From NCBI GenBank assembly GCA_019637685.1, contig JAHBVF010000026.1:1-64000 (forward strand): DNA of 64,000 nt. The letters run 5' to 3'. Of the stretch, positions 1-64,000 are shown piece after piece (position 1 is the first letter of the stretch; the number at the start of each line of letters is the position of its first letter). The position numbers and the translations under genes were made by a program. Below the pieces are notes generated by a model, which was not told where the DNA came from, ran no database searches, and saw nothing but the letters and a program-made list of their open reading frames with translations. The stretch is from Caldilineaceae bacterium (GTDB taxonomy: Bacteria; Chloroflexota; Anaerolineae; Caldilineales; Caldilineaceae).

Positions 1-17
1 ATCAGTTTGCTCGGCAA
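1..17 (-). CDS. Possible gene start cut by window edge (toxin partner?)
   Basis: Only five codons are visible, beginning with TTG at 17-15 and running off the left edge. A strong ribosome binding site (GGAGGAG on the minus strand, 24-31) lies 7 bases upstream. It follows the frameshifted antitoxin-like gene by about 30 bases on the same strand, the usual place for the toxin of a toxin-antitoxin pair. The product cannot be identified from what is visible; the toxin assignment is inference from position only. Confidence 0.25.
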
Positions 18-45
18 AAGAATACTCCTCCAGACTTCAGACGGA

Positions 46-281
46 TTACCACGGCTCATCACCAATAGATGCTGACTGGAGGGCAATCAGTGCAGGCTCC
101 AGCGTGGATGATTCTGTCGCATAGGCTCGAGCGAGAGCCTCTGTCACGCTGCTTTGCTGGTGGTGTTGATGTAGGCCGAGAGGGCAACCGTATACAACTC
201 GCTCAGAGAGACGTCAAACTGCTGGGCCAACCGTTCGGCTGACTCATAGACAGGATTGGGGATTTGTATAATTGTGAACAT
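46..281 (-). pseudogene. MazE-like ribbon-helix-helix antitoxin, frameshifted
   Basis: The first 45 codons (ATG at 281, preceded by AGGAAAGG) read as a ribbon-helix-helix DNA-binding protein, with IQIPNPVYESAERLAQQF and a predicted second helix, and stop with TGA at 144-146. The neighbouring frame continues at once from GTG at 147 with VTEALARAYATES and ends IGDEPW at 46-48. In MazE-like antitoxins the ribbon-helix-helix is followed by just this kind of VTEAL..VYA..SSLDP tail. One base appears to have been lost near 146, separating the DNA-binding and toxin-neutralising parts. A programmed shift or an assembly error would give the same picture. Confidence 0.55.
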
Positions 282-396
282 TGCTGCCTTTCCTGTACAC
301 AAAACATTTTGCGCTGTGCATCGCCCTACGCATACTATACAGTCCCCTATTCCAGATGTCAACGAAATCATAATGGCCGGGTGTAAATCAGAATAG

Positions 397-600
397 GGGC
401 AGCCTGCACCCCCTGCACGGGACCGCCCCCCCCCGGAGGAGCAATGGATTCCCCTGCGCGTGGCTGCGGAGGGGACACCCTACAGTCAGGAATATTTGAG
501 CCTGCTGGCGCGTACCGGGCGGCTGGAGGCGGTCAAGCGCGGGCGCAATTGGGTCACCACCCGTGCCGCGGTGGCCGCGTATCGGGCGTCGGTGGGGTAG
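397..600 (+). pseudogene. HTH/excisionase-like DNA-binding domain fragment without a start
   Basis: The frame from 445 to the TAG at 598-600 reads LRVAAEGTPYSQEYLSLLAR, then GRLEAVKRGRNWVTT and RAAVAAYRAS. This is the pattern of a MerR/excisionase-like helix-turn-helix repeat (helix, TPYSQEYLS, basic strand, WxTTRxAVxxY). It has no credible start: the open frame begins at 397 after a TAG, and an in-phase GAGGAG is followed by an ATG in a different frame (444). A run of nine C (426-434) lies just upstream and is a likely site of frame loss. It is probably the C-terminal remnant of a larger regulator. Confidence 0.45.
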
Positions 601-707
601 GAGGGTTGGGGGAAAGTTGTGTCTGGGTAACGGGTCTGGCTACAGAGGGGTGATTTCCTATTGCCTTTCGACTATCCCCACTGCTTTTGTTCAGCACCCA
701 TTGGTAG

Positions 708-1354
708 ACGTCTATACCACCAACCGATGCGTTTACCTACGACGTTTTTATCTCCTACTGCTCTGCAGACGCGGATTGGGTCTGGGACAGATTGATCCCT
801 CATCTACAGGCGAAAAACTGGTTTTCTACATAGAAGAGCAATTCCGCCTGGGGCCGCCAAGATTGCTCAACTACGAACAGGCGGTGGAGAGCAGTCGCTA
901 CGTTTTGCTGATTCTCTCGCCAGAGCGGATGCGCGACGGATACGGCGAATTCACCAGCTTTCTGACCCAGCACAGCAGCTTAACTACCCAGAAATGGCGG
1001 ACAATTCCCCTGCTCTTGCGTGCTGTATCAGTTCCTCCTCGCATCGACAATTTGACTCGGTCCGATCTGACTGGCGGGCGCGATGAAGAAACCGAAATTG
1101 CCCGGCTGATCGCCACCTTGCGTGGCGGATATTCTGACGGCGCAAAGCCACGGACAGCGGCCACCCATCGCCCGCTCGCCAACGCCCATCTGGACTATCT
1201 GCGCCGCTGGTTTGGCAAGCAGTGGACTACTGTCAATCTGGCTGACATCTCCCAACGCCAGGAACGAGCCAGCCTGCTGGATGTCTACGTACCCCTGCCT
1301 GTAGATTTCGAGCTGGACATCAAAGTCAAAGATCACCAGATTGTGGATTGGTAG
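708..1354 (+). pseudogene. TIR domain plus start of NACHT/STAND protein, frameshifted and truncated
   Basis: From 732 one frame reads a TIR beta-A strand and helix (FTYDVFISYCSADADWVWDR) and stops at TAG 831-833. A second frame takes over near 815-825 and continues the TIR fold: EEQFRLGPPRLLNYEQAVE, SSRYVLLILSP, then WRTIPLLLRAVSVPPRI. After about 1140 it reads HLDYLRRWFGKQW and ERASLLDVYVPLPVDFEL, a segment that usually leads into the NACHT ATPase of TIR-STAND proteins. The frame ends at 1354 with no P-loop in sight. No start codon is obvious for the first frame. I infer the degraded N-terminus of a TIR-NACHT immune or signalling receptor whose ATPase and sensor parts are gone. Confidence 0.6.
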
Positions 1355-1669
1355 GTGCATCGGGAGGTGGGCGCTGAGGGAATGCCCACAGAAGGAACGC
1401 CCGCAGAGGCGCAGAAGAGAATTGCGTAGGGGCGGTTTACAACCGCCCGATGGCCCCGCGGAAGACGCAGTTGAAACACACGAAATTGAACCCGCCAAAG
1501 AGCGGGTCTGGGCTGATCTGGGCGTGGGTGACACGGTTTGCAGGCGATTGTTACGTTTTGAACAATATTTAGTATCCTCACTCTACCTCTTTGGCTTAGT
1601 CCAGTGTGGTGAATAATTCGTGACACTAGCGAGAATGGGATAGAGAAGAACGGGACAAGCCGTTCTTCT
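1355..1669. other. Intergenic region with decayed coding traces
   Basis: Short stretches in shifting frames (for example around 1357-1430 and 1430-1560) look like eroded continuation of the TIR-STAND remnant, but no frame stays open long enough to call. An inverted repeat of GGATAGAGAAGAACGG with CCGTTCTTCTCTATCC (about 1639-1677) overlaps the end of the TPR gene on the minus strand and could serve as its terminator. No other feature is seen. Confidence 0.4.
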
Positions 1670-2962
1670 CTATCCCATTTTTCCGTAGGTTTGGAGACCC
1701 TCGATTTCCTGCAACTCCCGCTGGGCTGTTTCGATCTCGACAGAAGAGTTGGTTTGTGATGCGCTGACAAATCGGCGGATGCTTTCCCTGTAATGTTCTT
1801 GGGCAGTGACTATATCGCCCAGTTGCTTCGCCACCCGTGCCAAACCGAGATGGTCCAGACCGCTGCCTTTGTCGTGGTCGATCTGTGCGTGCGCATCCAA
1901 AGCCTGCAGAAATATCTCTCGGGCTGCTTCATAGCTGCCGCCCGCCAAGTGTGTCTCACCCAATTCCCGTGTGGAGACCGCATATTTGCCAATATTGCCC
2001 TGAGCGGCATAGGTCTGCCTGGCCTGTTCCAGATATTCACAGGCTTTGGAGAAATCTTTTTCCTCTCGTGCGATCAAAGCCAATTGATAGAGACAGCTAG
2101 CGCTGCTGCCGGGGTTATTCATACGACGATAGGATTGCAAGCAACTTTCCAGCAGCGCCCTGGCTAGCGTGAAATCCCCATCTTTGCGCGCTTGCCGACC
2201 CAATTCATGCAGACAATTGGTGATTCCTGGCACATCGCCCAATTCGTCAAAAAATTCCAGACTCTCGGCGAGATAGCTTTTTGCCCGGGCCAGATCGCCC
2301 GTCAGTAGTGCAGTTTCGTACATTCTCTTTGTGCTGTTCGCCAGTTCGCTGGGGCTGCCGAACTGGACAAAAAGGTCGTGGCTCATTTTGACGTATTGGG
2401 CCGATTCCGCGTAAAAACCTCGATATTCTGCCAATTGACTCAACGAGCGCAGCACCTCTGCCATCCGCAAAGGATCATCGGCTTCTTGCCAAAAACCCAG
2501 GCTTTGGGTGAGGAGTTGGTGTGCCCGATCCACCTTCCCTTGGGGATATAGAACCAGCGCAATCTGATGGTATACGTTGGCTATCCCTTTGTCGTCGCCC
2601 AGTCGGGTGTAAATTTCCAGGCACGTGTTGTAATGGCCCAATGCTTCATCTGGACAGTCCTGCTCCCGGTAGGCGTTCGCAGACGCCAGCAGCAGCTTTG
2701 CCCGTGCGCTGTCGTCAATAGATAGTGTGTCCAGGCAACGCTCCGCCCAGGCGGAAATGTCCGGCCAAAAACCCTGCTGTTTCTGATAGGAGTGTACAGC
2801 CCAGAAGAAGTCGAGCAAATCGTGATCAGCCGGCGATATTGTCCAGGCGCGCTGAATCTGCCCATAGGCTGCGCCAACCTGCGCCCAATCAGTGGGTTCT
2901 TGGGTGAGCAGGGCGATATAGTGGTTGCGGTGGAGCTTCTGAACTGAGTTCAGCAGAGTCAT
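1670..2962 (-). CDS. TPR-repeat protein, likely sensor half of a split STAND regulator
   Basis: This is a 430-residue protein made almost entirely of tetratricopeptide repeats. Repeated helix pairs show the A..Y...G.. and GD...A...L..SL pattern, for example LGHYNTCLEIYTRLGDD, GIANVYHQIAL and FTLARALLESCLQSYR. The ATG at 2962 lies one base after the TGA of the upstream NB-ARC gene (TGA-T-ATG) and has no Shine-Dalgarno sequence of its own. Translation therefore depends on coupling, or the two frames were once a single protein. TPR arrays normally form the C-terminal sensor of NB-ARC regulators, and this chain begins where such a protein would pass from winged helix to TPR. It probably works with the neighbour as one signalling unit; the ligand is unknown. 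Confidence 0.75.
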   Translation of the reverse strand: MTLLNSVQKLHRNHYIALLTQEPTDWAQVGAAYGQIQRAWTISPADHDLLDFFWAVHSYQKQQGFWPDISAWAERCLDTLSIDDSARAKLLLASANAYREQDCPDEALGHYNTCLEIYTRLGDDKGIANVYHQIALVLYPQGKVDRAHQLLTQSLGFWQEADDPLRMAEVLRSLSQLAEYRGFYAESAQYVKMSHDLFVQFGSPSELANSTKRMYETALLTGDLARAKSYLAESLEFFDELGDVPGITNCLHELGRQARKDGDFTLARALLESCLQSYRRMNNPGSSASCLYQLALIAREEKDFSKACEYLEQARQTYAAQGNIGKYAVSTRELGETHLAGGSYEAAREIFLQALDAHAQIDHDKGSGLDHLGLARVAKQLGDIVTAQEHYRESIRRFVSASQTNSSVEIETAQRELQEIEGLQTYGKMG

Positions 2963-2963
2963 A

Positions 2964-4331
2964 TCACAAGGTAACTGCAATTTCCAGGGCATAATCGGCC
3001 AACAGGGCATGCATCCAATAGCGGCCCGTTGCTTTGTCGTGTTCGAGAAGCCCCCGTTTCAGAAAGTTCGAAATAGTGATAGCGGCTTCGGCGTGGGAAC
3101 ATTGCCAGACACTAGCCGCGGCTGATATATCCCAATAGAGCGGCGCGCCACCAAAAACGGATGCCATGGCAAATCGAGTACGATCCACCTGACTCAAACG
3201 CTCTACACTCAATCCCAAAACCGCACGGAGCGACACAGACTGATTCCCTTCAATCCCTTTGCGCTCCTCGGATTGTACAAGTCCCAGCGGGCTTTTTTTG
3301 CCAGACCTTTCATCCAGAAGATCGTGCAGCAATTGCACCATTCGAGAAGGCACATCCGCCTCATTTGCCAATAGACGGCCTGCCAAGGTCAATCCCAGAG
3401 GCAGAAATTCGAGCCGGGCACACAGACGCAGGGCATTCGCCCGATCCGATTGCACCATTTGGGGTGTCAGACTTTCCAACAACCGTAAAGAGGCCACTTC
3501 GCTGAGCAGGTCGACACGCAGCGTTCTTTCCCGGGTTGCAATGTCATAGGCAATCGGGGGTTCCCTGGTGGTGAAGAGTGTGCGGCTATGAGGTCCGCCA
3601 ACACGAAAATAACCGGCATGATTGCTGTCCCAGAGATCGTCGATGATAAAAAGGGCGCGTTTTTCATGCAGGGCCGAGCGCAACAGCGCGGTGCAGGACT
3701 CTTCGTTTTTCTGTGCCAACAAATCCAGCCCGATTGCCGCGCCCCAAGTTTCCAATACAATGCGAATTTCAGGGTGCGGTCCAAGCTCGGCCCAGAATAC
3801 GCCATCGGGAAAGAAGTGTCGGACCGAGTCCAGATGACCAACCGATTTGGCCAGGGTCGTCTTCCCGATCCCACCCATCCCACGCAGAGCCAGCGCTGGC
3901 ACGTTGGTTTTTTCCGACGAGAGTTCCAACGAATGGGCGATCTGCGACAACAACTCGGCGCGGCCCCACACGCCGTGGGAGGGCAGAGGGGGCACCATAA
4001 ACACAGATTGACGGGATGATTCCGACACAGGTTTTGCAATCTGTGAGATTGTACTGGACGGAAGGTTGCCAGAAGTATCAATGCCGTAGCGCAGGGAAAT
4101 CAGCCGTTGCAGAATCTCTTGCCGGGAGGTAACCGGCTCCACCGCCAGTTCCGCAGCGATAGCTTCGATGCTTGCCACATCCCGCGGCCATGTTTCGCCG
4201 CTGAGCCATCTGGAGACAACACTGGGGCTGGTTCTGGTTCGCGTGGCCAACCAGGCCGCGCTCTTGCCCGATGCGTTGAGGTAGTGGTTGAGGGCTGCCG
4301 AGAATTTGCTCTTTCTAAGCAGGGGGGGCAT
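2964..4331 (-). CDS. HTH-NB-ARC STAND ATPase (transcription regulator type)
   Basis: The N-terminal 60 residues form an XRE-like helix-turn-helix (SAAWLATRTRTSPSVVSRWL). An NB-ARC domain follows, with P-loop GMGGIGKTTLA, Walker B ALFIIDDLWDS, an RTLFTTRE sensor-1-type segment and a GLTLAGRLLA helix. A winged-helix region ends the chain at HALLADYALEIA. Proteins of this build oligomerise on ATP/ADP exchange and are usually followed by TPR or WD sensor repeats in the same polypeptide; here the TPR part is in the next frame. I chose the ATG at 4331 (MPPLLRKSK, with AAGG upstream) because the HTH starts right after it; an ATG at 4394 would add 21 residues of no clear fold. A defence or developmental regulatory role is possible but not shown. 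Confidence 0.8.
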   Translation of the reverse strand: MPPLLRKSKFSAALNHYLNASGKSAAWLATRTRTSPSVVSRWLSGETWPRDVASIEAIAAELAVEPVTSRQEILQRLISLRYGIDTSGNLPSSTISQIAKPVSESSRQSVFMVPPLPSHGVWGRAELLSQIAHSLELSSEKTNVPALALRGMGGIGKTTLAKSVGHLDSVRHFFPDGVFWAELGPHPEIRIVLETWGAAIGLDLLAQKNEESCTALLRSALHEKRALFIIDDLWDSNHAGYFRVGGPHSRTLFTTREPPIAYDIATRERTLRVDLLSEVASLRLLESLTPQMVQSDRANALRLCARLEFLPLGLTLAGRLLANEADVPSRMVQLLHDLLDERSGKKSPLGLVQSEERKGIEGNQSVSLRAVLGLSVERLSQVDRTRFAMASVFGGAPLYWDISAAASVWQCSHAEAAITISNFLKRGLLEHDKATGRYWMHALLADYALEIAVTL

Positions 4332-4585
4332 ATCAACTTGGACCTTGGCTTGTGAATGGTTTGAGGAACACAAAGCAGGAGCAGAGCGCGCCATTTTGTT
4401 TATGATGCACGATCTGTTGTTCCATATGCAAGATATATCATGCTTTACTGAAAGGTGAAATTTCGATTGTACTCCGTCTCGCTTTCCAAAAATTCAGAAA
4501 AAGAGACGAAACCTGTCATCTAGAACTCGTTAACGCTGCTTCTTCCCCACGGAATCTTATCAATTCAAAAAAATGGAAGAGAACA

Positions 4586-4915
4586 ATGACCACATCCCCA
4601 CTAGAATCCATGCAACCCAACGAACCACCTCTAATCCGGGTAGCGACCAATTCAGTACCGAATCTTGTGGCCGGAGCCATTGCCGGTGTCGCCCGTGAAT
4701 TTGGCTATGCAGAAGTCCAAGCCATTGGGGCGGGGGCCGTCAATCAGGCTGTCAAATCCATTGCCATCGCCAATGCCTATATGGCGGGTGAAAGGCGAGA
4801 TTTGTCAACACAGATCAGATACAACACCGTCTCTATCGGCGACACCCAGCGGACGGCCCTGCGCTTTCATATTCGCGCGCAGTCTCCGCCGATTATCGCT
4901 TTGGCGGCTGACTGA
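4586..4915 (+). CDS. spoVS: SpoVS-family protein
   Basis: The core from residue 17 onward (IRVATNSVPNLVAGAIAGV, YAEVQAIGAGAVNQAVKSIA, NAYMAGERRDL) is the SpoVS/Alba-like fold. Bacillus SpoVS is 86 residues; this protein has a 16-residue leader and a short tail, 109 residues in all. SpoVS affects sporulation and septation in Firmicutes, but the family is widespread in non-sporulating phyla including Chloroflexota, where its role is unknown; the fold suggests nucleic-acid binding. The gene is monocistronic, divergent from the STAND gene (255 bases apart), with only a weak purine stretch (GGAAGAGAA) before the ATG. Confidence 0.88.
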   Translation: MTTSPLESMQPNEPPLIRVATNSVPNLVAGAIAGVAREFGYAEVQAIGAGAVNQAVKSIAIANAYMAGERRDLSTQIRYNTVSIGDTQRTALRFHIRAQSPPIIALAAD

Positions 4916-5081
4916 AGCACAGACGACCATCATCCCGGACGAGATCGGGTAGGCCGCGGCCATCTCCGGTGCAGAGGTCCCCGCGGGGATGAGCGTGACC
5001 GATGCGCTCAAAGCGAAGATCAGCGCGGCCCGCAGTGGAGTTGGCCGGGCAGTAGTCGAGTTGAGTGCATCTGTCCCAAAC

Positions 5082-5121
5082 AAAAAGTCCCCGACACATC
5101 GGAAAGTGCCGGGGACTTTTT
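5082..5121. terminator. Bidirectional intrinsic terminator
   Basis: AAAAAGTCCCCG (5082-5093) pairs perfectly with CGGGGACTTTTT (5110-5121) around a 16-base loop. The A and T tracts on both arms make it work in either direction. It lies between the convergent SpoVS gene and the minus-strand radical SAM gene, eight bases from the latter's stop. Confidence 0.85.
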
Positions 5122-5128
5122 GTCCTCG

Positions 5129-6487
5129 TTACCCCACCTTCAACAATTCCCCCTGCCAGGTGGGATCGCCCAGGGGATAGAAATCCCGGGCCGCCACCTC
5201 CTGGCGGATCATTCCGTTGATGAGAAAGAAATTCCAGAGCATAAAGAGATCGGGCCGGTTCACTCGATCTGCACTGCGCCGCAGGATACTGGACCAGGCG
5301 TAGAAGCGCTTGCGCGCTTCCAGACAGCCCCGCTGCAACTCCTCCGGCGACATCCGTTTTGGCTGGAAGGGAATCATATTGTAGCGATAGCGCTCGTCCA
5401 GCCACCAGGCGTCGTAGAGCAGCCGGCCCTCCTTTTCCAGCCGCTGATAGAGCGGCGTGCCGGGGAAAGGGGTCAGGTGGTTGAAAGCGCCGATATAAAT
5501 GTTATGCTCTTTGGCAAAGTCAGCGGTCTGGGCAAAAGTCTCCGGCGTGTCTTCGTCGTAGCCAAAGACGAAGGTCAGGTAGAGTTTTACCCCGAAACGG
5601 TGCAGGTTGGCCAGGGCCGCGTCATAGCCCCCCTTCATTGTGTTGAAACCCTTGTCCATCGCCCGCAGATTCTCGGGGTTCAGGCTCTCGAAGCCAATCA
5701 GCAGCCCTTCGCAGCCGCTGCGGGTGATCAGTTCCAGAAATTCCTCGTCGTGGGCCGCGTTGATGCTGGCCTGGCTCACCCAGCGAATTTTGAGGGGAAT
5801 CAGGGCCTCGTACAGTTCTTTTGCCTGGCTCATATTGGATGTGATATTGTCATCCACAAAGAAGAAGAAGCGCTTGTTCTGATCCCGCAATGTCTGCAAT
5901 TCCCGAATGATGTCATCCACCGGGCGGCGGGTCTGGGTACGATCGAAGGCGGTCTGGATAGCGCAGAAGTCGCATTTGAAATGGCAGCCCCGGCCCGCTT
6001 CCACCAGACCGATGGGCAAATAGCGTTTGCCCTGAAAAATGGAACGATCCGGGCGCAGACCGCCCAGGGAAGGACGCCGGGCCGCGCGGTAGATTCGTTG
6101 CAGTGTGCCGTGGCGGGCGTCGTCGATGAGCGCGGGCCAGATGTCCTCGGCTTCCCCCACCACCAGTGCATCCGCATATTGGGTCACTTCCTCCGGGCAG
6201 AGCATCGCGTGGAAACCACCCATCACCACTGGCACGCCCCGCCGCCGGTAGTCGCTGGCAATCTGATAGGCCCGCCGGGCTGTGTAGGTCTCCACACTGA
6301 TGGCAACCAGGTCTGTCGGCTCGTCCACGGGAATTGTCTCCATCCGGTCGTCGTAGAATTTCACCTCCACATCCGGCGGGGTGAGACCGGCGATGGCTGC
6401 CGCGGGCAACGGCTCCATCTGCCAGGTGCCAATATACTTCTGACCGGGTTTGCGGCCAATCGCAGGGTGGACGATTGTCAGACGCAT
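5129..6487 (-). CDS. B12-binding-domain radical SAM protein
   Basis: The protein has 452 residues. Residues 1-140 form a Rossmann-like cobalamin-binding domain without the full DxHxxG signature (DLVAISVETYTARRAYQIA, VPVVMGGFHAMLCPEE, DALVVGEAEDIWPAL). The radical SAM core follows, with cluster cysteines C168, C172 and C175 in CHFKCDFC, then FFFVDDNITSN and GLLIGFESLNPENL. The C-terminus (from about 330) is the helical DUF4070-like region. This build is found in tetrapyrrole, hopanoid and lipid-modifying enzymes; the substrate cannot be told from sequence. It is single on its strand; the start ATG has AAGGAG upstream (TCCTTG at 6492-6497). A second protein of the same superfamily lies at 44397-45737. 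Confidence 0.85.
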   Translation of the reverse strand: MRLTIVHPAIGRKPGQKYIGTWQMEPLPAAAIAGLTPPDVEVKFYDDRMETIPVDEPTDLVAISVETYTARRAYQIASDYRRRGVPVVMGGFHAMLCPEEVTQYADALVVGEAEDIWPALIDDARHGTLQRIYRAARRPSLGGLRPDRSIFQGKRYLPIGLVEAGRGCHFKCDFCAIQTAFDRTQTRRPVDDIIRELQTLRDQNKRFFFFVDDNITSNMSQAKELYEALIPLKIRWVSQASINAAHDEEFLELITRSGCEGLLIGFESLNPENLRAMDKGFNTMKGGYDAALANLHRFGVKLYLTFVFGYDEDTPETFAQTADFAKEHNIYIGAFNHLTPFPGTPLYQRLEKEGRLLYDAWWLDERYRYNMIPFQPKRMSPEELQRGCLEARKRFYAWSSILRRSADRVNRPDLFMLWNFFLINGMIRQEVAARDFYPLGDPTWQGELLKVG

Positions 6488-6791
6488 GACAGGCTCCTTG
6501 TGGACAGGTGGGTTTGGGAATATGTGCGAGAACAGACCCTCCTATCATACCTGCACCGACTGCCTTCTGCACAACCATCTATTTGGGTGTCTTCAACCGG
6601 GATGGCTACAATTGGGAGAGTCAGGCTTCCACATAAGAGCTACCGCGCAGAATTGTCCCATATCTGTTATACTGCGGGGGCGTTCGGTTGGAGAAAGACA
6701 GCCAAACATCGGAGACAGACGGGCAACAATTCGCGCTATACTTTTTGTATCCATCTGTTATCCCAACACCTCGTTCTGATTAGGTACTTCC
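6488..6791. other. Divergent intergenic region (304 bp)
   Basis: This spacer separates the minus-strand radical SAM gene from the plus-strand sensor kinase, so it should carry promoters for both. A TTATACT-like box at 6666-6672 and an AT-rich patch at 6733-6790 are candidates for the kinase promoter, but neither is strong. No RNA gene or repeat was recognised. Confidence 0.3.
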
Positions 6792-8819
6792 ATGGCATCG
6801 GCTTTGCTTCCACGCGGTCTCACACGTCAAGTCGTCGTCGTCCTGCTGCTGATTGCCCTGGCTGGGATTGTCGGTGTGAGTCTGGCCGCCTGGCAAGCCG
6901 AACGCCAGGCACTGGAAGAGCAGGTCAGCAATCAATTGGAAGTCTTTGCCAGCCTGAAACGGGAACGCCTGCAAAGTTGGCTGAACGAGCGCCAGGCAGA
7001 CACCAAACTGTTGGCCGTCAACCTGTTGAACCAGGAGCATTTCACCGAGATACTCGACCCGGTCACAGATGAGAAACGGGCCGCCGAGTTCACCGGTTTC
7101 CTGCGCGACAATCTGATCGGATTGCAGCGCTCGCGCATGGGGTATATGGAAGTCTCCATGACCGATAAGGACGGGTTGGTTGTGATTGGAACCAACCCGA
7201 AAAGGATAGGCAAGCCCGCCCTGCCGCCCGCCAAAGCATTGTCTCGGGTCTCCACCATTGAAGGCAGTTTCTTCTGCGATATCTTTCTGCACCCGGACAC
7301 GGGCCGTCCGGTCATGGCCTTCGGCCACGTCATCCGGGGCATTGATCTGGCAACCCATCAGCCCACCTCCGAAAGCATTGGCGAAATCGTCACAATTGTG
7401 GAGATGGAAAGCACAATCTACCGGTTTCTCGGCCCAATACCCGATCTGGGCAAAAGCGCAGAGACGATGCTGGTGCGCCCAACCGACGATGGAATTGTCT
7501 TCCTTAGCCGTCTGCTCTATCTGGAGAATGCCCCCCTTCGCCTCACCGCCGGCTACGAATCCCAGGTTTCGCGGGCCGCGCGGCGCACCGAAATGGGCGA
7601 TAACGATGCATTCCATTCCACAGATTACTCTGGACAGCCAATTATCGCGGCCTACCGACAGATCGAGCCGGTGGGATGGGGATTGGTGGTCAAGCAGTCC
7701 CAGGCCGAGGCATTTGCGCCCGTGTATGATCTGGCCCGGAAAATAGTGGGTCTCACAGCCCTGGTCCTGCTGGGGACAGCCCTGCTTGCCATTCTCCTGG
7801 CCCGCACGCTGACCAGACCGATCAGCGCCCTGGCCCAAGCCACCCAGGCCATTGCCGGGGGCGATCTGAGCATCGCACTCCACACCACACGGGATGATGA
7901 ACTGGGCGCGCTCTCCACTTCTTTTCAACGGATGGCAGACGCGCTGGCCGAGCGACGCCAGGAAGCCCAACGCCTGACCGATATGCTGCGTCGCCGCGCG
8001 GATGAATTGGAGTCGGCCTACAGCGATCTGCGCCGCTCGGATCAACTGAAAGACGCCTTTATCCGCAACATTACCCACGAACTGCGAACACCTGTCGCCA
8101 CGTTGTCCGGCTTTACCGAACTCCTGATGGATGAAGCCGATGACTTTGGCCCGGAACAGCAGGAGATGCTGCAAGTGATTGCAGGCCAGAGCCAGCAGGT
8201 CGCAAAACTGGTCAACGATGTGGTTGCCCTGCACAGCGTGAGCACAGCCAGGAACGAGCGCCGGCCTTTGCGAATGTTCGAGATACTCCGGGCCGGGGTG
8301 GACGCGTATCGCCAGCCCACAAAATATCGTGACATCTCACCCATACACCAATTTGAACTCTATTGCCCCGAAGATGAGATGGAAGTTATGGCCCATACCG
8401 GCCAGCTCACCCGTGTGATCGACAACCTACTGGACAATGCCGTCAAGTTCAGCCCGGAAGGCGGGACGATTCACGTCCAGCTCCGCCACATTCAGAAGCT
8501 GGACCGCGAAGGGCGGCCTGTACATTGGCAGGTAGTCTCTGTGGCCGATCAGGGCATCGGCATTGCCGATGGGGATATCCCCCACATTTGGGAGCGTTTC
8601 TTTCAGGCCGATAACACAACCACCCGCCGTTTTGGGGGCACGGGCCTGGGCTTGGCCCTTGTCAAAGAGTTTGTGGAAGCGCACGGGGGCGAAGTCTGGG
8701 CAGACAGCGTGCCCGGCGAGGGGACGACTGTCTCCTTCTCGCTGCCCAGCTATAGCGCCCCCGAACCAGAAACCACTGGGGTAGAAATCTTTTCGCCTGC
8801 CCCGGCTCTTCCCGATTGA
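6792..8819 (+). CDS. Membrane sensor histidine kinase (extracytoplasmic sensor, HAMP, HisKA, HATPase)
   Basis: The protein has 675 residues. A membrane helix at about 14-34 is followed by a roughly 280-residue extracytoplasmic region with a double Cache-like character (MEVSMTDKDGLVVIGTNP, GWGLVVKQSQ). A second helix lies at about 317-337, then HAMP (RPISALAQATQAIAGGDL). The HisKA H-box is FIRNITHELRTPVATL with H429 as the phospho-acceptor; the N-box is near 544 (DNLLDNAVKF); G1 is VADQGIGIADGDIPHIWERF and G2 is GGTGLGLALVK. All catalytic boxes are intact. No response regulator gene is adjacent, so it is an orphan kinase. The signal is unknown; Cache sensors usually bind small organic molecules. 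Confidence 0.92.
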   Translation: MASALLPRGLTRQVVVVLLLIALAGIVGVSLAAWQAERQALEEQVSNQLEVFASLKRERLQSWLNERQADTKLLAVNLLNQEHFTEILDPVTDEKRAAEFTGFLRDNLIGLQRSRMGYMEVSMTDKDGLVVIGTNPKRIGKPALPPAKALSRVSTIEGSFFCDIFLHPDTGRPVMAFGHVIRGIDLATHQPTSESIGEIVTIVEMESTIYRFLGPIPDLGKSAETMLVRPTDDGIVFLSRLLYLENAPLRLTAGYESQVSRAARRTEMGDNDAFHSTDYSGQPIIAAYRQIEPVGWGLVVKQSQAEAFAPVYDLARKIVGLTALVLLGTALLAILLARTLTRPISALAQATQAIAGGDLSIALHTTRDDELGALSTSFQRMADALAERRQEAQRLTDMLRRRADELESAYSDLRRSDQLKDAFIRNITHELRTPVATLSGFTELLMDEADDFGPEQQEMLQVIAGQSQQVAKLVNDVVALHSVSTARNERRPLRMFEILRAGVDAYRQPTKYRDISPIHQFELYCPEDEMEVMAHTGQLTRVIDNLLDNAVKFSPEGGTIHVQLRHIQKLDREGRPVHWQVVSVADQGIGIADGDIPHIWERFFQADNTTTRRFGGTGLGLALVKEFVEAHGGEVWADSVPGEGTTVSFSLPSYSAPEPETTGVEIFSPAPALPD

Positions 8820-8846
8820 CACCCCACGCACAGAAGGAGAAACGCG

Positions 8847-9842
8847 ATGGCCCTGTGGCTCACACGCGCAGATGTGGCTGCTGTCCTCTCTATGGCCGAC
8901 GCCATCGAAGCGGTGTCCCAAGCGTTTCGCCTGCTCAGCGCGGGGGCAGCAACTTTGCCTTTGCGCACCAATATGGCTGTCACGCCGCACAACGGCAGTC
9001 TGCTGACAATGCCCGCGCACCTGGGCGGCGGGCTGGGCGGGATCGGCGGGCTGGGCGTCAAACTCATCACCCTCTACAGCGACAATCCGGGCAATTGCAA
9101 TCTGCCCGCCATTCAGGGCAACTTTGTCCTCTTTGACCCCACAAATGGCCGTCTGCTGGCCGTGATGGAGGCGGGACTGATGACTGCCATCCGCACGGGC
9201 GCGGCGGGTGGGGTAGCCGCCCGCCATCTGGCCCGACCTGACGCGGCGGTGGCAACAATCTTTGGCAGCGGCGCGCAGGCACCCCACCAGTTGGAAGCGG
9301 TGATCTGCGAACGGCCCGTCGAACGCGTCTGGGTGGTCTCGCGCAGTGCCCAAAACGGCGCACGCTTTGCCGCGGCAATGGCCGCGCGCTATGGCATTCC
9401 CGTGCAGGCCACCGCCGACGCAAAAATGGCCGTGACCAGCGCGGATGTCGTCATCACTGCCACGACCAGCCCTACGCCCCTTTTCGACGGGCGCTGGCTG
9501 CGTCCCGGAACCCACATCACGGCCATCGGCTCCCACCTGTCCACTGCACGGGAGGTGGACCGCCATACTATCCGACGCGCCACTGTCGTCACCGACCAGA
9601 CCAGCGCCTGCCTGGCCGAAGCGGGCGATCTGGCCATCCCGCTGGCCGCCGGAGAGATCAGCGAAAACCACATCCACGCCGAAATCGGCCAGATCGTCGC
9701 CGGGCAAAAACCGGGCCGCACATCTGTCGATGAAATTACATTTTTCAAATCTGTCGGGCTGGCCGTGCAGGATGTGGCTGTGGCCCGGCTGGTGTTTGAG
9801 AAGGCAATGGCGGCTGGTATTGGAACAGACCTGGAGGAATAA
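8847..9842 (+). CDS. Ornithine cyclodeaminase / mu-crystallin family protein
   Basis: The 331-residue NAD(P)-dependent protein has the family's landmarks: the N-terminal substrate-domain strand MAVTP..GSLLTMPAH, GGLGVKLITLY, the LLAVMEAGLMTAIRTGAAGGVAA segment and a Rossmann motif TIFGSGAQAPHQLEAV. Family members include ornithine cyclodeaminase, alanine dehydrogenase, ketimine reductase and 2,3-diaminopropionate synthase partners, so the substrate is not decided. The ATG has a good AAGGAG seven bases upstream. The gene begins a three-gene run with the GNAT and beta-lactamase-like genes; its TAA overlaps the next ATG (TAATG). Confidence 0.88.
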   Translation: MALWLTRADVAAVLSMADAIEAVSQAFRLLSAGAATLPLRTNMAVTPHNGSLLTMPAHLGGGLGGIGGLGVKLITLYSDNPGNCNLPAIQGNFVLFDPTNGRLLAVMEAGLMTAIRTGAAGGVAARHLARPDAAVATIFGSGAQAPHQLEAVICERPVERVWVVSRSAQNGARFAAAMAARYGIPVQATADAKMAVTSADVVITATTSPTPLFDGRWLRPGTHITAIGSHLSTAREVDRHTIRRATVVTDQTSACLAEAGDLAIPLAAGEISENHIHAEIGQIVAGQKPGRTSVDEITFFKSVGLAVQDVAVARLVFEKAMAAGIGTDLEE

Positions 9843-10792
9843 TGGCTGAACTCATCCCTTTCGATCTCAACAGCGCCGAACACCATAGCCTGCTGGCAGC
9901 GCTCTGGAACCGCGACCTGCCAGCAGACCTGGCCATCGCGCCGGAATTTGTCCATTCTGTGACCCGCCCCTTTACGGGCGGCGTGCAGGCCGGGCGCATC
10001 GCCGTTGTCGATGGTCAACCTGTGGCCGCGGTGCTTGCCAGCGCCCATCCCCACGCGCCGCCGTCCATGCCCTGCGATGTCGGCTGGATCGACGCCATCG
10101 CGGTGGACCCGGCTCACCAGAGGCAGGGCATAGGCCGGGAACTATTGGTCTGGGCCGAAGAATGGCTGAGCGCCCAGGGCGCGGTGACAATCCATACTGG
10201 CTGCGGCATCAATTGCCTGACACCGGGCGTGCCAGAATCGGCCATTGCCTTTTTTACAGCTTGCGGCTATGACCTGTGCAACTGGACAAACTGGGACGTA
10301 GCACGCAATCTGGCTGACTATACGCCGCCACCCTCCCTGCGCGATGTCCCCGCCGCGGCGCGCCCTGCCCAGCCGGGCCAGGAAGAATGGCTGTTGGGTT
10401 TTCTGCGCCAGGAATTTCCAGGGCGTTGGACATTTGAAACCGAGGAAGCCCTACGCCAAGGTGGGCGTATCTCTGACTTTATGTTGCTGTGGACCGAAAC
10501 GGGCGTGGAGGGCGTCTGCAAACTCACCTTTGAAGATTCGGCCTGGCCGCTGGGCGGTTACTACCCCTACAATCTGCCTCGCCCCTGGGGGCAGCTGGGC
10601 TTCATCGGTGTGGCAAAAGAGCGACGCGGCCAGGGAATGGGCCTCTTTTTGCTGGACGCGGGACTGCGCCGCCTGCAGAACAACGGCGTCAATGGCTGTG
10701 TCATCGATTGGACCGACCTGTTGGATTTCTACGGGAAGGCGGGGTTTACGCCCTATCATAAATGGGCCGTACTCTGGAAGAAAGTGGGATGA
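9842..10792 (+). CDS. Double GNAT acetyltransferase
   Basis: The 316-residue protein consists of two GNAT folds. The first carries an acetyl-CoA loop in IDAIAVDPAHQRQGIGREL (about residues 82-100); the second has IGVAKERRGQGMGLFLLDAG (about 256-275). The R/Q-x-x-G-x-G pyrophosphate-binding loop is intact in both. Substrates are unknown. Start and stop are tightly coupled: the ATG overlaps the upstream stop and the TGA is four bases before the next gene's ATG, so the three genes form one operon. Confidence 0.85.
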   Translation: MAELIPFDLNSAEHHSLLAALWNRDLPADLAIAPEFVHSVTRPFTGGVQAGRIAVVDGQPVAAVLASAHPHAPPSMPCDVGWIDAIAVDPAHQRQGIGRELLVWAEEWLSAQGAVTIHTGCGINCLTPGVPESAIAFFTACGYDLCNWTNWDVARNLADYTPPPSLRDVPAAARPAQPGQEEWLLGFLRQEFPGRWTFETEEALRQGGRISDFMLLWTETGVEGVCKLTFEDSAWPLGGYYPYNLPRPWGQLGFIGVAKERRGQGMGLFLLDAGLRRLQNNGVNGCVIDWTDLLDFYGKAGFTPYHKWAVLWKKVG

Positions 10793-10796
10793 CGCG

Positions 10797-11963
10797 ATGA
10801 GCGGAGCGTGGACTGAGTTGGAGAAAGTGCTGAAAGAAGCCGTGCCAGAGGTTGCGCCCGGGCTGGTCTGCCGGGTGGAACAGGCCGGGGCGTGTATCTA
10901 TGAAAACGCGTTTGGCTGGCTGGACCCGGAAGACTGCACCCGGCCTGTGGAGAAGGATTCGCTTTTCGATCTGGCGTCAGTGACCAAACTTTTTACGACA
11001 GCAGCTTTCTTGCGTCTGGTGGATGGGGGCTACGTCGGGCTGGATCAGCCCTTGACCCACGTGCTGCCTGAATTTGGCGGGGTGCGGCTGATTGGCGACG
11101 CCGAAGACCCACTGGCCAAGACGCCCCTGCCTGCCCCTCCCCAGCGCGCGGGGGAAGCGGTAGCTGCCCGCCGCGTCACTTTTCGTCACCTGCTCACCCA
11201 CACCAGCGGTCTGCCTGCCTGGCGCAGCGTCTATGCCCAGTGCGGTCCACCGCCGCGCCTGCCCTTGCCCAATGACGAATTGGATGAACGCCAGCGCCAT
11301 GCCCTTGCCGCGCTGACCACCTATCCCTTTGTGGCCCAGCCGGGGGAAAGCTATCTCTACAGCGATATCGGTCTGATGCTGCTGGGGTTTGCTGTGGCCC
11401 GGCTCAGCGAGCAGGGGCGATTGGATCGGGCGCTTCGGGCGCTCGTTACAGAACCGTTGGGGATGGGCGCGCATTTTGGCCCGACGGCAGAGGAGCGGGC
11501 TTACATCGCGCCCACGGAAAGGTGCGCCTGGCGAAATCGGCGGCTGACAGGTGAAGTCCACGACGAGAACGCCGCGGGATTGGGCGGGGTGGCGGGGCAC
11601 GCGGGTCTCTTTGCCAGCGCCGCGGATGTTTGCCAATTGGGGCGGCTATTTTTGAATGGGGGGGAGGGGCTGTTGTCTCCAGCGCTGGTGGCCGAGAGCG
11701 TTCGAGAGCAGTACGCCAGTCCGGATGGGATTCGGCGGGGGCTGGGCTGGCAGTTACGCAGCGATCCCAACCCGACGTGCAGCACCGCATTCAGCCCCGC
11801 CAGTTTCGGCCACACAGGCTTCACCGGCACTTCCCTCTGGTGCGACCCCGCGCGGGAACTCTGCGTGGCATTGCTCACCAACCGGGTCTATCACGGCCGG
11901 GACGCGGCGGGGATTGTGGCCCTGCGTCCGCGGGTACACAGCGCTGTCGTTGCTTCGCTCTAA
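10797..11963 (+). CDS. Serine beta-lactamase-like hydrolase (class C / esterase type)
   Basis: The 388-residue protein has the penicillin-binding-protein fold: SxxK in ASVTKLF with S61 and K64, the second catalytic motif YSD with Y188, and a KTG equivalent HTG at 339-341 in FGHTGFTGT. There is no signal peptide in this frame. I chose the ATG at 10797, four bases after the GNAT stop, over a longer open frame reaching back to 10344 that overlaps the GNAT gene. Family members hydrolyse esters, peptides or D-amino acid amides more often than beta-lactams, so resistance should not be assumed. It is the last gene of the operon. Confidence 0.85.
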   Translation: MSGAWTELEKVLKEAVPEVAPGLVCRVEQAGACIYENAFGWLDPEDCTRPVEKDSLFDLASVTKLFTTAAFLRLVDGGYVGLDQPLTHVLPEFGGVRLIGDAEDPLAKTPLPAPPQRAGEAVAARRVTFRHLLTHTSGLPAWRSVYAQCGPPPRLPLPNDELDERQRHALAALTTYPFVAQPGESYLYSDIGLMLLGFAVARLSEQGRLDRALRALVTEPLGMGAHFGPTAEERAYIAPTERCAWRNRRLTGEVHDENAAGLGGVAGHAGLFASAADVCQLGRLFLNGGEGLLSPALVAESVREQYASPDGIRRGLGWQLRSDPNPTCSTAFSPASFGHTGFTGTSLWCDPARELCVALLTNRVYHGRDAAGIVALRPRVHSAVVASL

Positions 11964-12146
11964 CGCCGGCATAGGCATACCCGTCTCCCCCCCGTTCAAA
12001 AACAGCCGCCCCCTGGCGCGCGAATATCCGTTCCGGTCCGAGAGGCGAAAAGGATAGAAGCCCCGGGTTTCTCCGGGCCGGTGGCGATGCTGCCGGACAG
12101 TTCGCTGGCAAGTACATCGGCGGTGTTGGCTGTGTGAATCCGTGCC

Positions 12147-12980
12147 CTATTCTGAGGGCAAGCGGTACAATTCCTCGAGTGTAGCGCTGAAACCCATCGC
12201 GGCCAATTCACGCGCTACATAGGCCAAGGCCGCGTCTTCCAGGGATTGGGGATACTCCACATTCCACTGCTCACAGATGAGCGGGCCGTGTTCTTGCAGT
12301 ATGCGGGCCAGACGCAGTTGGAAACGGGCCAACGCCTCCAGCGTCAATTCTGGCAGGAACGTGGCCCCCTCGGCCAGTTGGCGATATTCCGGCGGCAGAA
12401 AACCGTTGAGTGCCTTCACTCCCCGGTCTTTGCGGATGCTGCTCGCCAGGCTCAGCACATCGGTGAGCAGGAGCAGTATCAGGAAATTGCCCGCCGCGCC
12501 AATAATCTTTTCGTCCCGGCCCAAAGCCACGGGCAACATCGCAACACAGCGCCAGAATTCGGGGATGGCCCGCTCCAACTCTGCCGCGGCCTCGGCCTGG
12601 GAAAGTTCTGTGCCCGGATTCGGTTTCCACGTGAGCGTGCTCTCCTCGGCAAAAAGCACCTGTGTCTGCCCCTCCACCACTTGGGCATTCTCCCCGGAAT
12701 GGAGCCATACATCCAGCCGCATCCCCTCGTCGGTCATGGCGTTGACCATCTGGCCGCCAAACATCAGCCGATAGAGGACAAGCGGGCGCAGGGCTTCCAG
12801 CCAATCCCGCACGCCAGCTTTAAAGCCGTCGCTGTGGGCCGGGTCGATGAGCAGATGCGCGTCCACATCGCTCCAGCGATCGGCAATGCCTTTGCCAAAA
12901 CTGCCCGCCAGCCACGCGGCGCGGACGCGGGGATCGGTTTCGGCGGCGGCGGTGAGAGCTTCGATGAATTGAGTTTGCAT
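12147..12980 (-). CDS. Nucleotidyltransferase-fold protein
   Basis: The 277-residue protein opens with the Pol-beta-type nucleotidyltransferase signature GSFGKGIADRWSDVD at residues 26-40, with the metal-binding D38 and D40. A later RLDVWL could give the third carboxylate. The helical C-terminus resembles aminoglycoside adenylyltransferases (ANT), but the substrate is open and the resemblance is only at fold level. The ATG at 12980 has GGGAAAG upstream; a longer frame to 13064 lacks a better site. Monocistronic, convergent with the beta-lactamase-like gene. Confidence 0.75.
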   Translation of the reverse strand: MQTQFIEALTAAAETDPRVRAAWLAGSFGKGIADRWSDVDAHLLIDPAHSDGFKAGVRDWLEALRPLVLYRLMFGGQMVNAMTDEGMRLDVWLHSGENAQVVEGQTQVLFAEESTLTWKPNPGTELSQAEAAAELERAIPEFWRCVAMLPVALGRDEKIIGAAGNFLILLLLTDVLSLASSIRKDRGVKALNGFLPPEYRQLAEGATFLPELTLEALARFQLRLARILQEHGPLICEQWNVEYPQSLEDAALAYVARELAAMGFSATLEELYRLPSE

Positions 12981-13255
12981 CAGTGCTTTCCCGTGGTATT
13001 GGAAACGAACTCGTATAGCCGACGCCGCGTTTACGTCCATCGGACGGATATGGGCCAAAATCATCGCGCAGAAAGGCTACGGGCAGCCGGAGGTCTTCGC
13101 TGTGTTTGATGGGCAGGCACAGTAGCGGGTTGTCATCGGATTGGCTCGAACGGCAGAAAAATTGAAACAGATTGGCTGGAAGAAATGCGAAGTGTGAAAC
13201 GCGAGAGCGCCCGAATCCTCCCACGCTTTACGAACCATTCGTCACGCATTGCTTG

Positions 13256-14446
13256 TCAGTCCCCCATAGCGGGAGCCATCTCCTGGATTTGGACTTTTGG
13301 GGTTCGCTCGCCCACCAGCCACGCGCCCACAGTTTGGGCTGCGGGCTGCAATAGAGCGCAGACCGCAAAGGTAATAAGGACTGTCAACAGGTGGTCCAGG
13401 GCGGTGAAGCGGGTGAGATAGGGCAGGTAGATGAATTGGATAGTAGGCAGGGCGATGACGACAAAGCCTGCGGTGAAGGCCGCTGCTTCGATTAGTACCT
13501 GATGCACCCGTTTCCGATGGGAACGCTGCGCGGTCAGATCGAGCAGGACTGCACCCAGCACAAAGACGAGGGTCAGCCGAGGGGGCGCGCCGCTGACCAC
13601 TTGGGCAAAGGCTGAACCGAGAATGCGCCAGGCGAAGAAGAACAGAGCAACAGTCGTTGCCGTCCACGGGCCGGGGACCAACCGCCGCCCCAGGGAGATA
13701 ACAAAAAAGGCTAGTCCGCCCAGAATCACTGGATAGAGCCAACTGGGACGCTCCAATATAAAACCGGTTACGGTCCGAATCTCCCACTCCAATACACCGA
13801 TAAGATAGGCTTCATTGAGCATCACCGCCAGCAGCAGCAGAATGAAGAGGGAGAAGCCGCCTCGGTTTTTCACTTGGCCGCGGGATTGGAGCAGCAGGCC
13901 GATGGCACAAATGACGGTTGTCGCCGAAGCCATCACCAGAAAGATGTGTGGCGGACTCCAGGCAGTCAGGTCGATGCCGTAGATTTCGTGCCAGATGGCG
14001 TCGCCGGGCACGGAGAGCAGCCCATAGCCTGCGGCCAGGACGGTTGCGCCCACATACGGGTTGCGACGTACCCATAACCGGGGGTCGCGAATCCCAGCAG
14101 CGATATTTGGCTTTGCCAGGGCTACCAGCCCGGCCACAGCCACGGCAAAGGAGAGCAAAAAACCAGCATAAAGCATCAGATGGGGCGGCCAGAGAAAATC
14201 CTCGCCCCCGGGCACAATGCCCGTGACGACGTGCTCGCTGGCATCCCAATAGCCGCCCACGGAAAAGAGAAAGACGCCCAGTGCGATAAGCAGGCCGAAG
14301 GTGCGGGAGGTGGCTGCGGATACGGACAGAGCGTTCTCCACCTGCTCTGCCACTGGCGACACAAAGAGCCACCAGGCCATCAGGCCAATACCACCAATGG
14401 CGAGCGTGGTGAAGATCGCGCCTTCCCAGAAGAGTGATTGTCCCAT
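13256..14446 (-). CDS. Polytopic membrane protein of unknown function
   Basis: The 396-residue protein has about ten hydrophobic helices, beginning with GAIFTTLAIGGIGLMAWWLF and ending near LLTVLITFAVCALLQP. Conserved-looking polar stretches are GGYWDASEHV, WPPHLMLYAGF, GDAIWHEIYGIDLTAWSPPH; the repeated H and D residues in membrane-proximal positions hint at metal or cofactor binding. I do not recognise the family. The gene stands alone, with AAGGA upstream of the ATG; the 275 bases between it and the nucleotidyltransferase hold no clear gene. Confidence 0.7.
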   Translation of the reverse strand: MGQSLFWEGAIFTTLAIGGIGLMAWWLFVSPVAEQVENALSVSAATSRTFGLLIALGVFLFSVGGYWDASEHVVTGIVPGGEDFLWPPHLMLYAGFLLSFAVAVAGLVALAKPNIAAGIRDPRLWVRRNPYVGATVLAAGYGLLSVPGDAIWHEIYGIDLTAWSPPHIFLVMASATTVICAIGLLLQSRGQVKNRGGFSLFILLLLAVMLNEAYLIGVLEWEIRTVTGFILERPSWLYPVILGGLAFFVISLGRRLVPGPWTATTVALFFFAWRILGSAFAQVVSGAPPRLTLVFVLGAVLLDLTAQRSHRKRVHQVLIEAAAFTAGFVVIALPTIQFIYLPYLTRFTALDHLLTVLITFAVCALLQPAAQTVGAWLVGERTPKVQIQEMAPAMGD

Positions 14447-14467
14447 TGCTAATCCTTCTTTCTCAAG

Positions 14468-14611
14468 CTATTCTTTGACTCTACTGCAAAAAAGGTCAAT
14501 TTCACCGCAGAGGACGCGGAAGCAACGCGGCGAGATTCAGGAGAGAATCCTTCTTTTTATCAGTGTCTATCAGTGGCTCAAAAGGCTTTTTTCAGTAGAG
14601 TCAAAGAATAG
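14468..14611. repeat. 144-bp inverted-repeat element
   Basis: CTATTCTTTGACTCTACTG (14468-14486) and its exact reverse complement (14593-14611) form the ends; the match extends inward through A6/T6 with one bulged base, giving about 26 pairs. The interior contains CACCGCAGAGGACGCGG and CAGTGTCTATCAGTGGCT, fragments of a widespread type of dispersed repeat also seen at 33.3-33.5 kb. Size and symmetry are those of a MITE or REP-type element. The remainder of the 14447-14928 gap shows no gene. Confidence 0.7.
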
Positions 14612-14874
14612 AACACGGATTGGACCGGATCAGGCAGATGCACGCGGATCTCTACGCAAGAGGATTGTACCAGCACTTTCCACCGGACAGAAAGACCGCC
14701 TGTTACGATTGCAAATAACCTACGCCACAGTCAGCCACCGTATGCGTCGAATATCCCCGTTTTTTTGCCAGCCAAAAGCCCTCCAACACCTCCGAAAAAC
14801 GCATGTTCAGCCCCCCATTACCGTGCGGTTTTTGGTGAACCCTCGACCGATAATAATGCCGGTCCCGTTAACGC

Positions 14875-14916
14875 CGACAGCCGTCTCACCAGAGTAATCC
14901 GGCTTGACGGCTGTCG
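14875..14916. terminator. Hairpin downstream of tRNA-Val
   Basis: CGACAGCCGTC (14875-14885) pairs perfectly with GACGGCTGTCG (14906-14916). It lies 12 bases beyond the 3' end of the tRNA in the direction of its transcription. There is no T tract, so termination is only a suggestion. Confidence 0.5.
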
Positions 14917-14928
14917 TCTCGATAATTC

Positions 14929-15005
14929 TGGTGGGCGAGGAGGGACTCGAACCCACGACCTCACGGATGTGAACCGTGCACTCTAACCAGCTGAGCTACT
15001 CACCC
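14929..15005 (-). tRNA. tRNA-Val (anticodon CAC)
   Basis: A complete cloverleaf is visible: acceptor GGGTGAG with CTCGCCC, D arm AGCTCAGCTGGTTAGAGT, anticodon stem CACGG/CCGTG enclosing loop TTCACAT (anticodon CAC), T arm GTGGGTTCGAGTCCCTC, discriminator A and an encoded CCA (14929-14931). Confidence 0.93.
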
Positions 15006-15105
15006 GAACACGGAATAGTATACGCATCTCGCTTGGATTTTGCAAATTGCTCCAATGCTGGGACAATGGAGGATATTCACATATTCAATACTCGACATCT
15101 CTTGT

Positions 15106-15327
15106 ATGCCACTCTTTTTTCGCTATAACCGCTATCTCCAACGCGTCTTCTTTGTTCTGGTCATTCTGGCTGGTCTCTATGGCTGGAACTACGCGGTCAC
15201 CCACTGGAGTTTCGATCTCAGCCTCTTCGATCTCTCCGCGCTGATCGACCAGACCGATTGGATGGAGACAATTGCCGCGCTGCTGGAACAGGCGATTCAA
15301 ATATTCCTGGCACTGACCAGCAGATAA
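15106..15327 (+). CDS. Small single-span membrane protein, hypothetical
   Basis: A 73-residue frame starting MPLFFRYNRYLQRVFF has one hydrophobic helix (VFFVLVILAGLYGWNYAV) with a positively charged N-terminus, then an amphipathic tail (IAALLEQAIQIFLALT). There is no good ribosome binding site; an upstream in-frame ATG at 15040 would add 22 unremarkable residues. It lies just downstream of, and divergent from, tRNA-Val, and is followed by two inverted repeats. A small membrane protein is plausible, but it may not be a gene. Confidence 0.4.
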   Translation: MPLFFRYNRYLQRVFFVLVILAGLYGWNYAVTHWSFDLSLFDLSALIDQTDWMETIAALLEQAIQIFLALTSR

Positions 15328-15430
15328 GGGCCGTTCAAAGAAAATAAATCCCCGATCCGGCGACAATTTCCCTGAACGGCTTGGGCTTTTCCAAATCAAT
15401 TTGGGGAATTTATTTGTTGGAAAAGCCTAA

Positions 15431-15483
15431 GTTAAACAAAAAGGCTGCCAAGTCCTGAGGACTTGGCAGCCTTTTTGTTTAAC
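15431..15483. terminator. Perfect 25-bp stem, convergent terminator
   Basis: GTTAAACAAAAAGGCTGCC (from 15431) continues to 15455 and is followed by a TGA loop (15456-15458) and the exact complement to 15483, 25 pairs with A5/T5 tracts inside the arms. It lies one base beyond the stop of the minus-strand SH3 protein. A second inverted repeat, GGCTTTTCCAA (15384-15394) with TTGGAAAAGCC (15417-15427), precedes it. Confidence 0.85.
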
Positions 15484-15484
15484 G

Positions 15485-17107
15485 CTAATTCGGGTCATAT
15501 TTGCAGCGCTGACCGTTCTGCCCATTGAAATAGATACAGAGCAGAACATAGGCCCGGCGGAAGTGCTGTTCATTCACTTGCGAAGGCTCCATAATCGCCC
15601 ACCAGTACTGCTCTTCATCCTGGGGGTTGCCGTCGTTCATCCAGTCCAAATTGGGCATTGTGAGCAGACTCATCAGCCCGATCCAGGGCTGCCAATTGGC
15701 CGCGGCATACTCATAGGCCCGTTTCAAATACTCCGACTGAACAAACTCGTCGATGCCCGCGTCCGCGCCGTGCCACTTATAGCTGGGGTTGACCGGGTCG
15801 TAGGTCCAGCCGAATTCCAGCACAACAACCTTCTTGTTTGTATCTCCGTAGCGTACCATAATGGCGCGGATATCTTCCACGTGACGGAAAGCAAAAAAGC
15901 GGTAGCCGCCATACTTTTGGTCCGCGGCCGCGGTGGCCGGGTCCAGTTCTGGGGGGGCTGCAAAGCCAGCGCCGTGGACGCCCAGGGCATCGAAATAGCC
16001 GGTGCTGTTGCCGCCCATGGCCTGGTACATCTGGTCATAGAACTTGTCGTCGGGCATGGCAATGGCGCTGTCGTCCCCTGTGGGGGCCATGCCCGCGTTG
16101 ATGACGACGGCGTTGGGGTTGGCCCGCTTGATGGCCGTGTAGGCCTGGCCCAAAAAGTTCACATATTCGGCCGGGTTGGGCCGATTGTTCCCCCACTCCC
16201 GGGCCAGGTTTGGCTCGTTCCAGATTTGATAGGCCTGAATACAGCCGACCGCGCCCGGCGCACAGTTGTAGCGGCTGGCCAGGGCCGCCGCGAAGTCGGC
16301 AAAATTGGCAGCATTTCCGGGGGGATGACCAGCCCAAAAATTGGTCTTGTCCGGGTCGCTGGAAAGACGGGCAAGCAGTTTCAGCCCGCTCTCATTGGCC
16401 TGTTGGACCACCCGGTCGGCAATCGACCAGTCGTACTGCCCCTTGCCCGCGCCCTCAATTGTCTCCCACGCAAAGGCCTGCTTCACCCAGCGGAAACCGG
16501 CGTCCTTCATCAATTCCAGGTCCCGGTGGGCCACTTCTTCCCGCCACCAGAGAAAAGCCTGGCCGCCGAAGTCCGGGCTGGTCATCGACGCATTGAGAAA
16601 AGTACCAGAGGCGGTGGGGGCGGTCGTGGCCGCGGCAGGCTGATTGTTGGCTGTGGACTGGCTGGCAACGGGTGCGCCGCCTTTCAGCGCGGCCAGATCA
16701 CCCTCCACTATCAGAAATTCCAGAGATGTCCAGCCAATAGCTGCGCCATTTTCCCCGAGCTGCGCCCACTGGCCGTCGTCGGAAAGCGCCACAATCTCGA
16801 AACGCTGTCCCTGGGTGGCTGCACGCAGAATATCAAAAGTGGTGCCTGGCCCGGAGCGCACATTCAGTTCTGTCGCGTTGATTGTCCCATAGACTGGCTG
16901 GACAACGACCGCGGGGGCCGCAGGCTGGGCTGCTGCCGGGGGAACCGGTGTGTCTGTGGGGGCAGGCGCAGACTCCACCTGGGCGGGCACGGGCGTTTTG
17001 GTGGGCGTGGGGGTCGCTTCTTCTTCACTGCCGCCACAGGCTGTCAGCACAAAAAGCGCAAGCACACCCACAAGCAAAAGTGTGAAATAGGGTTTTCGAT
17101 CGGTCAT
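15485..17107 (-). CDS. Lipoprotein with SH3 domain and glycosidase-like (clan GH-A) domain
   Basis: The 540-residue protein starts with a lipoprotein signal ([14 protein letters not shown], lipid cysteine in TACGG). A Thr/Pro/Ala-rich linker and a bacterial SH3 domain ([33 protein letters not shown]) follow. From about 175 it reads a TIM-barrel glycosidase-like domain: [29 protein letters not shown] with the NEP acid/base glutamate, and [12 protein letters not shown] with a likely nucleophile glutamate. The layout resembles GH5/GH39/GH42-type enzymes of clan GH-A; the substrate is unknown. The start at 17107 (MTDRKPYF) has AAGGAA upstream. It is paralogous to the next gene; both are on the same strand 103 bases apart. 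Confidence 0.82.
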
Positions 17108-17210
17108 CAGCGATTCCTTTGGCTGGAAAGCCAATCGTTCAGGTGGTTGATGGGCAGACTGGAGATGCCTCTATTGTACGAGGCAACGGAGAAAAGGAGA
17201 AATTGGTTCC

Positions 17211-19217
17211 TCACTTCCCCATCCCTTGCAGCGCGCTATAGACAGGCAGGGGACTCCAGTCGTTGCGCACAATCCCCCATTGGGCTTTCTCCGTGCCATT
17301 CGCCACCACCCGGAAGTTGAGATTCCACAGAAAGGCCGGGCCGACCCAGCCCCAAGCCCGCATCATCTGATAGGCTTCCACTGTCCAGGCGGCCTGCTCT
17401 TCGTAGCTGTTGTCGTTGGCATAGGCATAGGCCGGGTGGAACGCGCCCCCCGCGGCCCAGCCAAATTCTGTGGGCCAAATGGGCAGGTTGGCCGCACCGT
17501 AGACAACGGCAATGTTGCGGTAGCCCTCCATTGTGCTGCGGAAGCTCCAGGAGTGGTGAGGGTTGTCGCAGGCGCCGTTGAATGTATTTCCCGATTGTTG
17601 AATGGCCGCGCAGGCGTTCTGCCAAGTGACGTTGGCGGGCACATTGTAGCCGCTGGGATGGGCACCGATGCCGTCGGCGTAGCGGGCTACCCCCTGCTTG
17701 AACATCTCCTCCAGATAGCGGAAGTCGTCCATGGCAAAGCCGCCGTTGTCCCCGGCCGGGGTCAGCGCGCCGCTGATGACGTAGATGGACGGGCAGGCGG
17801 CTTTGATGCTGGCATAGGAGGGAGCCAGCAGCCGCACATATTCTGCCGGATCGAGGGGTTTGTTGCCCCATTCGTAGTGGAGATTCTGCTCGTTCCAAAT
17901 TTCAATGGCTTTCAGCGATGAACCGCAATATTCCCGGGCCAGCGCGCCCACAAAATTGGCAAGCGTCTGGGGGTCAGCCGGGGGGCCGCCCACACTGGCG
18001 TCAAAGCCCGGCTCCCGGGCCCAATCCGGCGCGTTGACGACGCTGAAGAGCAGGTTGATGCCCCGCTGATTGGCCGCGCCAATAATTGGCCCGATGTCGC
18101 CAAAGCCGTACTGGCCGGGGCTGGATTCAAAGATGCGCCATTCGATCTGTTGCTTCATCCACGAAAAACCCATTTCCCGCGTCTTGTCCATGGCCAGCCC
18201 TTCCTGGCCGGTGTGGATGATGTGGGCCTGGACGCCGTAGCCAAAGCCGATGCCGGGCAGGGCCGCGGCCCGGGCAATTGGGACGGCTGCCGGGGCCGGG
18301 GCTGGGGCCGCGGCAGAGGCTGGAGCGGCTGGAGCGGCTGTCGGTGTTGGCTGGGGGCGGGGCGGAATCTCTTCCTCGCTTAGCTGGGGGATGCCATCCA
18401 ATGAGCCGTATAGAGTAGTCAGCCCGGCAAACAGCCAGAGTTTGTCTTCCTGGCCCGGCAGTTCCACCTGATACCACTGGCGCTCTGGGCCGAGGGCCAC
18501 AATGCGGGCCTGGGTTCCTGTGTCTACACCCGTGGCAATGGGATAATCGGTGCCTGGCCCGCGGCGCACATTCATGCGCGGCGGGGTGGTCACAGCCACT
18601 GGCCCGGCAGAGGTGTCGATGGTAACTTCGGCGGCGGCTTCGACAGTGGCTTCAGCCTCTTCTTCCACGGCTGGGGTTTCTGCGGAAGCCGGGGTGGGGG
18701 CCGTCGTTGTAATAGAAGCCGTCGTTGTGATAGAAGCCGTCGTTGTGACAGGGATCGCCGTGGGCGTAGGGGTTATCTGTGCTGTGGCGGAAAGGACAAC
18801 TGTCGTCGAAATCGGTCCTGTGTCAGTGGCTGTGTCAGTGGTTGTGACAGCCTCGCTGGAAGATGCCGCACGTGCGGTGTCTGCACTGCTCTCTTCTCCT
18901 GTATTCTGTTGGATATCCAGCAGCCATTTCGCCAGCCAGACCGGGCCGTCGTAGCCGTCGATCTGGACCCGTGCCCACCGGCCATCTGTGTTCTCGCCGA
19001 TGATTGTCACTTCTGTCCCAGCGGAGATGCTGCCCAATACCCGGTAGGTGGTGGCTGGCCCGGAGCGCACATTCATGCGCGGCGGGATTGTCACAGCGGT
19101 CACTGTGTCGGTAGATTCCTGGGCAGTGGATGTTGCCAGTGCAAAGCTGGGCAGACCCATCAAAAGCAGCAGCAGGATAAAGGAGAGAATCAAGGGGCGG
19201 GACACTCGACGGCGCAT
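17211..19217 (-). CDS. Secreted protein with two SH3 domains and glycosidase-like domain
   Basis: The 668-residue protein starts with a Sec signal peptide ([21 protein letters not shown]) without a lipobox. SH3 domain 1 is [20 protein letters not shown] and SH3 domain 2 is [20 protein letters not shown], separated by a linker of Thr-rich repeats ([19 protein letters not shown]) and an acidic [12 protein letters not shown] tract. The TIM-barrel part (from about 335) has [30 protein letters not shown] and [15 protein letters not shown], giving two candidate catalytic glutamates in a clan GH-A arrangement. In this copy NEP has become NEQ. It is probably anchored to or acts at the cell envelope. 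It precedes its shorter paralogue in transcription order and may be co-transcribed. Confidence 0.82.
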
Positions 19218-19384
19218 GGGGACTCCTGCACAATAGGCTCAAGGGAATAGGATTCAGTACCGCTCCATTGTACCGAGAGGCTCTGGAAAGCTGAAATTGG
19301 AAGGGGGTGCTGGTTTTTTTACGTCGCTCTTTGGGTGCGAACAGAGAGTGCAAGCCGACTGAGTGGAGCGTCAACTTGGGCGTA

Positions 19385-19415
19385 GAAGTTCGACTTTTCA
19401 GAAAAGTCGGACTTC
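19385..19415. repeat. Dispersed palindrome, family A, copy 1
   Basis: GAAGTTCGACTTTTC pairs with GAAAAGTCGGACTTC around a single A, with one mismatch. The same palindrome occurs at 40931-40964 and 60893-60926, always between genes. Confidence 0.8.
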
Positions 19416-19510
19416 TGTAGTCGAATAACTTTGTTTCCAGTGTACTGAGGCTGAACGCATTCAGAGAAAGCTTTTTTTGTCCACCCCGCGGTTACTTCTG
19501 GAGCAGCAAC

Positions 19511-19592
19511 GCCGGTTGAACTTGTCGAAAGCCAGGCACAGGTCTACGCGAGATCGCCGTCTGATCTGCTGGTTTCGACAGGCGCAACCGGC
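19511..19592. repeat. Inverted repeat with 20-base arms
   Basis: GCCGGTTGAACTTGTCGAAA (19511-19530) and TTTCGACAGGCGCAACCGGC (19573-19592) are complementary at 17 of 20 positions, with a 42-base spacer. It lies between the SH3 protein start and the end of the amino acid ABC operon. The rest of the 19218-19675 gap has no convincing gene. Confidence 0.6.
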
Positions 19593-19675
19593 GCTATCGG
19601 AAGGGATTGGTACAGTTTCGCGTCTGTATCAAAATTGTCGGGCAGATGGAATGCCTTCGTGTCTTTGCAGTGTCT

Positions 19676-20425
19676 TTACAAAATTTGGCTCAGGAAAAGC
19701 TTGGTACGCTCGTTCTGGGCGTTTTCGAAGAAGTGTTCGGGCGTGCCGACTTCCACCACCGAGCCGGCTTCCATAAAGACGACTCGATCCGCCACCTCTT
19801 TGGCAAAGCCCATCTCGTGGGTGACTACAATCATTGTCATGCCAGACTCGGCCAGTTCTTTCATTACGTCCAACACTTCTTTGATCATCTCGGGGTCCAG
19901 CGCGGATGTCGGCTCGTCGAAGAGCATTATCTTGGGTTTCATGGCCAGCGAGCGGGCAATCGCGACCCGCTGCTGCTGGCCGCCGGAGAGTTGGCCCGGA
20001 TGTTTCAGCGCCTGTTCGGGGATGCCCACCCGCTCGAGCAGGCTCATCGCGTTGGCCTCTGCATCGGTCTTTTTCTCCTTGCGCACCTGAATCGGGGCCA
20101 GGGTGATATTTTCCAGCACAGTCAAATGGGGGAAAAGGTTGAACTGTTGGAAGACCATTCCGGTCTCCGAGCGGATCTTCTCGATGTTGCGCACATCGTG
20201 GGTCAGGGGAATACCGTCTACAATAATATCCCCGCTCTGGTGCTCTTCCAGCCGGTTGATACAGCGGATGAACGTGGATTTGCCTGAGCCGGACGGCCCG
20301 ATAATCACCACTACCTCCTGGGGCTTCACGCTCAGGCTGACATCCCGCAGTGCGTGATACTCCCCATACCATTTATTCACCTGATTGCAGACAATAATGT
20401 GTTCGTTGCTAGATTGTTCGGACAT
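19676..20425 (-). CDS. aapP: Polar amino acid ABC transporter, ATP-binding subunit
   Basis: The 249-residue ATPase has Walker [10 protein letters not shown] (residues 43-51), the signature [16 protein letters not shown], Walker [14 protein letters not shown] and the switch [10 protein letters not shown]. The sequence [20 protein letters not shown] is typical of the GlnQ/AapP/HisP class for polar amino acids. It is the last gene of a four-gene operon (binding protein, two permeases, ATPase). Family knowledge supports import of L-amino acids; the exact specificity cannot be read from the ATPase. Confidence 0.93.
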
Positions 20426-20470
20426 GGAAGTCTCCCATAAAACGCCGCGGCGCGACCAGAATGTGACAGA

Positions 20471-21688
20471 TTAACGGTTGGCAACAGCCAGGCTTGTCTC
20501 GAGGCGGCGACTGGTGTAGGACATGGAATAGCTGAAAATCCAGTAGAGCAGGCCGATAAAAGCGTAGACTTCCTGGTGGGTTCCCAGCCAATTGGGGTTG
20601 CCCAGAATACTGCGGGCAATGCCCAGCAGATCGAAGAGACCGACCAGCGCCACCAGCGAAGTGTCTTTGAAGAGGCTGATAAACTGGCCTACCAGCACAG
20701 GAATCACCGCGCGCAGGGCCTGGGGCAAAATGATATACGTCATGGACTGAAAGGCGCTCAGCCCCATAGCATCCGCGGCCTCGTACTGGCCTTTGGGAAT
20801 CGATTGCAGACCGCCACGCACATTCTCGGCCGTGTAGGCCGCGGAGAAGAGTGTGATCGCGGCCAGGGCGCGCAGTGCCCGGTCAATTGTCGGGAAGCCG
20901 TCGGGCAGGAAGAGCTGCAACATCACCTGGGCCATAAAGAGCAGGCTGATCAGCGGCACGCCCCGGATAAATTCGATGTAGAGCACCGAGACCATCCGAA
21001 TGGCGGGCAGTTTGGATTGTCGACCCAAAGCAAGCAGCACGCCCAAAGGAAAAGAGATGGTGATGCCAAAGACGGCCAGAAGAAGCGAAAGCAACAGACC
21101 GCCCCAAAGGGTTGTGGGAACGCCCGCCCAGATGCCCGTCTCGCCGGAACCGCCGCGCAGAATAATCAGCATCACCACGGCGTAGGCCAGCAGCGCCCAG
21201 ACGCCGAGACTGCTGCGCTTTTCCGGCACGAAACGGCCGATGCCATAGCCGATCAGCGCCGCCGCCTCCATAACCAGCAGATATATCCGCGTCTCCCCAC
21301 TAAAGAAGGGAACCAGCAGGAGAAGCAATGGGATCGCGAAGACGACAATCAGTTCGCCCTGGATCAATTTTGTGTTGGCTGCCCAGGCAAAACCGACGAC
21401 AAAGGCCAAGAGAATCAGCACTATCCAAAGCCGGACCGCCTGTTCCGCTGGGTACTGTCCCCGCATAATCAGATTGATATTGGCCGGGATGACTTCCCAG
21501 CGGGCGGTGTTCAGCGCCCAGTTGAAAAAAGGGCGCAACAGGGCCAGGATCAACCCCAGCGTTATGATAGTCAATACCGAGTTTAGCCAGCCGTCGAAGA
21601 GGTTTTTGTGCAGCCATCCCAGAACTGTGGAGCGCTCGCTGGGCGGCGGCTGGGCCTTGCGCATGGATGATTGTACCGCAGGTGCCAT
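20471..21688 (-). CDS. aapM: Polar amino acid ABC transporter, permease (AapM type)
   Basis: The 405-residue membrane protein has an N-terminal extension with several helices and a C-terminal permease core. The EAA loop is in EAADAMGLSAFQSMTYIILP followed by ALRAVIPVLVGQF. The long form with extra N-terminal helices is the hallmark of AapM in the AapJQMP system, as opposed to the shorter GlnP. I took the ATG at 21688 (MAPAVQSS), which has GGGGAAG seven bases upstream; a GTG at 21703 within that site is less likely. It works as a heterodimer with the next permease. Confidence 0.9.
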   Translation of the reverse strand: MAPAVQSSMRKAQPPPSERSTVLGWLHKNLFDGWLNSVLTIITLGLILALLRPFFNWALNTARWEVIPANINLIMRGQYPAEQAVRLWIVLILLAFVVGFAWAANTKLIQGELIVVFAIPLLLLLVPFFSGETRIYLLVMEAAALIGYGIGRFVPEKRSSLGVWALLAYAVVMLIILRGGSGETGIWAGVPTTLWGGLLLSLLLAVFGITISFPLGVLLALGRQSKLPAIRMVSVLYIEFIRGVPLISLLFMAQVMLQLFLPDGFPTIDRALRALAAITLFSAAYTAENVRGGLQSIPKGQYEAADAMGLSAFQSMTYIILPQALRAVIPVLVGQFISLFKDTSLVALVGLFDLLGIARSILGNPNWLGTHQEVYAFIGLLYWIFSYSMSYTSRRLETSLAVANR

Positions 21689-21757
21689 AAGTTTCTTCCC
21701 CACTCAATGAGAACGCAGGACGGGTTTCTCGCCTGCCGGTGTTGATTCGGGTGTCGG

Positions 21758-22939
21758 CTAACGCTCGATCAGCTTAATCCGCTGATTGTAGAGATTCATA
21801 AAGAAGGATGTGGTCAGGCTGAAAAAGAGATAGACCCCCATAATCAGCGAAAAGACTTCAATCGCCCGCCCGGTCTGGTTGAGAGTTGTACTGCCCACAG
21901 CGAAGAGATCGGGATAGCCCACAGCAATCGCCAGGGACGAATTTTTGGTCAGATTCAGGTATTGGCTGGTGAGGGGCGGGATGATCACCCGCAGGGCCTG
22001 GGGGAAGACGACCAGACGGAGTGTCTGGAAGCTGGTCAAGCCCAGCGCGGTGGCTGCTTCCCGCTGGCCTTTGGAGACCGATTGGATACCCGCCCGCACT
22101 GTTTCGGCAATAAAAGCTGCTGTGTAGATGGTCAGCCCGGACAACAGGGCCATAAATTGTTGGCTGAAGACCCGCCCGCCCTGGGTGTTGAACCCAACCA
22201 GTTCCGGCGTTGTCAATGTGAGAGGCTGGGGCAGCACAAACCAGCCAACAGCGCCAACAGCGGCAAAGGTCACCAGAAACCAGAGCGTGAGCAGAGGCAT
22301 ACGACCCGTGCGCTTGCCCTGTTCTTTCAAAAGGCGGGCCACCACATAGGCCAGAATCAGCCCGGCTATCAGCACAATGCGATAGGTGGGCCAGGATTCG
22401 GTTGGCAGCCCCCAGGGGATGGACATTCCCCGGTTGCTGAGGAAAATGGGGCCAGGCAAAATCAGGGCTTCTGCCACACGGGGCAGTTTGAAGAATACCG
22501 CCTGCGCCCAAAAAATGAGCAACAGAAGCAAAGGGATGTTGCGAAAGATGTCAATGTAGACTGATGCAATCCGGCTGACCAAAAAATTGGTGGAAAGCCG
22601 CATCACACCGATGAATACCCCCAACAATGAGGCAAAAATGATTCCCAGTACGGCGACCTGAAATGTATTGAGCAGGCCAACTACAAGTGCTCGAAAATAC
22701 GTTTCTGATCGGCCGTATTCGATCAGACTCTCGCCGATATCAAAACCGGCGGTGGAACGCAGAAAACTATAGTCAATGGCCACACCCAATTGGGCGCGCA
22801 GCGCGCTGACCATATTGTTGTAGAAGTAGCCAAGCAGACCCACCACAAGGCCAACGACCACAATCTGGCTAATTACGCCCAGAACGCGTTCGTCTCGGTA
22901 GAAGGGGGGCTTGGCCTGGCTGGCCGCGATTTGTTGCAT
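21758..22939 (-). CDS. aapQ: Polar amino acid ABC transporter, permease (AapQ type)
   Basis: The 393-residue partner permease starts MQQIAASQAKPPF with GGAGG ideally placed. The core shows FQVAVLGIIFASLLGVFIGV, RNIPLLLLLIFW and the EAA loop EAATALGLTSFQTLRLVVFP followed by LRVIIPPLTSQYLNLTKNS. The large insertion between helices (about 190-265) is normal for AapQ. It lies 158 bases downstream of the binding-protein gene, behind a hairpin that probably lowers expression relative to the binding protein. Confidence 0.9.
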   Translation of the reverse strand: MQQIAASQAKPPFYRDERVLGVISQIVVVGLVVGLLGYFYNNMVSALRAQLGVAIDYSFLRSTAGFDIGESLIEYGRSETYFRALVVGLLNTFQVAVLGIIFASLLGVFIGVMRLSTNFLVSRIASVYIDIFRNIPLLLLLIFWAQAVFFKLPRVAEALILPGPIFLSNRGMSIPWGLPTESWPTYRIVLIAGLILAYVVARLLKEQGKRTGRMPLLTLWFLVTFAAVGAVGWFVLPQPLTLTTPELVGFNTQGGRVFSQQFMALLSGLTIYTAAFIAETVRAGIQSVSKGQREAATALGLTSFQTLRLVVFPQALRVIIPPLTSQYLNLTKNSSLAIAVGYPDLFAVGSTTLNQTGRAIEVFSLIMGVYLFFSLTTSFFMNLYNQRIKLIER

Positions 22940-23014
22940 CGTGCCTCCGTCTTGCCTATCTATTTGGTCGATGGGGATGCACAGGGGATGCGCAACCGGA
23001 GAAGAAACCGAGAA

Positions 23015-23048
23015 ACCGCCCCGGAAGCGTGTGAGCTTCCGGGACGGT
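23015..23048 (-). terminator. Attenuating hairpin between binding protein and permease genes
   Basis: CCGGAAGC (23021-23028) pairs with GCTTCCGG (23035-23042) around GTGTGA, with an outer ACCG/CGGT pairing. On the minus strand it is followed by a T-rich stretch. Such hairpins after the binding-protein gene commonly stabilise its message and reduce read-through to the permeases. Confidence 0.65.
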
Positions 23049-23097
23049 CTTTCAGTGACCGGACTTTACATAAACGCCGACATTTTTGGGTTGAACT

Positions 23098-24195
<1,098 letters not shown>

Positions 24196-24747
24196 TGCTT
24201 TCTCCTTCTGATAGCAACTAAGCAGTACGTGGACGAAAAAATGGGAATATGTCAATGATAGGAAAAGAAACGCGCCGGGGTGCAATGGCCGAGCCGTTTG
24301 GAAATTTGGGAGCAACAATGGGGAAAAGAGCGCCCTGACCTGGAAAACTGCACCTTCGACAGATTGCAACTTTCTGCGTGAAATCGTTTCTGGGCATTAG
24401 AAAACCCCGATTCAGTGTGCGTAAGCCGACAAAATGTAGACGAATGATTTGGTGGATATATTGACCCAACCGACCCAATTACGGGGAAATACACTGAGGT
24501 GTCAATTTTGTGGTAGATTTACGTTCAGCGGACACCTGTTTTGTGAGGCTCTCGCCTCTGCGTGCCTATCGCACTTCGTTCGGAGATATAGATACTATAC
24601 AGGGTTTGAACGATATTTGCAACTTAACTATTGGGTTATTGTAAGCGGTTTCACAGGCCAACTGGTTTTAGCAAATCACCCGGTCGTTTGGTTATCTCAT
24701 TGCCCTGCGCTATAATTTTCAAAATCTATCTTTTGGGGAGAATGTGC
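24196..24747. other. Divergent intergenic region (552 bp)
   Basis: This gap lies between the divergent aapJ and zinc-ribbon genes and should hold both promoters. AGGTGTC (24499-24505) and GACACCT (24530-24536) form a short inverted repeat with a 24-base spacer, a possible operator. An 88-codon frame at 24449-24715 looks non-coding. The region is more AT-rich than its surroundings. Confidence 0.35.
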
Positions 24748-25284
24748 ATGTCAACCGATTTGGTCAATTCCATTGCTACTGTTCTTGGGATCGCAGTCGC
24801 GCTCCTGGGTGCTTTTTTCTTTGCCTTCTGGATTGCTATGGGTATCTGGACATTCAATGACATCCGTTCCCGAACCCGGGATTGGCTGGCGATTGGCCTG
24901 GCCTGTCTTCTCACCCTCATCTTTCCAGTGGTCGGTTTGATTCTTTATATGATGATACGTCCCAAGGACTCCTTGGCCGATGTCTACGACCGGGCGCTGG
25001 AAGAAGAAGCAATTTTGCGGGAGTTAGAGGAGACCGTCACCTGCCACCACTGCGGTGTGCCCGTCAAAGACGAATGGGTCTTCTGCCCCAACTGCCACAG
25101 CCAGCAACAGTATGCCTGTGCCAATTGTGGCACGCTGGTTCGCCACGAATGGGATATCTGCGTGCGTTGTGGCACACCCCAGGCCGGGGTTGACGAAGGC
25201 TACAGTCCGCCACCCCGCCAACCGATCGATCCCCGTGTCGCCGAGACCAATCTGGGCTATCGGCCTGTGCAAATGGGGGAGTAG
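24748..25284 (+). CDS. Membrane protein with double zinc ribbon
   Basis: The 178-residue protein has two membrane helices (ATVLGIAVALLGAFFFAFWI and WLAIGLACLLTLIFPVVGLI). A cytoplasmic double zinc ribbon follows: CHHCGVPVKDEWVFCPNC and CANCGTLVRHEWDICVRC, four CxxC knuckles in total. Double zinc ribbons of this type (DZR) occur in many small membrane-anchored proteins of unknown role. The ATG at 24748 lies seven bases from GGGGAG; an ATG at 24742 would be too close to it. Monocistronic, followed by a strong terminator. Confidence 0.8.
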   Translation: MSTDLVNSIATVLGIAVALLGAFFFAFWIAMGIWTFNDIRSRTRDWLAIGLACLLTLIFPVVGLILYMMIRPKDSLADVYDRALEEEAILRELEETVTCHHCGVPVKDEWVFCPNCHSQQQYACANCGTLVRHEWDICVRCGTPQAGVDEGYSPPPRQPIDPRVAETNLGYRPVQMGE

Positions 25285-25300
25285 ACGGCAATCGCTCTGC

Positions 25301-25345
25301 ACACAAAGAGAGGGGTCTCGTTCAGCGAGACCCCTCTCTTTGTGT
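25301..25345. terminator. Intrinsic terminator, 20-bp stem
   Basis: ACACAAAGAGAGGGGTCTCG (25301-25320) pairs perfectly with 25326-25345 around TTCAG and is followed by TTTCTACGG..TTTTTTG. It ends the zinc-ribbon transcription unit. Confidence 0.85.
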
Positions 25346-25489
25346 TTCTACGGTCTTTTTTGTTTCTACGGCATAGAATAATGGGCGTGTGAAAATGTGC
25401 CGGTTTTATTGGTTTGACGCTCCCCCCATCTGCTGGCAAAATAAAAGCCACGTTTGTCCCTATCCTATCCACACGTCTGGACTTCCCCT

Positions 25490-26662
25490 ATGAAACGTAT
25501 CGCCGCCATCATCACCGAATACCGTCCTGGCTCCCACGCGGATGTGGTTGTCACCAAATTTCTCAAAGGCTTCCCTACCGACGAAGGACTGATTCCACCC
25601 CAGGTGGAGATTGTCTCCATGTACGTGGACCAGTTCGCCGAGAACGATCTGAGCCGCCAGTACGCGGCCGAACACAACGTGCCCATCTACAACAGCATCC
25701 CCCGCGCCCTGACCCTGGGCGGGGACAAACTGGCTGTGGACGGGGTGCTGCTCATCGGCGAGCACGGCGACTACGCCTGGAACGAGAAGGAGCAACACCT
25801 CTACCCCCGCAAATACTTTCTGGAACAGATCTGCGGGGTGATGGCGACCAGTGGCCGGGCTGTGCCGGTCTACAACGACAAGCACCTCTCCTACAACTGG
25901 CACGACATCCGCTGGATGTACGACCGCATGGCCGGGCTGGGCGCGCCTTTTATGGCCGGCTCTTCCCTGCCTTTGGGCTGGCGTTCCCCCTGGCTGGAAC
26001 ACGAAAAGGAGACGCCGATTCAGGCCGCGCTGGCCGTGGGCTACAGCGGGCTGGACATCTATGGCTTTCACACCTTGGAAGTGCTGCAATGTATGGTGGA
26101 GCGGCGTGTGGGCGGGGAGACCGGCGTAGCGTCTGTCACCTGTCTGGAAGGAAACGCCGTGTGGGAGGCCGCAGAAGCAGGTCGCTGGGATCGGCGGCTG
26201 GCCGAGGCCGCCTGCGCGCCCATCGACGCCGACCGCAAGCCCGCGGGATCGATGGAGGAAAATTGCCCCAACCCCGCGCTCTTTCTGGTGGATTATAGCG
26301 ACGGAACCCAGGGCGGGGTATTGATGCTCAACGGCTATGTGGAGACACTGGCCTACGCCGCCAATGTGGGCGGCGAGATCAGCGGCACAGAATTCTATTT
26401 GCAGGACGGCGATCCCCACTGCCACTTCAGCTATCTCAGCCTGAATATCCAGGAGATGTTCCTCAGCGGTGTGCCCACCTATCCGGTGGAGCGCACACTG
26501 CTCACATCGGGCGTGCTGGAGGCCGCGCTGGATTCCCGCTATCAGGGCCACGTGCCTGTGGCAACGCCCCACCTCAACATTCAGTATCAGAGCTACGATT
26601 CCATCCCCTGGCGACCGTTAGGCACGCGCCCGACGGGGGCCTGTCTGCTGCCTTTTCCCTAA
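25490..26662 (+). CDS. Uncharacterised conserved protein, possibly oxidoreductase-like
   Basis: The 390-residue protein begins MKRIAAIITEYRPGSHADVV and has well-defined blocks: VDGVLLIGEHGDYAWNEKEQ, LYPRKYFLEQICGVMATSGR, VYNDKHLSYNWHDIRWMYD, GFHTLEVLQCMVERR. The composition is that of a cytosolic enzyme; the first block recalls a Rossmann-like strand but no glycine-rich loop is evident. I do not recognise a characterised family. It has no ribosome binding site but is followed at 42 bases by the dehydrogenase gene, which suggests a shared catabolic operon. Confidence 0.65.
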   Translation: MKRIAAIITEYRPGSHADVVVTKFLKGFPTDEGLIPPQVEIVSMYVDQFAENDLSRQYAAEHNVPIYNSIPRALTLGGDKLAVDGVLLIGEHGDYAWNEKEQHLYPRKYFLEQICGVMATSGRAVPVYNDKHLSYNWHDIRWMYDRMAGLGAPFMAGSSLPLGWRSPWLEHEKETPIQAALAVGYSGLDIYGFHTLEVLQCMVERRVGGETGVASVTCLEGNAVWEAAEAGRWDRRLAEAACAPIDADRKPAGSMEENCPNPALFLVDYSDGTQGGVLMLNGYVETLAYAANVGGEISGTEFYLQDGDPHCHFSYLSLNIQEMFLSGVPTYPVERTLLTSGVLEAALDSRYQGHVPVATPHLNIQYQSYDSIPWRPLGTRPTGACLLPFP

Positions 26663-26704
26663 TTCCCACCCAACCCCCACCCATTTCCAAGCGGAGAAAA
26701 ATCC

Positions 26705-27676
26705 ATGCGAGCTGTGCAAGTGATGGCCCCTGGCCGGGCCGAATTTGTCGAGACGCCTATTCCCGAACTGATTCCGGGCCACGCGCTGGTGCGTACCCGT
26801 CGTCTTTCCCTCTGTGGCAGCGATATTTTTATGCTCCACTACGCGCCGCCGGAGAGCTATCCCTTCCCACCCGGCACATCCGGCCACGAAATGGTGGGTG
26901 TGGTAGAAGCTGTGGATGCACCCGGCTCCGGCATCGAGCCGGGAATGATGGCGCTGACGCTGGTGATGGGCAACGCGGCCATGGCCGAGTATTATCTGGC
27001 CCCGGTGGAGCACGTGATTCCCTTGCCGCCGGACAAACCTATTGAAGAACTGTTGCAGGCCCAGCAGTTGGGCACAATTATTTACGCGGCCAAGCATCTG
27101 CCCGGCCCGGTCATCGGCAAGAATGTGGCGGTGATTGGTCAGGGGTCCGTGGGGCTGTGGTGGGTGTGGATGCTGCGGCGGATGGGCGCGCGGCGGGTGA
27201 TTGCGCTGGATGTGCTGCCCCACCGGCTGATGCTGCCCAAACGCTACGGCGCAACCCACACAATCAACAACCGGGAGGTGGACCCCCAGGAAGCCATCCG
27301 TTCCATCACCGGCGGGGAACTGGCCGATGTGGTCATCGAGGCCGCGGGAGAGATTGAGACAATCAATCTGGCCTACAAACTGGTGCGCCAGCACGGGGAT
27401 TTGGTCTACTTCGGCATTCCCCACGCGATGGAGATGACCTTCAACTTCGGCGAATTCTTCCGCAAGTTTCCCCGGGTCAAGACCATCTCCGGCGCAATGA
27501 GCGATCCGGGCCAGGGCGTCACCCATCAGGCGCTGGAATACATCGCCACCGGCGAGATCGATGTCTCCCACATCCTCACCCACCGCTTCTCCTTCGATCA
27601 GGTGTTGGACGCCTACGAAGTGGCCTACACCCGGGACGAAGGCTCGGTGAAGGTTGTGATTGAGATGCCAGAGTAA
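26705..27676 (+). CDS. Zinc-binding dehydrogenase (medium-chain, no structural zinc lobe)
   Basis: The 323-residue MDR-family protein has catalytic-zinc ligands C37 (LSLCGSD) and H61-E62 (SGHEMVG) and a Rossmann motif VAVIGQGSVGLWWVW followed by RVIALD. The four-cysteine structural zinc loop is missing: after the GHE motif the chain goes straight to VEAVDAPGSGIEPGM. It most likely oxidises a sugar alcohol or polyol. AGCGGAGAAAA precedes the ATG. It is paired with the upstream uncharacterised gene. Confidence 0.85.
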   Translation: MRAVQVMAPGRAEFVETPIPELIPGHALVRTRRLSLCGSDIFMLHYAPPESYPFPPGTSGHEMVGVVEAVDAPGSGIEPGMMALTLVMGNAAMAEYYLAPVEHVIPLPPDKPIEELLQAQQLGTIIYAAKHLPGPVIGKNVAVIGQGSVGLWWVWMLRRMGARRVIALDVLPHRLMLPKRYGATHTINNREVDPQEAIRSITGGELADVVIEAAGEIETINLAYKLVRQHGDLVYFGIPHAMEMTFNFGEFFRKFPRVKTISGAMSDPGQGVTHQALEYIATGEIDVSHILTHRFSFDQVLDAYEVAYTRDEGSVKVVIEMPE

Positions 27677-27688
27677 GACAGCGGACCG

Positions 27689-27738
27689 CGGACGGCGGAC
27701 AGCGAACGATGAATGGCGGTCTGCCGTCTGCCGTCCAC
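27689..27738. repeat. Imperfect GC-rich palindrome
   Basis: Between convergent genes, GCGGACGGCGGACAG on the left is complementary with several mismatches to the repeated TGCCGTCTGCCGTC on the right. It is probably a terminator-like dispersed repeat serving both genes. Confidence 0.5.
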
Positions 27739-27750
27739 AGTCTTCTGTTC

Positions 27751-28857
27751 CTATTCCCCCAGCAACTGCGCGGCCCGCTCCCGGCTGAGGAAGTTCATCA
27801 CCAGCGGCTGGGAAAGATCGGCCTGGGACTGCTGCCAGATGGCATAGAACCCCTCGGCGGTCTCCAACACGCGGGCATAGCGGCTGGTCCCCGTGCCAGT
27901 GGGCGAGACGAAGAACGGGCTGATCACCGATAGTCGTTCGATCTGCGAAACCCCATCGCTGGCTGTCACGGCTACCCCGCCCAGTTCCTCGCAGGAGTAG
28001 CCCCGGGGCCGTTTGGCCGCCGCGCTGTGCTCGTCCAGGTCTCGCATACTTTCGCCGCCGTCGTAGAAAAGAAGGGTGGCGTCTGGCCCTTCGGCAAAGA
28101 CGCCCAGCCGGGGAACCCGCAGCCAGCCCGTGGCCCGGCAGATCGCCACATCCCACACAAAGCCTCTGGGGAAGAAATTGTAGACCGGCGGCTGGAATTC
28201 CTGTGTGCCCGCGGGCCGCCGCGCATAGGCGCTGTTGGAACTGGCCCAGGAAAAGGGGTGGGTGACAAAGCCCAGGACTGTATCTCCGTTGGGCTGGTCC
28301 AGCACAAATGGGTCTTTCACGTGCAGATAGCGGGGATCGTCACATTCCAGGATTGTCTGGGGCTGGGCCGAGGCCAAGGCTTCCACTGTCGGCGCGGCCA
28401 ATCGCTCAATCGTCCAGACGCCGGTGTTGGGCTTCTGATAGACCTCCAGTTTGGGCGGATAGGGCAGCTTTTTCTCGGACGAGACAAAGAGTTCCACGCC
28501 GTCATCGGTCCAATGCAGCGCGCTGCCTTCGATAGAAAGCACGGCCTTCCGGGGGAGGCCCAGGGCTGCTTTGGAGAAAGTGAGTATTTTTTCAAAATAC
28601 CGCCCCCGGTCGGTGGAATGGAAGATCACCAGTTCCAGCCCCCGTTCGCCCATCCCCAGCCCCGTGCGCGAATCCCCTTCCGTGCGATAGCGCCCCACCA
28701 GATAGAAATCGCCGTTGGGTGCTTCGGCCAGATTGCCGCCGCCAAACCAAAAACCGGGCTGCGCCTGGCGGGCGTGGATAAGAATACGCGCGGCCTTTTG
28801 ATCCATCAGCGCGTTGCAGAAACGGATCAGTCGTTCCCGCTGGGTGTGTGTGATCAT
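27751..28857 (-). CDS. Beta-propeller glycosidase-like protein (sialidase/GH-type fold), unassigned
   Basis: The 368-residue protein has repeated propeller-blade features: FWFGGGNLAEAPNGDFYLVG, VIFHSTDRGRYFEKIL with an Asp-box-like S.DRGR.FE, SALHWTDDGVELFVSSEKK, RYLHVKDPFVLDQPNGD and YDGGESMRDLD. This fits the five- or six-bladed propellers of exo-sialidases and GH43/GH130-like enzymes. The exact family and catalytic residues cannot be fixed by eye. GGGAGG precedes the ATG. It lies convergent to the dehydrogenase gene, in a region of carbohydrate-related genes. Confidence 0.6.
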   Translation of the reverse strand: MITHTQRERLIRFCNALMDQKAARILIHARQAQPGFWFGGGNLAEAPNGDFYLVGRYRTEGDSRTGLGMGERGLELVIFHSTDRGRYFEKILTFSKAALGLPRKAVLSIEGSALHWTDDGVELFVSSEKKLPYPPKLEVYQKPNTGVWTIERLAAPTVEALASAQPQTILECDDPRYLHVKDPFVLDQPNGDTVLGFVTHPFSWASSNSAYARRPAGTQEFQPPVYNFFPRGFVWDVAICRATGWLRVPRLGVFAEGPDATLLFYDGGESMRDLDEHSAAAKRPRGYSCEELGGVAVTASDGVSQIERLSVISPFFVSPTGTGTSRYARVLETAEGFYAIWQQSQADLSQPLVMNFLSRERAAQLLGE

Positions 28858-29216
28858 TCGCGTGCCTCCCTGTGCTGGGAATTTTCTCGGCTTGACCGAT
28901 TCAGAGAAATGGGTAGGATAAAGAACGCAGTTCAGTCAGTATACCATCCATTCCCAGTGAACCATTGGAGTCCCCAGTGAAGATCGCCACAAAGCCGCCA
29001 GCGAACCCCTGGAATGCCAGGTAGTGGACGGCTCTCGGCCCATCCCGGACAGTCCGGGGCCGGGCGTGGAACTCAACGACGACTTCCTGGCCGGGCAGGC
29101 AAAGATTGTCGTCCGGTGGCCAATCACCCAGTCACCCAAATTACCTTTGCCAATTTGGTGACTGGGTGATTCCTCAGCATCTCACCATCCCATCATCCCA
29201 CACGGAGCTTCCCCCC
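28858..29216. other. Divergent intergenic region with palindrome
   Basis: The region holds promoters for the propeller protein and the aminotransferase. AATCACCCAGTCACC (from 29122) through 29142 pairs with 29152-29171 with one bulged base, a 20-bp hairpin 46 bases before the aminotransferase start. A reading frame at about 28968-29125 (DGSRPIPDSPGPGVELNDDF) has protein-like composition but no start or homologue that I recognise; it may be a gene remnant. Confidence 0.4.
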
Positions 29217-30413
29217 ATGACAGCATTCGATTTCACATCCCTTCTCGCCAGCCGCGCCGCGGACCCCAAACCGTTGGGTATGAACAAACGGGGCAAATAT
29301 GACTTTGCCGTGGCCTATCCCGACCCGGAAACCCTGCCCCTGGACGGGCTGATGGAAGGGCTACAAAAGGGGCTGGCCGAGGATGGCCGGGACCTGGCCC
29401 TCTACGCCCATCCCCAGGGCTACACGCCCCTGCGGGAGTTTGTAGCGGCCAAGTTGCAGCGGGACCGCAACATTCAGATCAGTGCCGACGATATTATTCT
29501 GGGCGACGGCTCCGGCCAGCCCATCCATATGATTGCCGAGACACTCATCGATCCCGGCGATGTGGTGATTGTGGAGGATTTCGTCTACGCGGGTACGCTC
29601 AACACCCTGCGCCGTTTTGGCGCGGAGCTGCGGGGTGTTGTCACCGACGACGAGGGGATGCAGATGGACTCGCTGGAAGCGGTCATCCGGGGGGCCATCG
29701 CCGACGGCAAGCCGCCCAAATTTATCTATACTGTGCCCACCTTTCAGAATCCTCAGGGCTGGACGATGAGCCTGGAACGGCGCAAGGCAATGGTGGCCCT
29801 CTGCCAGCGCTACGGCGTGCCCATTCTGGAGGACGACTGTTATGTGGACCTGCGCTTTGAGGGCCAGGACGTGACCTCTCTCCACGCGCTGGACGACACG
29901 GGACTGGTGATGTACGTGGCCTCCTTCTCCAAAATCATCGGGCCGGGGATGCGCCTGGGCTATCTGACCGCGCCCAAGGAGATTCTGCAGCGGGCGTTGG
30001 GAACGAAGAGCGGTGGGTCCGTCAATACCTTCGCCTCCTTCGCGGTCCATCGTTTCGCCCAGGACAATCTGATGTCCCACATCGAGACGATCAACGACGT
30101 GCAGTTGGCGAAGCGGGACGCAATGCTGGCCGCGCTGGACGAACATTTCAGCGCAGACGGCGTCAGTTGGAGCCGTCCCCAGGGGGGCATTTTTATCTGG
30201 CTGAAGCTGCGGGAAGGGGTGGACGCCGCGGCCATCCGGGACAAAATCCTGGCGACGGATGACGTGGGCTATCTGCCCGGCAGCAACTTTGCAGCGGATG
30301 GGGTGTCGGGCAAAAACTGTCTGCGTCTCTGCTTCGGCTACAACACACCCGCGGAGATCGGCGAAGGCATCGCTGTACTGGCCGCGGCCTTCCGCCGGGA
30401 AGGGGTGCTGTAG
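29217..30413 (+). CDS. PLP-dependent aminotransferase (class I/II, MocR/KAT-like)
   Basis: The 398-residue fold-type I aminotransferase shows ILGDGSGQPIHMIAETLIDPGD, a PTFQNPQGWTM motif, VPILEDDCYVDLRF with the PLP-pyridine aspartate, YVASFSKIIGPGMRLGY with the Schiff-base lysine in SFSK, and LRLCFGYN with the carboxylate-binding arginine. This is the pattern of 2-aminoadipate/kynurenine-type transaminases and the catalytic half of MocR proteins; no HTH is attached. I used the ATG at 29217 with GGAG upstream in place of a longer frame from 29106. It is followed closely by a terminator-like palindrome. Confidence 0.9.
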   Translation: MTAFDFTSLLASRAADPKPLGMNKRGKYDFAVAYPDPETLPLDGLMEGLQKGLAEDGRDLALYAHPQGYTPLREFVAAKLQRDRNIQISADDIILGDGSGQPIHMIAETLIDPGDVVIVEDFVYAGTLNTLRRFGAELRGVVTDDEGMQMDSLEAVIRGAIADGKPPKFIYTVPTFQNPQGWTMSLERRKAMVALCQRYGVPILEDDCYVDLRFEGQDVTSLHALDDTGLVMYVASFSKIIGPGMRLGYLTAPKEILQRALGTKSGGSVNTFASFAVHRFAQDNLMSHIETINDVQLAKRDAMLAALDEHFSADGVSWSRPQGGIFIWLKLREGVDAAAIRDKILATDDVGYLPGSNFAADGVSGKNCLRLCFGYNTPAEIGEGIAVLAAAFRREGVL

Positions 30414-30419
30414 CAGTCC

Positions 30420-30464
30420 CGAATAGACATGCCAGGTTTTCGGAAAACCTGGCATGTCTATTCG
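30420..30464. terminator. 22-bp perfect palindrome after aminotransferase gene
   Basis: CGAATAGACATGCCAGGTTTTC (in two parts, 30420-30441) pairs fully with 30443-30464 around a single G. It lies seven bases after the aminotransferase stop and may act as a terminator, although no long T tract follows. The layout is like the family A palindromes but the sequence is different. Confidence 0.65.
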
Positions 30465-30561
30465 ATCCCCCGCTGACCTCCACCTGTGGTATACTTGCCA
30501 CGAGTCAAAATCAGAATCCATCGGTCCAACCCAAAGCCTCCCTTCCATCCGGGGTCTATTC

Positions 30562-31461
30562 TTGACGACGCCTCTGCTCCTCGATTCTCTCATCCGCTCG
30601 CTCCAGGTGGGCAGTCTCTACGCGCTGATGGCCGTGGGGCTGACCCTTACCTTTGCGGTCCTGCGCTTGCCCAATTTTGCCCACGCCGAGCTGATTACTG
30701 TGGGCGCGTATGTGGCGCTGGTCGTCTCCCTTTTCGTGTCGGGCAATCCGCTGGTTGTGATGGGCGCTGCGTTTGTGGTGGCGGCGCTGGTAGCGCTGGT
30801 TTCCCATCGCATTGTCTTCCGGCCTCTGTCCAAGCTGAATACGTCTATGTATACGCTGATTCTGGCCTCCTTCGCGCTGGGGCTGATCCTGCGCTATAGC
30901 CTTTTTCTGCTGGCCGATCGCTACGATCTCTTTGACAAACGCATTGCCGTGCCCCTGGAAATCTGGTTTCAGACCGGTCAATTGACCATCACAAACATCT
31001 TTTTCTGGGTAGTGCCCACCAGTTTGGGGCTGGTGCTGGGGCTGAGTCTGCTACTCAACTACACACCCCTGGGCCGGGAGATGCGCGCCCTGGCCGATAA
31101 TTTTTCCCTGGCAAAAGTCATCGGCATTCCCGTGGAGCGGGTCCACGACCTGACCTGGCTGCTGGTGGGCGGGATGGCGGGCGTGGCCGGTGCGCTGTGG
31201 GGCATCTACACGTGGGTCAACCCCACCGTCGGCTGGCTGGCCGTCCTTTCCGTCTTTGCCGCTACTGTCCTGGGCGGGATGACCAGCTTCCCCGGCACAA
31301 TTTTGGGGGCCTATCTGGTCGCGCTCTCGGAAAATACAGTCATGCAGTTTTTGAATAGCTGGTTCGGGCTGGATTTCAGCTTCAAACCGGCCATCCCGTT
31401 TGTGATTATTGTGCTCGTCCTGCTCGTGCGTCCCCAGGGCTTTACCGCCAAAAAGATGTAA
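30562..31461 (+). CDS. livH: Branched-chain amino acid ABC transporter, permease LivH type
   Basis: The 299-residue polytopic protein opens DSLIRSLQVGSLYALMAVGL and TFAVLRLPNFAHAELITVGA, the standard LivH N-terminus, and carries ALADNFSLAKVIGIPVERV, the GVAGALWGIYTWV stretch and the family GG in VLGGMTSFPGTILGA. The start is uncertain: I used the TTG at 30562, which gives the normal family N-terminus; the ATG at 30454 would add 36 non-homologous residues across the palindrome flank. It forms an operon with livM. No binding protein or livG is in the window. Confidence 0.88.
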   Translation: MTTPLLLDSLIRSLQVGSLYALMAVGLTLTFAVLRLPNFAHAELITVGAYVALVVSLFVSGNPLVVMGAAFVVAALVALVSHRIVFRPLSKLNTSMYTLILASFALGLILRYSLFLLADRYDLFDKRIAVPLEIWFQTGQLTITNIFFWVVPTSLGLVLGLSLLLNYTPLGREMRALADNFSLAKVIGIPVERVHDLTWLLVGGMAGVAGALWGIYTWVNPTVGWLAVLSVFAATVLGGMTSFPGTILGAYLVALSENTVMQFLNSWFGLDFSFKPAIPFVIIVLVLLVRPQGFTAKKM

Positions 31462-31476
31462 CGAGGGGCGAGTTGC

Positions 31477-31504
31477 GACACTCGACACCTGACACTCGAC
31501 ACCT
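31477..31504. repeat. Tandem 14-base repeat
   Basis: GACACTCGACACCT occurs twice head to tail (31477-31490 and 31491-31504) in the livH-livM spacer, just before the livM start. Its role is unknown. Confidence 0.7.
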
Positions 31505-31515
31505 CTGCCACCCCT

Positions 31516-32565
31516 ATGCAAATCGACCTCATCGCCACTGCCATCGCCCTGCTGACTTTCTTCGCCATCTCCGGTCTGATGGCGATCAGTCTGAATTTGG
31601 AGTACGGATTGGCGGGCATCCCCAACTTTGGCAAAGCGCTCTTTGTCTCCCTGGGCGCGTATACCGCGGGCTGGACGTACACCCGGCTGCTGCCCCGGCT
31701 CCACGGCGTGGACGCGCTCGATCCCTGTGGGCTGACGCTGGGACAGGCATTGCAGATGCGCAGCGAGATTCTGCGCACCTTTCCACTGGAAGCGCTGGGC
31801 AACTTCGCCATCACACTGCTCATCGCCGCGGCCATCGGCGGCGCGATTGGCTGGCTGGCCTCCTACCCGGCCCTACGTCTGAAGGAGGAGTGGTATCTGG
31901 CCCTGGTCCTGCTGGTGGGCAGCGAAATCCTGCGCATCGTCGTGCGCGGCTACGATCCGCTCATCTGCGGCACAAACGGGCTTTCCGGCATCGCCCAACC
32001 CTTCGCGTGGATGGGGACGCTGACCGGCAGCCCGCGCATCGCAGCGCTTTCGTTCCTCGCCTTTGCTCTGCTTTTGCTGGCCGCGGTCTACCTCTACGCG
32101 GAGCGGCTGGTGCGTTCGCCCTTTGGCCGTCTGCTGAAGGCTGTGCGTGAAAATCCGGACGTGGCCCAGGAGTTGGGCAAAAATGTGCCCCGCATCCGGG
32201 CCGGGGTGATGTTTATCGGCTCGGCCATTGCTGCCATCTCTGGCGTTCTCTTTGCGGTCAATCTGGGCTTTGTCAGCACCAACGATTACGCGGTGGCGCT
32301 GACGCTGGATGTGTGGGTGATGGTTGTGCTGGGGGGCATCGGCAACAACCGGGGCGCGCTGTTGGGCGCGGCGATTGTCACGCTGCTGGATCGGGTGACG
32401 GCTATCAGCGCCATCCGCCTGGATATGCTAGGCCTGGACTTTGAGTTCAACTACGTGCGTTTCATCCTCTTCGGTGTCATTCTGCTGCTGATGCTGCGCT
32501 ACCGGCGAGAGGGCCTGCTGCCGGAGCCTGTCAGTACAACGGGCGCGCATGGGGTGATGGGGTAG
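31516..32565 (+). CDS. livM: Branched-chain amino acid ABC transporter, permease LivM type
   Basis: The 349-residue membrane protein has AISLNLEYGLAGIPNFGKAL, the LivM helix-1/2 signature, then WYLALVLLVGSEILRIVVRG, LICGTNGLSGI and FGRLLKAVRENPDVAQELGKN with the cytoplasmic EAA-like loop, and GVLFAVNLGFVSTNDYA..VVLGGIGNNRGALLGA near the end. The ATP-binding genes that normally follow (livG, livF) are missing on this strand; a LivF-type ATPase lies 0.9 kb away in the opposite orientation beyond an Rhs fragment. Confidence 0.9.
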   Translation: MQIDLIATAIALLTFFAISGLMAISLNLEYGLAGIPNFGKALFVSLGAYTAGWTYTRLLPRLHGVDALDPCGLTLGQALQMRSEILRTFPLEALGNFAITLLIAAAIGGAIGWLASYPALRLKEEWYLALVLLVGSEILRIVVRGYDPLICGTNGLSGIAQPFAWMGTLTGSPRIAALSFLAFALLLLAAVYLYAERLVRSPFGRLLKAVRENPDVAQELGKNVPRIRAGVMFIGSAIAAISGVLFAVNLGFVSTNDYAVALTLDVWVMVVLGGIGNNRGALLGAAIVTLLDRVTAISAIRLDMLGLDFEFNYVRFILFGVILLLMLRYRREGLLPEPVSTTGAHGVMG

Positions 32566-33150
32566 AATCCGTGATTCAGCGCAACCGCAGTCTGTAATGC
32601 TGTGTGTACAGGCATAAGCGTCACGACCCACTGTCAGGATTAATTTTTCGCCCGGCTGATGCAACTTCGGATTCACGACCGGTTCCAATGAAACGGGCCG
32701 GATCAGCCCTGTCCGGCCCTCGAACTTGCGATTGTACTTCTCGTAGAAGGGCGTCAGATACTCCAGCGTGGCGAAGGACTGGTTGGCGATGTTGTTGAGC
32801 CACCAATCGGGTGTGGTTTCGTCTCCCCAGTCTTCGTGAAAGCCCTGCTCCGTGTAGCCGAGTCCGGCGATACCATTGGCCATTTGCCAGCATTCACTGT
32901 TGCCGTCCATGTCCGGTTCTCCATTTCTGGTGGTGGCGCAATGGCCGTCCGGGTCATTATACTTCAGCGGATTTCCCCACACATACAGAAACCGGTTGTA
33001 ATCCACCACCCGCCCGGCATCCGGCACCAGCGTATCCGGCGAGAGGAATGTGCCCAGGGCAGGGTCGTAGTAGCGAGCGTTGTAGTAGAGCAGCCCCGTG
33101 CCGTCGGCTTTTTGGCCGGTGAACGTGCGGTCGGTCTGACCCTCTCCCAG
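32428..33150 (-). pseudogene. Rhs/YD-repeat core and tip fragment
   Basis: On the minus strand the frame reads DRTFTGQKADGTGLLYYNAR, YYDPALGTFLSPDTLVPDAG and YNRFLYVWGNPLKYNDPDGH, the highly conserved Rhs-associated core that precedes a variable toxin tip. The 100 or so residues after DPDGH (CATTRNGEPDMDGNSECW...) would be the tip; I do not recognise it. The frame runs on into the 3' end of livM on the opposite strand, so its true C-terminus is lost. Upstream of about 33150 the YD repeats are missing. It is thus truncated at both ends. A second, near-identical core lies in the opposite orientation at 63523-64000. Confidence 0.75.
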
Positions 33151-33318
33151 CCGGGATGATGACGGGTGGGGTCTGTTTGTCGGGCTGAGAGAGGGGAGTC
33201 TGTCGATGGCGTTGGGTGCGGTTTTCGGTGCGGCGGAAGCGTCCGGCCATAGCCGACCTTCCCGTCAGCATTTATGTCCGTTTCGGGCACAACCAGCAAT
33301 GAAAATAGGGATACTGAT

Positions 33319-33488
33319 TACGCAGATTCTATCCGTGTTTATCCGCGTTCATCAGTGGCTATTTTCAGAACAGGCGACACGACCGGCTGACACCGATAAC
33401 AGCGAAAATCATCCACAGATGACGCAGATTTTCACAGATTGAATCTGTCTCCATCCGTCCCATCCGCGTCCATCAGTGGCTATTTCCA
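33319..33488. repeat. Dispersed repeat region, two direct copies
   Basis: Two blocks share the order CGCAGATT ... ATCCG ... ATCCGCGT(T/C)CATCAGTGG and CTATTTTC/CTATTTCC: 33320-33367 and 33422-33487. The same motif type (ATCAGTGGCT; CGCAGATT..ACGCAGAT) appears at 14.5 and 57.9-58.4 kb. It fills most of the gap between the Rhs fragment and the LivF-type gene; nothing else is seen there. Confidence 0.6.
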
Positions 33489-33497
33489 GGTCAGCGT

Positions 33498-34232
33498 CTA
33501 GGGGATAGTGAGGGGCACACCCCCCATCCCCAGATAACCTTTGACCGTCTCCTCATCCGCCAACGTCTCCGCGGCTGTGCCGCGGAAGACGACCCGACCC
33601 TCGCGCAGGATATAGGCCGCATCGCACCAGCGCAGGAGGCTGCGGGCGTTCTGCTCGACAACCACAAGGGTAATGCCCTGCTCACACAGTTGGCGCAGGG
33701 TGCGGAAGACTTCGGTGACGAAGAGGGGAGAAAGACCCGCGCTGGGTTCGTCCAGCAGCATCAGGCTGGGGCGGGAGAGCCAACCGATGGCGATGGCAAG
33801 CATCTGCCGCTCGCCGCCGCTGAGTTGGCTGGCCCGTTGGCGGCTCCGTTCGGCCAGAATGGGGAAGAGTTCGTAGGCCGTGGCCAGGGATTGTTCGGCT
33901 TCGGCGTGGCGCAGATGGCGCAGGGCCAGGAGAAGATTTTCGCGCACGCTCATGGACGCAAAGACATTCTCCCGCTGGGGTACATAGGCAATGCCCAACC
34001 CGCCGATCTGCTCGGTGGCTTTGCCCACGAGAGAAGCGCCCTGGAATTGGATGTCGCCGCCGAAATGGGTGGTCAACCCAAAGACAGATTTGAGCAGTGT
34101 GGATTTGCCGCTGCCGTTGGGGCCGAGGATCGCCAGAAATTGGCCGCGCTCCACAGCCACAGAAACGTCGTGAAGAATGTGGAGCTTGCCATAGCCAGCG
34201 GAGAGGGAGGTGGTTGTGAGGATGGGAGGCAT
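33498..34232 (-). CDS. livF: Branched-chain amino acid ABC transporter, ATP-binding subunit LivF type
   Basis: The 244-residue ATPase has Walker A GPNGSGKST (37-45), LGIAYVPQRENVFASMSVRENL, signature LSGGERQMLAIAIG, Walker B LMLLDEPSAGLSP and VVVEQNARSLL, all LivF-specific. The true start is the ATG at 34232 (MPPILTTTSL); a longer frame runs through a repeat. It is convergent to livHM and lies downstream of the peptide transporter genes on the same strand. Inversion of part of a former livHMGF operon would explain the arrangement. Confidence 0.88.
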   Translation of the reverse strand: MPPILTTTSLSAGYGKLHILHDVSVAVERGQFLAILGPNGSGKSTLLKSVFGLTTHFGGDIQFQGASLVGKATEQIGGLGIAYVPQRENVFASMSVRENLLLALRHLRHAEAEQSLATAYELFPILAERSRQRASQLSGGERQMLAIAIGWLSRPSLMLLDEPSAGLSPLFVTEVFRTLRQLCEQGITLVVVEQNARSLLRWCDAAYILREGRVVFRGTAAETLADEETVKGYLGMGGVPLTIP

Positions 34233-34242
34233 AGGGATTGGT

Positions 34243-34313
34243 TCACTGGTGAATTGGTTGATTGGTTGATTAGGCTTGTGACATCGCCCAATCAACCAGT
34301 CAACCAATCAACT
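34243..34313. repeat. Repeat of TTGGTTGATTGG-type units with inverted arm
   Basis: Tandem TTGGTTGA units (34252-34269) face their complement TCAACCAGTCAACCAATCAA (34294-34313), giving a hairpin in the spacer between the peptide-binding protein and the LivF-type gene. Related GTTGACTGG/CCAGTCAAC arms are at 46.4 kb. Confidence 0.65.
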
Positions 34314-34319
34314 ATTTTC

Positions 34320-36041
34320 CTATTGACTCAACTTCCAATTCTGGACATCCCAGGTCAGGCTGCCCCAGATGGAGACGGCATAGCCGCTGAGTTTGTCGGT
34401 GGCACCGTAGCCCTCGGTGAAGAGGTAGAGGTGCAGTTCGGGCAGTTCGTCGTCGATCAATTGGGCCAGCTCGCAGTAGGCGGCCTGGCGAGTGGGCACG
34501 TCCACTGTGCTGCCAGCCAGATCGATGGCCGCGTCCGCGTCCGCATTCACCCAACGGGAGTAGTTGCCTCCAGCCGGGTTGTCGGCGGAAGGAATGGCCG
34601 ACGAGTGGAAGAGACCCGCAATCGTTGCCTGGGGATCGATACTCAAGCTGGAGTCGTAGATGAGAATATCGAAGTTACCCGTCTTGCGGGGGGAGCCGTC
34701 GGCCAGAGAACCGAAGATAATCGAGAAATCGTCGTTCTGGATGGTGGCTTCCACGCCCACAGCCTTCCACATCTCCACAATCGCCTCTTCCAGCTTCACC
34801 AGGGGTTGGAAGTTGGTGTAGCCCTCCATTTGCAGGCTCAGCCGCGTGCCGTCCTCTGCATTGGCCGCGCCGCTGGCGACACGAATGCCGTCGTCGCCCA
34901 GCACCCAACCGGCCTCTTCCAGTAGGGCGTTGGCCTTGTCCACATCAAATCCATAGGTGCGGGGGATGTCGCAGCGATACCAGCCGTAGGCAAAAGGACT
35001 GGTGGCCGGGGAGACACCGGGATTCACGTCGTTGATGATTGTGTCGTAGTCGATGGCGTGGGCCAGGGCCTGGCGCACCTTCAAATCGCCCAAAATGGGA
35101 TGGGGCGGCGTGGGGCCGGGATCGTCGTCAAAGGGCTGGCTCAGGTTGAAGCGCAGGGCCATATTCCACTGGCCGGGGACTTCCTGCAACGCGCCTTCGC
35201 CCTCCATCTGCACGTCGTAGTCCTCTTTGGTGGCGCCGGGCCAGAGATGCACCTGCCCCTCGCCCTGAATCATCATCGCCATCTGCGCGCCGGGGTCTGG
35301 CACAACTTTGAAGATCAGCCGGTCCAGATAGGGCTGACCGTCCAGGTAGTAATTGGGGTTGCGGTCCATCACAATGCTGTCGCCGGAGTTCCATTCGGAG
35401 ACGACAAACGCACCGGCTGTGACGGGCGCGCGGTTCCACTCCCACTTCTCCATTTCGTTGGGTTCACCCGTAGCGTGGCGGGGCAGGATGCCAAAGGCAA
35501 ACTGCATGGGATAGGCGCTGTTGACCTCGCTGTAGTGGACGACCGCGGTCAGGTCATCCGGTGTGTCGATGCTGGCGATCTTCTCGAAGTTGTTGGAGAG
35601 GACCGCGCCGCTGTCCGGGTTGGAGACGGCTTCCCAGGTGAACTTCACGTCGTCGCTGGTGATGGGCGTGCCGTCGGACCAGAGCAGGCCGGGGCGCAGT
35701 TTCCAGGTGACGGTGAGGAAATCCTCCGAGACTGTGCCATCGGCGATGGACGGGATGGCCTCGGCCAGCACCGGCTGGAAGTCACCGTTCTGATCGACGA
35801 CGCTCAGCCCCGCGGTGGTGGCGTCGGCCACCTGGCGCACAATCGCGGCCACGGCCAGGTATTGATTGAGCGTGGCCGGTTCTTCGGGGATAATCAGCAC
35901 CACCTGCCCGCCGCTGTCCGAAGCAGCCCCGGCTTCACCGCCGCTGGCCTGCTGGGGCGGGGGCGCGGCACAGCCTGATAAGGCCAGCACGAATGCCAGC
36001 AGAAGCATCACAAAAACTGTTGATCGTTTGGATGAATTCAT
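34320..36041 (-). CDS. Peptide/nickel-type ABC transporter, substrate-binding lipoprotein
   Basis: The 573-residue SBP_bac_5 protein has a lipoprotein signal (VMLLLAFVLALSGC, C24), then QVVLIIPEEPATLNQYL, LTVTWKLRPGLLWSDGTPIT and DDVKFTWEAV, the family signature region, and DLKVRQALAHAIDYDTII. It delivers oligopeptides or other small molecules to the two permeases encoded upstream. It follows dppC- and dppB-like genes on the same strand. The usual OppD/OppF ATPases are not adjacent; only a LivF-type ATPase follows, which is not the expected partner. Confidence 0.88.
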   Translation of the reverse strand: MNSSKRSTVFVMLLLAFVLALSGCAAPPPQQASGGEAGAASDSGGQVVLIIPEEPATLNQYLAVAAIVRQVADATTAGLSVVDQNGDFQPVLAEAIPSIADGTVSEDFLTVTWKLRPGLLWSDGTPITSDDVKFTWEAVSNPDSGAVLSNNFEKIASIDTPDDLTAVVHYSEVNSAYPMQFAFGILPRHATGEPNEMEKWEWNRAPVTAGAFVVSEWNSGDSIVMDRNPNYYLDGQPYLDRLIFKVVPDPGAQMAMMIQGEGQVHLWPGATKEDYDVQMEGEGALQEVPGQWNMALRFNLSQPFDDDPGPTPPHPILGDLKVRQALAHAIDYDTIINDVNPGVSPATSPFAYGWYRCDIPRTYGFDVDKANALLEEAGWVLGDDGIRVASGAANAEDGTRLSLQMEGYTNFQPLVKLEEAIVEMWKAVGVEATIQNDDFSIIFGSLADGSPRKTGNFDILIYDSSLSIDPQATIAGLFHSSAIPSADNPAGGNYSRWVNADADAAIDLAGSTVDVPTRQAAYCELAQLIDDELPELHLYLFTEGYGATDKLSGYAVSIWGSLTWDVQNWKLSQ

Positions 36042-36099
36042 CCGGTTCCTCCTTTTGAGGTATAGAAATGAAAGATGGGGGAGTTTCGTAAATCCTCAC

Positions 36100-36153
36100 G
36101 TAGTGCGTAGTGTGTGAACCGACATCACTACCAGTTCACGCACTACGCACTAC
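36100..36153. repeat. Dispersed palindrome of GTAGTGCGTAGT type
   Basis: GTAGTGCGTAGTGTGTGAAC (36100-36119) is complementary at 19 of 20 positions to 36134-36153. It lies between the binding-protein and permease genes. Similar GCGTATTGCGTA units occur at 37.1, 54.4, 54.5, 55.9 and 56.0 kb. Confidence 0.75.
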
Positions 36154-36165
36154 GCAACACTCACC

Positions 36166-37059
36166 CTACCGCACCGAAAACGGGTCAAACGCGTCGCGCA
36201 GGCCGTCGCCGATGTGGTTGACAGACATTGTCGTAATGAAAATCATCAGGCCGGGAAAGACCATCAGCCAGGGCGCACGCAGAGCGTAGACCTGGGCCGT
36301 GGCCAGCAGATTGCCCCAACTGGGCGTGGGTGGCTGCACGCCAAAGCCCAGATAGCTCAGGCCAGATTCGACGATAATCGCCGAGCCAACCGATAGGGTG
36401 GCCTGGACGATAATCAGCCCGACACTGTTGGGCAGAATGTGGCGCAGCATAATCCGCCAGTCCCCCACCCCCACCGATTCAGCCGCGATGACAAATTCGT
36501 GGTGGCGCATAGAGAGAAACGCGCCCCGGATCAGGCGGGCGGGCCACATCCACGAGAGGACGGCGATGACCACCACCACAATCCAGACGCTGTTGCGCAG
36601 AGCCGAGTGGGGCATATCCCGCAGGACAGTGCTGATGAGGATCAGCACAAAGAGGCTGGGCAGGCTGAGAAAGGCGTCGGTGATACGCATGAGCAGATTG
36701 TCCAGCCAGCCGCCAAAATAACCGGCCAGCGCGCCCACCACCACCCCCACCAGCAGGGAAAGCGCGGTGGCGGCCAGCCCCACAACAATCGAAATCCGTC
36801 CGCCGTAGAGGGTGCGGGTGAAGACATCCCGGCCCAGATCGTCCGTGCCGAACCAGTGGTCCAGAGAGGGGGGCATCAGATCGTTGGAGGGCATCTGCTC
36901 CGTCGGCCCATAGGGGCTGAGGGGCGCAAAGGCCGCGCTGAAAATCACCAGGGCCTGCACGCCGATAGAGAGCAGGGCCATACGGTGGCGGAAGAAACGA
37001 CGCAGGGTAAGTTGGGTCAGCGAAGTGGCTTCGTGGCGGTCAAGTGCTGCTTCGGTCAT
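36166..37059 (-). CDS. Peptide-type ABC transporter permease (DppC-like)
   Basis: The 297-residue protein has the DppC/OppC N-terminal segment (LTLRRFFRHRMALLSIGVQA), HWFGTDDLGRDVFTRTLYGG, the classic DppC motif, and the EAA loop EFVIAAESVGVGDWRIMLRH. Six membrane helices are apparent. I used the ATG at 37059 (MTEAALDRHE); the longer frame to 37173 reads through a dispersed repeat. It pairs with the DppB-like permease 142 bases upstream. Confidence 0.9.
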   Translation of the reverse strand: MTEAALDRHEATSLTQLTLRRFFRHRMALLSIGVQALVIFSAAFAPLSPYGPTEQMPSNDLMPPSLDHWFGTDDLGRDVFTRTLYGGRISIVVGLAATALSLLVGVVVGALAGYFGGWLDNLLMRITDAFLSLPSLFVLILISTVLRDMPHSALRNSVWIVVVVIAVLSWMWPARLIRGAFLSMRHHEFVIAAESVGVGDWRIMLRHILPNSVGLIIVQATLSVGSAIIVESGLSYLGFGVQPPTPSWGNLLATAQVYALRAPWLMVFPGLMIFITTMSVNHIGDGLRDAFDPFSVR

Positions 37060-37074
37060 TGGGTGTTCCGTAGT

Positions 37075-37178
37075 GCGTGTCGCGTATTGCGTGTTGCGTA
37101 TTGCGAATTGTGTAGGTTGGGTGAATGCCGTCGGTGCGTCATTGAACTTTCGACCAACAGCCCAGGCGTTCACCCAAC
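37075..37178. repeat. Repeat-filled spacer between permease genes
   Basis: Units of GCGTATTGCGT/GCGTGTTGCGT (37077-37105) are followed by an inverted repeat GTTGGGTGAATGCC (37116-37129) with GGCGTTCACCCAAC (37165-37178), 13 of 14 pairs. Confidence 0.65.
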
Positions 37179-37201
37179 TTTCACGCGTTCGTGTTGGGTT
37201 T

Positions 37202-38179
37202 TCAGTCGTACTGCACCCGGGGATCGATCACCCCATAAAGTATGTCCGCCAGAATGTTGGCGACGACAATCAGCCCCGCGTTGATGAGAATCACCCCCAG
37301 CAGCACCGGATAATCCCGGCCCCGGGCGGCCTCCCAAAAGAGCCGCCCCATCCCCGGCCAGGAGAAGATTGTCTCCACAAAGAGCGCGCCGGCAAAGAGC
37401 GAGGGGAAGTCCAGAGCAATCATTGTGACCAGCGGCATGACCGCGTTGCGCAGGGCGTGGATGTAGAGCACCCGCCCCTCGGATAGCCCTTTGGCGCGCG
37501 CCGTGCGCATATAATCTGCGTTCAACACATCCAGCATACTGGCCCGAAAGAAGCGGCTGTACCAGGCCACCCAGGCCAGGCTGAGGGTCCCCACAGGCAT
37601 GACCATATGCCAGAGCAGATCGCCCAGGTTTTTGTCGCTGCCGATGGAATACATTCCCCCCGCGGGGAAGAAGGGTTTGCCGGTGAAGGGGTTCTCGATC
37701 CACACATAAAAGGTCAGAATCGCCATCAGCCCCAGCCAATAGATGGGCACGGACTGCCCGGCAAAGGTGAAAGTTGTCACCACATAGTCGAAAAAAGAGT
37801 ATTGCTTACGGGCCGAGAGCGCGCCCACGGGGATAGCAACGCAGAGTGTCAACAGAAAAGCGACGCCCACCAGCAACAATGTGTTGGGGATGCGTTCACC
37901 GATCATCACACTCACATCGCGCCCGCTTTTGATGGAGCTGCCCAAATCGCCTTCCAGCACAATCGTGCGCGCCCATTTGATATATTGTACGTAAAAAGGC
38001 TGGTTGAGACCCAGCCGCTCGCGCAGGCGTTCGATCTGCTCCTGGGTGACATTCGGGTTGCGTTCGGCCTGGGCCAGGGGGCCGCCAGGAGCCATCCGCA
38101 CCAGGGCAAAGAGCATCACACTCAGAATCAGGAGCAGGGGGATCGCTTGCAGCGTCCGGCGGACGATGTATGTTGACAT
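37202..38179 (-). CDS. Peptide-type ABC transporter permease (DppB-like)
   Basis: The 325-residue protein begins MSTYIVRRTLQAIPLLLILS and has the DppB landmarks MAPGGPLAQAERNPNVTQEQ, PFYVQYIKW and the EAA loop YMRTARAKGLSEGRVLYIHA followed by LRNAVMPLVTMIALD. The first gene of the transporter operon; the order is dppB, dppC, binding protein. The divergent RraA-like gene lies 242 bases upstream, and the space between them should contain both promoters. Confidence 0.9.
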   Translation of the reverse strand: MSTYIVRRTLQAIPLLLILSVMLFALVRMAPGGPLAQAERNPNVTQEQIERLRERLGLNQPFYVQYIKWARTIVLEGDLGSSIKSGRDVSVMIGERIPNTLLLVGVAFLLTLCVAIPVGALSARKQYSFFDYVVTTFTFAGQSVPIYWLGLMAILTFYVWIENPFTGKPFFPAGGMYSIGSDKNLGDLLWHMVMPVGTLSLAWVAWYSRFFRASMLDVLNADYMRTARAKGLSEGRVLYIHALRNAVMPLVTMIALDFPSLFAGALFVETIFSWPGMGRLFWEAARGRDYPVLLGVILINAGLIVVANILADILYGVIDPRVQYD

Positions 38180-38421
38180 AAACGGTCCGTCTAAAATTGT
38201 GGTTTGCAGTGCGCCAAAGCGCAGGGGACAAAAACAATAAATTAGGTGGAGAAAAACGTTCGATGATGCGCCTATCATACCGGATGGCGGGATATCCGTC
38301 AAACCGGAACTGCCGAATCGGAAAGCGGTTTGAACTCCGATACAAAGTACGCTATTCTGCACGGTATATTTCGTGATATTCCATCATCCATTTGCCTTTT
38401 CACCCCACCAGGAGCTTTCCC

Positions 38422-39147
38422 ATGACCCGTTCTTTTGTCCCTGTTGAAGTGTCACAGTCCATTCTGGACCGCTTCAAAAAACTGCCCGTCGCCACCATCT
38501 GGAATCACGTCTGGCGGGACGCGGATGTGCCCCTGCCTTTTATGGAGGGCGTCTTTCCCTACACGCCGGGCCAGCGGCTGGCCGCGCGTGCCCGCACCCT
38601 GCGTTTCCTGCCCCCTCGTCCGGATTTGATGGCCGGGATGGAGAAGGGCGAAAACGGACCGGAATATCAGGCCATGGCCCGCTGTGGTCCTGGCGATGTA
38701 CTGGTGGCGGATATTATGGGCAACACCCGAGCCTGCATCTTTGGCGATGTGAAGGCTATGCAGCTAAAGATGAACAACGCCGACGGTATTGTCACCGACG
38801 GCGCGATCCGGGATTTGGAGGTGATGGAGAAAGAGAACTACAACCTGATTATCTATGCCCGCGCCCGCACTCCCTACGGTTCCGCGCCCTGGGCCGTGCC
38901 CGCCGAGGAAAACGGGGACATCCAATGCGGCGGTGCGCTGGTGCGCCCCGGCGATGTGCTGGTGGGCGACGGCGACGGGGTGGTGGTGGTCCCGTCCTGG
39001 TTTGCCGAGGAATGTGTGCAGATTGTGGAGGATCACGAGGGGGTGGAGGGGTATATCAAAGAGAAAATTGCCGCCGAGGGCGTGCGCCCAGGGCGCTACT
39101 ATCCGCCCCAGCCGGCGATGTGGGACGAGTGGCGCGGCCAGCGATAG
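38422..39147 (+). CDS. RraA-family protein (HMG/CHA aldolase-like)
   Basis: The 241-residue protein has the RraA fold: [11 protein letters not shown] near the N-terminus, [40 protein letters not shown] with the aldolase-type G-x-[ML]-x20-R-D arrangement, and [19 protein letters not shown]. Members include 4-hydroxy-4-methyl-2-oxoglutarate/oxaloacetate aldolases and regulators of RNase E; the intact D and R motif favours an aldolase-type enzyme. AGGAG precedes the ATG at 38422. The neighbouring peptide transporter is divergent. Confidence 0.85.
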
Positions 39148-39189
39148 GGGAGAATAGGGATACAGGGCTGACTTTTCGGCTCCGGAAAC

Positions 39190-40100
39190 GTGAGAGCGTG
39201 TTTAGAAATTAAGTAGTAGGTTTGATGCGTTTGAGCATAGTGGAGATGGAAGCGACATAAATGACACCTTCGCTACTTTTTGTACAGCGCTCAAAGTCTT
39301 TACTGAGGCGGCGAAAGCGGCCAAGCCAAGCTAAGGTGCGTTCGACAATCCAGCGGACAGGAACGACGACGAAGCCTTTGGAATTAGGTGAACGATTGGT
39401 GATTTCAAGGGAAGCCCCTACATTTTTCTCTAACCATTCCTGGAAATCAGCACCGCGGTAACTACCATCGGCCCAGATTTTTTTGAGTGAAGACAGAGTT
39501 TCCGGCGACAGTTTGGCGAAAACCAGTTTAGCGCCGTCACGATCTTGACCATTGGCGGCGTTGACAACGACATCGAGTAAGTTGCCGCAAGTATCAACTA
39601 GGTCGTGACGTTTACGTCCTTTGATGTTCTTGCCGCCATCATACCCAGATTCGCCGCCCGCTTCAGTGGTTTTGACAGTCTGGCTGTCCATGATCCCACC
39701 GCTTGGCTCAGGTGTGCGGCCCCGTTCGATTCGTTCCCGTTGCCGCACGGCAGTGTTGAGCTTTTGCCAGGTCCCGTCCAGACACCACTTACGGAAGTGA
39801 TAATAGATTGTGCTCCACTTCGGAAAATCGTGCGGTAAGGCACGCCATTGACAGCTTGTGCGTACCACATATAAGATAGCATTCACGATCAGACGTAAGT
39901 TGTACTTGAGTGGGCGTCCAGCTCCCGTCTTCACATCGATAAGCGATTCCAAGACTTCCCATTGCTCATCGGTCAAGTCGCTTGGATAGCTCTTTGTTTG
40001 CTCTTCCATTCTCTTCTCCTTGGATTGTTATGGTTTTTAAACCATTTTACTCCACGAAGAAGTTTTCGTATAGCAAAAGAAGAGCCTGTTTGAATATTAC
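39190..40100 (-). mobile_element. IS5-family insertion sequence, ends uncertain
   Basis: An intact transposase lies between AGAGCGTGTTTAGAAATTA (39193-39211) and AGAGCCTGTTTGAATATTA (40081-40099). These end-like sequences match at 15 of 19 positions, but in direct rather than inverted orientation, so at least one is not a normal terminus. GAAACGT occurs just outside both (39185-39191 and 40115-40121) and belongs to a palindrome family found elsewhere in the window. The element borders are therefore provisional. Confidence 0.5.
39209..40009 (-). CDS. IS5-family DDE transposase
   Basis: The 266-residue protein has an N-terminal DUF4096-like region (YPSDLTDEQWEVLESLI, YVVRTSCQWRALPHDFPKW) and a DDE catalytic core: D108 in IMDSQTVKTT, D181 in IWADGSYRGADF and E223 in VERTLAWLGRFRRL. 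All three carboxylates and the Y(2)R(3)E region are present in one uninterrupted frame, so the enzyme looks functional. AAGGAGAAGAG precedes the ATG. Base use is less GC-rich than its neighbours, in line with recent arrival. Confidence 0.92.
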   Translation of the reverse strand: MEEQTKSYPSDLTDEQWEVLESLIDVKTGAGRPLKYNLRLIVNAILYVVRTSCQWRALPHDFPKWSTIYYHFRKWCLDGTWQKLNTAVRQRERIERGRTPEPSGGIMDSQTVKTTEAGGESGYDGGKNIKGRKRHDLVDTCGNLLDVVVNAANGQDRDGAKLVFAKLSPETLSSLKKIWADGSYRGADFQEWLEKNVGASLEITNRSPNSKGFVVVPVRWIVERTLAWLGRFRRLSKDFERCTKSSEGVIYVASISTMLKRIKPTT

Positions 40101-40126
40101 TGGCTCTGAGGAGCGAAACGTAATGT

Positions 40127-40170
40127 GTGCTGCGTGAGATCAGTGATGCTGTTCACGTTTCACGCAGCAC
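40127..40170. repeat. Palindrome GTGCTGCGTGA / TCACGCAGCAC
   Basis: GTGCTGCGTGA (40127-40137) and TCACGCAGCAC (40160-40170) are perfect complements. The interior TTCACGTTTCACGC also occurs in the elements at 54.4 and 55.9 kb. It lies 60 bases upstream of the selenoprotein candidate and may overlap its promoter. Confidence 0.7.
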
Positions 40171-40229
40171 CTTTCACTTTTGTGCTATACTGGCAGCTAT
40201 CGTAATCCATTTCACCAGAGGCACACCCA

Positions 40230-40703
40230 ATGGCCCAGGCCGACACACCCAAACTTGACCAGGGGGATTCCTTCCCCCCGATGACAATTTCGCTGCTCGA
40301 CAGCAGCACATTGACTTTGCCCGACGATCTGAACGCTGATTTCACCGTCTTCCTGGGCTACCGGGGCAAGTGGTGAGGCTACTGCCGTCGGCAGTTGGCC
40401 GACTATCAGAGCCGTCTGGGGGAACTGGAAGCTTGCAACGCCCGTTTGATCGCGGCGTCGGTGGATTCCGAAGAGGATGCCCAGTCTCTGGTGGAGATGC
40501 TGGGGCTGACTTTTTCAGTGGGCTACGGGCTTGATTTTATGGACTTTGCCCAGAAGACCGGCGCGTTCTACGAAGTGCGGCGCAGTATTATCCACGCCAC
40601 CAGCTTCATTCTGCGCCGGGATGGCACAGTGGCCCACGCGGTCTACGCCACCGGGCCGATTGGCCGGTTGACGGTGGATGATTGCATTCGGATGTTGGGG
40701 TAG
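40230..40703 (+). CDS. Redoxin (AhpC/TSA-like) with in-frame TGA: probable selenoprotein
   Basis: One frame from ATG 40230 to TAG 40703 encodes a full-length redoxin of 157 residues if the TGA at 40374-40376 (codon 49) is read as an amino acid. N-terminal part: LDQGDSFPPMTISLLD and FTVFLGYRGKW; then TGA; then GYCRRQLADYQSRLGEL, RLIAASVDSEEDAQSL, LTFSVGYGLDF and SFILRRDGTVAHAVYATGPI. In this thioredoxin-fold family the motif is RGxWCxxCRRQL, so TGA stands exactly where the nucleophilic cysteine belongs, giving U-G-Y-C. Both sides are full and in the same frame, with no other stop or shift. A hairpin begins directly after the TGA. A nonsense mutation in a Cys gene is the alternative. It would be a cytosolic thiol/selenol peroxidase or reductase. 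A 68-codon gene follows after 13 bases. Confidence 0.7.
40377..40400 (+). promoter_or_regulatory. Candidate bacterial SECIS hairpin
   Basis: Directly after the in-frame TGA, CTGCC (40382-40386) pairs with GGCAG (40390-40394) around a GTC loop; A-T and outer GGC/GCC pairs extend the stem with a mismatch and a bulge. Bacterial SECIS elements are hairpins within about 40 bases of the UGA with G and U in the apical loop, recognised by SelB. The position and loop fit loosely; the stem is short and the apical loop nearer to UGA than in the E. coli fdhF case. Confidence 0.4.
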
Positions 40704-40716
40704 AAAGAAGGAAAAG

Positions 40717-40923
40717 ATGAGCAGCTTTAGCAACCCACACTATATGTATCTGTTCGATCTCCAGAATGGCAAGAAGAAACTGGCCTATGGCGAATCGCCG
40801 GAAGACGCGCTGGACGTGCTGCGTATCCGCCTGAGCGAGGCAGAGATGGCCGAGATTCTGCCGGAGCAGTACGAGAAGATCAACCAGCGCAAATTGCAGG
40901 AATACGCGCATCTGTTGGGGTAA
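40717..40923 (+). CDS. Small conserved-looking hypothetical protein
   Basis: A 68-residue frame starts MSSFSNPHYMYLFDLQNGKK and ends RKLQEYAHLLG. It is charged, probably all-helical after residue 25 (SPEDALDVLRIRLSEAEMAE), with no membrane segment. The ATG has AAGGAAAAG closely upstream and lies 13 bases after the selenoprotein-candidate stop, so the two are probably co-transcribed. The function is unknown. It is followed by a family A palindrome. Confidence 0.65.
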   Translation: MSSFSNPHYMYLFDLQNGKKKLAYGESPEDALDVLRIRLSEAEMAEILPEQYEKINQRKLQEYAHLLG

Positions 40924-40930
40924 AAGAAAA

Positions 40931-40964
40931 AGAAGTTCGACTTTTCGGAAAAAGTCGAACTTCT
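40931..40964. repeat. Dispersed palindrome, family A, copy 2 (terminator position)
   Basis: AGAAGTTCGACTTTT (40931-40945) pairs perfectly with AAAAGTCGAACTTCT (40950-40964). It lies between convergent genes, eight bases after one stop and seven before the other, so it probably terminates both. Confidence 0.85.
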
Positions 40965-40970
40965 ACCCTT

Positions 40971-41993
40971 TCAGTCTTCAATGACACTGACCGGCTGCCC
41001 GCCCTTCGCCACAGACTCGTCGATGGCAAAGCAGATCGCCATTGATTTGTAGCTGTCGTAGATGGAGGCGTGGGACTCTACGTCCTCCTCGATGCATTCC
41101 AGAAAATGCTCGATCTCGGCTTTGAAGGGGTGATGGGTCACATCGCCGCTGTTGGGCGAAATGGTGGGGAAGCTCCAATATTCGTGGCTGCCGGGATAGG
41201 TGGCGGACGAGTAGACTTCGTTGTTCTGGATGGAGCCGTTTGTGCCAAAGAGGCGGCAGTTGAAACGATAGGGCGTGTCCCCGTCCAGCAGCGCGGAAAG
41301 TTTGCCCACCCCGTCGTTGGCAAATTTCAGGGAAGCGACCACCACCGGATCGAACTCAAAAGTGTGAACCCGCTTGGGCGGCGCGGCAAAGGCCGAGACC
41401 TCCCGCACCTCCCCGCCCAGGTAGCGCAGCATATCCACCGCGTGGCAGCCCCCGCTGAGAAAGGCACTGCCCACCACATCTTTGCGCATATACGGGCTGT
41501 CTGGCTGGGCACGCCGGGCCGGATGCCAGTAGTCCGCCTCCCCGTAGATCAGATCGCCCAGCACGCCGTCGTCGATGAGCTTGCGCACAGTTACAAACTG
41601 GGGATTCCAGCGCAGGACGAAACTGGTGACAGTCTTGACGCCCGCTTGGGAGACAGCCTCGCGGATGGCGGCTGTGTCGCGGCGGGTGAGCGCGACGGGC
41701 TTCTCGATGACGATATGGCGTCCTGTCTGGGCGGCGCGGATGCAGTGAGCGGCCCGCACGTCCGGGTGGGTGCAGGAGACGACAATCTGAATGCGCTCGT
41801 CCGCAAAGAAGTCGTCCAGTGTGGCGTATTCTTTGCCGTCAACGCCGTGGGCTTGCAGCAGCCGCGCGGCTTTGCCCGGCGTCCGGTTGTAGATGCCCAC
41901 GACTTCGGTCAGCGGATGATCCCGAAAGACTTTTACATATTCCCCGGCCACCCAGCCCGCGCCGAGCAGCCCTACGCCATATTTTGCAACCAT
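40971..41993 (-). CDS. Gfo/Idh/MocA-family oxidoreductase
   Basis: The 340-residue dehydrogenase has an NAD(P)-binding VGLLGAGWVAGEYVKVFRD at the start, the diagnostic EKP motif in HIVIEKPVALTRRDTAA, and a C-terminal domain with the catalytic-region GSAFLSGGCHAVDMLRYLGG containing the conserved G-G-x-x-x-D-x-x-R/H pattern. The ATG at 41993 has GGGAG at good spacing; an ATG at 42008 overlaps that site. The family acts on sugars, inositols and their derivatives; no specificity can be read. Divergent from the next small gene. Confidence 0.9.
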   Translation of the reverse strand: MVAKYGVGLLGAGWVAGEYVKVFRDHPLTEVVGIYNRTPGKAARLLQAHGVDGKEYATLDDFFADERIQIVVSCTHPDVRAAHCIRAAQTGRHIVIEKPVALTRRDTAAIREAVSQAGVKTVTSFVLRWNPQFVTVRKLIDDGVLGDLIYGEADYWHPARRAQPDSPYMRKDVVGSAFLSGGCHAVDMLRYLGGEVREVSAFAAPPKRVHTFEFDPVVVASLKFANDGVGKLSALLDGDTPYRFNCRLFGTNGSIQNNEVYSSATYPGSHEYWSFPTISPNSGDVTHHPFKAEIEHFLECIEEDVESHASIYDSYKSMAICFAIDESVAKGGQPVSVIED

Positions 41994-42058
41994 TGACTCT
42001 ACTCCCATTCTGAAAAGAAGGATACGAATTTTCTTTGAGGAAAGTGGAAAGCGACGCT

Positions 42059-42358
42059 ATGCGATTTACCCTGTCCCGGTTGTTCCGCCGCAACCGATTG
42101 ACCGATCCCCAACAGGCAGTGCTGGCTGCCCTGCTGGAAGGCTGGACCCTCAAATCCCACCGCACATTGGATGGGCAAAAAGCCTATCGCTTGCACGGGT
42201 TGAACGGCGAAATTATCGACGTGGCGGACGGGGTGGTGGACGGCTTGGCCGCGGCCAAGCTGCTGCAAAGCAACCAGAAATTTCCCGCGGCCACCTATCT
42301 GCTCACGCAGAAGGGGCATTCGTTGGCTACCCGATTCCGGGAATCGGCCAAAGAATGA
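42059..42358 (+). CDS. Hypothetical protein
   Basis: A 99-residue frame from MRFTLSRLFRRNRL contains TDPQQAVLAALLEGWTLKSHRT, KAYRLHGLNGEIIDV and VVDGLAAAKLLQSNQKFPAA TYLLTQKG. The arrangement (helix, beta hairpin, helix, KxxxATYxLTxKG) resembles a winged-helix with a terminal wing; this is inference only. GAGGAAAG lies upstream, with a TTG at 42035 as an alternative start. Its stop is followed by an inverted ATTCCCGGAAT motif pair around 42334-42395 that could end transcription. Confidence 0.6.
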   Translation: MRFTLSRLFRRNRLTDPQQAVLAALLEGWTLKSHRTLDGQKAYRLHGLNGEIIDVADGVVDGLAAAKLLQSNQKFPAATYLLTQKGHSLATRFRESAKE

Positions 42359-42395
42359 CCGGAAGGCAGAAGATTGTCCGGGCCGATTCCCGGAA

Positions 42396-43247
42396 TCAAC
42401 CCGGCAGATCGATCCCCAGCGCGTCAATATCCTCGACACCGTAGGGATTCTCAAAGCGGATCAACGGAAACCGGCTACGGTCAAATTCGTGCAGCCGCTC
42501 CGAGCCGAGCGCTGTGATTTCCGCGTGGATTTCCTCGGCAGCAGCACGCAGCCCTGCCACATCCACCCCCTGACAATCACCCGGCAATTCCCGCAGCCGG
42601 GGCAGCCCCCGGCGGAACATTTTCAACGCACCCCGCCAGTTGCCCCGCTCGATCTGCAAAAAGGCAACGCCCACCTGCAAAATGCCCTGATACATCTCCC
42701 GCACGGGGCGGCGCTCCTCGTTCCAGGCCAGTTCCAGATATTCGTGCTGCTCGAAAAACTCCCGCCGGTTGAACTCCAGCAGTCCTGCCACCGCGGCCCG
42801 GCTCAGGGGGTCCCCACATCCGTCCACATCCCGCGCCGGGGGGTGGACGTAGCGTTGGACGACCGCCACCAGTTCCTCCATCATTTTGCTGCGCGCCCAG
42901 GCGTGATCCGCGCCGGCCTTGCGCGCCCGCCGCAGGGTTTCGGTGTCCACGTGGCTGCCAAAGGCATAGATGGGAATCTGCCGGTTGTGGGGTGTCAGTT
43001 TGCAGCGCTGAATGGCTGTCTCCCAGTCGCCGGGCGTTTTCAGGTCCAGCAGCACCAGCACGGGGAAGTGCAGGTCCACCGCGGCCACCAGCGCGCCGGC
43101 CTCGTCCACCACCACCGGTCGCGCGCCCACCCCGCGGATGACATCCATCAGCCGGGTGACGAAAAAGAGATCGTCGGCCAGAACGACCACAGCCGGGCCG
43201 TCCGTGGGCGATTGGGGGGAGGAACCGAGTGAGATGTCAATCTGCAT
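42396..43247 (-). CDS. Pseudo-receiver domain fused to DUF309
   Basis: The 283-residue protein has an N-terminal CheY-like domain: VVVLADDLFFVTRLMDVI, then FPVLVLLDLKTPGDWETAI with an aspartate in the phosphorylation-strand position, and KAGADHAWARSKMMEELVAV. The C-terminal part is DUF309: LEFNRREFFEQHEYLELAWN, EERRPVREMYQGILQVGVAF and RGNWRGALKMFRRGLPRL, with the conserved E-H-E-x-x-E-x-x-W pattern expected of that family. DUF309 is thought to bind metal; no biochemical role is known. The ATG at 43247 is preferred to 43295. Monocistronic. Confidence 0.75.
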   Translation of the reverse strand: MQIDISLGSSPQSPTDGPAVVVLADDLFFVTRLMDVIRGVGARPVVVDEAGALVAAVDLHFPVLVLLDLKTPGDWETAIQRCKLTPHNRQIPIYAFGSHVDTETLRRARKAGADHAWARSKMMEELVAVVQRYVHPPARDVDGCGDPLSRAAVAGLLEFNRREFFEQHEYLELAWNEERRPVREMYQGILQVGVAFLQIERGNWRGALKMFRRGLPRLRELPGDCQGVDVAGLRAAAEEIHAEITALGSERLHEFDRSRFPLIRFENPYGVEDIDALGIDLPG

Positions 43248-43434
43248 AGCAACCGCCTGGGATGAGAAATGTGGCGCACAAGTTGGGATCGGCACGCGGC
43301 CAGTCTAGCACAGCCAGGGGGTGGCGCAAAGTTCCGCGGGGAGTTTCATTCCTGGATTGCCATCTGCTATACTTGAGCCTGCCCACGGCAGAATCCTGGC
43401 ACGACAGATGTCCACAGAGCGAGGGAGAAAACAA

Positions 43435-43680
43435 TTGGCCCAGAAGAAGAAAGAATCCCTGGACGGGGTAAGCTACGAGGATGCCTACGCTCGGCTGCAG
43501 GCGGTTCTTGCCCAACTAGAGAATGGTGATACCCCCCTGCAAGAGTCGCTTGCCCTCTACGCCCAGGGAACCCAATTGGCCGCGCATTGTGCGGCCCAAT
43601 TGGAAGAAGCAGAGTTGACCGTGCGCCGCTGGCAAGAGCAGGGGGGGACAACCGCTTTCACTGAATGGCGTGAAGAGTAA
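43435..43680 (+). CDS. xseB: Exodeoxyribonuclease VII small subunit
   Basis: The 81-residue protein contains SYEDAYARLQAVLAQLENGD, PLQESLALYAQGTQLAAHCA and QLEEAELTVRRW, the three XseB blocks of a helical hairpin. With XseA it degrades single-stranded DNA to short oligonucleotides; xseA is not in the window. I chose the TTG at 43435, seven bases from GAGGGAG, giving the family's usual length; an ATG at 43408 has no ribosome binding site. Confidence 0.88.
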   Translation: MAQKKKESLDGVSYEDAYARLQAVLAQLENGDTPLQESLALYAQGTQLAAHCAAQLEEAELTVRRWQEQGGTTAFTEWREE

Positions 43681-43785
43681 AATTCTCTGTGGGCACAGCA
43701 TACAGCCAGAGGGAACCCAATCTCAGCGGTTTGTTGGCGTGCAGGCCCCTTCTATCAAAAGCTTATCTATCAAAAGCATATCGCC

Positions 43786-44232
43786 ATGCAGGTTTGGTCA
43801 AATGAAGCCCTCTGGTTGCCTGTCACAGCAGCCATCGCGGTGCAACTGTATAAATTCCTATTCGAGTGGATTCTGCGCCGGGACTTCGATCTGCGGGTGC
43901 TGGCCCGCTCTGGTGGTATGCCCAGCAGCCACTCGGCGATGGTTATCAGTCTTGTCTCGGCGGTGGGCCACCGTTCGGGCACGAACAGCGATGCCTTTGC
44001 CCTGGCGGTCATCTTTGCTGTGATTGTGATGTACGACGCCACGGGCGTGCGTCAGGCCGCGGGCAAACAGGCCAAAGTGCTCAATCAGATTATCCGGGAA
44101 CTATTTACAGGCCAGCCGGTCAGCGATGTGGAACTGAAAGAGCTGATCGGCCATACGCTGATGGAGGTCATTGTGGGCGCGATGATTGGCGCTGGCTACA
44201 CTTTCATCTGGTATGCGCTCTTCCCGGTCTAG
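43786..44232 (+). CDS. YuiD-like divergent PAP2 family membrane protein (DUF212)
   Basis: The 148-residue protein has ARSGGMPSSHSAMVISLVSAV, the family's conserved GGMPSSHSA motif that aligns with the PAP2 phosphatase SGH block, and MYDATGVRQAAGKQAKVLNQ with the conserved DAxGVRxAxGxQA. Three or four membrane helices are apparent. Relation to PAP2 suggests lipid phosphatase activity, unproved. A direct repeat ATCTATCAAAAGC-like pair (43751-43775) lies just before the start. Co-directional with xseB, 105 bases apart. Confidence 0.88.
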   Translation: MQVWSNEALWLPVTAAIAVQLYKFLFEWILRRDFDLRVLARSGGMPSSHSAMVISLVSAVGHRSGTNSDAFALAVIFAVIVMYDATGVRQAAGKQAKVLNQIIRELFTGQPVSDVELKELIGHTLMEVIVGAMIGAGYTFIWYALFPV

Positions 44233-44396
44233 TCCGTCAGTAATTTTTCTCAAAAATCTTTTACAAATTTGGTCTGCCCTGCCATCTGTGATACGATGAC
44301 GGTCATTGTATTGCTATTTTTGTGCTGCTATTTTGTGTTATATGTCCGCGGTTTGGTGGGCATTGCACCTGATTTTCAAATCACCGGAGGAAGGGA

Positions 44397-45737
44397 ATGC
44401 GACGCATAATCCTTATTCGGCCTAAGCGAGACGGTCGTGTCTTTGGCAAGGCTGTTGGCTCTCCTTATACGCTCATGCGGCTGGCTTCGCTGGTTCCGGA
44501 TGAAATTCCAGTGGAAATCTGGGATGATAATCTGCGGGAACTGCCTATGGATACCCTGGGCGAAGGCGATCTGGTGGGCATCAGCAGTATGACCATCACC
44601 ATCGAACGGACTGAGCAACTGGCCAAGATAGCCCAGAAGCAGGGCGCGGGCGTTGTTGTAGGCGGCGTGCATTCCACACTTCTGCCCGAGCACGTCCAGA
44701 CTTTTGCCCACAGCGCTTTTATCGGTGAAGGCTACTACACCTGGCCTCAAGCCATTCAGGACTTCGCTGCCGAGGGCATTAAAGGGCTGAAGCCTGAATA
44801 CAAAGACGAAAGCTGGGCCAATCTGACAGGCATCGCCCCGATTACAGATCGGGTGATCCAGATGGTGGACGAGAACAAAAATTATTGGACACCCTATATG
44901 GAGATCACCCGGGGCTGTCCGCGCAACTGCGATTTTTGCACTGCTATCCGTGTCAGCGGGCGGCGGATGCGGCTGCGTCCGGTGGAAGAGGTGGTGGATG
45001 AGATCGAGCGGCGGGGGATCAAGCGCTTCTTTCTGACCGACGACAACTTCGGGATAAATTTTTCCACTGATCCAGACTACTGCGTGGAACTCTTCGAGGC
45101 CCTGATGAAGATGGACCTGCAGGGGTGGACCTGCCAGTCGGAGATGAGCATCGCGAAATTTCCTGAACTGCTGGAGATGGGCAAGGCCGCCCACCTGGAC
45201 AAGCACTTTGTCGGCTTCGAGAGCGTCAATCCGGACAACCGTTCCGCGCTGGGCGGCAAGTCCAAGGGGGTGGCTATGCAGACCACCGAAGCCATCAAAA
45301 AAATTCACGAAACCGGAATGGGTGTGGTCGGTCTCTTTGTCATGGGTTTTGACCACGACACACCGGAAACTTTTCAGGCCATGTGGGATTTCATCCGCAC
45401 CAGCAACATGGACGGTGTAAGCACGACGATGCTGACACCCTATCCAGCTACGCCGTTCTATGATCAGGTGATTGCGGAAAACCGGCTGCTGGATGTGCCC
45501 TGGAGCCATTTTGACACGGCCCACGTGACTTTCATCCCCAAGAATTTCACGCCGGATGAGCTGCGGGATGCCTACGACTGGCTCTGCCGCAAAATCTACA
45601 GCCCATCCCAGATTGCCCTGCGTGGCCTGCGCTCTCTGCGCCGCTACCCGCTGAATATGGCAACCAAAAAGCTCTTTGGCAGCTTTAGCACAGACTACGG
45701 ATATCGCCGGGCCTATGGCTGGCGCCACTCAATGTAA
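44397..45737 (+). CDS. B12-binding-domain radical SAM protein
   Basis: The 446-residue protein has an N-terminal cobalamin-binding-like Rossmann domain (SLVPDEIPVEIWDDNL, DLVGISSMTITIERTEQLA, GAGVVVGGVHSTLLPEHV) and a radical SAM core with cysteines C174, C178 and C181 in GCPRNCDFC, followed by RRMRLRPVEEVVDEIE and FFLTDDNFGINF. Late motifs are HFVGFESVNPDN and MDGVSTTMLTPYPATPF. The overall build matches that of 5129-6487, but the two are only distantly alike. GGAGGAAGG precedes the ATG. The substrate is unknown. Confidence 0.87.
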   Translation: MRRIILIRPKRDGRVFGKAVGSPYTLMRLASLVPDEIPVEIWDDNLRELPMDTLGEGDLVGISSMTITIERTEQLAKIAQKQGAGVVVGGVHSTLLPEHVQTFAHSAFIGEGYYTWPQAIQDFAAEGIKGLKPEYKDESWANLTGIAPITDRVIQMVDENKNYWTPYMEITRGCPRNCDFCTAIRVSGRRMRLRPVEEVVDEIERRGIKRFFLTDDNFGINFSTDPDYCVELFEALMKMDLQGWTCQSEMSIAKFPELLEMGKAAHLDKHFVGFESVNPDNRSALGGKSKGVAMQTTEAIKKIHETGMGVVGLFVMGFDHDTPETFQAMWDFIRTSNMDGVSTTMLTPYPATPFYDQVIAENRLLDVPWSHFDTAHVTFIPKNFTPDELRDAYDWLCRKIYSPSQIALRGLRSLRRYPLNMATKKLFGSFSTDYGYRRAYGWRHSM

Positions 45738-45754
45738 TACGCGGACAGCGTAAT

Positions 45755-45812
45755 CCACAGACAAAAAAGAGGCAGGGGCGACGCGTCGCCCCTGCCTCTT
45801 TTTTGTCTGTGG
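45755..45812. terminator. 58-base perfect palindrome, convergent terminator
   Basis: The two 29-base arms (45755-45783 and 45784-45812) are exact complements with no spacer at all; CCACAGAC, A6, GAGGCAGGGGCGACG on the left arm. It fills the whole space between the convergent radical SAM and CBS genes, ending two bases before the CBS stop. With A6/T6 on both arms it can terminate in both directions. Confidence 0.85.
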
Positions 45813-45813
45813 T

Positions 45814-46284
45814 CTATTCTTCGCCGGTCTCCAATTCCTCGATCAGCTGCACCAGATCCGTGCGGGTGATAATGCCCACCAATTTGCCGTTTTCCAGCAC
45901 CGGCAAGGATCGATGCCCCGGTTTGATCATCAGCTCGGCCGCGTGTTCGATGGTGTCGGTGGGCCGCACAGTCGCGGGGTCTTCGCTCATCAACTGTTGG
46001 GCGTTCACTGCCAGAATGTGGCCCACCTGTTTTTTATAGGTGCTGTAGTCATCCAGGCGCATGGGAATCAGCCCCCACAAGAGCGGAATGTACTGGGGTT
46101 GACGAGGCGGTGCATGGCGGGTGATCAGGTCCACCTCCGTGACGATGCCCACCAGCTCGCCCGCGGACGACACCACCGGCAACGCGCTGATCGCGTGCTG
46201 TCGCATCAACTCTGCCACTTCTCGTATCGACGCCTGGGGCGACGTTGTGATTACTTCGGATGTCATTATATCTTGAACGAGCAT
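45814..46284 (-). CDS. CBS-domain pair protein
   Basis: The 156-residue protein consists of two CBS motifs: MLVQDIMTSEVITTSPQASI with ISALPVVSSAGELVGIVTEV, and LMSEDPATVRPTDTIEHAAE with HRSLPVLENGKLVGIITRTD. CBS pairs (Bateman modules) bind adenine nucleotides or SAM and control other proteins. The true start is the ATG at 46284 (MLVQDIM); a longer frame enters the tRNA gene. It stands just downstream of three tRNA genes on the same strand. Confidence 0.88.
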   Translation of the reverse strand: MLVQDIMTSEVITTSPQASIREVAELMRQHAISALPVVSSAGELVGIVTEVDLITRHAPPRQPQYIPLLWGLIPMRLDDYSTYKKQVGHILAVNAQQLMSEDPATVRPTDTIEHAAELMIKPGHRSLPVLENGKLVGIITRTDLVQLIEELETGEE

Positions 46285-46326
46285 GGGGTGTACCTTTGCT
46301 GCGATAGGAGGGGGAAAGGAGGTGTA

Positions 46327-46400
<74 letters not shown>

Positions 46401-46414
46401 TGAAAACAAAACTG

Positions 46415-46470
46415 GTTGACTGGCTGATCAGTTGACTAGCAGGAGTACGCCGAAGCGGAGTCCAGTCAAC
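46415..46470. repeat. Inverted repeat between tRNA-Met and tRNA-Gly
   Basis: GTTGACTGG (46415-46423) and CCAGTCAAC (46462-46470) are perfect complements, with further GTTGACT/AACCAATCAACCAA units around. The same unit type is at 34.2 kb. Confidence 0.6.
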
Positions 46471-46495
46471 CTAATGAACCAATCAACCAATTCAG

Positions 46496-46566
46496 AGCGG
46501 GTGGCGGGAATCGAACCCGCGTAATCTGCTTGGAAGGCAGGAGCTCTACCATTGAGCTACACCCGC
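46496..46566 (-). tRNA. tRNA-Gly (anticodon TCC)
   Basis: Acceptor GCGGGTG/CACCCGC, D arm TAGCTCAATGGTAGAGC, anticodon stem CTGC/GCAG with loop CTTCCAA (TCC), T arm GCGGGTTCGATTCCCGC and the U73 discriminator typical of tRNA-Gly. No CCA is encoded. Confidence 0.92.
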
Positions 46567-46570
46567 ACAG

Positions 46571-46644
46571 TCGGGGAGAGAGGATTTGAACCTCCGACCC
46601 CAGCGTCCCAAACGCTGTGCGCTGCCGGACTGCGCTACTCCCCG
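46571..46644 (-). tRNA. tRNA-Pro (anticodon TGG)
   Basis: Acceptor CGGGGAG/CTCCCCG, D arm GCGCAGTCCGGCAGCGC, anticodon stem CAGCG/CGCTG with loop TTTGGGA (TGG), T arm GGAGGTTCAAATCCTC. Only four bases from tRNA-Gly, so both are probably in one precursor. Confidence 0.92.
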
Positions 46645-46758
46645 AAAGACTATTTCCTACTGTTCCTGCACTATCGCTACACAACTTCTTGAAAAATTTA
46701 TTAAAGAAGAAACGATAGTGCAATTATTGTACCGGAAAGCCTGTCAAAAATCAAACTG

Positions 46759-48576
46759 CTAACGCACCCATTGTATTTTTTGTTCCATCCAATTGCCCAC
46801 ATCGCCGCCCAATGGGGCCAGAGGCTGCTCTGCCCCACCGGTGATGGGCTTCACCCATAATTTCCAGGTGCCATCCCGGTTGCTCAGAAAGACAATGCGG
46901 CTTCCGTCCGGGCTGACCGCGGGAACCCCGTCAATGCCGGGAGAATTGGTCAGGCGAATCACCGCGCCGCTCTCCACATCCACCCGATAGACATCCCAGT
47001 TGCTGTCCCGCTCTTGGCTCATAAAGACGACACTGCGGCCATCGGGCGACCAGGTCGGGCGCGCGTCGCCGGGTACGCTGGTCAGCGGCTGCTGATTGCC
47101 GCCCCCGCTGTCGGTTATCCACAGACCACAACGATTGCCCTGGCTGTCGCACCCGCGATAGACAATCTGATCCGCGGCCGGATGCCACTCTGGTTCCTGC
47201 CCAAAGCCCAGGTCCGTGCCGTTGTCGTTGCCATCGGCCCAGGCAGCATAGATACGCCAGCGCCGGTCGCCTTCCCGGTTGCTGGCAAAGGTGATTCGGT
47301 TGCCCTCCGGGTTCCAACTGGGCAGCACATCCTCGCTGAAATTGGTGAAGCGCAGACGCAGGCCCGTGGCCGGATCAAAGCTGCCCAGCCCCCGCAGATC
47401 GCCCCGCATACTGCGGAAGACCAGCCGTTGGCCGTCGCTGCGCAGGTCTGGCTGGGCCGCGTCTTCCACCACCACCACCGGTTTGACACTGGCCGTGACT
47501 GGCTGGGCAAAGATGCGCTGGCGTCCGTCCGTCGGGTCTTGGGCCGAATAGAGGATGCGCCCCACGCCCAAGCCACCGGCCAGCGCCGCGGCAGGCGTTC
47601 CTGTCGCGGCCGGGTCTGGCGTGCCACCGGGAAGCGGTGTGCCATCGCCGACCACAGGCGTGGGCGCGCTCTCACACAAAATTTGCGCCTGCTCCTGTTT
47701 TTCCACCAGACCCGGCCCATTTTGCACGGCAATTGCCGCGGTGAACTGTTCTGCCGCGTCGCACCATTCGTCCTGGCGCGAGAGACTGTCTGCAAATTCC
47801 ACGTGGGCTTTCTGCAATCGCTGGCGCACATCCCGATAGTTGGGGTTGCGCTGGTAGAGATTCTCCAGCAGATCGATCACCTTCGGCCAATCCGCATACC
47901 AATAGGTCAATGCGTCCACGTATTGGGCGGTCACATCCCGCAGGGTGCGGGTCTCTACCGCGTTGGGACGCAGAACAAGCGCCTTGTCAAAGAGATTGAC
48001 TGCCTCTTCCAGGCTACCGTCGTTGCTCTTTTCTGTGCCCAGGCTGACGTAGGCGGTGTAGAGCATCTCTTCCACCTGCACGCTCTGGAAGGATGGGTCC
48101 GTCGCCCGCACCTGCAACAGCCGGGCAATGGCATCGGCCCAGCGCCCCGCGTTGTAGAGTGCCTGGGCATCGGCCCACGTGGAATCCAATGAATTGAGAG
48201 AAGTGGGGGTGGGCGCGGGCAGCGCGGGGGTGGGGGTGACGACCACCACCGGAGCCGAGGTCAGGGGGGTGTCCAATAACTCCCCAATGCCTGCGATGGC
48301 CTCCTCATTCTCGCCGTCCAGCTTCAACACCTGCTGATAGCGGACCAGCGCCTCGCGCGGGTTGGCGTCGGCGCGCAGGTCCGCCGCATCCTGCAAGAGT
48401 ATGCCGATCTGCTGGCGACGCTGGGCTTCGCTCTGAATACGGCCATCCTGCACGCCACGCAGGAGCAGGAAGAGAACAATCACCACTGCCAGCAGCGTGG
48501 AAACGCCGATCATCACCCAAAAGATTCTGGGCATGCGTTCCGATGAGAGAGATTCGTAGGTGGGTGGTGTGGGCAT
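46759..48576 (-). CDS. Membrane-anchored protein with TPR-like region and TolB-type beta-propeller
   Basis: The 605-residue protein has one membrane helix near 18-40 ([17 protein letters not shown]). A helical, TPR-like extracytoplasmic region follows ([60 protein letters not shown]). The C-terminal third is a TolB/WD40-like propeller with repeated D-G-R blades: [80 protein letters not shown] structural or protein-binding role at the envelope is likely. The ATG at 48576 is preferred to the upstream TTG. It precedes no partner gene but is co-directional with two other envelope proteins. Confidence 0.8.
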
Positions 48577-48632
48577 AGGTTCCAAAGGCAGATAGTTGTT
48601 TTATATGGACAAGCGGCAGTAGACGGCTCTGC

Positions 48633-50507
48633 TCAGCGCAGCGGCCCGCTGTAGATCGTTTCGTACAACACCCGCCCAGAGCCGTCCTCCAGGCGCACAA
48701 GAAGTGGGCCGGTCGCGGGCAGTTGCTCCCGCGACAGAAGACGTCCGACAAAGGGTGCATCCGGGCTGGCTTTGATAGGGACCCGCGCCAGATCGCCGCT
48801 ATCGGTCGCGGCCACGAGCACACCGTCCAAGGGCCGGGTGGGGTAGAATCCAGCCCGCAAACCGCCCTCATCCGGAGCCAGGTGGATGGCGGCCACCTCA
48901 TCCGCGTAGGAGAGTCCTCCGATGGCTGAAATCGGATACCAGACTTCCCGCCAGCCCACAACGCCACCCGCGGGCAGACGATAGGTATCGTCAAAGGTAG
49001 GCGACAGACCGCCGTGAAGTTCCACATAGGCCGAGCCGTCGTCGGTGAAGTTGTCGCTGCCCAGGGCCGCGTGCCAGCCCAGGGCAAAGGCTTTGCTGCC
49101 TCTGGTGATGCTGGCCGGATAGATACGCACAGCACCCGCGTTGGCGGCTGTGTCATAAATGGCGGCATAGGGGCCGTGGGCCGCGGGCCGCTCGAAGAAG
49201 CCCAGCCATTGCTGATAGTTGCCCAGCCAGCTGTAGTCCACTCCATTGTAGACCGGCCACTCAAACGGCTGCCCCGGCCCTGGCAGACGGCTGTCGCCTG
49301 TGCTGTGTACCGTCATTTGGTTGCCCGGCAATAGAAAATGGGTGGATCCGCTGGGTTTGTTGCCCGTGCCGGGGGCCAGCAGTGCTGTCTCCCAAAAGGC
49401 AAAGTTGAGGGTGTGGTCGCTGATGTTGGAGATCGACGGCTCCACATCAAAACTGGCCGCGCCCGCCCGCAGCGTAATCTTCACACTGGCCGAAAGATAG
49501 CGGCCATCCCGGGGCGTGAAGACAGTGATGGAGGCCAGTTCCGGGCTGTGTTGCAGCGGGCTATAGCCCCAGGGCACGCCCCAATCGTAGCCGTGCTCCA
49601 CCACTGGCAGGGACCACTCCAATCCACCCACGGCCAGCCAGCCCAACTGCTCTGGCGGTCCCCAGGGCGATGGCTTGACCACTGGATTCTGATAGAAGAG
49701 ATTGGCGCCCGTGGGTTTGTGGATGACCTGCCAGATGCGCCCCCCCAGTTCGGGCAGAACGGTCAGCTTCAGATACGCATTTTCCAGCACCAGCACTTTG
49801 TACTGACGATTTTCCGGGCCGGGTCGTTCCCGCTGGTAGCGTTCCCGGTCAAAACGTTTGTAAGGCCAGTTGAACGTTTCGTTGACCGCGTCCGAGAGAT
49901 AACGCTCGTAGGGATAGGTGGGCAGTGTGACGGACGTTTCGTAGACGACGACTGTGCCCACCGGCGCGGGCGCGGGCGCTGATCCCGCGTTGCCGTCGTC
50001 AGGTTGAGGCGTGGGTGCTGGCGGCTGGGTAGACGCCTGTGTCGGCAGGGGGGGAGCCTCGGCCACAGGCACACCATCCGTTCCCTCGGCAGTCACCAGC
50101 GGGCCATAGACCCAGGCCACCCTGTCGGCCAGCGCAATCTGCCACCAGTCGCCCTGACCGTTGACGCCCACAACGGCAAAGCTATCTCCCGCATTGGCGC
50201 TGCCCACCACCGGATAATTTGTCCCCGGCCCGCCGCGCAGGTTCATCGAGCGAGTGATGCGTACCAGTGGCCCGTTCGGTGTGGTCGCGGGTGATGGGGG
50301 CAGGGGCGTGGCTTCTGCCTGGGCTGCCACTTCCGGCTGGACCGTGGGCTGTGGGGTGGCGGAGACAGGCAGGGTTGGCTCTGCGTGCCCAACAGTTGTT
50401 GCAGGCGGCGCGGTCTGGGCCGGCGCGGTGCAGCCTGTCAACCACAGCCAGGATACCAGTGCCAGCAGCCCGACCAGCCAATTTTCTCTCTTCAATAAAC
50501 GCGCCAT
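48633..50507 (-). CDS. Lipoprotein with SH3 domain and DUF5107-like domain
   Basis: The 624-residue lipoprotein has the signal GLLALVSWLWLTGC (C26), a proline/alanine-rich linker, one SH3 domain (RITRSMNLRGGPGTNYPVVG) and a large C-terminal region beginning TLPTYPYERYLSDAVNETFN and LKLTVLPELGGRIWQVIHKP with TGANLFYQNPVVKPSPWGP. The latter matches the DUF5107/galactose-mutarotase-like (DUF4380) pattern, a beta-sandwich associated with carbohydrate metabolism. It is probably surface-exposed, tethered through the flexible linker like the proteins at 15.5-19.2 kb. Confidence 0.75.
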   Translation of the reverse strand: MARLLKRENWLVGLLALVSWLWLTGCTAPAQTAPPATTVGHAEPTLPVSATPQPTVQPEVAAQAEATPLPPSPATTPNGPLVRITRSMNLRGGPGTNYPVVGSANAGDSFAVVGVNGQGDWWQIALADRVAWVYGPLVTAEGTDGVPVAEAPPLPTQASTQPPAPTPQPDDGNAGSAPAPAPVGTVVVYETSVTLPTYPYERYLSDAVNETFNWPYKRFDRERYQRERPGPENRQYKVLVLENAYLKLTVLPELGGRIWQVIHKPTGANLFYQNPVVKPSPWGPPEQLGWLAVGGLEWSLPVVEHGYDWGVPWGYSPLQHSPELASITVFTPRDGRYLSASVKITLRAGAASFDVEPSISNISDHTLNFAFWETALLAPGTGNKPSGSTHFLLPGNQMTVHSTGDSRLPGPGQPFEWPVYNGVDYSWLGNYQQWLGFFERPAAHGPYAAIYDTAANAGAVRIYPASITRGSKAFALGWHAALGSDNFTDDGSAYVELHGGLSPTFDDTYRLPAGGVVGWREVWYPISAIGGLSYADEVAAIHLAPDEGGLRAGFYPTRPLDGVLVAATDSGDLARVPIKASPDAPFVGRLLSREQLPATGPLLVRLEDGSGRVLYETIYSGPLR

Positions 50508-50647
50508 CTGCTACTCTCCGTGAGAATATAGCCGCCGATAGGCCTATTATACCCCGCGGCAAGGCGTCTCGAAAGTTCCCCGGCTGATCTCTGCCATACT
50601 TTCACTCTGGATTTGGCTGCGAAAAACACTTCAACGTCTGATACAAA

Positions 50648-50680
50648 GCGGGCGACTCGTGTGAGCCGCCCGCCTTTTGT
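50648..50680 (-). terminator. Intrinsic terminator-like hairpin
   Basis: GCGGGCG (50648-50654) pairs with CGCCCGC (50667-50673); CTC/GAG pairs lie inside around GTGT. A and T tracts flank both sides (ACAAA and CTTTTGT). It lies 40 bases beyond the stop of the minus-strand 753-residue protein gene. Confidence 0.7.
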
Positions 50681-50719
50681 CTGAAAATTATTCTGTCGCA
50701 GCGTTCCGTTGGCGACGTT

Positions 50720-52981
50720 TTAGCTGGGATCGTCAGCACCGGGCGGGTTGACAGGCTCGAACCGGCTCCATTGCACCCGGAAGATCGCCCCTTCTACCGC
50801 CACTTGGCGGTTCCCCGCCGCCAGGGAATAGTCACTGTTCATTGTCAGGCTGAAACAGTCCAGGAAGCCCAATCGTCTGTCGGCCAGTCCATCTGGGCCG
50901 GGCAGGAGGATTAGGCTCGGAAGGGTATATGTTTGGCCGTCGCCGGTGATAGTCTGCTGATAATGGCCCTGCAGAGCCAGGCAGAGTTCCCCACTCCGTT
51001 TATCGCCATCCAGCGTCACACGCCCGCCGTAAATGCCGCCGCTGGCGCTGGCATGGGCGGCTGTCCGAACAGTCGGAATGGATGCAAAGGAGTCGATGGC
51101 AATTTTGCCGTAGAGGTCCATCTCACCGCCAGGGGACCAGGCATATGTGACGCCATTTTCGCTGTAGCTGCCGGAGCCGTTGGAGAAGCCGGTGGATGCG
51201 CCGGAAAGATAGGTCGTAACCGGTGTCTGCACAGGATCACTGCTGAGCGTCTCCCGGTAGGGATGGAGATCGGCCCGGAAGCGGGCGGTGAGGGTGGATT
51301 TGGCCTGCAGATTGCTTTGGCCGGGAGTAAAGCTGTAGGTGACTGTGCCTATCCACTCCGTCAGCGGCACAGGGTTGCTCTTGACATCGCCCGGACCTTT
51401 CACCAGCACCGCGCCGGTCGCGCCATTGCTGCCAAAAGGGGTGTTGATGACAATCTTCTCTGCGCCCCAGCTTTTGATGGACGCGGGCTGGCTGCCCACT
51501 GTGACGCTGCCCGCTGTGGCCGGAAAGACGCCGTGCAGTTCGACTTCGCCCTGGCTGGCCGTGGCGTCGTCCTGCACCACCAGCCGTTTGATGCTGGGGG
51601 CGGCGGCGTGGGGTGCGTTGTTGAAGAAGAAGGAGAGAGACACATCATTCCCGCCGAAGCCCAGGGAACCAAGCATATACGCTGGCACACGAAAGGTGAG
51701 CAATTTCCGGGTAATCATCTCCTGGCGCACCTGACTCCAGTCAAAGGGGCGAGCGGGCGGCGTGGGTGGCTGCTGGGTATTGCGCCCCAGCAGTCGATCC
51801 CAGAAGAAGAGAATGCTCTTTTTGCCCACGTCCGCGTTGGTGAAATTGTCGAAACCGACCAGCAAGCGGGCATTGGCGTTGATGATGGCCTGTTGGAAAG
51901 GCGTTGGGTCAAGCACACCGGGCTGGCCGGCCTGACAGCTTCCCTTGCACTGTTCATAGGCATTAAAAGGCCCCGCTCCGCTGAAGCAGGCGTGGAGCAT
52001 CACAACGCCATCGCTGAAGTTCCAATAGGTGTTGATAAAGCGTTGGGTGATGGCGATTTTGGCATTCCATCCATTTTTTTCCTGCACCCAGGCAATGGCA
52101 AGCCGTCCCTGGCGCAGGTCTTCCTGGATGGCTGGCGTCGAGAGGAGTTTCCCCTGGATTTTGGAAGATGTCTGGATGGCATAGATGCCTTCGGCCAGGG
52201 TGGGCACCACATAGCCCTGTTCGTTGAGCGTATAGCCTGTGACGCGCATAAAGGAGACGCCGTGGGTGTCCAGATAGAGCGCGCCCAGATTGTTGTAGTT
52301 GCGCATATCCTCCAGACTGGCCCCCAGGCTGAGAACGTTGTAGCCGCTCTCTGTCAGGAGTTGCCCCACCTGGGCCGCGACCGCGCCGCCGCCGTCAAAG
52401 GCTACGGAGACCGCCCGATCCGAGCCGGGCAGCCCGGTTGCATTCGCTTGTCGGGCCAACATCTGGCGCATTTGGGCAAACTGGGGGGTGTCGGCCAGTG
52501 TTGCACTCTGTGCTGTGGTTGTGGCCACAGTGGATTCGGGCGGACGGTTGTTGACAATGGCAATCGTCAACCCGTCGGTCAACACCGCGTTGACGGTCAG
52601 GGTGACGGTACTCACATACGTTGTGACAACCTGGGGCAGGGCCAGCACATCGACAGCCAATTGTTCTACTTCGGCTGCCAAATCTCGCTGATCGGTTGGG
52701 GTGTCCACCCCGGGCAGCACGCTGTCGATCACCTGGCCGATGGCATCGATAGCCACCATACGTTCTTCCGGTGACATCTCCACCACCCGCGCTGGCGTGC
52801 CAAAGAGGGTGGGGAGAAAAAGGGTGCTGGAAAGGGCATCGGTGGAACGAATGTCTGTCTGGAATGGCTCCGCTGCCGGTGCAGCCTGGGCTGCGCGGGG
52901 CGGAGAGGTAAGAAACAGAGCGATGAGCAGGAAAAACAAAATTGACCACGACAGGGGGAAGAGTCGTCGAAACATTGGCAA
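50720..52981 (-). CDS. Large secreted protein with caspase-like His/Cys motifs and IPT-like domain
   Basis: The 753-residue protein has a signal peptide (WSILFFLLIALFLTSPPRA AQAA). Residues 190-350 hold a Rossmann-like sequence: YNVLSLGASLEDMRNYNNLG, ALYLDTHGVSFM with H240-G241, and GVVMLHACFSGAGPF with A331-C332. A hydrophobic strand-His-Gly and strand-Ala-Cys pair is the dyad of clan CD cysteine peptidases (caspase, gingipain, CHAT). Residues 465-560 resemble an IPT/TIG domain (VTVGSQPASIKSWGAEKIVI). The C-terminus is beta-rich. It may be a secreted caspase-like protease; the 90-residue spacing and lack of recognised homologues leave room for doubt. The gene stands alone. Confidence 0.6.
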   Translation of the reverse strand: MPMFRRLFPLSWSILFFLLIALFLTSPPRAAQAAPAAEPFQTDIRSTDALSSTLFLPTLFGTPARVVEMSPEERMVAIDAIGQVIDSVLPGVDTPTDQRDLAAEVEQLAVDVLALPQVVTTYVSTVTLTVNAVLTDGLTIAIVNNRPPESTVATTTAQSATLADTPQFAQMRQMLARQANATGLPGSDRAVSVAFDGGGAVAAQVGQLLTESGYNVLSLGASLEDMRNYNNLGALYLDTHGVSFMRVTGYTLNEQGYVVPTLAEGIYAIQTSSKIQGKLLSTPAIQEDLRQGRLAIAWVQEKNGWNAKIAITQRFINTYWNFSDGVVMLHACFSGAGPFNAYEQCKGSCQAGQPGVLDPTPFQQAIINANARLLVGFDNFTNADVGKKSILFFWDRLLGRNTQQPPTPPARPFDWSQVRQEMITRKLLTFRVPAYMLGSLGFGGNDVSLSFFFNNAPHAAAPSIKRLVVQDDATASQGEVELHGVFPATAGSVTVGSQPASIKSWGAEKIVINTPFGSNGATGAVLVKGPGDVKSNPVPLTEWIGTVTYSFTPGQSNLQAKSTLTARFRADLHPYRETLSSDPVQTPVTTYLSGASTGFSNGSGSYSENGVTYAWSPGGEMDLYGKIAIDSFASIPTVRTAAHASASGGIYGGRVTLDGDKRSGELCLALQGHYQQTITGDGQTYTLPSLILLPGPDGLADRRLGFLDCFSLTMNSDYSLAAGNRQVAVEGAIFRVQWSRFEPVNPPGADDPS

Positions 52982-53025
52982 ATATACCTAACTGAATGGA
53001 TTGGAATGGATAGAAGGATTGCAGA

Positions 53026-53066
53026 AAAGGGATGGGGGCTTTTCCAAATGAGCGCCCCATCCCTTT
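53026..53066 (-). terminator. Intrinsic terminator of metK
   Basis: AAAGGGATGGGG (53026-53037) pairs perfectly with CCCCATCCCTTT (53055-53066). It lies 28 bases past the metK stop in its direction of transcription, with a T tract on the minus strand (TCCCTTTTC). Confidence 0.8.
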
Positions 53067-53093
53067 CTTTTGTTCTGGCAGAAGTTGGGGCTG

Positions 53094-54329
53094 TTACGCG
53101 GCTGTTTTCTCGCCAACACCAGCGGCCTGGCGCAGAGCCGCCGAACGGCTTGTCGCTTCCCAGGGCAGGCTGATGTCATCCCGGCCAAAGTGACCGTAGG
53201 TGGCTGTCTGGCGATAGATGGGACGGCGCAGGCCCAGGTCCCGGATAATGGCACCGGGGCGCAGATCAAAGTTCTGGCTGATCAGCTCAGCGATTTTGTC
53301 GTCGTTGATTGTGCCTGTGCCAAAGGTCTCCACATTTACGCTCAACGGGCGGGCCACGCCGATGGCATAGGCAAGCTGGATTTCGCAGCGGTCGGCCAGA
53401 CCCGCGGCCACCACATTTTTGGCAACCCAGCGCGCGGCGTAGGCCGCGCTGCGGTCCACTTTGGTGCAGTCCTTGCCGCTGAACGCGCCGCCGCCGTGAC
53501 GGCCCATGCCGCCGTAGGTGTCCACAATAATCTTGCGCCCGGTCAGACCCGCGTCGCCCATCGGCCCGCCGACCACAAAGCGGCCTGTGGGATTGACGTA
53601 AATGAGCAGGTCTTTGTCCACCATCTCGGCGGGCAGGACGGGATCGATCACCTTTTCGATGATCTCCCGGCGAATCTCGTCCTGGCTAATCTCCGGCGCG
53701 TGCTGGGTGCTGATGAGAACCGTATGCACCCGCTTGGGCTTACCATAGGCATATTCGATTGTGACCTGGGATTTTCCATCCGGGCGCAGCCAGGGAAGGA
53801 TGCCCTGTTTGCGGACTTCACTCAGCCGCCGCGCCAGTTTATGGGCCAGATAGATGGGCATAGGCATCAGCGTTTTGGTTTCGTTGCAGGCAAAACCAAA
53901 CATCATCCCCTGATCGCCCGCGCCCACGGCCTCGATCTCGTCGTCTTCCATGTCCAGGCTGCCCTGTTTGTATTCGGCGGCCCGGTCCACGCCCATGGCA
54001 ATGTCCGGGCTTTGGGAAGCCACAGCCACCTGCACGCCGCAGGTGTTGCCGTCGAAGCCTTTGTCACTGGCGTCAAAACCGATGTCCTTGACCACCTGGC
54101 GCACCAGGCTGTCCATATCCACATAGGCGGTGGTGGTGATCTCGCCCAGCAGCATCACGAAGCCGGTCTTGATGGCTGTTTCGCAGGCCACGCGGGCGTT
54201 GGGGTCCTGCTCGAAAATCGCGTCCAGCACAGCGTCGCTGATCTGGTCGCACATCTTATCCGGGTGGCCTTCCGTCACCGACTCACTGGTAAAGAGCAGG
54301 GACGGGGAGGTCATGAAGGTTGTGCTCAT
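53094..54329 (-). CDS. metK: S-adenosylmethionine synthetase
   Basis: The 411-residue enzyme makes SAM from methionine and ATP. Signatures are [20 protein letters not shown] at the N-terminus, the methionine-site loop [40 protein letters not shown], and the ATP P-loop-like [20 protein letters not shown]. The ATG at 54329 has GGAGG at ideal spacing. It is the last gene of the SAM region; a nested palindrome fills the leader between it and ahcY, and a terminator follows. Regulation through that leader is possible. Confidence 0.97.
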
Positions 54330-54374
54330 TGGGAATCCTCCAAAAGAAAAGTATTCGTTGCGTTGCTTCGGGTG

Positions 54375-54549
54375 CGTGCTGCGTGCTGCGTGTTGCGTAG
54401 GTATGTGACGACGATACTTCATTCGATGCTGGACTGGAAGTGATGAAACGTGAGACGTGAAATCGCTGGGTACTCTCACGCTTCACGTTTCACGCATCAC
54501 AGGGAACCAACTGCATCAGCACCTTCACATCACATACCTACGCAATACG
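54375..54549. repeat. Nested-palindrome element, copy A (metK leader)
   Basis: The outer arms, CGTGTTGCGTAGGTATGTGA (from 54389) and its complement ending at 54549, match at 20 of 22 positions. The inner hairpin lies between 54440 and 54500 (GTGATGAAACGTGA... ...TTCACGTTTCACGCATCAC). A conserved tail, ACAGGGAACCAACTGCATCA, leads to the outer right arm. The same layout is at 55883-56045; the right 59 bases agree at about 50 positions. It fills the ahcY-metK spacer. Confidence 0.85.
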
Positions 54550-54564
54550 AAATACGCATTACGT

Positions 54565-55851
<1,287 letters not shown>

Positions 55852-55882
55852 TTAGCTCCTCGAATAAATTGACTTCACAATT

Positions 55883-56045
55883 CGTGCTGCGTATTGCGTA
55901 TTGCGTAGGTAAGTGATGTTGGCAACGATGGTTGTTATTGGTCGGTCGGACGTGAAACGTGAGAAGGTTCGAAAGCTCTCACGTTTCACGCATCACACAG
56001 AACCAATTTCATCAGCCCCTCCGCATCACTTATCTACGCAATACG
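55883..56045. repeat. Nested-palindrome element, copy B (ahcY leader)
   Basis: Outer arms CGTATTGCGTAGGTAAGTGA (from 55897) and its complement ending at 56045 match at 21 of 22 positions. The inner arms CGTGAAACGTGAGA (55951-55964) and TCTCACGTTTCACG (55977-55990) are perfect. The right arm overlaps the last codons and stop of the GNAT gene. Confidence 0.88.
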
Positions 56046-56807
56046 TTTTTTCACGCTTCCTTCTACAAACGAACAGTGCTCCACAAAGCCCAGGGAATCG
56101 TACAACTTTCGAGCGATCTGATTTTCGCTGTGTACATTCAACACAAGCAACGGCAGGCCCGCGGCCCGCAACTGAGACGCAATTTCGCTGGTGATGGCCC
56201 TGGCATAGCCCCGGCCCCGGCAGTCGGACCGGGTGTAGACATTGCCAATCGCGGCCACGCCCTCCCCGTAGTTGAGGGTGTGGGTTCCGCCCATGGCCGC
56301 CAGCCCGCCCGCATCGTCCTCTACACCGAAGAAGAAGCCGTCTTCCATCTGAAAGGGGGCAAAGCCATCCGGCGTATAAGCTCCGCCCTGGGCGATCAGC
56401 GCTTCCACCCGCGGCACATCCGCGGGGACGAGACGGGTCAGCGGAAGCTCCACTGCAGGCAGATCGACTTCTTCGCCCAAGACCATCCGCACCATCACCC
56501 GGTGAGTCTGTACGTTATACCAGCGCTGGATAGCGGGCAGATGTTCCTTCTGCACGCTCAGATAGACCTCCTCCGGCAACGCCGCCTGGGCAGATGCCCC
56601 GGCCAGGGCCGCGGCCACATCTTTCGGCGACCCGACGGTGAGTAGAATCGGCGGCTCCAGCCCGGTGAAGATCAGTGCCAGCCCGTCGCCCGCCACCGCC
56701 CACCGGCAATAGGGCAGCAGATCTTCCCGCAGGTCAGCCAGGGCGTAGGCGGACCAGACGGGATCGGCCAGGAGAATCTTGCGGATGGCATCGGTATCAA
56801 CACACAT
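56034..56807 (-). CDS. GNAT-family acetyltransferase
   Basis: The 257-residue protein has an N-terminal extension (LLADPVWSAYALADLREDLL) and a C-terminal GNAT fold with GEGVAAIGNVYTRSDCRGRG, YARAITSEIA (acetyl-CoA loop R/C-x-x-G-x-G) and LNVHSENQIARKLYDSLGF. This two-part form is seen in FeeM/GCN5-related proteins with a 'DUF4081-like' N-terminus. Its last residues (RIA) and the TAG stop come from the dispersed repeat. Substrate unknown; it stands between the PfkB kinase and ahcY. Confidence 0.8.
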   Translation of the reverse strand: MCVDTDAIRKILLADPVWSAYALADLREDLLPYCRWAVAGDGLALIFTGLEPPILLTVGSPKDVAAALAGASAQAALPEEVYLSVQKEHLPAIQRWYNVQTHRVMVRMVLGEEVDLPAVELPLTRLVPADVPRVEALIAQGGAYTPDGFAPFQMEDGFFFGVEDDAGGLAAMGGTHTLNYGEGVAAIGNVYTRSDCRGRGYARAITSEIASQLRAAGLPLLVLNVHSENQIARKLYDSLGFVEHCSFVEGSVKKRIA

Positions 56808-56829
56808 TCTTTGCCTCGTAGACCTGACA

Positions 56830-56906
56830 AGATGACAGGATGAAGGGATGACATTTGTTCATCTTGTCATCTTGTCATCTTGTCATCTTGTTATCTTGTT
56901 ATCCCT
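56830..56906. repeat. Tandem CATCTTGT repeat with inverted left arm
   Basis: CATCTTGT occurs in tandem about four times, then TATCTTGT, between 56858 and 56898; the left part (AAGATGACAGGATGAAGGGAT) faces TATCCCTTCATCCCTGCATC, giving a long imperfect hairpin. The right end supplies the KMQG tail and TGA of the PfkB-type kinase. Confidence 0.7.
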
Positions 56907-57866
56907 TCATCCCTGCATCTTCGCCAGCGCTGGCTCTGGCCCAAATGCACGCTCGTACCGCTCCACAAACTCCCCTACCGAAAACCGGTGATTCGACGTG
57001 CCCACCTGTTCCAACACATATGTGCTGCACAGCGCACCCACACGCCCACAGACTTCCAGCGGCAGCCCCGCGCTGAGAGCCGCAAAGAAGCCGCCCCGGT
57101 AGGCGTCCCCTGCGCCCGTCGGCTCGGCCACGTGGCTGGGCGGCGCGATGGGAATACGTGTCACCGTTGTTCCCCGATAGATGGCGCTGCCCTTCTCGCC
57201 TTCAGTCACAATCAGCGTACCCACTTCGGCGCGGATACGGGCCAGGTCCCAGCCGGTCTTCTCCTGGATGACGGCCAGTTCGTAGTCGTTGACCATCAGA
57301 TAGGCCGCGCCGGGAATGCTGCCCCGCAGGTCCTCGCCGCTGAGCCGGGCCGTCTGCTGGCTGGGGTCATAGGCAAAGGGGATGCCCAGGGTGCGGCATT
57401 CCTGGGCGTAGTTGAGCATGGCGGCCGGGTCATTGGGGCTGATAATGACCACCTCCGCGTCGGTCAGTCCCCGGCTGGCCAGGGAGACATTTTTGGCGTC
57501 GGCCATCGCGCCGGTGTAGAAGCTGGCGATCTGGTTTTGCTCCACATCCGTATTGACAAAGAAACTGGCCGTAAATTTTTCCGGGATGACGACGATCTGA
57601 TCTGTGCGGATGCCGTTCTCTTCCAGCCAAGTGCGGTAGTCGCCGAAGTCCTGGCCGACTGTGCCCAGGATAATCGGGTCGCCGCCCAGCAGTTTCATAG
57701 AATAGGCGATATTGGGGGCCACGCCGCCCCGGTGGCGGGCCATATCGTCCACCAGAAAACTGACACTGAGCCGGGCCAGTTTGTCGGGCACAATCTGGTC
57801 CGTGAACTTTCCGGGAAAGCTCATCAAATAGTCATAGGCAATCGAGCCGGTTACTACAATAGACAT
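56907..57866 (-). CDS. PfkB-family kinase, probable adenosine kinase
   Basis: The 319-residue ribokinase-fold protein opens [20 protein letters not shown], has [20 protein letters not shown] (PfkB signature 1 region) and [19 protein letters not shown] with the catalytic aspartate in GAGD. The N-terminal [24 protein letters not shown] pattern matches bacterial adenosine kinases of the PfkB type. With ahcY and metK nearby, removal of adenosine from SAH hydrolysis is a natural role; other nucleosides or sugars remain possible. The ATG at 57866 has GAGG upstream (a GTG two codons earlier overlaps that site). Confidence 0.8.
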
Positions 57867-57884
57867 AGACACCTCGAAGAAATA

Positions 57885-57917
57885 TAGGACGCAGATTTAC
57901 GCAGATGAACGCCGATT
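57885..57917. repeat. Left inverted repeat of GxxExxY cassette
   Basis: TAGGACGCAGATTTACGCAG (from 57885) to 57917 matches the reverse complement of 58370-58402 at 27 of 33 positions. It touches the 3' end of the GxxExxY gene and lies in the leader of the kinase gene. Confidence 0.7.
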
Positions 57918-58323
57918 AAGATTGATTTTGCCATTTCATCGCGCCTTTGCGATTGTTGTCGTAGGCTTTGCGCTTATGAATTGGTTTGGGTCCAAAGTTG
58001 AGCAAGAGACCGACTTCATAGGTGGTTGCGCGCAGGTAGTTGAGCAATTGGGCTTCGTGTTCGTCCAGAAGGGCATTCACAGCTTTCAATTCGACTATCA
58101 CTTTATCGGCTACGATCAAATCGGCATAATAGTCTGCTATCAGCGCTCCGTGATAATAGACGGGAATCTGTACTTCATCGACTACAAGCAGACCGCGTTT
58201 TCTGATTTCCAGCACCATCGCTTTCCGGTAGACTTTCTCCAGAAAGCCGTAGCCGAAATAGTTATAGACATCGTAGAAGGCTCCCAGAATGACATCCGTA
58301 ATTTCCGAATGTTTGTATGCCAT
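57916..58323 (-). CDS. GxxExxY protein (PDDEXK_3 nuclease-like)
   Basis: The 135-residue protein has the defining GYGFLEKVYRKAMVLEIRKR (G-x-x-E-x-x-Y) and a PDDEXK core: YYADLIVADKVIVELKAVNA with D, E and K, then LLNYLRATTYEVGLLLNFGP. This small family (PF13366) occurs in many copies in diverse bacteria and is of unknown role; the core motif suggests nuclease activity. Inverted 33-nt repeats flank the gene on both sides, and the whole unit sits inside an otherwise continuous set of genes, which suggests a mobile cassette. The 3' repeat is only a few bases from the gene. Confidence 0.88.
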   Translation of the reverse strand: MAYKHSEITDVILGAFYDVYNYFGYGFLEKVYRKAMVLEIRKRGLLVVDEVQIPVYYHGALIADYYADLIVADKVIVELKAVNALLDEHEAQLLNYLRATTYEVGLLLNFGPKPIHKRKAYDNNRKGAMKWQNQS

Positions 58324-58369
58324 TCCACCCTCCTTTTGAATACAGATATGAACACCAGCAGATCAAAAA

Positions 58370-58402
58370 AATCAGCGTTTATCAGCGTTTATCCGCGTCC
58401 TA
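58370..58402. repeat. Right inverted repeat of GxxExxY cassette
   Basis: AATCAGCGTTTATCAGCGTT (from 58370) to 58402 faces the left arm at 57885-57917. It contains the last three codons and TAA of the peptidase E-like gene (LGRG-stop). Confidence 0.7.
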
Positions 58403-59108
58403 AATAAATCGCGTCCAACCGCGTTTCCGTCGCGCCGCCGTCGCCGTCGGCTTCGATCCATTGGGCGGACGCCTGGGGCTGGGAGGCCACAATTCGTTCC
58501 AGTTTGTCCCCCACAAAATGCAGGGCAGCAAAATCGTCCACACCGTAGCCAGCGCGCATCTGCCCACTGCCTACCAGCCGGTGATAGGTGGGCCGCCGCT
58601 CGGCTTCTCCGTCAAAGTGGGGCGAGCAGCTCATCGGCAGAAAACCCAGACAGGGCAGCGCTGTATAATCGCCGGGGATGGAATCGGTCAACCCCTGGGC
58701 AAACCAGCAAATGGCCCCGGCGCTGATCCCGGCCAGCACAACCCCCTGCGCCCACGCCTGACGCAAAATCGCGTCTACGCCCCACTCCCGCCACAGGGCC
58801 AGCATGGACTTCGTATTGCCGCCGCCCACATAAATCGCGTCCTGGCTCAACAGAAAACCCGCCAGGTCCGCGGTGTGGGGTTGAAATAAGGACAGATGGC
58901 TGGGCCGGGCGTCCAGGTTTGCAAAAGCGCTGTAGAAGCGGGTGATGAACTGGTAGTTCTCCCCGCCCGCCTGGGCCAGATAGCAGACCCGGGGCCGCTC
59001 GTTGTCGGTCGCCTGGCAGATGTAGCGGTCCAGCGCCGGGTTGTCCGGCTCCATGGAAAAGCCGCCACCGCCGAGAGCGATAATTTGAGGAAGTTGGGTT
59101 GTAGACAT
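58389..59108 (-). CDS. Peptidase E-like (S51 family) protein
   Basis: The 239-residue protein has LPQIIALGGGGFSMEP at the start, DAIYVGGGNTKSMLALWREW, the nucleophile elbow GISAGAICW with the catalytic serine, and PHFDGEAERR with the S51-type histidine. Peptidase E cleaves Asp-x dipeptides; homologues include cyanophycinases. It is cytoplasmic. The ATG at 59108 follows the stop of the LOG gene after one base, so translation is coupled. Its C-terminus is set by the repeat at 58370-58402. Confidence 0.87.
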   Translation of the reverse strand: MSTTQLPQIIALGGGGFSMEPDNPALDRYICQATDNERPRVCYLAQAGGENYQFITRFYSAFANLDARPSHLSLFQPHTADLAGFLLSQDAIYVGGGNTKSMLALWREWGVDAILRQAWAQGVVLAGISAGAICWFAQGLTDSIPGDYTALPCLGFLPMSCSPHFDGEAERRPTYHRLVGSGQMRAGYGVDDFAALHFVGDKLERIVASQPQASAQWIEADGDGGATETRLDAIYLGRG

Positions 59109-59109
59109 T

Positions 59110-59703
59110 TTATGCATCCTCTTTCGTTGTCCAACGCACAAACCCATCCGGCGTTTCGTGGACTTCCAGCCGATCCAGCAGGGCAGCCGGTTCGCGCTCG
59201 GCCACCAACAGCCCCCGGTATTTGGGGCGCACAAAGCCCTGGGCAATGGAATGCTCGATCATCGCCAGCAGCGGGTCGTAGAAACCCGCGATATTGAGCA
59301 CACCAATCGGCTTGCGGTGAATCCCCAGTTGGGTCCAGGTGATCGTCTCGAACAACTCTTCCAGTGTGCCGAAACCGCCGGGCAGGGCGACAAACGCATC
59401 GGACAATTCGGCCATGCGCGCCTTGCGGACGTGCATAGAATCGACAACTTCCAGCCTTCCAATCGACGGGCCAGAGACTTCCTTGGGCAGCAGCGGCGCG
59501 GGAATCACCCCGTGAACAGCGCCGCCGTTCTCTGCCACCCCGCGGGCCACCGCGCCCATCATTCCTACGCTGCCCCCGCCATAGACCAGCCCATAGCCGC
59601 GCCGAGCCATCTCCGCGCCCAGCACGGACGCTCCCGCCAGATATTCGCCGTTGACGCCATCGCTGGCCCCGCAGTAAACGCAGATGTGTGAAAAAGTGTT
59701 CAT
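59110..59703 (-). CDS. LOG-family protein (cytokinin-riboside-monophosphate phosphoribohydrolase type)
   Basis: The 197-residue protein has the full LOG signature: ICVYCGASDGVNGEYLAGA, GYGLVYGGGSVGMMGAVARG, and the PGGFGTLEELFETITWTQLG motif with the catalytic glutamate; MHVRKARM contributes the arginine. LOG proteins release the base from nucleoside 5'-monophosphates such as AMP or cytokinin ribotides. It lies between mtnA and a peptidase, in a region with an adenosine kinase, so AMP or a related nucleotide is a sensible substrate. Confidence 0.9.
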   Translation of the reverse strand: MNTFSHICVYCGASDGVNGEYLAGASVLGAEMARRGYGLVYGGGSVGMMGAVARGVAENGGAVHGVIPAPLLPKEVSGPSIGRLEVVDSMHVRKARMAELSDAFVALPGGFGTLEELFETITWTQLGIHRKPIGVLNIAGFYDPLLAMIEHSIAQGFVRPKYRGLLVAEREPAALLDRLEVHETPDGFVRWTTKEDA

Positions 59704-59708
59704 ATACG

Positions 59709-59800
59709 CGGAGATTAGGAGGTTAGAGATTAAGAGATTGGAGACTGGCGCGTCACGAACCAATCTCTAATCTCCCAATCTCTTAATCTCTCAATCTCAC
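59709..59800. repeat. Palindromic repeat of GAGATTA/TAATCTC units
   Basis: GAGATTAGGAGGTTAGAGAT and AAGAGATTGGAGA on the left face CCAATCTCTAATCTCCCAAT and CTTAATCTCTCAATCTC on the right. It fills the space between mtnA and the LOG gene; the right edge includes the TGA of mtnA. Confidence 0.7.
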
Positions 59801-60873
59801 TTCCCCCGTGCCTTTCGATTCTCGCGCACTCGATCCTCGGCCCGTCCTACCGCCGCCGCCAAACTCTGTGTAAAGGGCGGGTAGCAGATGCCCTCTTCGG
59901 TGACAATCCCGGTCAGGTAGCGATGGGGGGTGACGTCGAAGGCCGGGTTGTAGACGGGCACGCCCTCGGGCGCAATCAGCTTTTCGCCGATGCCCGTCAC
60001 CTCTTCCGGCCCCCGCTCCTCGATGGGAATCAGATCGCCGTGGGCCAGGTTCAGGTCCACCGTGCTGGTGGGGGCCACGCAGTAGACGGGGATGCCGTTC
60101 TCCCGTGCCACCACCGCCAATTTGTAGGTGCCGATTTTGTTGGCCGCGTCGCCGTTGGCCGCCACCCGGTCCGCGCCAAAGATGACCACATCCACCTGGC
60201 CCGTGCGCATGAGATGGCCAGCGGCGTTGTCGGCGATAAGGTGCATGGGAATCTCCGCCCGCATCAGCTCCCAGGCAGTAAGCCGTGCGCCCTGCAATCG
60301 GGGTCGGGTCTCGTCCACCCAGACGTGAATCGGTTTGCCCTGCTCCTGGCAAGCGAAGGCCACGCCCAGAGCCGTGCCAAAGTCCACCGTGGCCAGCGCG
60401 CCGGTGTTGCAGTGATGCAGCAGATTGGCCCCGTCGGGGATGACGGCCGCGCCGTTATAGCCCATACGCCGGTTGATCTCCACATCCTCGTCGGCCAGGG
60501 CCTGGGCTTCGGCCAGCAGCGCCGAGCGGATGTCGTCCACATTGGGCAGGACGGTATTCTCGGCCAGTTCCAGCAGGCGGCGGGTTCCCCAGGTCAGGTT
60601 GACAGCGGTGGGGCGGGCTGCGTCGAGCAGTTCTTTGGCCGCGGCCAGGTCAATCAACAGACTGCCCCGATCCGTGGCTGGGCTGTTCTGCGCGGCCAGG
60701 GCCATGCCGAAGGCGCCGGTCGCGCCGATGGCGGGCGCGCCCCGCACGTACATTTCGGTGATGCTGCGGGCGACCTCCTCGACTGTATCGAACTCAGCGA
60801 TGACAAATTCGCCGGGCAGCAGCCGCTGGTCGATCATCTTTACTTTGCCGTCTTCCCAAAAGACTGTGCGCAT
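59797..60873 (-). CDS. mtnA: S-methyl-5-thioribose-1-phosphate isomerase
   Basis: The 358-residue enzyme of the methionine salvage pathway turns MTR-1-P into MTRu-1-P. Signatures are [53 protein letters not shown] with the catalytic cysteine and [20 protein letters not shown] with the catalytic aspartate. Start at 60873 ([18 protein letters not shown] upstream). It is first in its transcription unit, behind a 300-base leader that contains an intrinsic terminator. Other salvage genes (mtnP, mtnK/B) are absent. Confidence 0.95.
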
Positions 60874-60892
60874 CCGTGTCTCCCTTCGCAAT

Positions 60893-60926
60893 AGAAGTTC
60901 GACTTCTTCTGAGAAGTCGAACTTCT
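60893..60926. repeat. Dispersed palindrome, family A, copy 3
   Basis: AGAAGTTCGACTTCT (60893-60907) pairs perfectly with AGAAGTCGAACTTCT (60912-60926). Unlike copies 1 and 2, it lies in a 5' leader, 20 bases upstream of mtnA. Confidence 0.85.
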
Positions 60927-60933
60927 TGCTCCA

Positions 60934-60969
60934 CAACAAAAAACACCCTCCCGAAAGCAGGAGGGTGTT
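60934..60969 (-). terminator. Intrinsic terminator in the mtnA leader
   Basis: On the minus strand AACACCCTCC and GGAGGGTGTT pair perfectly (60942-60951 with 60960-60969) around TGCTTTCG and are followed by TTTTTGTTG. It is oriented with mtnA and lies 60-100 bases upstream of its start, the position of a premature, regulated terminator. Confidence 0.85.
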
Positions 60970-61240
60970 GCGTATTGCAGGCAATTCAAATCAGCCAAGG
61001 CAACCCGAAGAGAAATCTCCGGTCGGGGCGGGTGGCTGGTCTGCTGCAACTGCGGGCCGGGGAGCGCTGCTGGGCCGGAAGATTTTCCGGGCAAAGCAGC
61101 CGCCAAATGGCCATACGCAACTCGCAGCAACCGAATACCAGGGCTCCGGTGGGTTGCCGGGGGAAATTTTTCCGTTCCCCTCGTGCTGGTCAAACAGTGA
61201 ACTCGTTTGTGGCCTGAAAACAGGCACAACGAGTAGAGTA
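60970..61240 (-). ncRNA. Structured mtnA leader, candidate riboswitch
   Basis: Between about 61240 and the terminator, the minus strand holds several strong pairings: ACTCGTTGTGCCTG with CAGGCCACAAACGAGT (61201-61234), GGGGAA with TTTCCCC (61160-61180), and GCAACC with GGTTGC around ACCGG..CTGGT (61127-61160). The segment after TTTCCCC, CCGGCAACCC, recalls the GGCAACC of SAM-clan riboswitches, but the GGUGCUAA partner of SAM-I is not seen. The layout (aptamer-like folds, then terminator, then mtnA) is that of a riboswitch; the class is not settled. Confidence 0.5.
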
Positions 61241-61342
61241 GCACAGGTGGGGGGAGGTGTCAAAGTTTTGGCGGGAATCGCGCGGTATCTATCAAGTAGA
61301 ATGCTGATGAGCTGGAGTAGAGCGGAGCAAACTTTCTTATCC

Positions 61343-61512
61343 ACCTGAGTTCGGGATAAGAAATACAGCCTTCAAAGTCTCTCTTTTCGCTTGACCACGG
61401 CCACAAAACAGCATTTTCGGCATCAAAACAACACATTTTGAGATACTTGTTTGTCAAGCGTAGGGCGTTTTGAACTACAGACAGTCTTCTGTCACTTATC
61501 CCGAACTCAGGT
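61343..61512. mobile_element. MITE-like element with 18-bp perfect terminal inverted repeats
   Basis: ACCTGAGTTCGGGATAAG (61343-61360) and CTTATCCCGAACTCAGGT (61495-61512) are exact inverted repeats around a 134-base AT-rich interior without coding capacity. TTATCC occurs just outside the left end (61337-61342) and overlapping the right end (61512-61517), a possible target duplication. It lies between the mtnA leader and the helicase remnant. Confidence 0.75.
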
Positions 61513-61786
61513 TATCCGAACAGGGATGGCTCTGGGGTGATCTGAATTTGAGGAGGGGATGTGTATCCAACACCGCGCTCTGAATTTTTGAGATGTTGGC
61601 GGGAAGGATTTCGCAATGTGTTTGCCAGTCAAAAACGGGCGTTCTTGCACAGTGAGAATAGGATAATTAAACTTATCGAGAACACGGATAAAGTTCGTAC
61701 AAATGCAGGGCGTTTGCTTGCTGCGCCTGCTGGGTACGGCAAGCAACACACCTACCGAAATGGACGAAGTTCACTGGGCTTCTCTA
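61513..61786. other. Intergenic region (274 bp), nothing recognised
   Basis: Short open frames only (for example 61561-61854 on the plus strand), with no family features. The base composition is closer to AT-rich mobile DNA than to the window's core genes. Confidence 0.4.
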
Positions 61787-63222
61787 TTACACAAATGGAA
61801 TGCCATACCCGAAATACTCACTTTGTACCGACCGACTCACGTCCCATCTTTTAGTATATCCATAAGGCCGCTCACGTTGATTCACATACGTCAGGATAAG
61901 GCGTCTTTTTGCGCGGGATACACCCACAAAAAAAGCACAGCGGTTGGCGTCTTGATCGCCAAAAAAAATCTCGTTTTCAACTGCCATGAGGATGACTGAG
62001 TCGAATTCGAGACCTTTGCTCTTGTGGATAGTAAGAATCCGTACTGCCCGATCATCAGAAAACCGCTCAAGAGCCTTGGGTAAGTTAGGTTCAAGTTTGA
62101 GCAGATCTTCAATACATACCTTTGTGTCCTGGATGACTTCCTTAAGGCGCTCAAGCGACTCATAATCTGGTGAAAGCGCAACGAGGGTTTCGATGCCCAC
62201 TTGGTTCAAAAAGGCCTGTACCGATTCCCACCATCCTGAGAACGGCCCAAAAATCAGTTCAGTGATGGCGGCATCTTTCCTCTGTTGTTTGATCAAACGT
62301 TCAAGGTCCTGCCGCATGTTGGCCTGCATTTCGTCATCAGCGAAGGGAATCAATAGATTCATCAGCCGAACCCAGGCTTTAGACTCTCGCTTGCCATACA
62401 GGCAGGACAAATAGTCCACTGCCAATCGTGCAACAGGTTCCGTAGTGATATCCTGCATCTGCTGCTCATTGCGGAAAGGAATGCCCCGCGCTTTCAGCGC
62501 AGCCATGAGATGGTCGGCATACAGATCCAATTGCTTAGACACCAGGACTGCAATTTCTGAAAGTGGTACCAGTTCTATTTTGACCCATTCAGAAATCAAA
62601 TCTGCCAAGTGTTTCGCCTCTTTACGACTATCTTCAAAATGCCAAGTAAAAACCTCTCCATCCTCACCTATGATCTGTTCATCGGGCATGACTGATGCTG
62701 GGTCGAGGACGCGAATGATATCATTCTGCATACGCAATAAGCGTGGTTTTGAACGGAAGTTGCGGTACATATTGAGCGGTACCGCTTTGAAATCTGAAGC
62801 GAAGGCCTCGAAGATGCCATCAAGGGCTCCGGCCCAGCCCATAATTTTTTGCTTGGTATCACCAACCGCCGTGAGACGAACTGCAGTGCCCTGGAAGGCA
62901 ATCATTACGAGCTCATATTGCCGGTCGGTACAGTCTTGGAATTCGTCCAAAAAAAACATCGCTGTAGGTCTGTCGAACTGCATTTCTGGCAATAGCTGAT
63001 TTCTTGAGTATCCGGATTGCCAAGGGAACCAGATCGCTAAACTCAATCTGTTTTAGGGTGACCTTTCTGTCACCTATTTTATAGCCTACATCCAAGGCAT
63101 CATTGCCTGTCAAGAGTGGCCGAAATCGGTCAATGATGCGCTTGGCAAAGGCGTGAAAGGTGTAGCTATCGAAACGCGAGGCAAGGTCGGAGCCGCAACG
63201 ACGCAAAACCCGTTCTTTCAGA
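61787..63222 (-). pseudogene. UvrD/PcrA-like DNA helicase, N-terminally truncated and frameshifted
   Basis: The frame 63222-62950 reads NLKERVLRRCGSDL, RFDSYTFHAFAKRIIDRFRP (motif Ib region) and LAIRILKKSAIARNA. At about 62945 the reading shifts to the next frame, which continues FLDEFQDCTDRQYELV (motif II), AVGDTKQKIMGWAGA (III), ILTIHKSKGLEFDSVILMAV (V) and FFVGVSRAKRRLILTYVN (VI). The Walker A region and the first 150 residues or so are missing; the chain breaks just where a MITE-like element begins at 63228. The complete gene would have been a superfamily 1 helicase of about 600 residues. Two lesions make it non-functional. Confidence 0.85.
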
Positions 63223-63227
63223 TTTTT

Positions 63228-63422
63228 GCTATAGCAAAGTCACGTAGAAACCAGGAGTTTCATGGAAAATCTATAACGCCAAGAGGAAAAGGAGCAATAC
63301 CGCAAAGAACTCAGTCCCTCCTTGGCATCCCTGCGTCTTTGTGCCTAAGCGTTATAAATAGATCCTCTCACCTTTTATTGACTGATAAAAAACTCCTAGT
63401 TTCCATCAGGTTTTGCTATAGC
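63228..63422. mobile_element. MITE-like element interrupting the helicase
   Basis: GCTATAGCAAA..GAAAC.AGGAGTTT at the left end (63228-63260) faces its complement AAACTCC.AGTTTC..TTTTGCTATAGC at the right end (63389-63422). The interior has a further inverted TATAACGC/GCGTTATA pair and no coding capacity. GCTATAGC at each tip is itself a palindrome. The 100 bases beyond (63423-63522) show nothing else. Confidence 0.75.
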
Positions 63423-63522
63423 GATGTGTCTTTATACATTCTACGCAATCAACTGGTTTGGCAGCCATTAACGGTAATAGAGACCAGCAAGCAGCACACC
63501 AACTGCGTCTCGCATTAAGGAA

Positions 63523-64000
63523 GTGAGCGGCAGGGTGACGACTTGCACCTTCTTCCCCCACTACGAGGAGGAGCAGGTGACCGTCTGGCCCTACACGACA
63601 ACGGCGGTGAAGCACTACAGCTTCAACGGGATGCGTATCGCCATCAGCAAAGGCGGGGTGCTGAAGTACGTCCACGCCGACCACCTGACCAGCACCTCCG
63701 TGGAGACCGACGGCAACGGCGGCCAGAACGCCTCCCGCAGCTACTACGCCTACGGCGAAGTGCGGGCCAGCAGCGGAACCCTGCACACGGACCGGACGTA
63801 CACTGGGCAGAAGAGCGACGGGACGGGGCTGCTCTACTACAACGCCCGCTACTACGACCCGGCCCTGGGCACATTCCTCTCGCCGGATACGCTGGTGCCG
63901 GACGCGGGCGCGGTGGTGGATTACAACCGCTTTGCCTATGCACGCAACAATCCGCTGAAGTTTAGTGATCCCAGTGGGCACAGGCCTGACGATGGGTGCG
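63523..64000 (+). CDS. Rhs/YD-repeat core, 5'-truncated, runs off window
   Basis: From about 63523 the frame reads TTCTFFPHYEEEQVTVWPYT, VKHYSFNGMRIAISKGGVLK, YVHADHLTSTSVETDGNGGQ and the Rhs core YTGQKSDGTGLLYYNARYYD, PALGTFLSPDTLVPDAG, YNRFAYARNNPLKFSDPSGH. The chain then enters a variable tip at HRPDDGC and leaves the window. Rhs proteins are large secreted or wall-linked polymorphic toxins; here the N-terminal 1,000 residues or so are missing, since the open frame begins only at 63481. A GTG at 63523 has no ribosome binding site. It is either a displaced Rhs cassette ('orphan tip') or a remnant. Confidence 0.65.
   Translation, partial: MSGRVTTCTFFPHYEEEQVTVWPYTTTAVKHYSFNGMRIAISKGGVLKYVHADHLTSTSVETDGNGGQNASRSYYAYGEVRASSGTLHTDRTYTGQKSDGTGLLYYNARYYDPALGTFLSPDTLVPDAGAVVDYNRFAYARNNPLKFSDPSGHRPDDGC

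Follow-up and report, generated by a model that had tools for sequence, protein, structure and literature searches.

A predicted peroxiredoxin-like U-x-x-C selenoprotein encoded across an in-frame UGA in a Caldilineaceae genome

Understanding a reading frame that resembles a redoxin yet carries a stop codon at its active site requires a decision on what that codon does: it may end the protein, mark a decayed gene, or specify selenocysteine (Sec). The frame considered here lies in a window of 64,000 nucleotides, the whole stretch of Caldilineaceae DNA that was analysed, and runs from ATG at 40230 to TAG at 40701-40703 as 158 codons with one internal TGA, as the first-pass annotation, made from the letters alone, had read it. 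The TGA takes the place of the first Cys in a C-x-x-C motif (FLGYRGKW-U-GYCRRQL). For the read-through product, Pfam gives matches to AhpC-TSA (residues 12-136; 6e-14, 52.5 bits, gathering cut-off 26) and to Redoxin (PF08534; residues 11-138; 1.3e-07, 32 bits, cut-off 26.6), and because both matches span the two sides of the TGA, the two parts belong to one domain, as had also been claimed. Standard ORF calling yields only a 102-aa fragment with a TTG start (40395-40703), which agrees with the earlier warning that gene callers would miss the gene or report its second half. We propose, with a probability of about 0.95, that the locus encodes a peroxiredoxin-fold U-x-x-C thiol:disulfide oxidoreductase whose UGA is read as Sec with the help of SelB and the hairpin at 40387-40403. 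This reading, in essence that of the first-pass annotation, is supported by a full set of sel genes, a TGA conserved opposite Cys, a covarying hairpin and purifying selection. The features are collected in Table 1.

Table 1. Features at and around the predicted selenoprotein gene (window coordinates)
Feature	Position	Strand	Remarks
Predicted Prx-like (AhpC/TSA, thioredoxin-fold) selenoprotein gene	40230..40703	+	157 residues, U at codon 49
In-frame TGA, predicted Sec codon (U49 of the U-G-Y-C motif)	40374..40376	+	
TGC codon of C52, predicted resolving Cys of UxxC	40383..40385	+	invariant in 22/22 aligned homologues
Predicted apical hairpin of bacterial SECIS	40387..40403	+	stem GUCGGC/GCCGAC, loop AGUUG (40393-40397), 16 nt after UGA
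GTC-loop hairpin of the first-pass annotation, CUGCC-GUC-GGCAG	40382..40394	+	overlaps the 40387-40403 hairpin and is mutually exclusive with it
Small protein of 68 aa, next gene	40717..40923	+	13 bases past the redoxin stop; present in the genus
IS4/5-type transposase	39209..40009	-	between upstream gene and redoxin here; absent there in five genus relatives
Extended -10-like TG-C-TATACT	40183..40191	+	in TGTGCTATACTGGC block; ends 38 bases before ATG

Comparison with homologues carries much of the argument. A TGA occupies the same codon in 25 homologous genes from 24 other genomes, giving 26 such genes with the one in the window, and this upholds the contention that the placement of the TGA is not random. 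Of the six genomes of the genus besides this one, five keep it (84-90% identity), as does one more genome of that family (G032, 41% protein identity); a second family of the phylum has it in 19 genes from 18 genomes, at 34-40% identity. Three of the genus copies come from named MAG contigs that were deposited separately (Anaerolineae bacterium Co_bin.203, Caldilineaceae bacterium Ww71 and Chloroflexi bacterium NC_groundwater_1080). Alignment with Cys forms, which had been suggested as a check, placed a Cys codon in the TGA column in seven homologues from six genomes (G334, G376, G413, G418, G018, and G106 with two copies), four of these genomes being large-genome members of one family; codon 49 is Cys or TGA and never Trp, the preceding residue is a Trp encoded by TGG, and no frameshift occurs around the conserved TGA. 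The Chloroflexota members share the signature RGxWU[SGP][YH]CxRQL. Two changes are enough to account for the Sec and Cys forms on a tree whose deep forks are weak. Within the genus, dN/dS is well below 1 in every pair both for codons 1-48 and for codons 50-157 (for L024 versus L025, 0.087/0.728 and 0.034/0.161, respectively), and to judge from these substitution ratios the gene is under purifying selection on either side of the TGA. The search detected no redoxin copy in G005, a genome of the same genus that has selB and tRNA-Sec, so the gene is either dispensable or absent from that assembly.

The genome (6.32 Mb in 70 contigs, 98% complete) was searched for selA, selB, selC and selD, the genes on which the first-pass annotation had made its case depend, and all four were found. 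SelA (E 4.6e-139), SelB (4.8e-90; 325 bits including a neighbouring stretch, cut-off 242) and SelD (1.7e-103, 347 bits) are accompanied by one tRNA-Sec (Rfam RF01852, 65.6 bits, gathering score 47) with UCA within the anticodon loop CUUCAAA. Judged by this gene content, the organism decodes UGA as Sec. The presence of sel genes was rejected as a means of telling Sec from Cys forms, since selB and tRNA-Sec occur in 19 of 19 genomes tested, those with Cys forms included. Four genomes of the second family with Sec forms (G070, G083, G119 and G160) each have, beside a strong tRNA-Sec match, an additional tRNA-Sec-like one at 47.6-50 bits, barely over the gathering score.

Two other genes of this genome also contain an in-frame TGA. 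The selD gene (L020, G000:C64:6293-7285, minus strand) has one near the N-terminus, at the active-site position (MVACAG-U-ASKLPPGT, UxxK), followed by a hairpin UGUCGCA-GGUCG-UGCGACA whose loop GGUCG lies 32 nt downstream. In a peroxiredoxin gene of the Bcp/PrxQ type (L083, G000:C70:55067-55480, minus strand) the TGA falls at the peroxidatic position (FYPKDDTPG-U-TIQARGFRE, TxxU), and a hairpin CTCGCGG-GTT-CCGCGAG is found 17 nt after the UGA. Given further independent selenoprotein genes in the genome, decoding of the redoxin UGA as Sec would be the expected outcome, and this Caldilineaceae-related lineage probably uses Sec in at least three genes: the redoxin, SelD and the TxxU peroxiredoxin.

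That a hairpin follows the TGA was correctly noted in the first-pass annotation, and the proposal that the GTC-loop hairpin is the SECIS element gives way to an overlapping and better candidate. The GTC-loop hairpin was rejected on the grounds that variation in its stem is one-sided, without compensation across any pair, and that its loop lies 10 nt after the UGA; it amounts to -7.7 kcal/mol alone and is outside the minimum-energy fold of the 37 nt that follow the UGA. That fold is dominated by the AGUUG-loop hairpin (frequency 0.90, z -3.6), which has 6 bp and a free energy of -10.8 kcal/mol as a 19-nt hairpin. Across 13 distinct Sec sequences 98.7% of the cells in its stem are paired, and nine cells are changed on both sides, compared with 2.7 +/- 1.6 after shuffling (0 of 500 shuffles as high), a signal that is destroyed by sliding the strands. 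Pair 40388-40402 appears as U-A, C-G or G-C and pair 40391-40399 as G-C, G-U or A-U. In the former, one partner is a synonymous third base in an Arg codon and the other tracks an Asp/Gly/Ala change; a third position that follows an amino-acid change in this manner is what a constraint on the RNA would be expected to produce. Cys homologues retain 0-3 of the 6 stem pairs, and the homologue at L030 retains 5 of 6.

The bacterial SECIS model described in the relevant passages of PMC13188914 specifies a loop of 3-9 nt with G in one of its first two positions, a stem of 4-16 bp, a spacing of 16-37 nt from the UGA and an MFE of -7.5 or lower. The AGUUG-loop hairpin fits this model, its spacing being at the lower limit, so that scoring the bases after the TGA against a SECIS model, as had been recommended, favours a hairpin other than the one originally chosen. 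A hairpin alone is weak evidence, because 6.2% of all TGA triplets in the window precede a structure that passes the same simple criteria; it is conservation and covariation, and not the hairpin by itself, that carry the SECIS argument. A scan of the region against Rfam returned spurious miRNA models only.

The AlphaFold2 model of the protein has a mean pLDDT of 93.6, and its best PDB neighbours are peroxiredoxins at TM 0.83-0.84, including Sulfolobus Bcp4 (3hjp, TM 0.84) and a 1-Cys Prx (6q5v). In a profile alignment with Aeropyrum Bcp (2cx3), the peroxidatic Cys is matched by C52 and the Ser of SxxC by residue 49. All 22 aligned homologues have Sec or Cys at this canonical Thr/Ser position, giving UxxC or CxxC, and Sec in place of Thr/Ser makes the motif thioredoxin-like. 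We propose that the ribosome would read the UGA as Sec, with SelB bound to the AGUUG-loop hairpin delivering the Sec-tRNA. From the motif and the family, the U49 selenolate would then be expected to attack a peroxide or disulfide substrate, C52 could resolve the U49 intermediate as a selenenylsulfide, and a thioredoxin-like reductant might regenerate the U49/C52 pair.

Other explanations of the TGA fare poorly against these data. Were the TGA a nonsense mutation or a sequencing error that disrupts what was once a Cys redoxin, the broken gene seen in standard ORF calling would be explained, and the IS insertion just upstream, peculiar to this genome, would fit; recurrence of the same-codon TGA in 24 other genomes, some of them 34-41% identical and with no frameshift, largely refutes such decay, dN/dS below 1 downstream of the TGA and the presence of Sec machinery argue against it as well, and on these comparisons its likelihood appears negligible, mutation or error being excluded for practical purposes. 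It is very improbable that translation truly ends at the UGA and starts anew in the downstream part, perhaps from the TTG at 40395, so that a pair of short proteins results or a switch responsive to selenium selects the truncated or the full-length form. Although the 102-aa ORF makes this mechanically feasible, the TTG is a Leu codon within the conserved CRRQL and also part of the SECIS loop, the Cys homologues are single chains, and a split would part the strands of a single peroxiredoxin fold. An open frame does not in itself name the inserted residue, and the UGA might in principle be read as Trp by a changed code or as Cys by near-cognate decoding. We assign this practically no weight: homologues have Cys and never Trp at the site, the Trp just before it uses TGG, tRNA-Sec, SelA, SelB and SelD are all present, and the AGUUG-loop hairpin is kept in the TGA forms only.

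As to the reaction catalysed, a selenoprotein that acts as a true peroxidase, as opposed to a thiol:disulfide oxidoreductase, is the less likely reading but a plausible one. In its favour, both the modelled fold and the nearest solved structures belong to peroxiredoxins, and C52 aligns with the peroxidatic Cys of Aeropyrum Bcp. Against it, 22 of 22 aligned homologues carry Sec/Cys where TxxC has its Thr/Ser, as in thioredoxin-like motifs. Bcp-type enzymes have an Arg ahead of the T/S-F strand, and inspection of the alignment revealed no Arg ahead of that conserved strand here. A more elaborate proposal, to which we give only a slim chance, is that the Chloroflexota genes form a distinct U-x-x-C Prx-like subfamily with a SECIS loop at minimum spacing, in which the competing pair of hairpins, only one of which can form at a time, might decide between termination and Sec insertion in response to selenium or SelB.

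The UxxC arrangement has been described elsewhere. Prx-like UxxC selenoproteins have been reported since 2005-2006, from the Sargasso Sea and later surveys (passages in PMC1088965, PMC1794560 and PMC13188914), in keeping with the statement in the first-pass annotation that such redoxin-like proteins were already known. The window protein shares with the Prx-like thiol:disulfide oxidoreductases (e.g. WP_010940744.1) the domain PF00578, a UxxC rather than TxxU motif, a predicted SECIS directly after the UGA and, as the accounts of that family have it, common Cys homologues; the assignment is made by domain, motif and the published description of WP_010940744.1. With the Redoxin family selenoprotein HEU0032618.1 (PF08534, UxxC), as described in PMC13188914, it shares UxxC and a PF08534 match above cut-off, although PF00578 (52.5 bits) fits it better. 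Sec peroxiredoxins of the TxxU, Bcp/PrxQ type have the same fold and the reverse arrangement: the window protein has Sec where they have Thr, and Cys where they have the peroxidatic Sec. It lacks the Thr/Ser that in that type stands three residues ahead of the peroxidatic Cys/Sec. Membership in the SelL-related redox proteins (NF040769) was considered and rejected at 17.1 bits against a cut-off of 120, and all 22 alignment members match that model weakly (best E 2.8e-16). On present sequence comparisons the protein is most suitably classed with the Prx-like UxxC thiol:disulfide oxidoreductases, to which it adds a member of a selenoprotein type already described. The survey passages on selenoproteins make no mention of Chloroflexota members of this family, and a passage in PMC1794560 lists three selenoproteins for Chloroflexi.

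The finding leaves the concept of selenoproteins unchanged. It shows how standard callers can split or drop a conserved gene that is predicted to encode a selenoprotein, in a lineage hardly discussed in those survey passages, and the 26 Sec and 7 Cys genes with their covarying hairpin provide a small, clean set from Chloroflexota on which bacterial SECIS models can be tested.

The downstream gene does begin at the distance given in the first-pass annotation, and the argument for an intact operon drawn from it is weak, as short spacing (about 12-16 bases) is found in only three of five genus relatives (L025-L027) and about 600 bases separate the two genes in L028 and L029. The 68-aa protein has no Pfam match, and an operon with it was set aside as a functional clue for both reasons. 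In L029, at about 1975-2560, the redoxin and the 68-aa gene are separated by what appears by eye to be a BrnT/BrnA-type toxin-antitoxin-like pair. On the upstream side, a gene named by eye as RraA-like lies about 140-260 bp from the redoxin in relatives, and the IS4/5-type transposase parts the two in this genome alone. The TGTGCTATACTGGC block upstream of the redoxin is kept, by inspection, in all but one of the five genus relatives compared; since it survives downstream of the IS insertion, the redoxin probably retains its own promoter there, although a consensus promoter scan did not list the extended -10-like element. A 48-base piece of the same IS4/5-type element ends contig C35, and more copies may have been lost in assembly gaps. 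Elsewhere in the window (32428-33027, minus strand), the ORF list contains a fragment resembling an RHS-repeat C-terminal core (DYNRFLYVWGNPLKYNDPDGH) that continues into a tail of unrelated sequence. Beyond the 68-aa gene lies a near-perfect palindrome, AAGTTCGACTTTTTCCGAAAAGTCGAACTT (40933-40962), which appears to be a dispersed palindromic repeat or terminator-like element; the genome holds nine copies, one of them about 1 kb upstream of selA (G000:C28:26598-26626), and the palindrome also occurs upstream of the redoxin in the relative L028.
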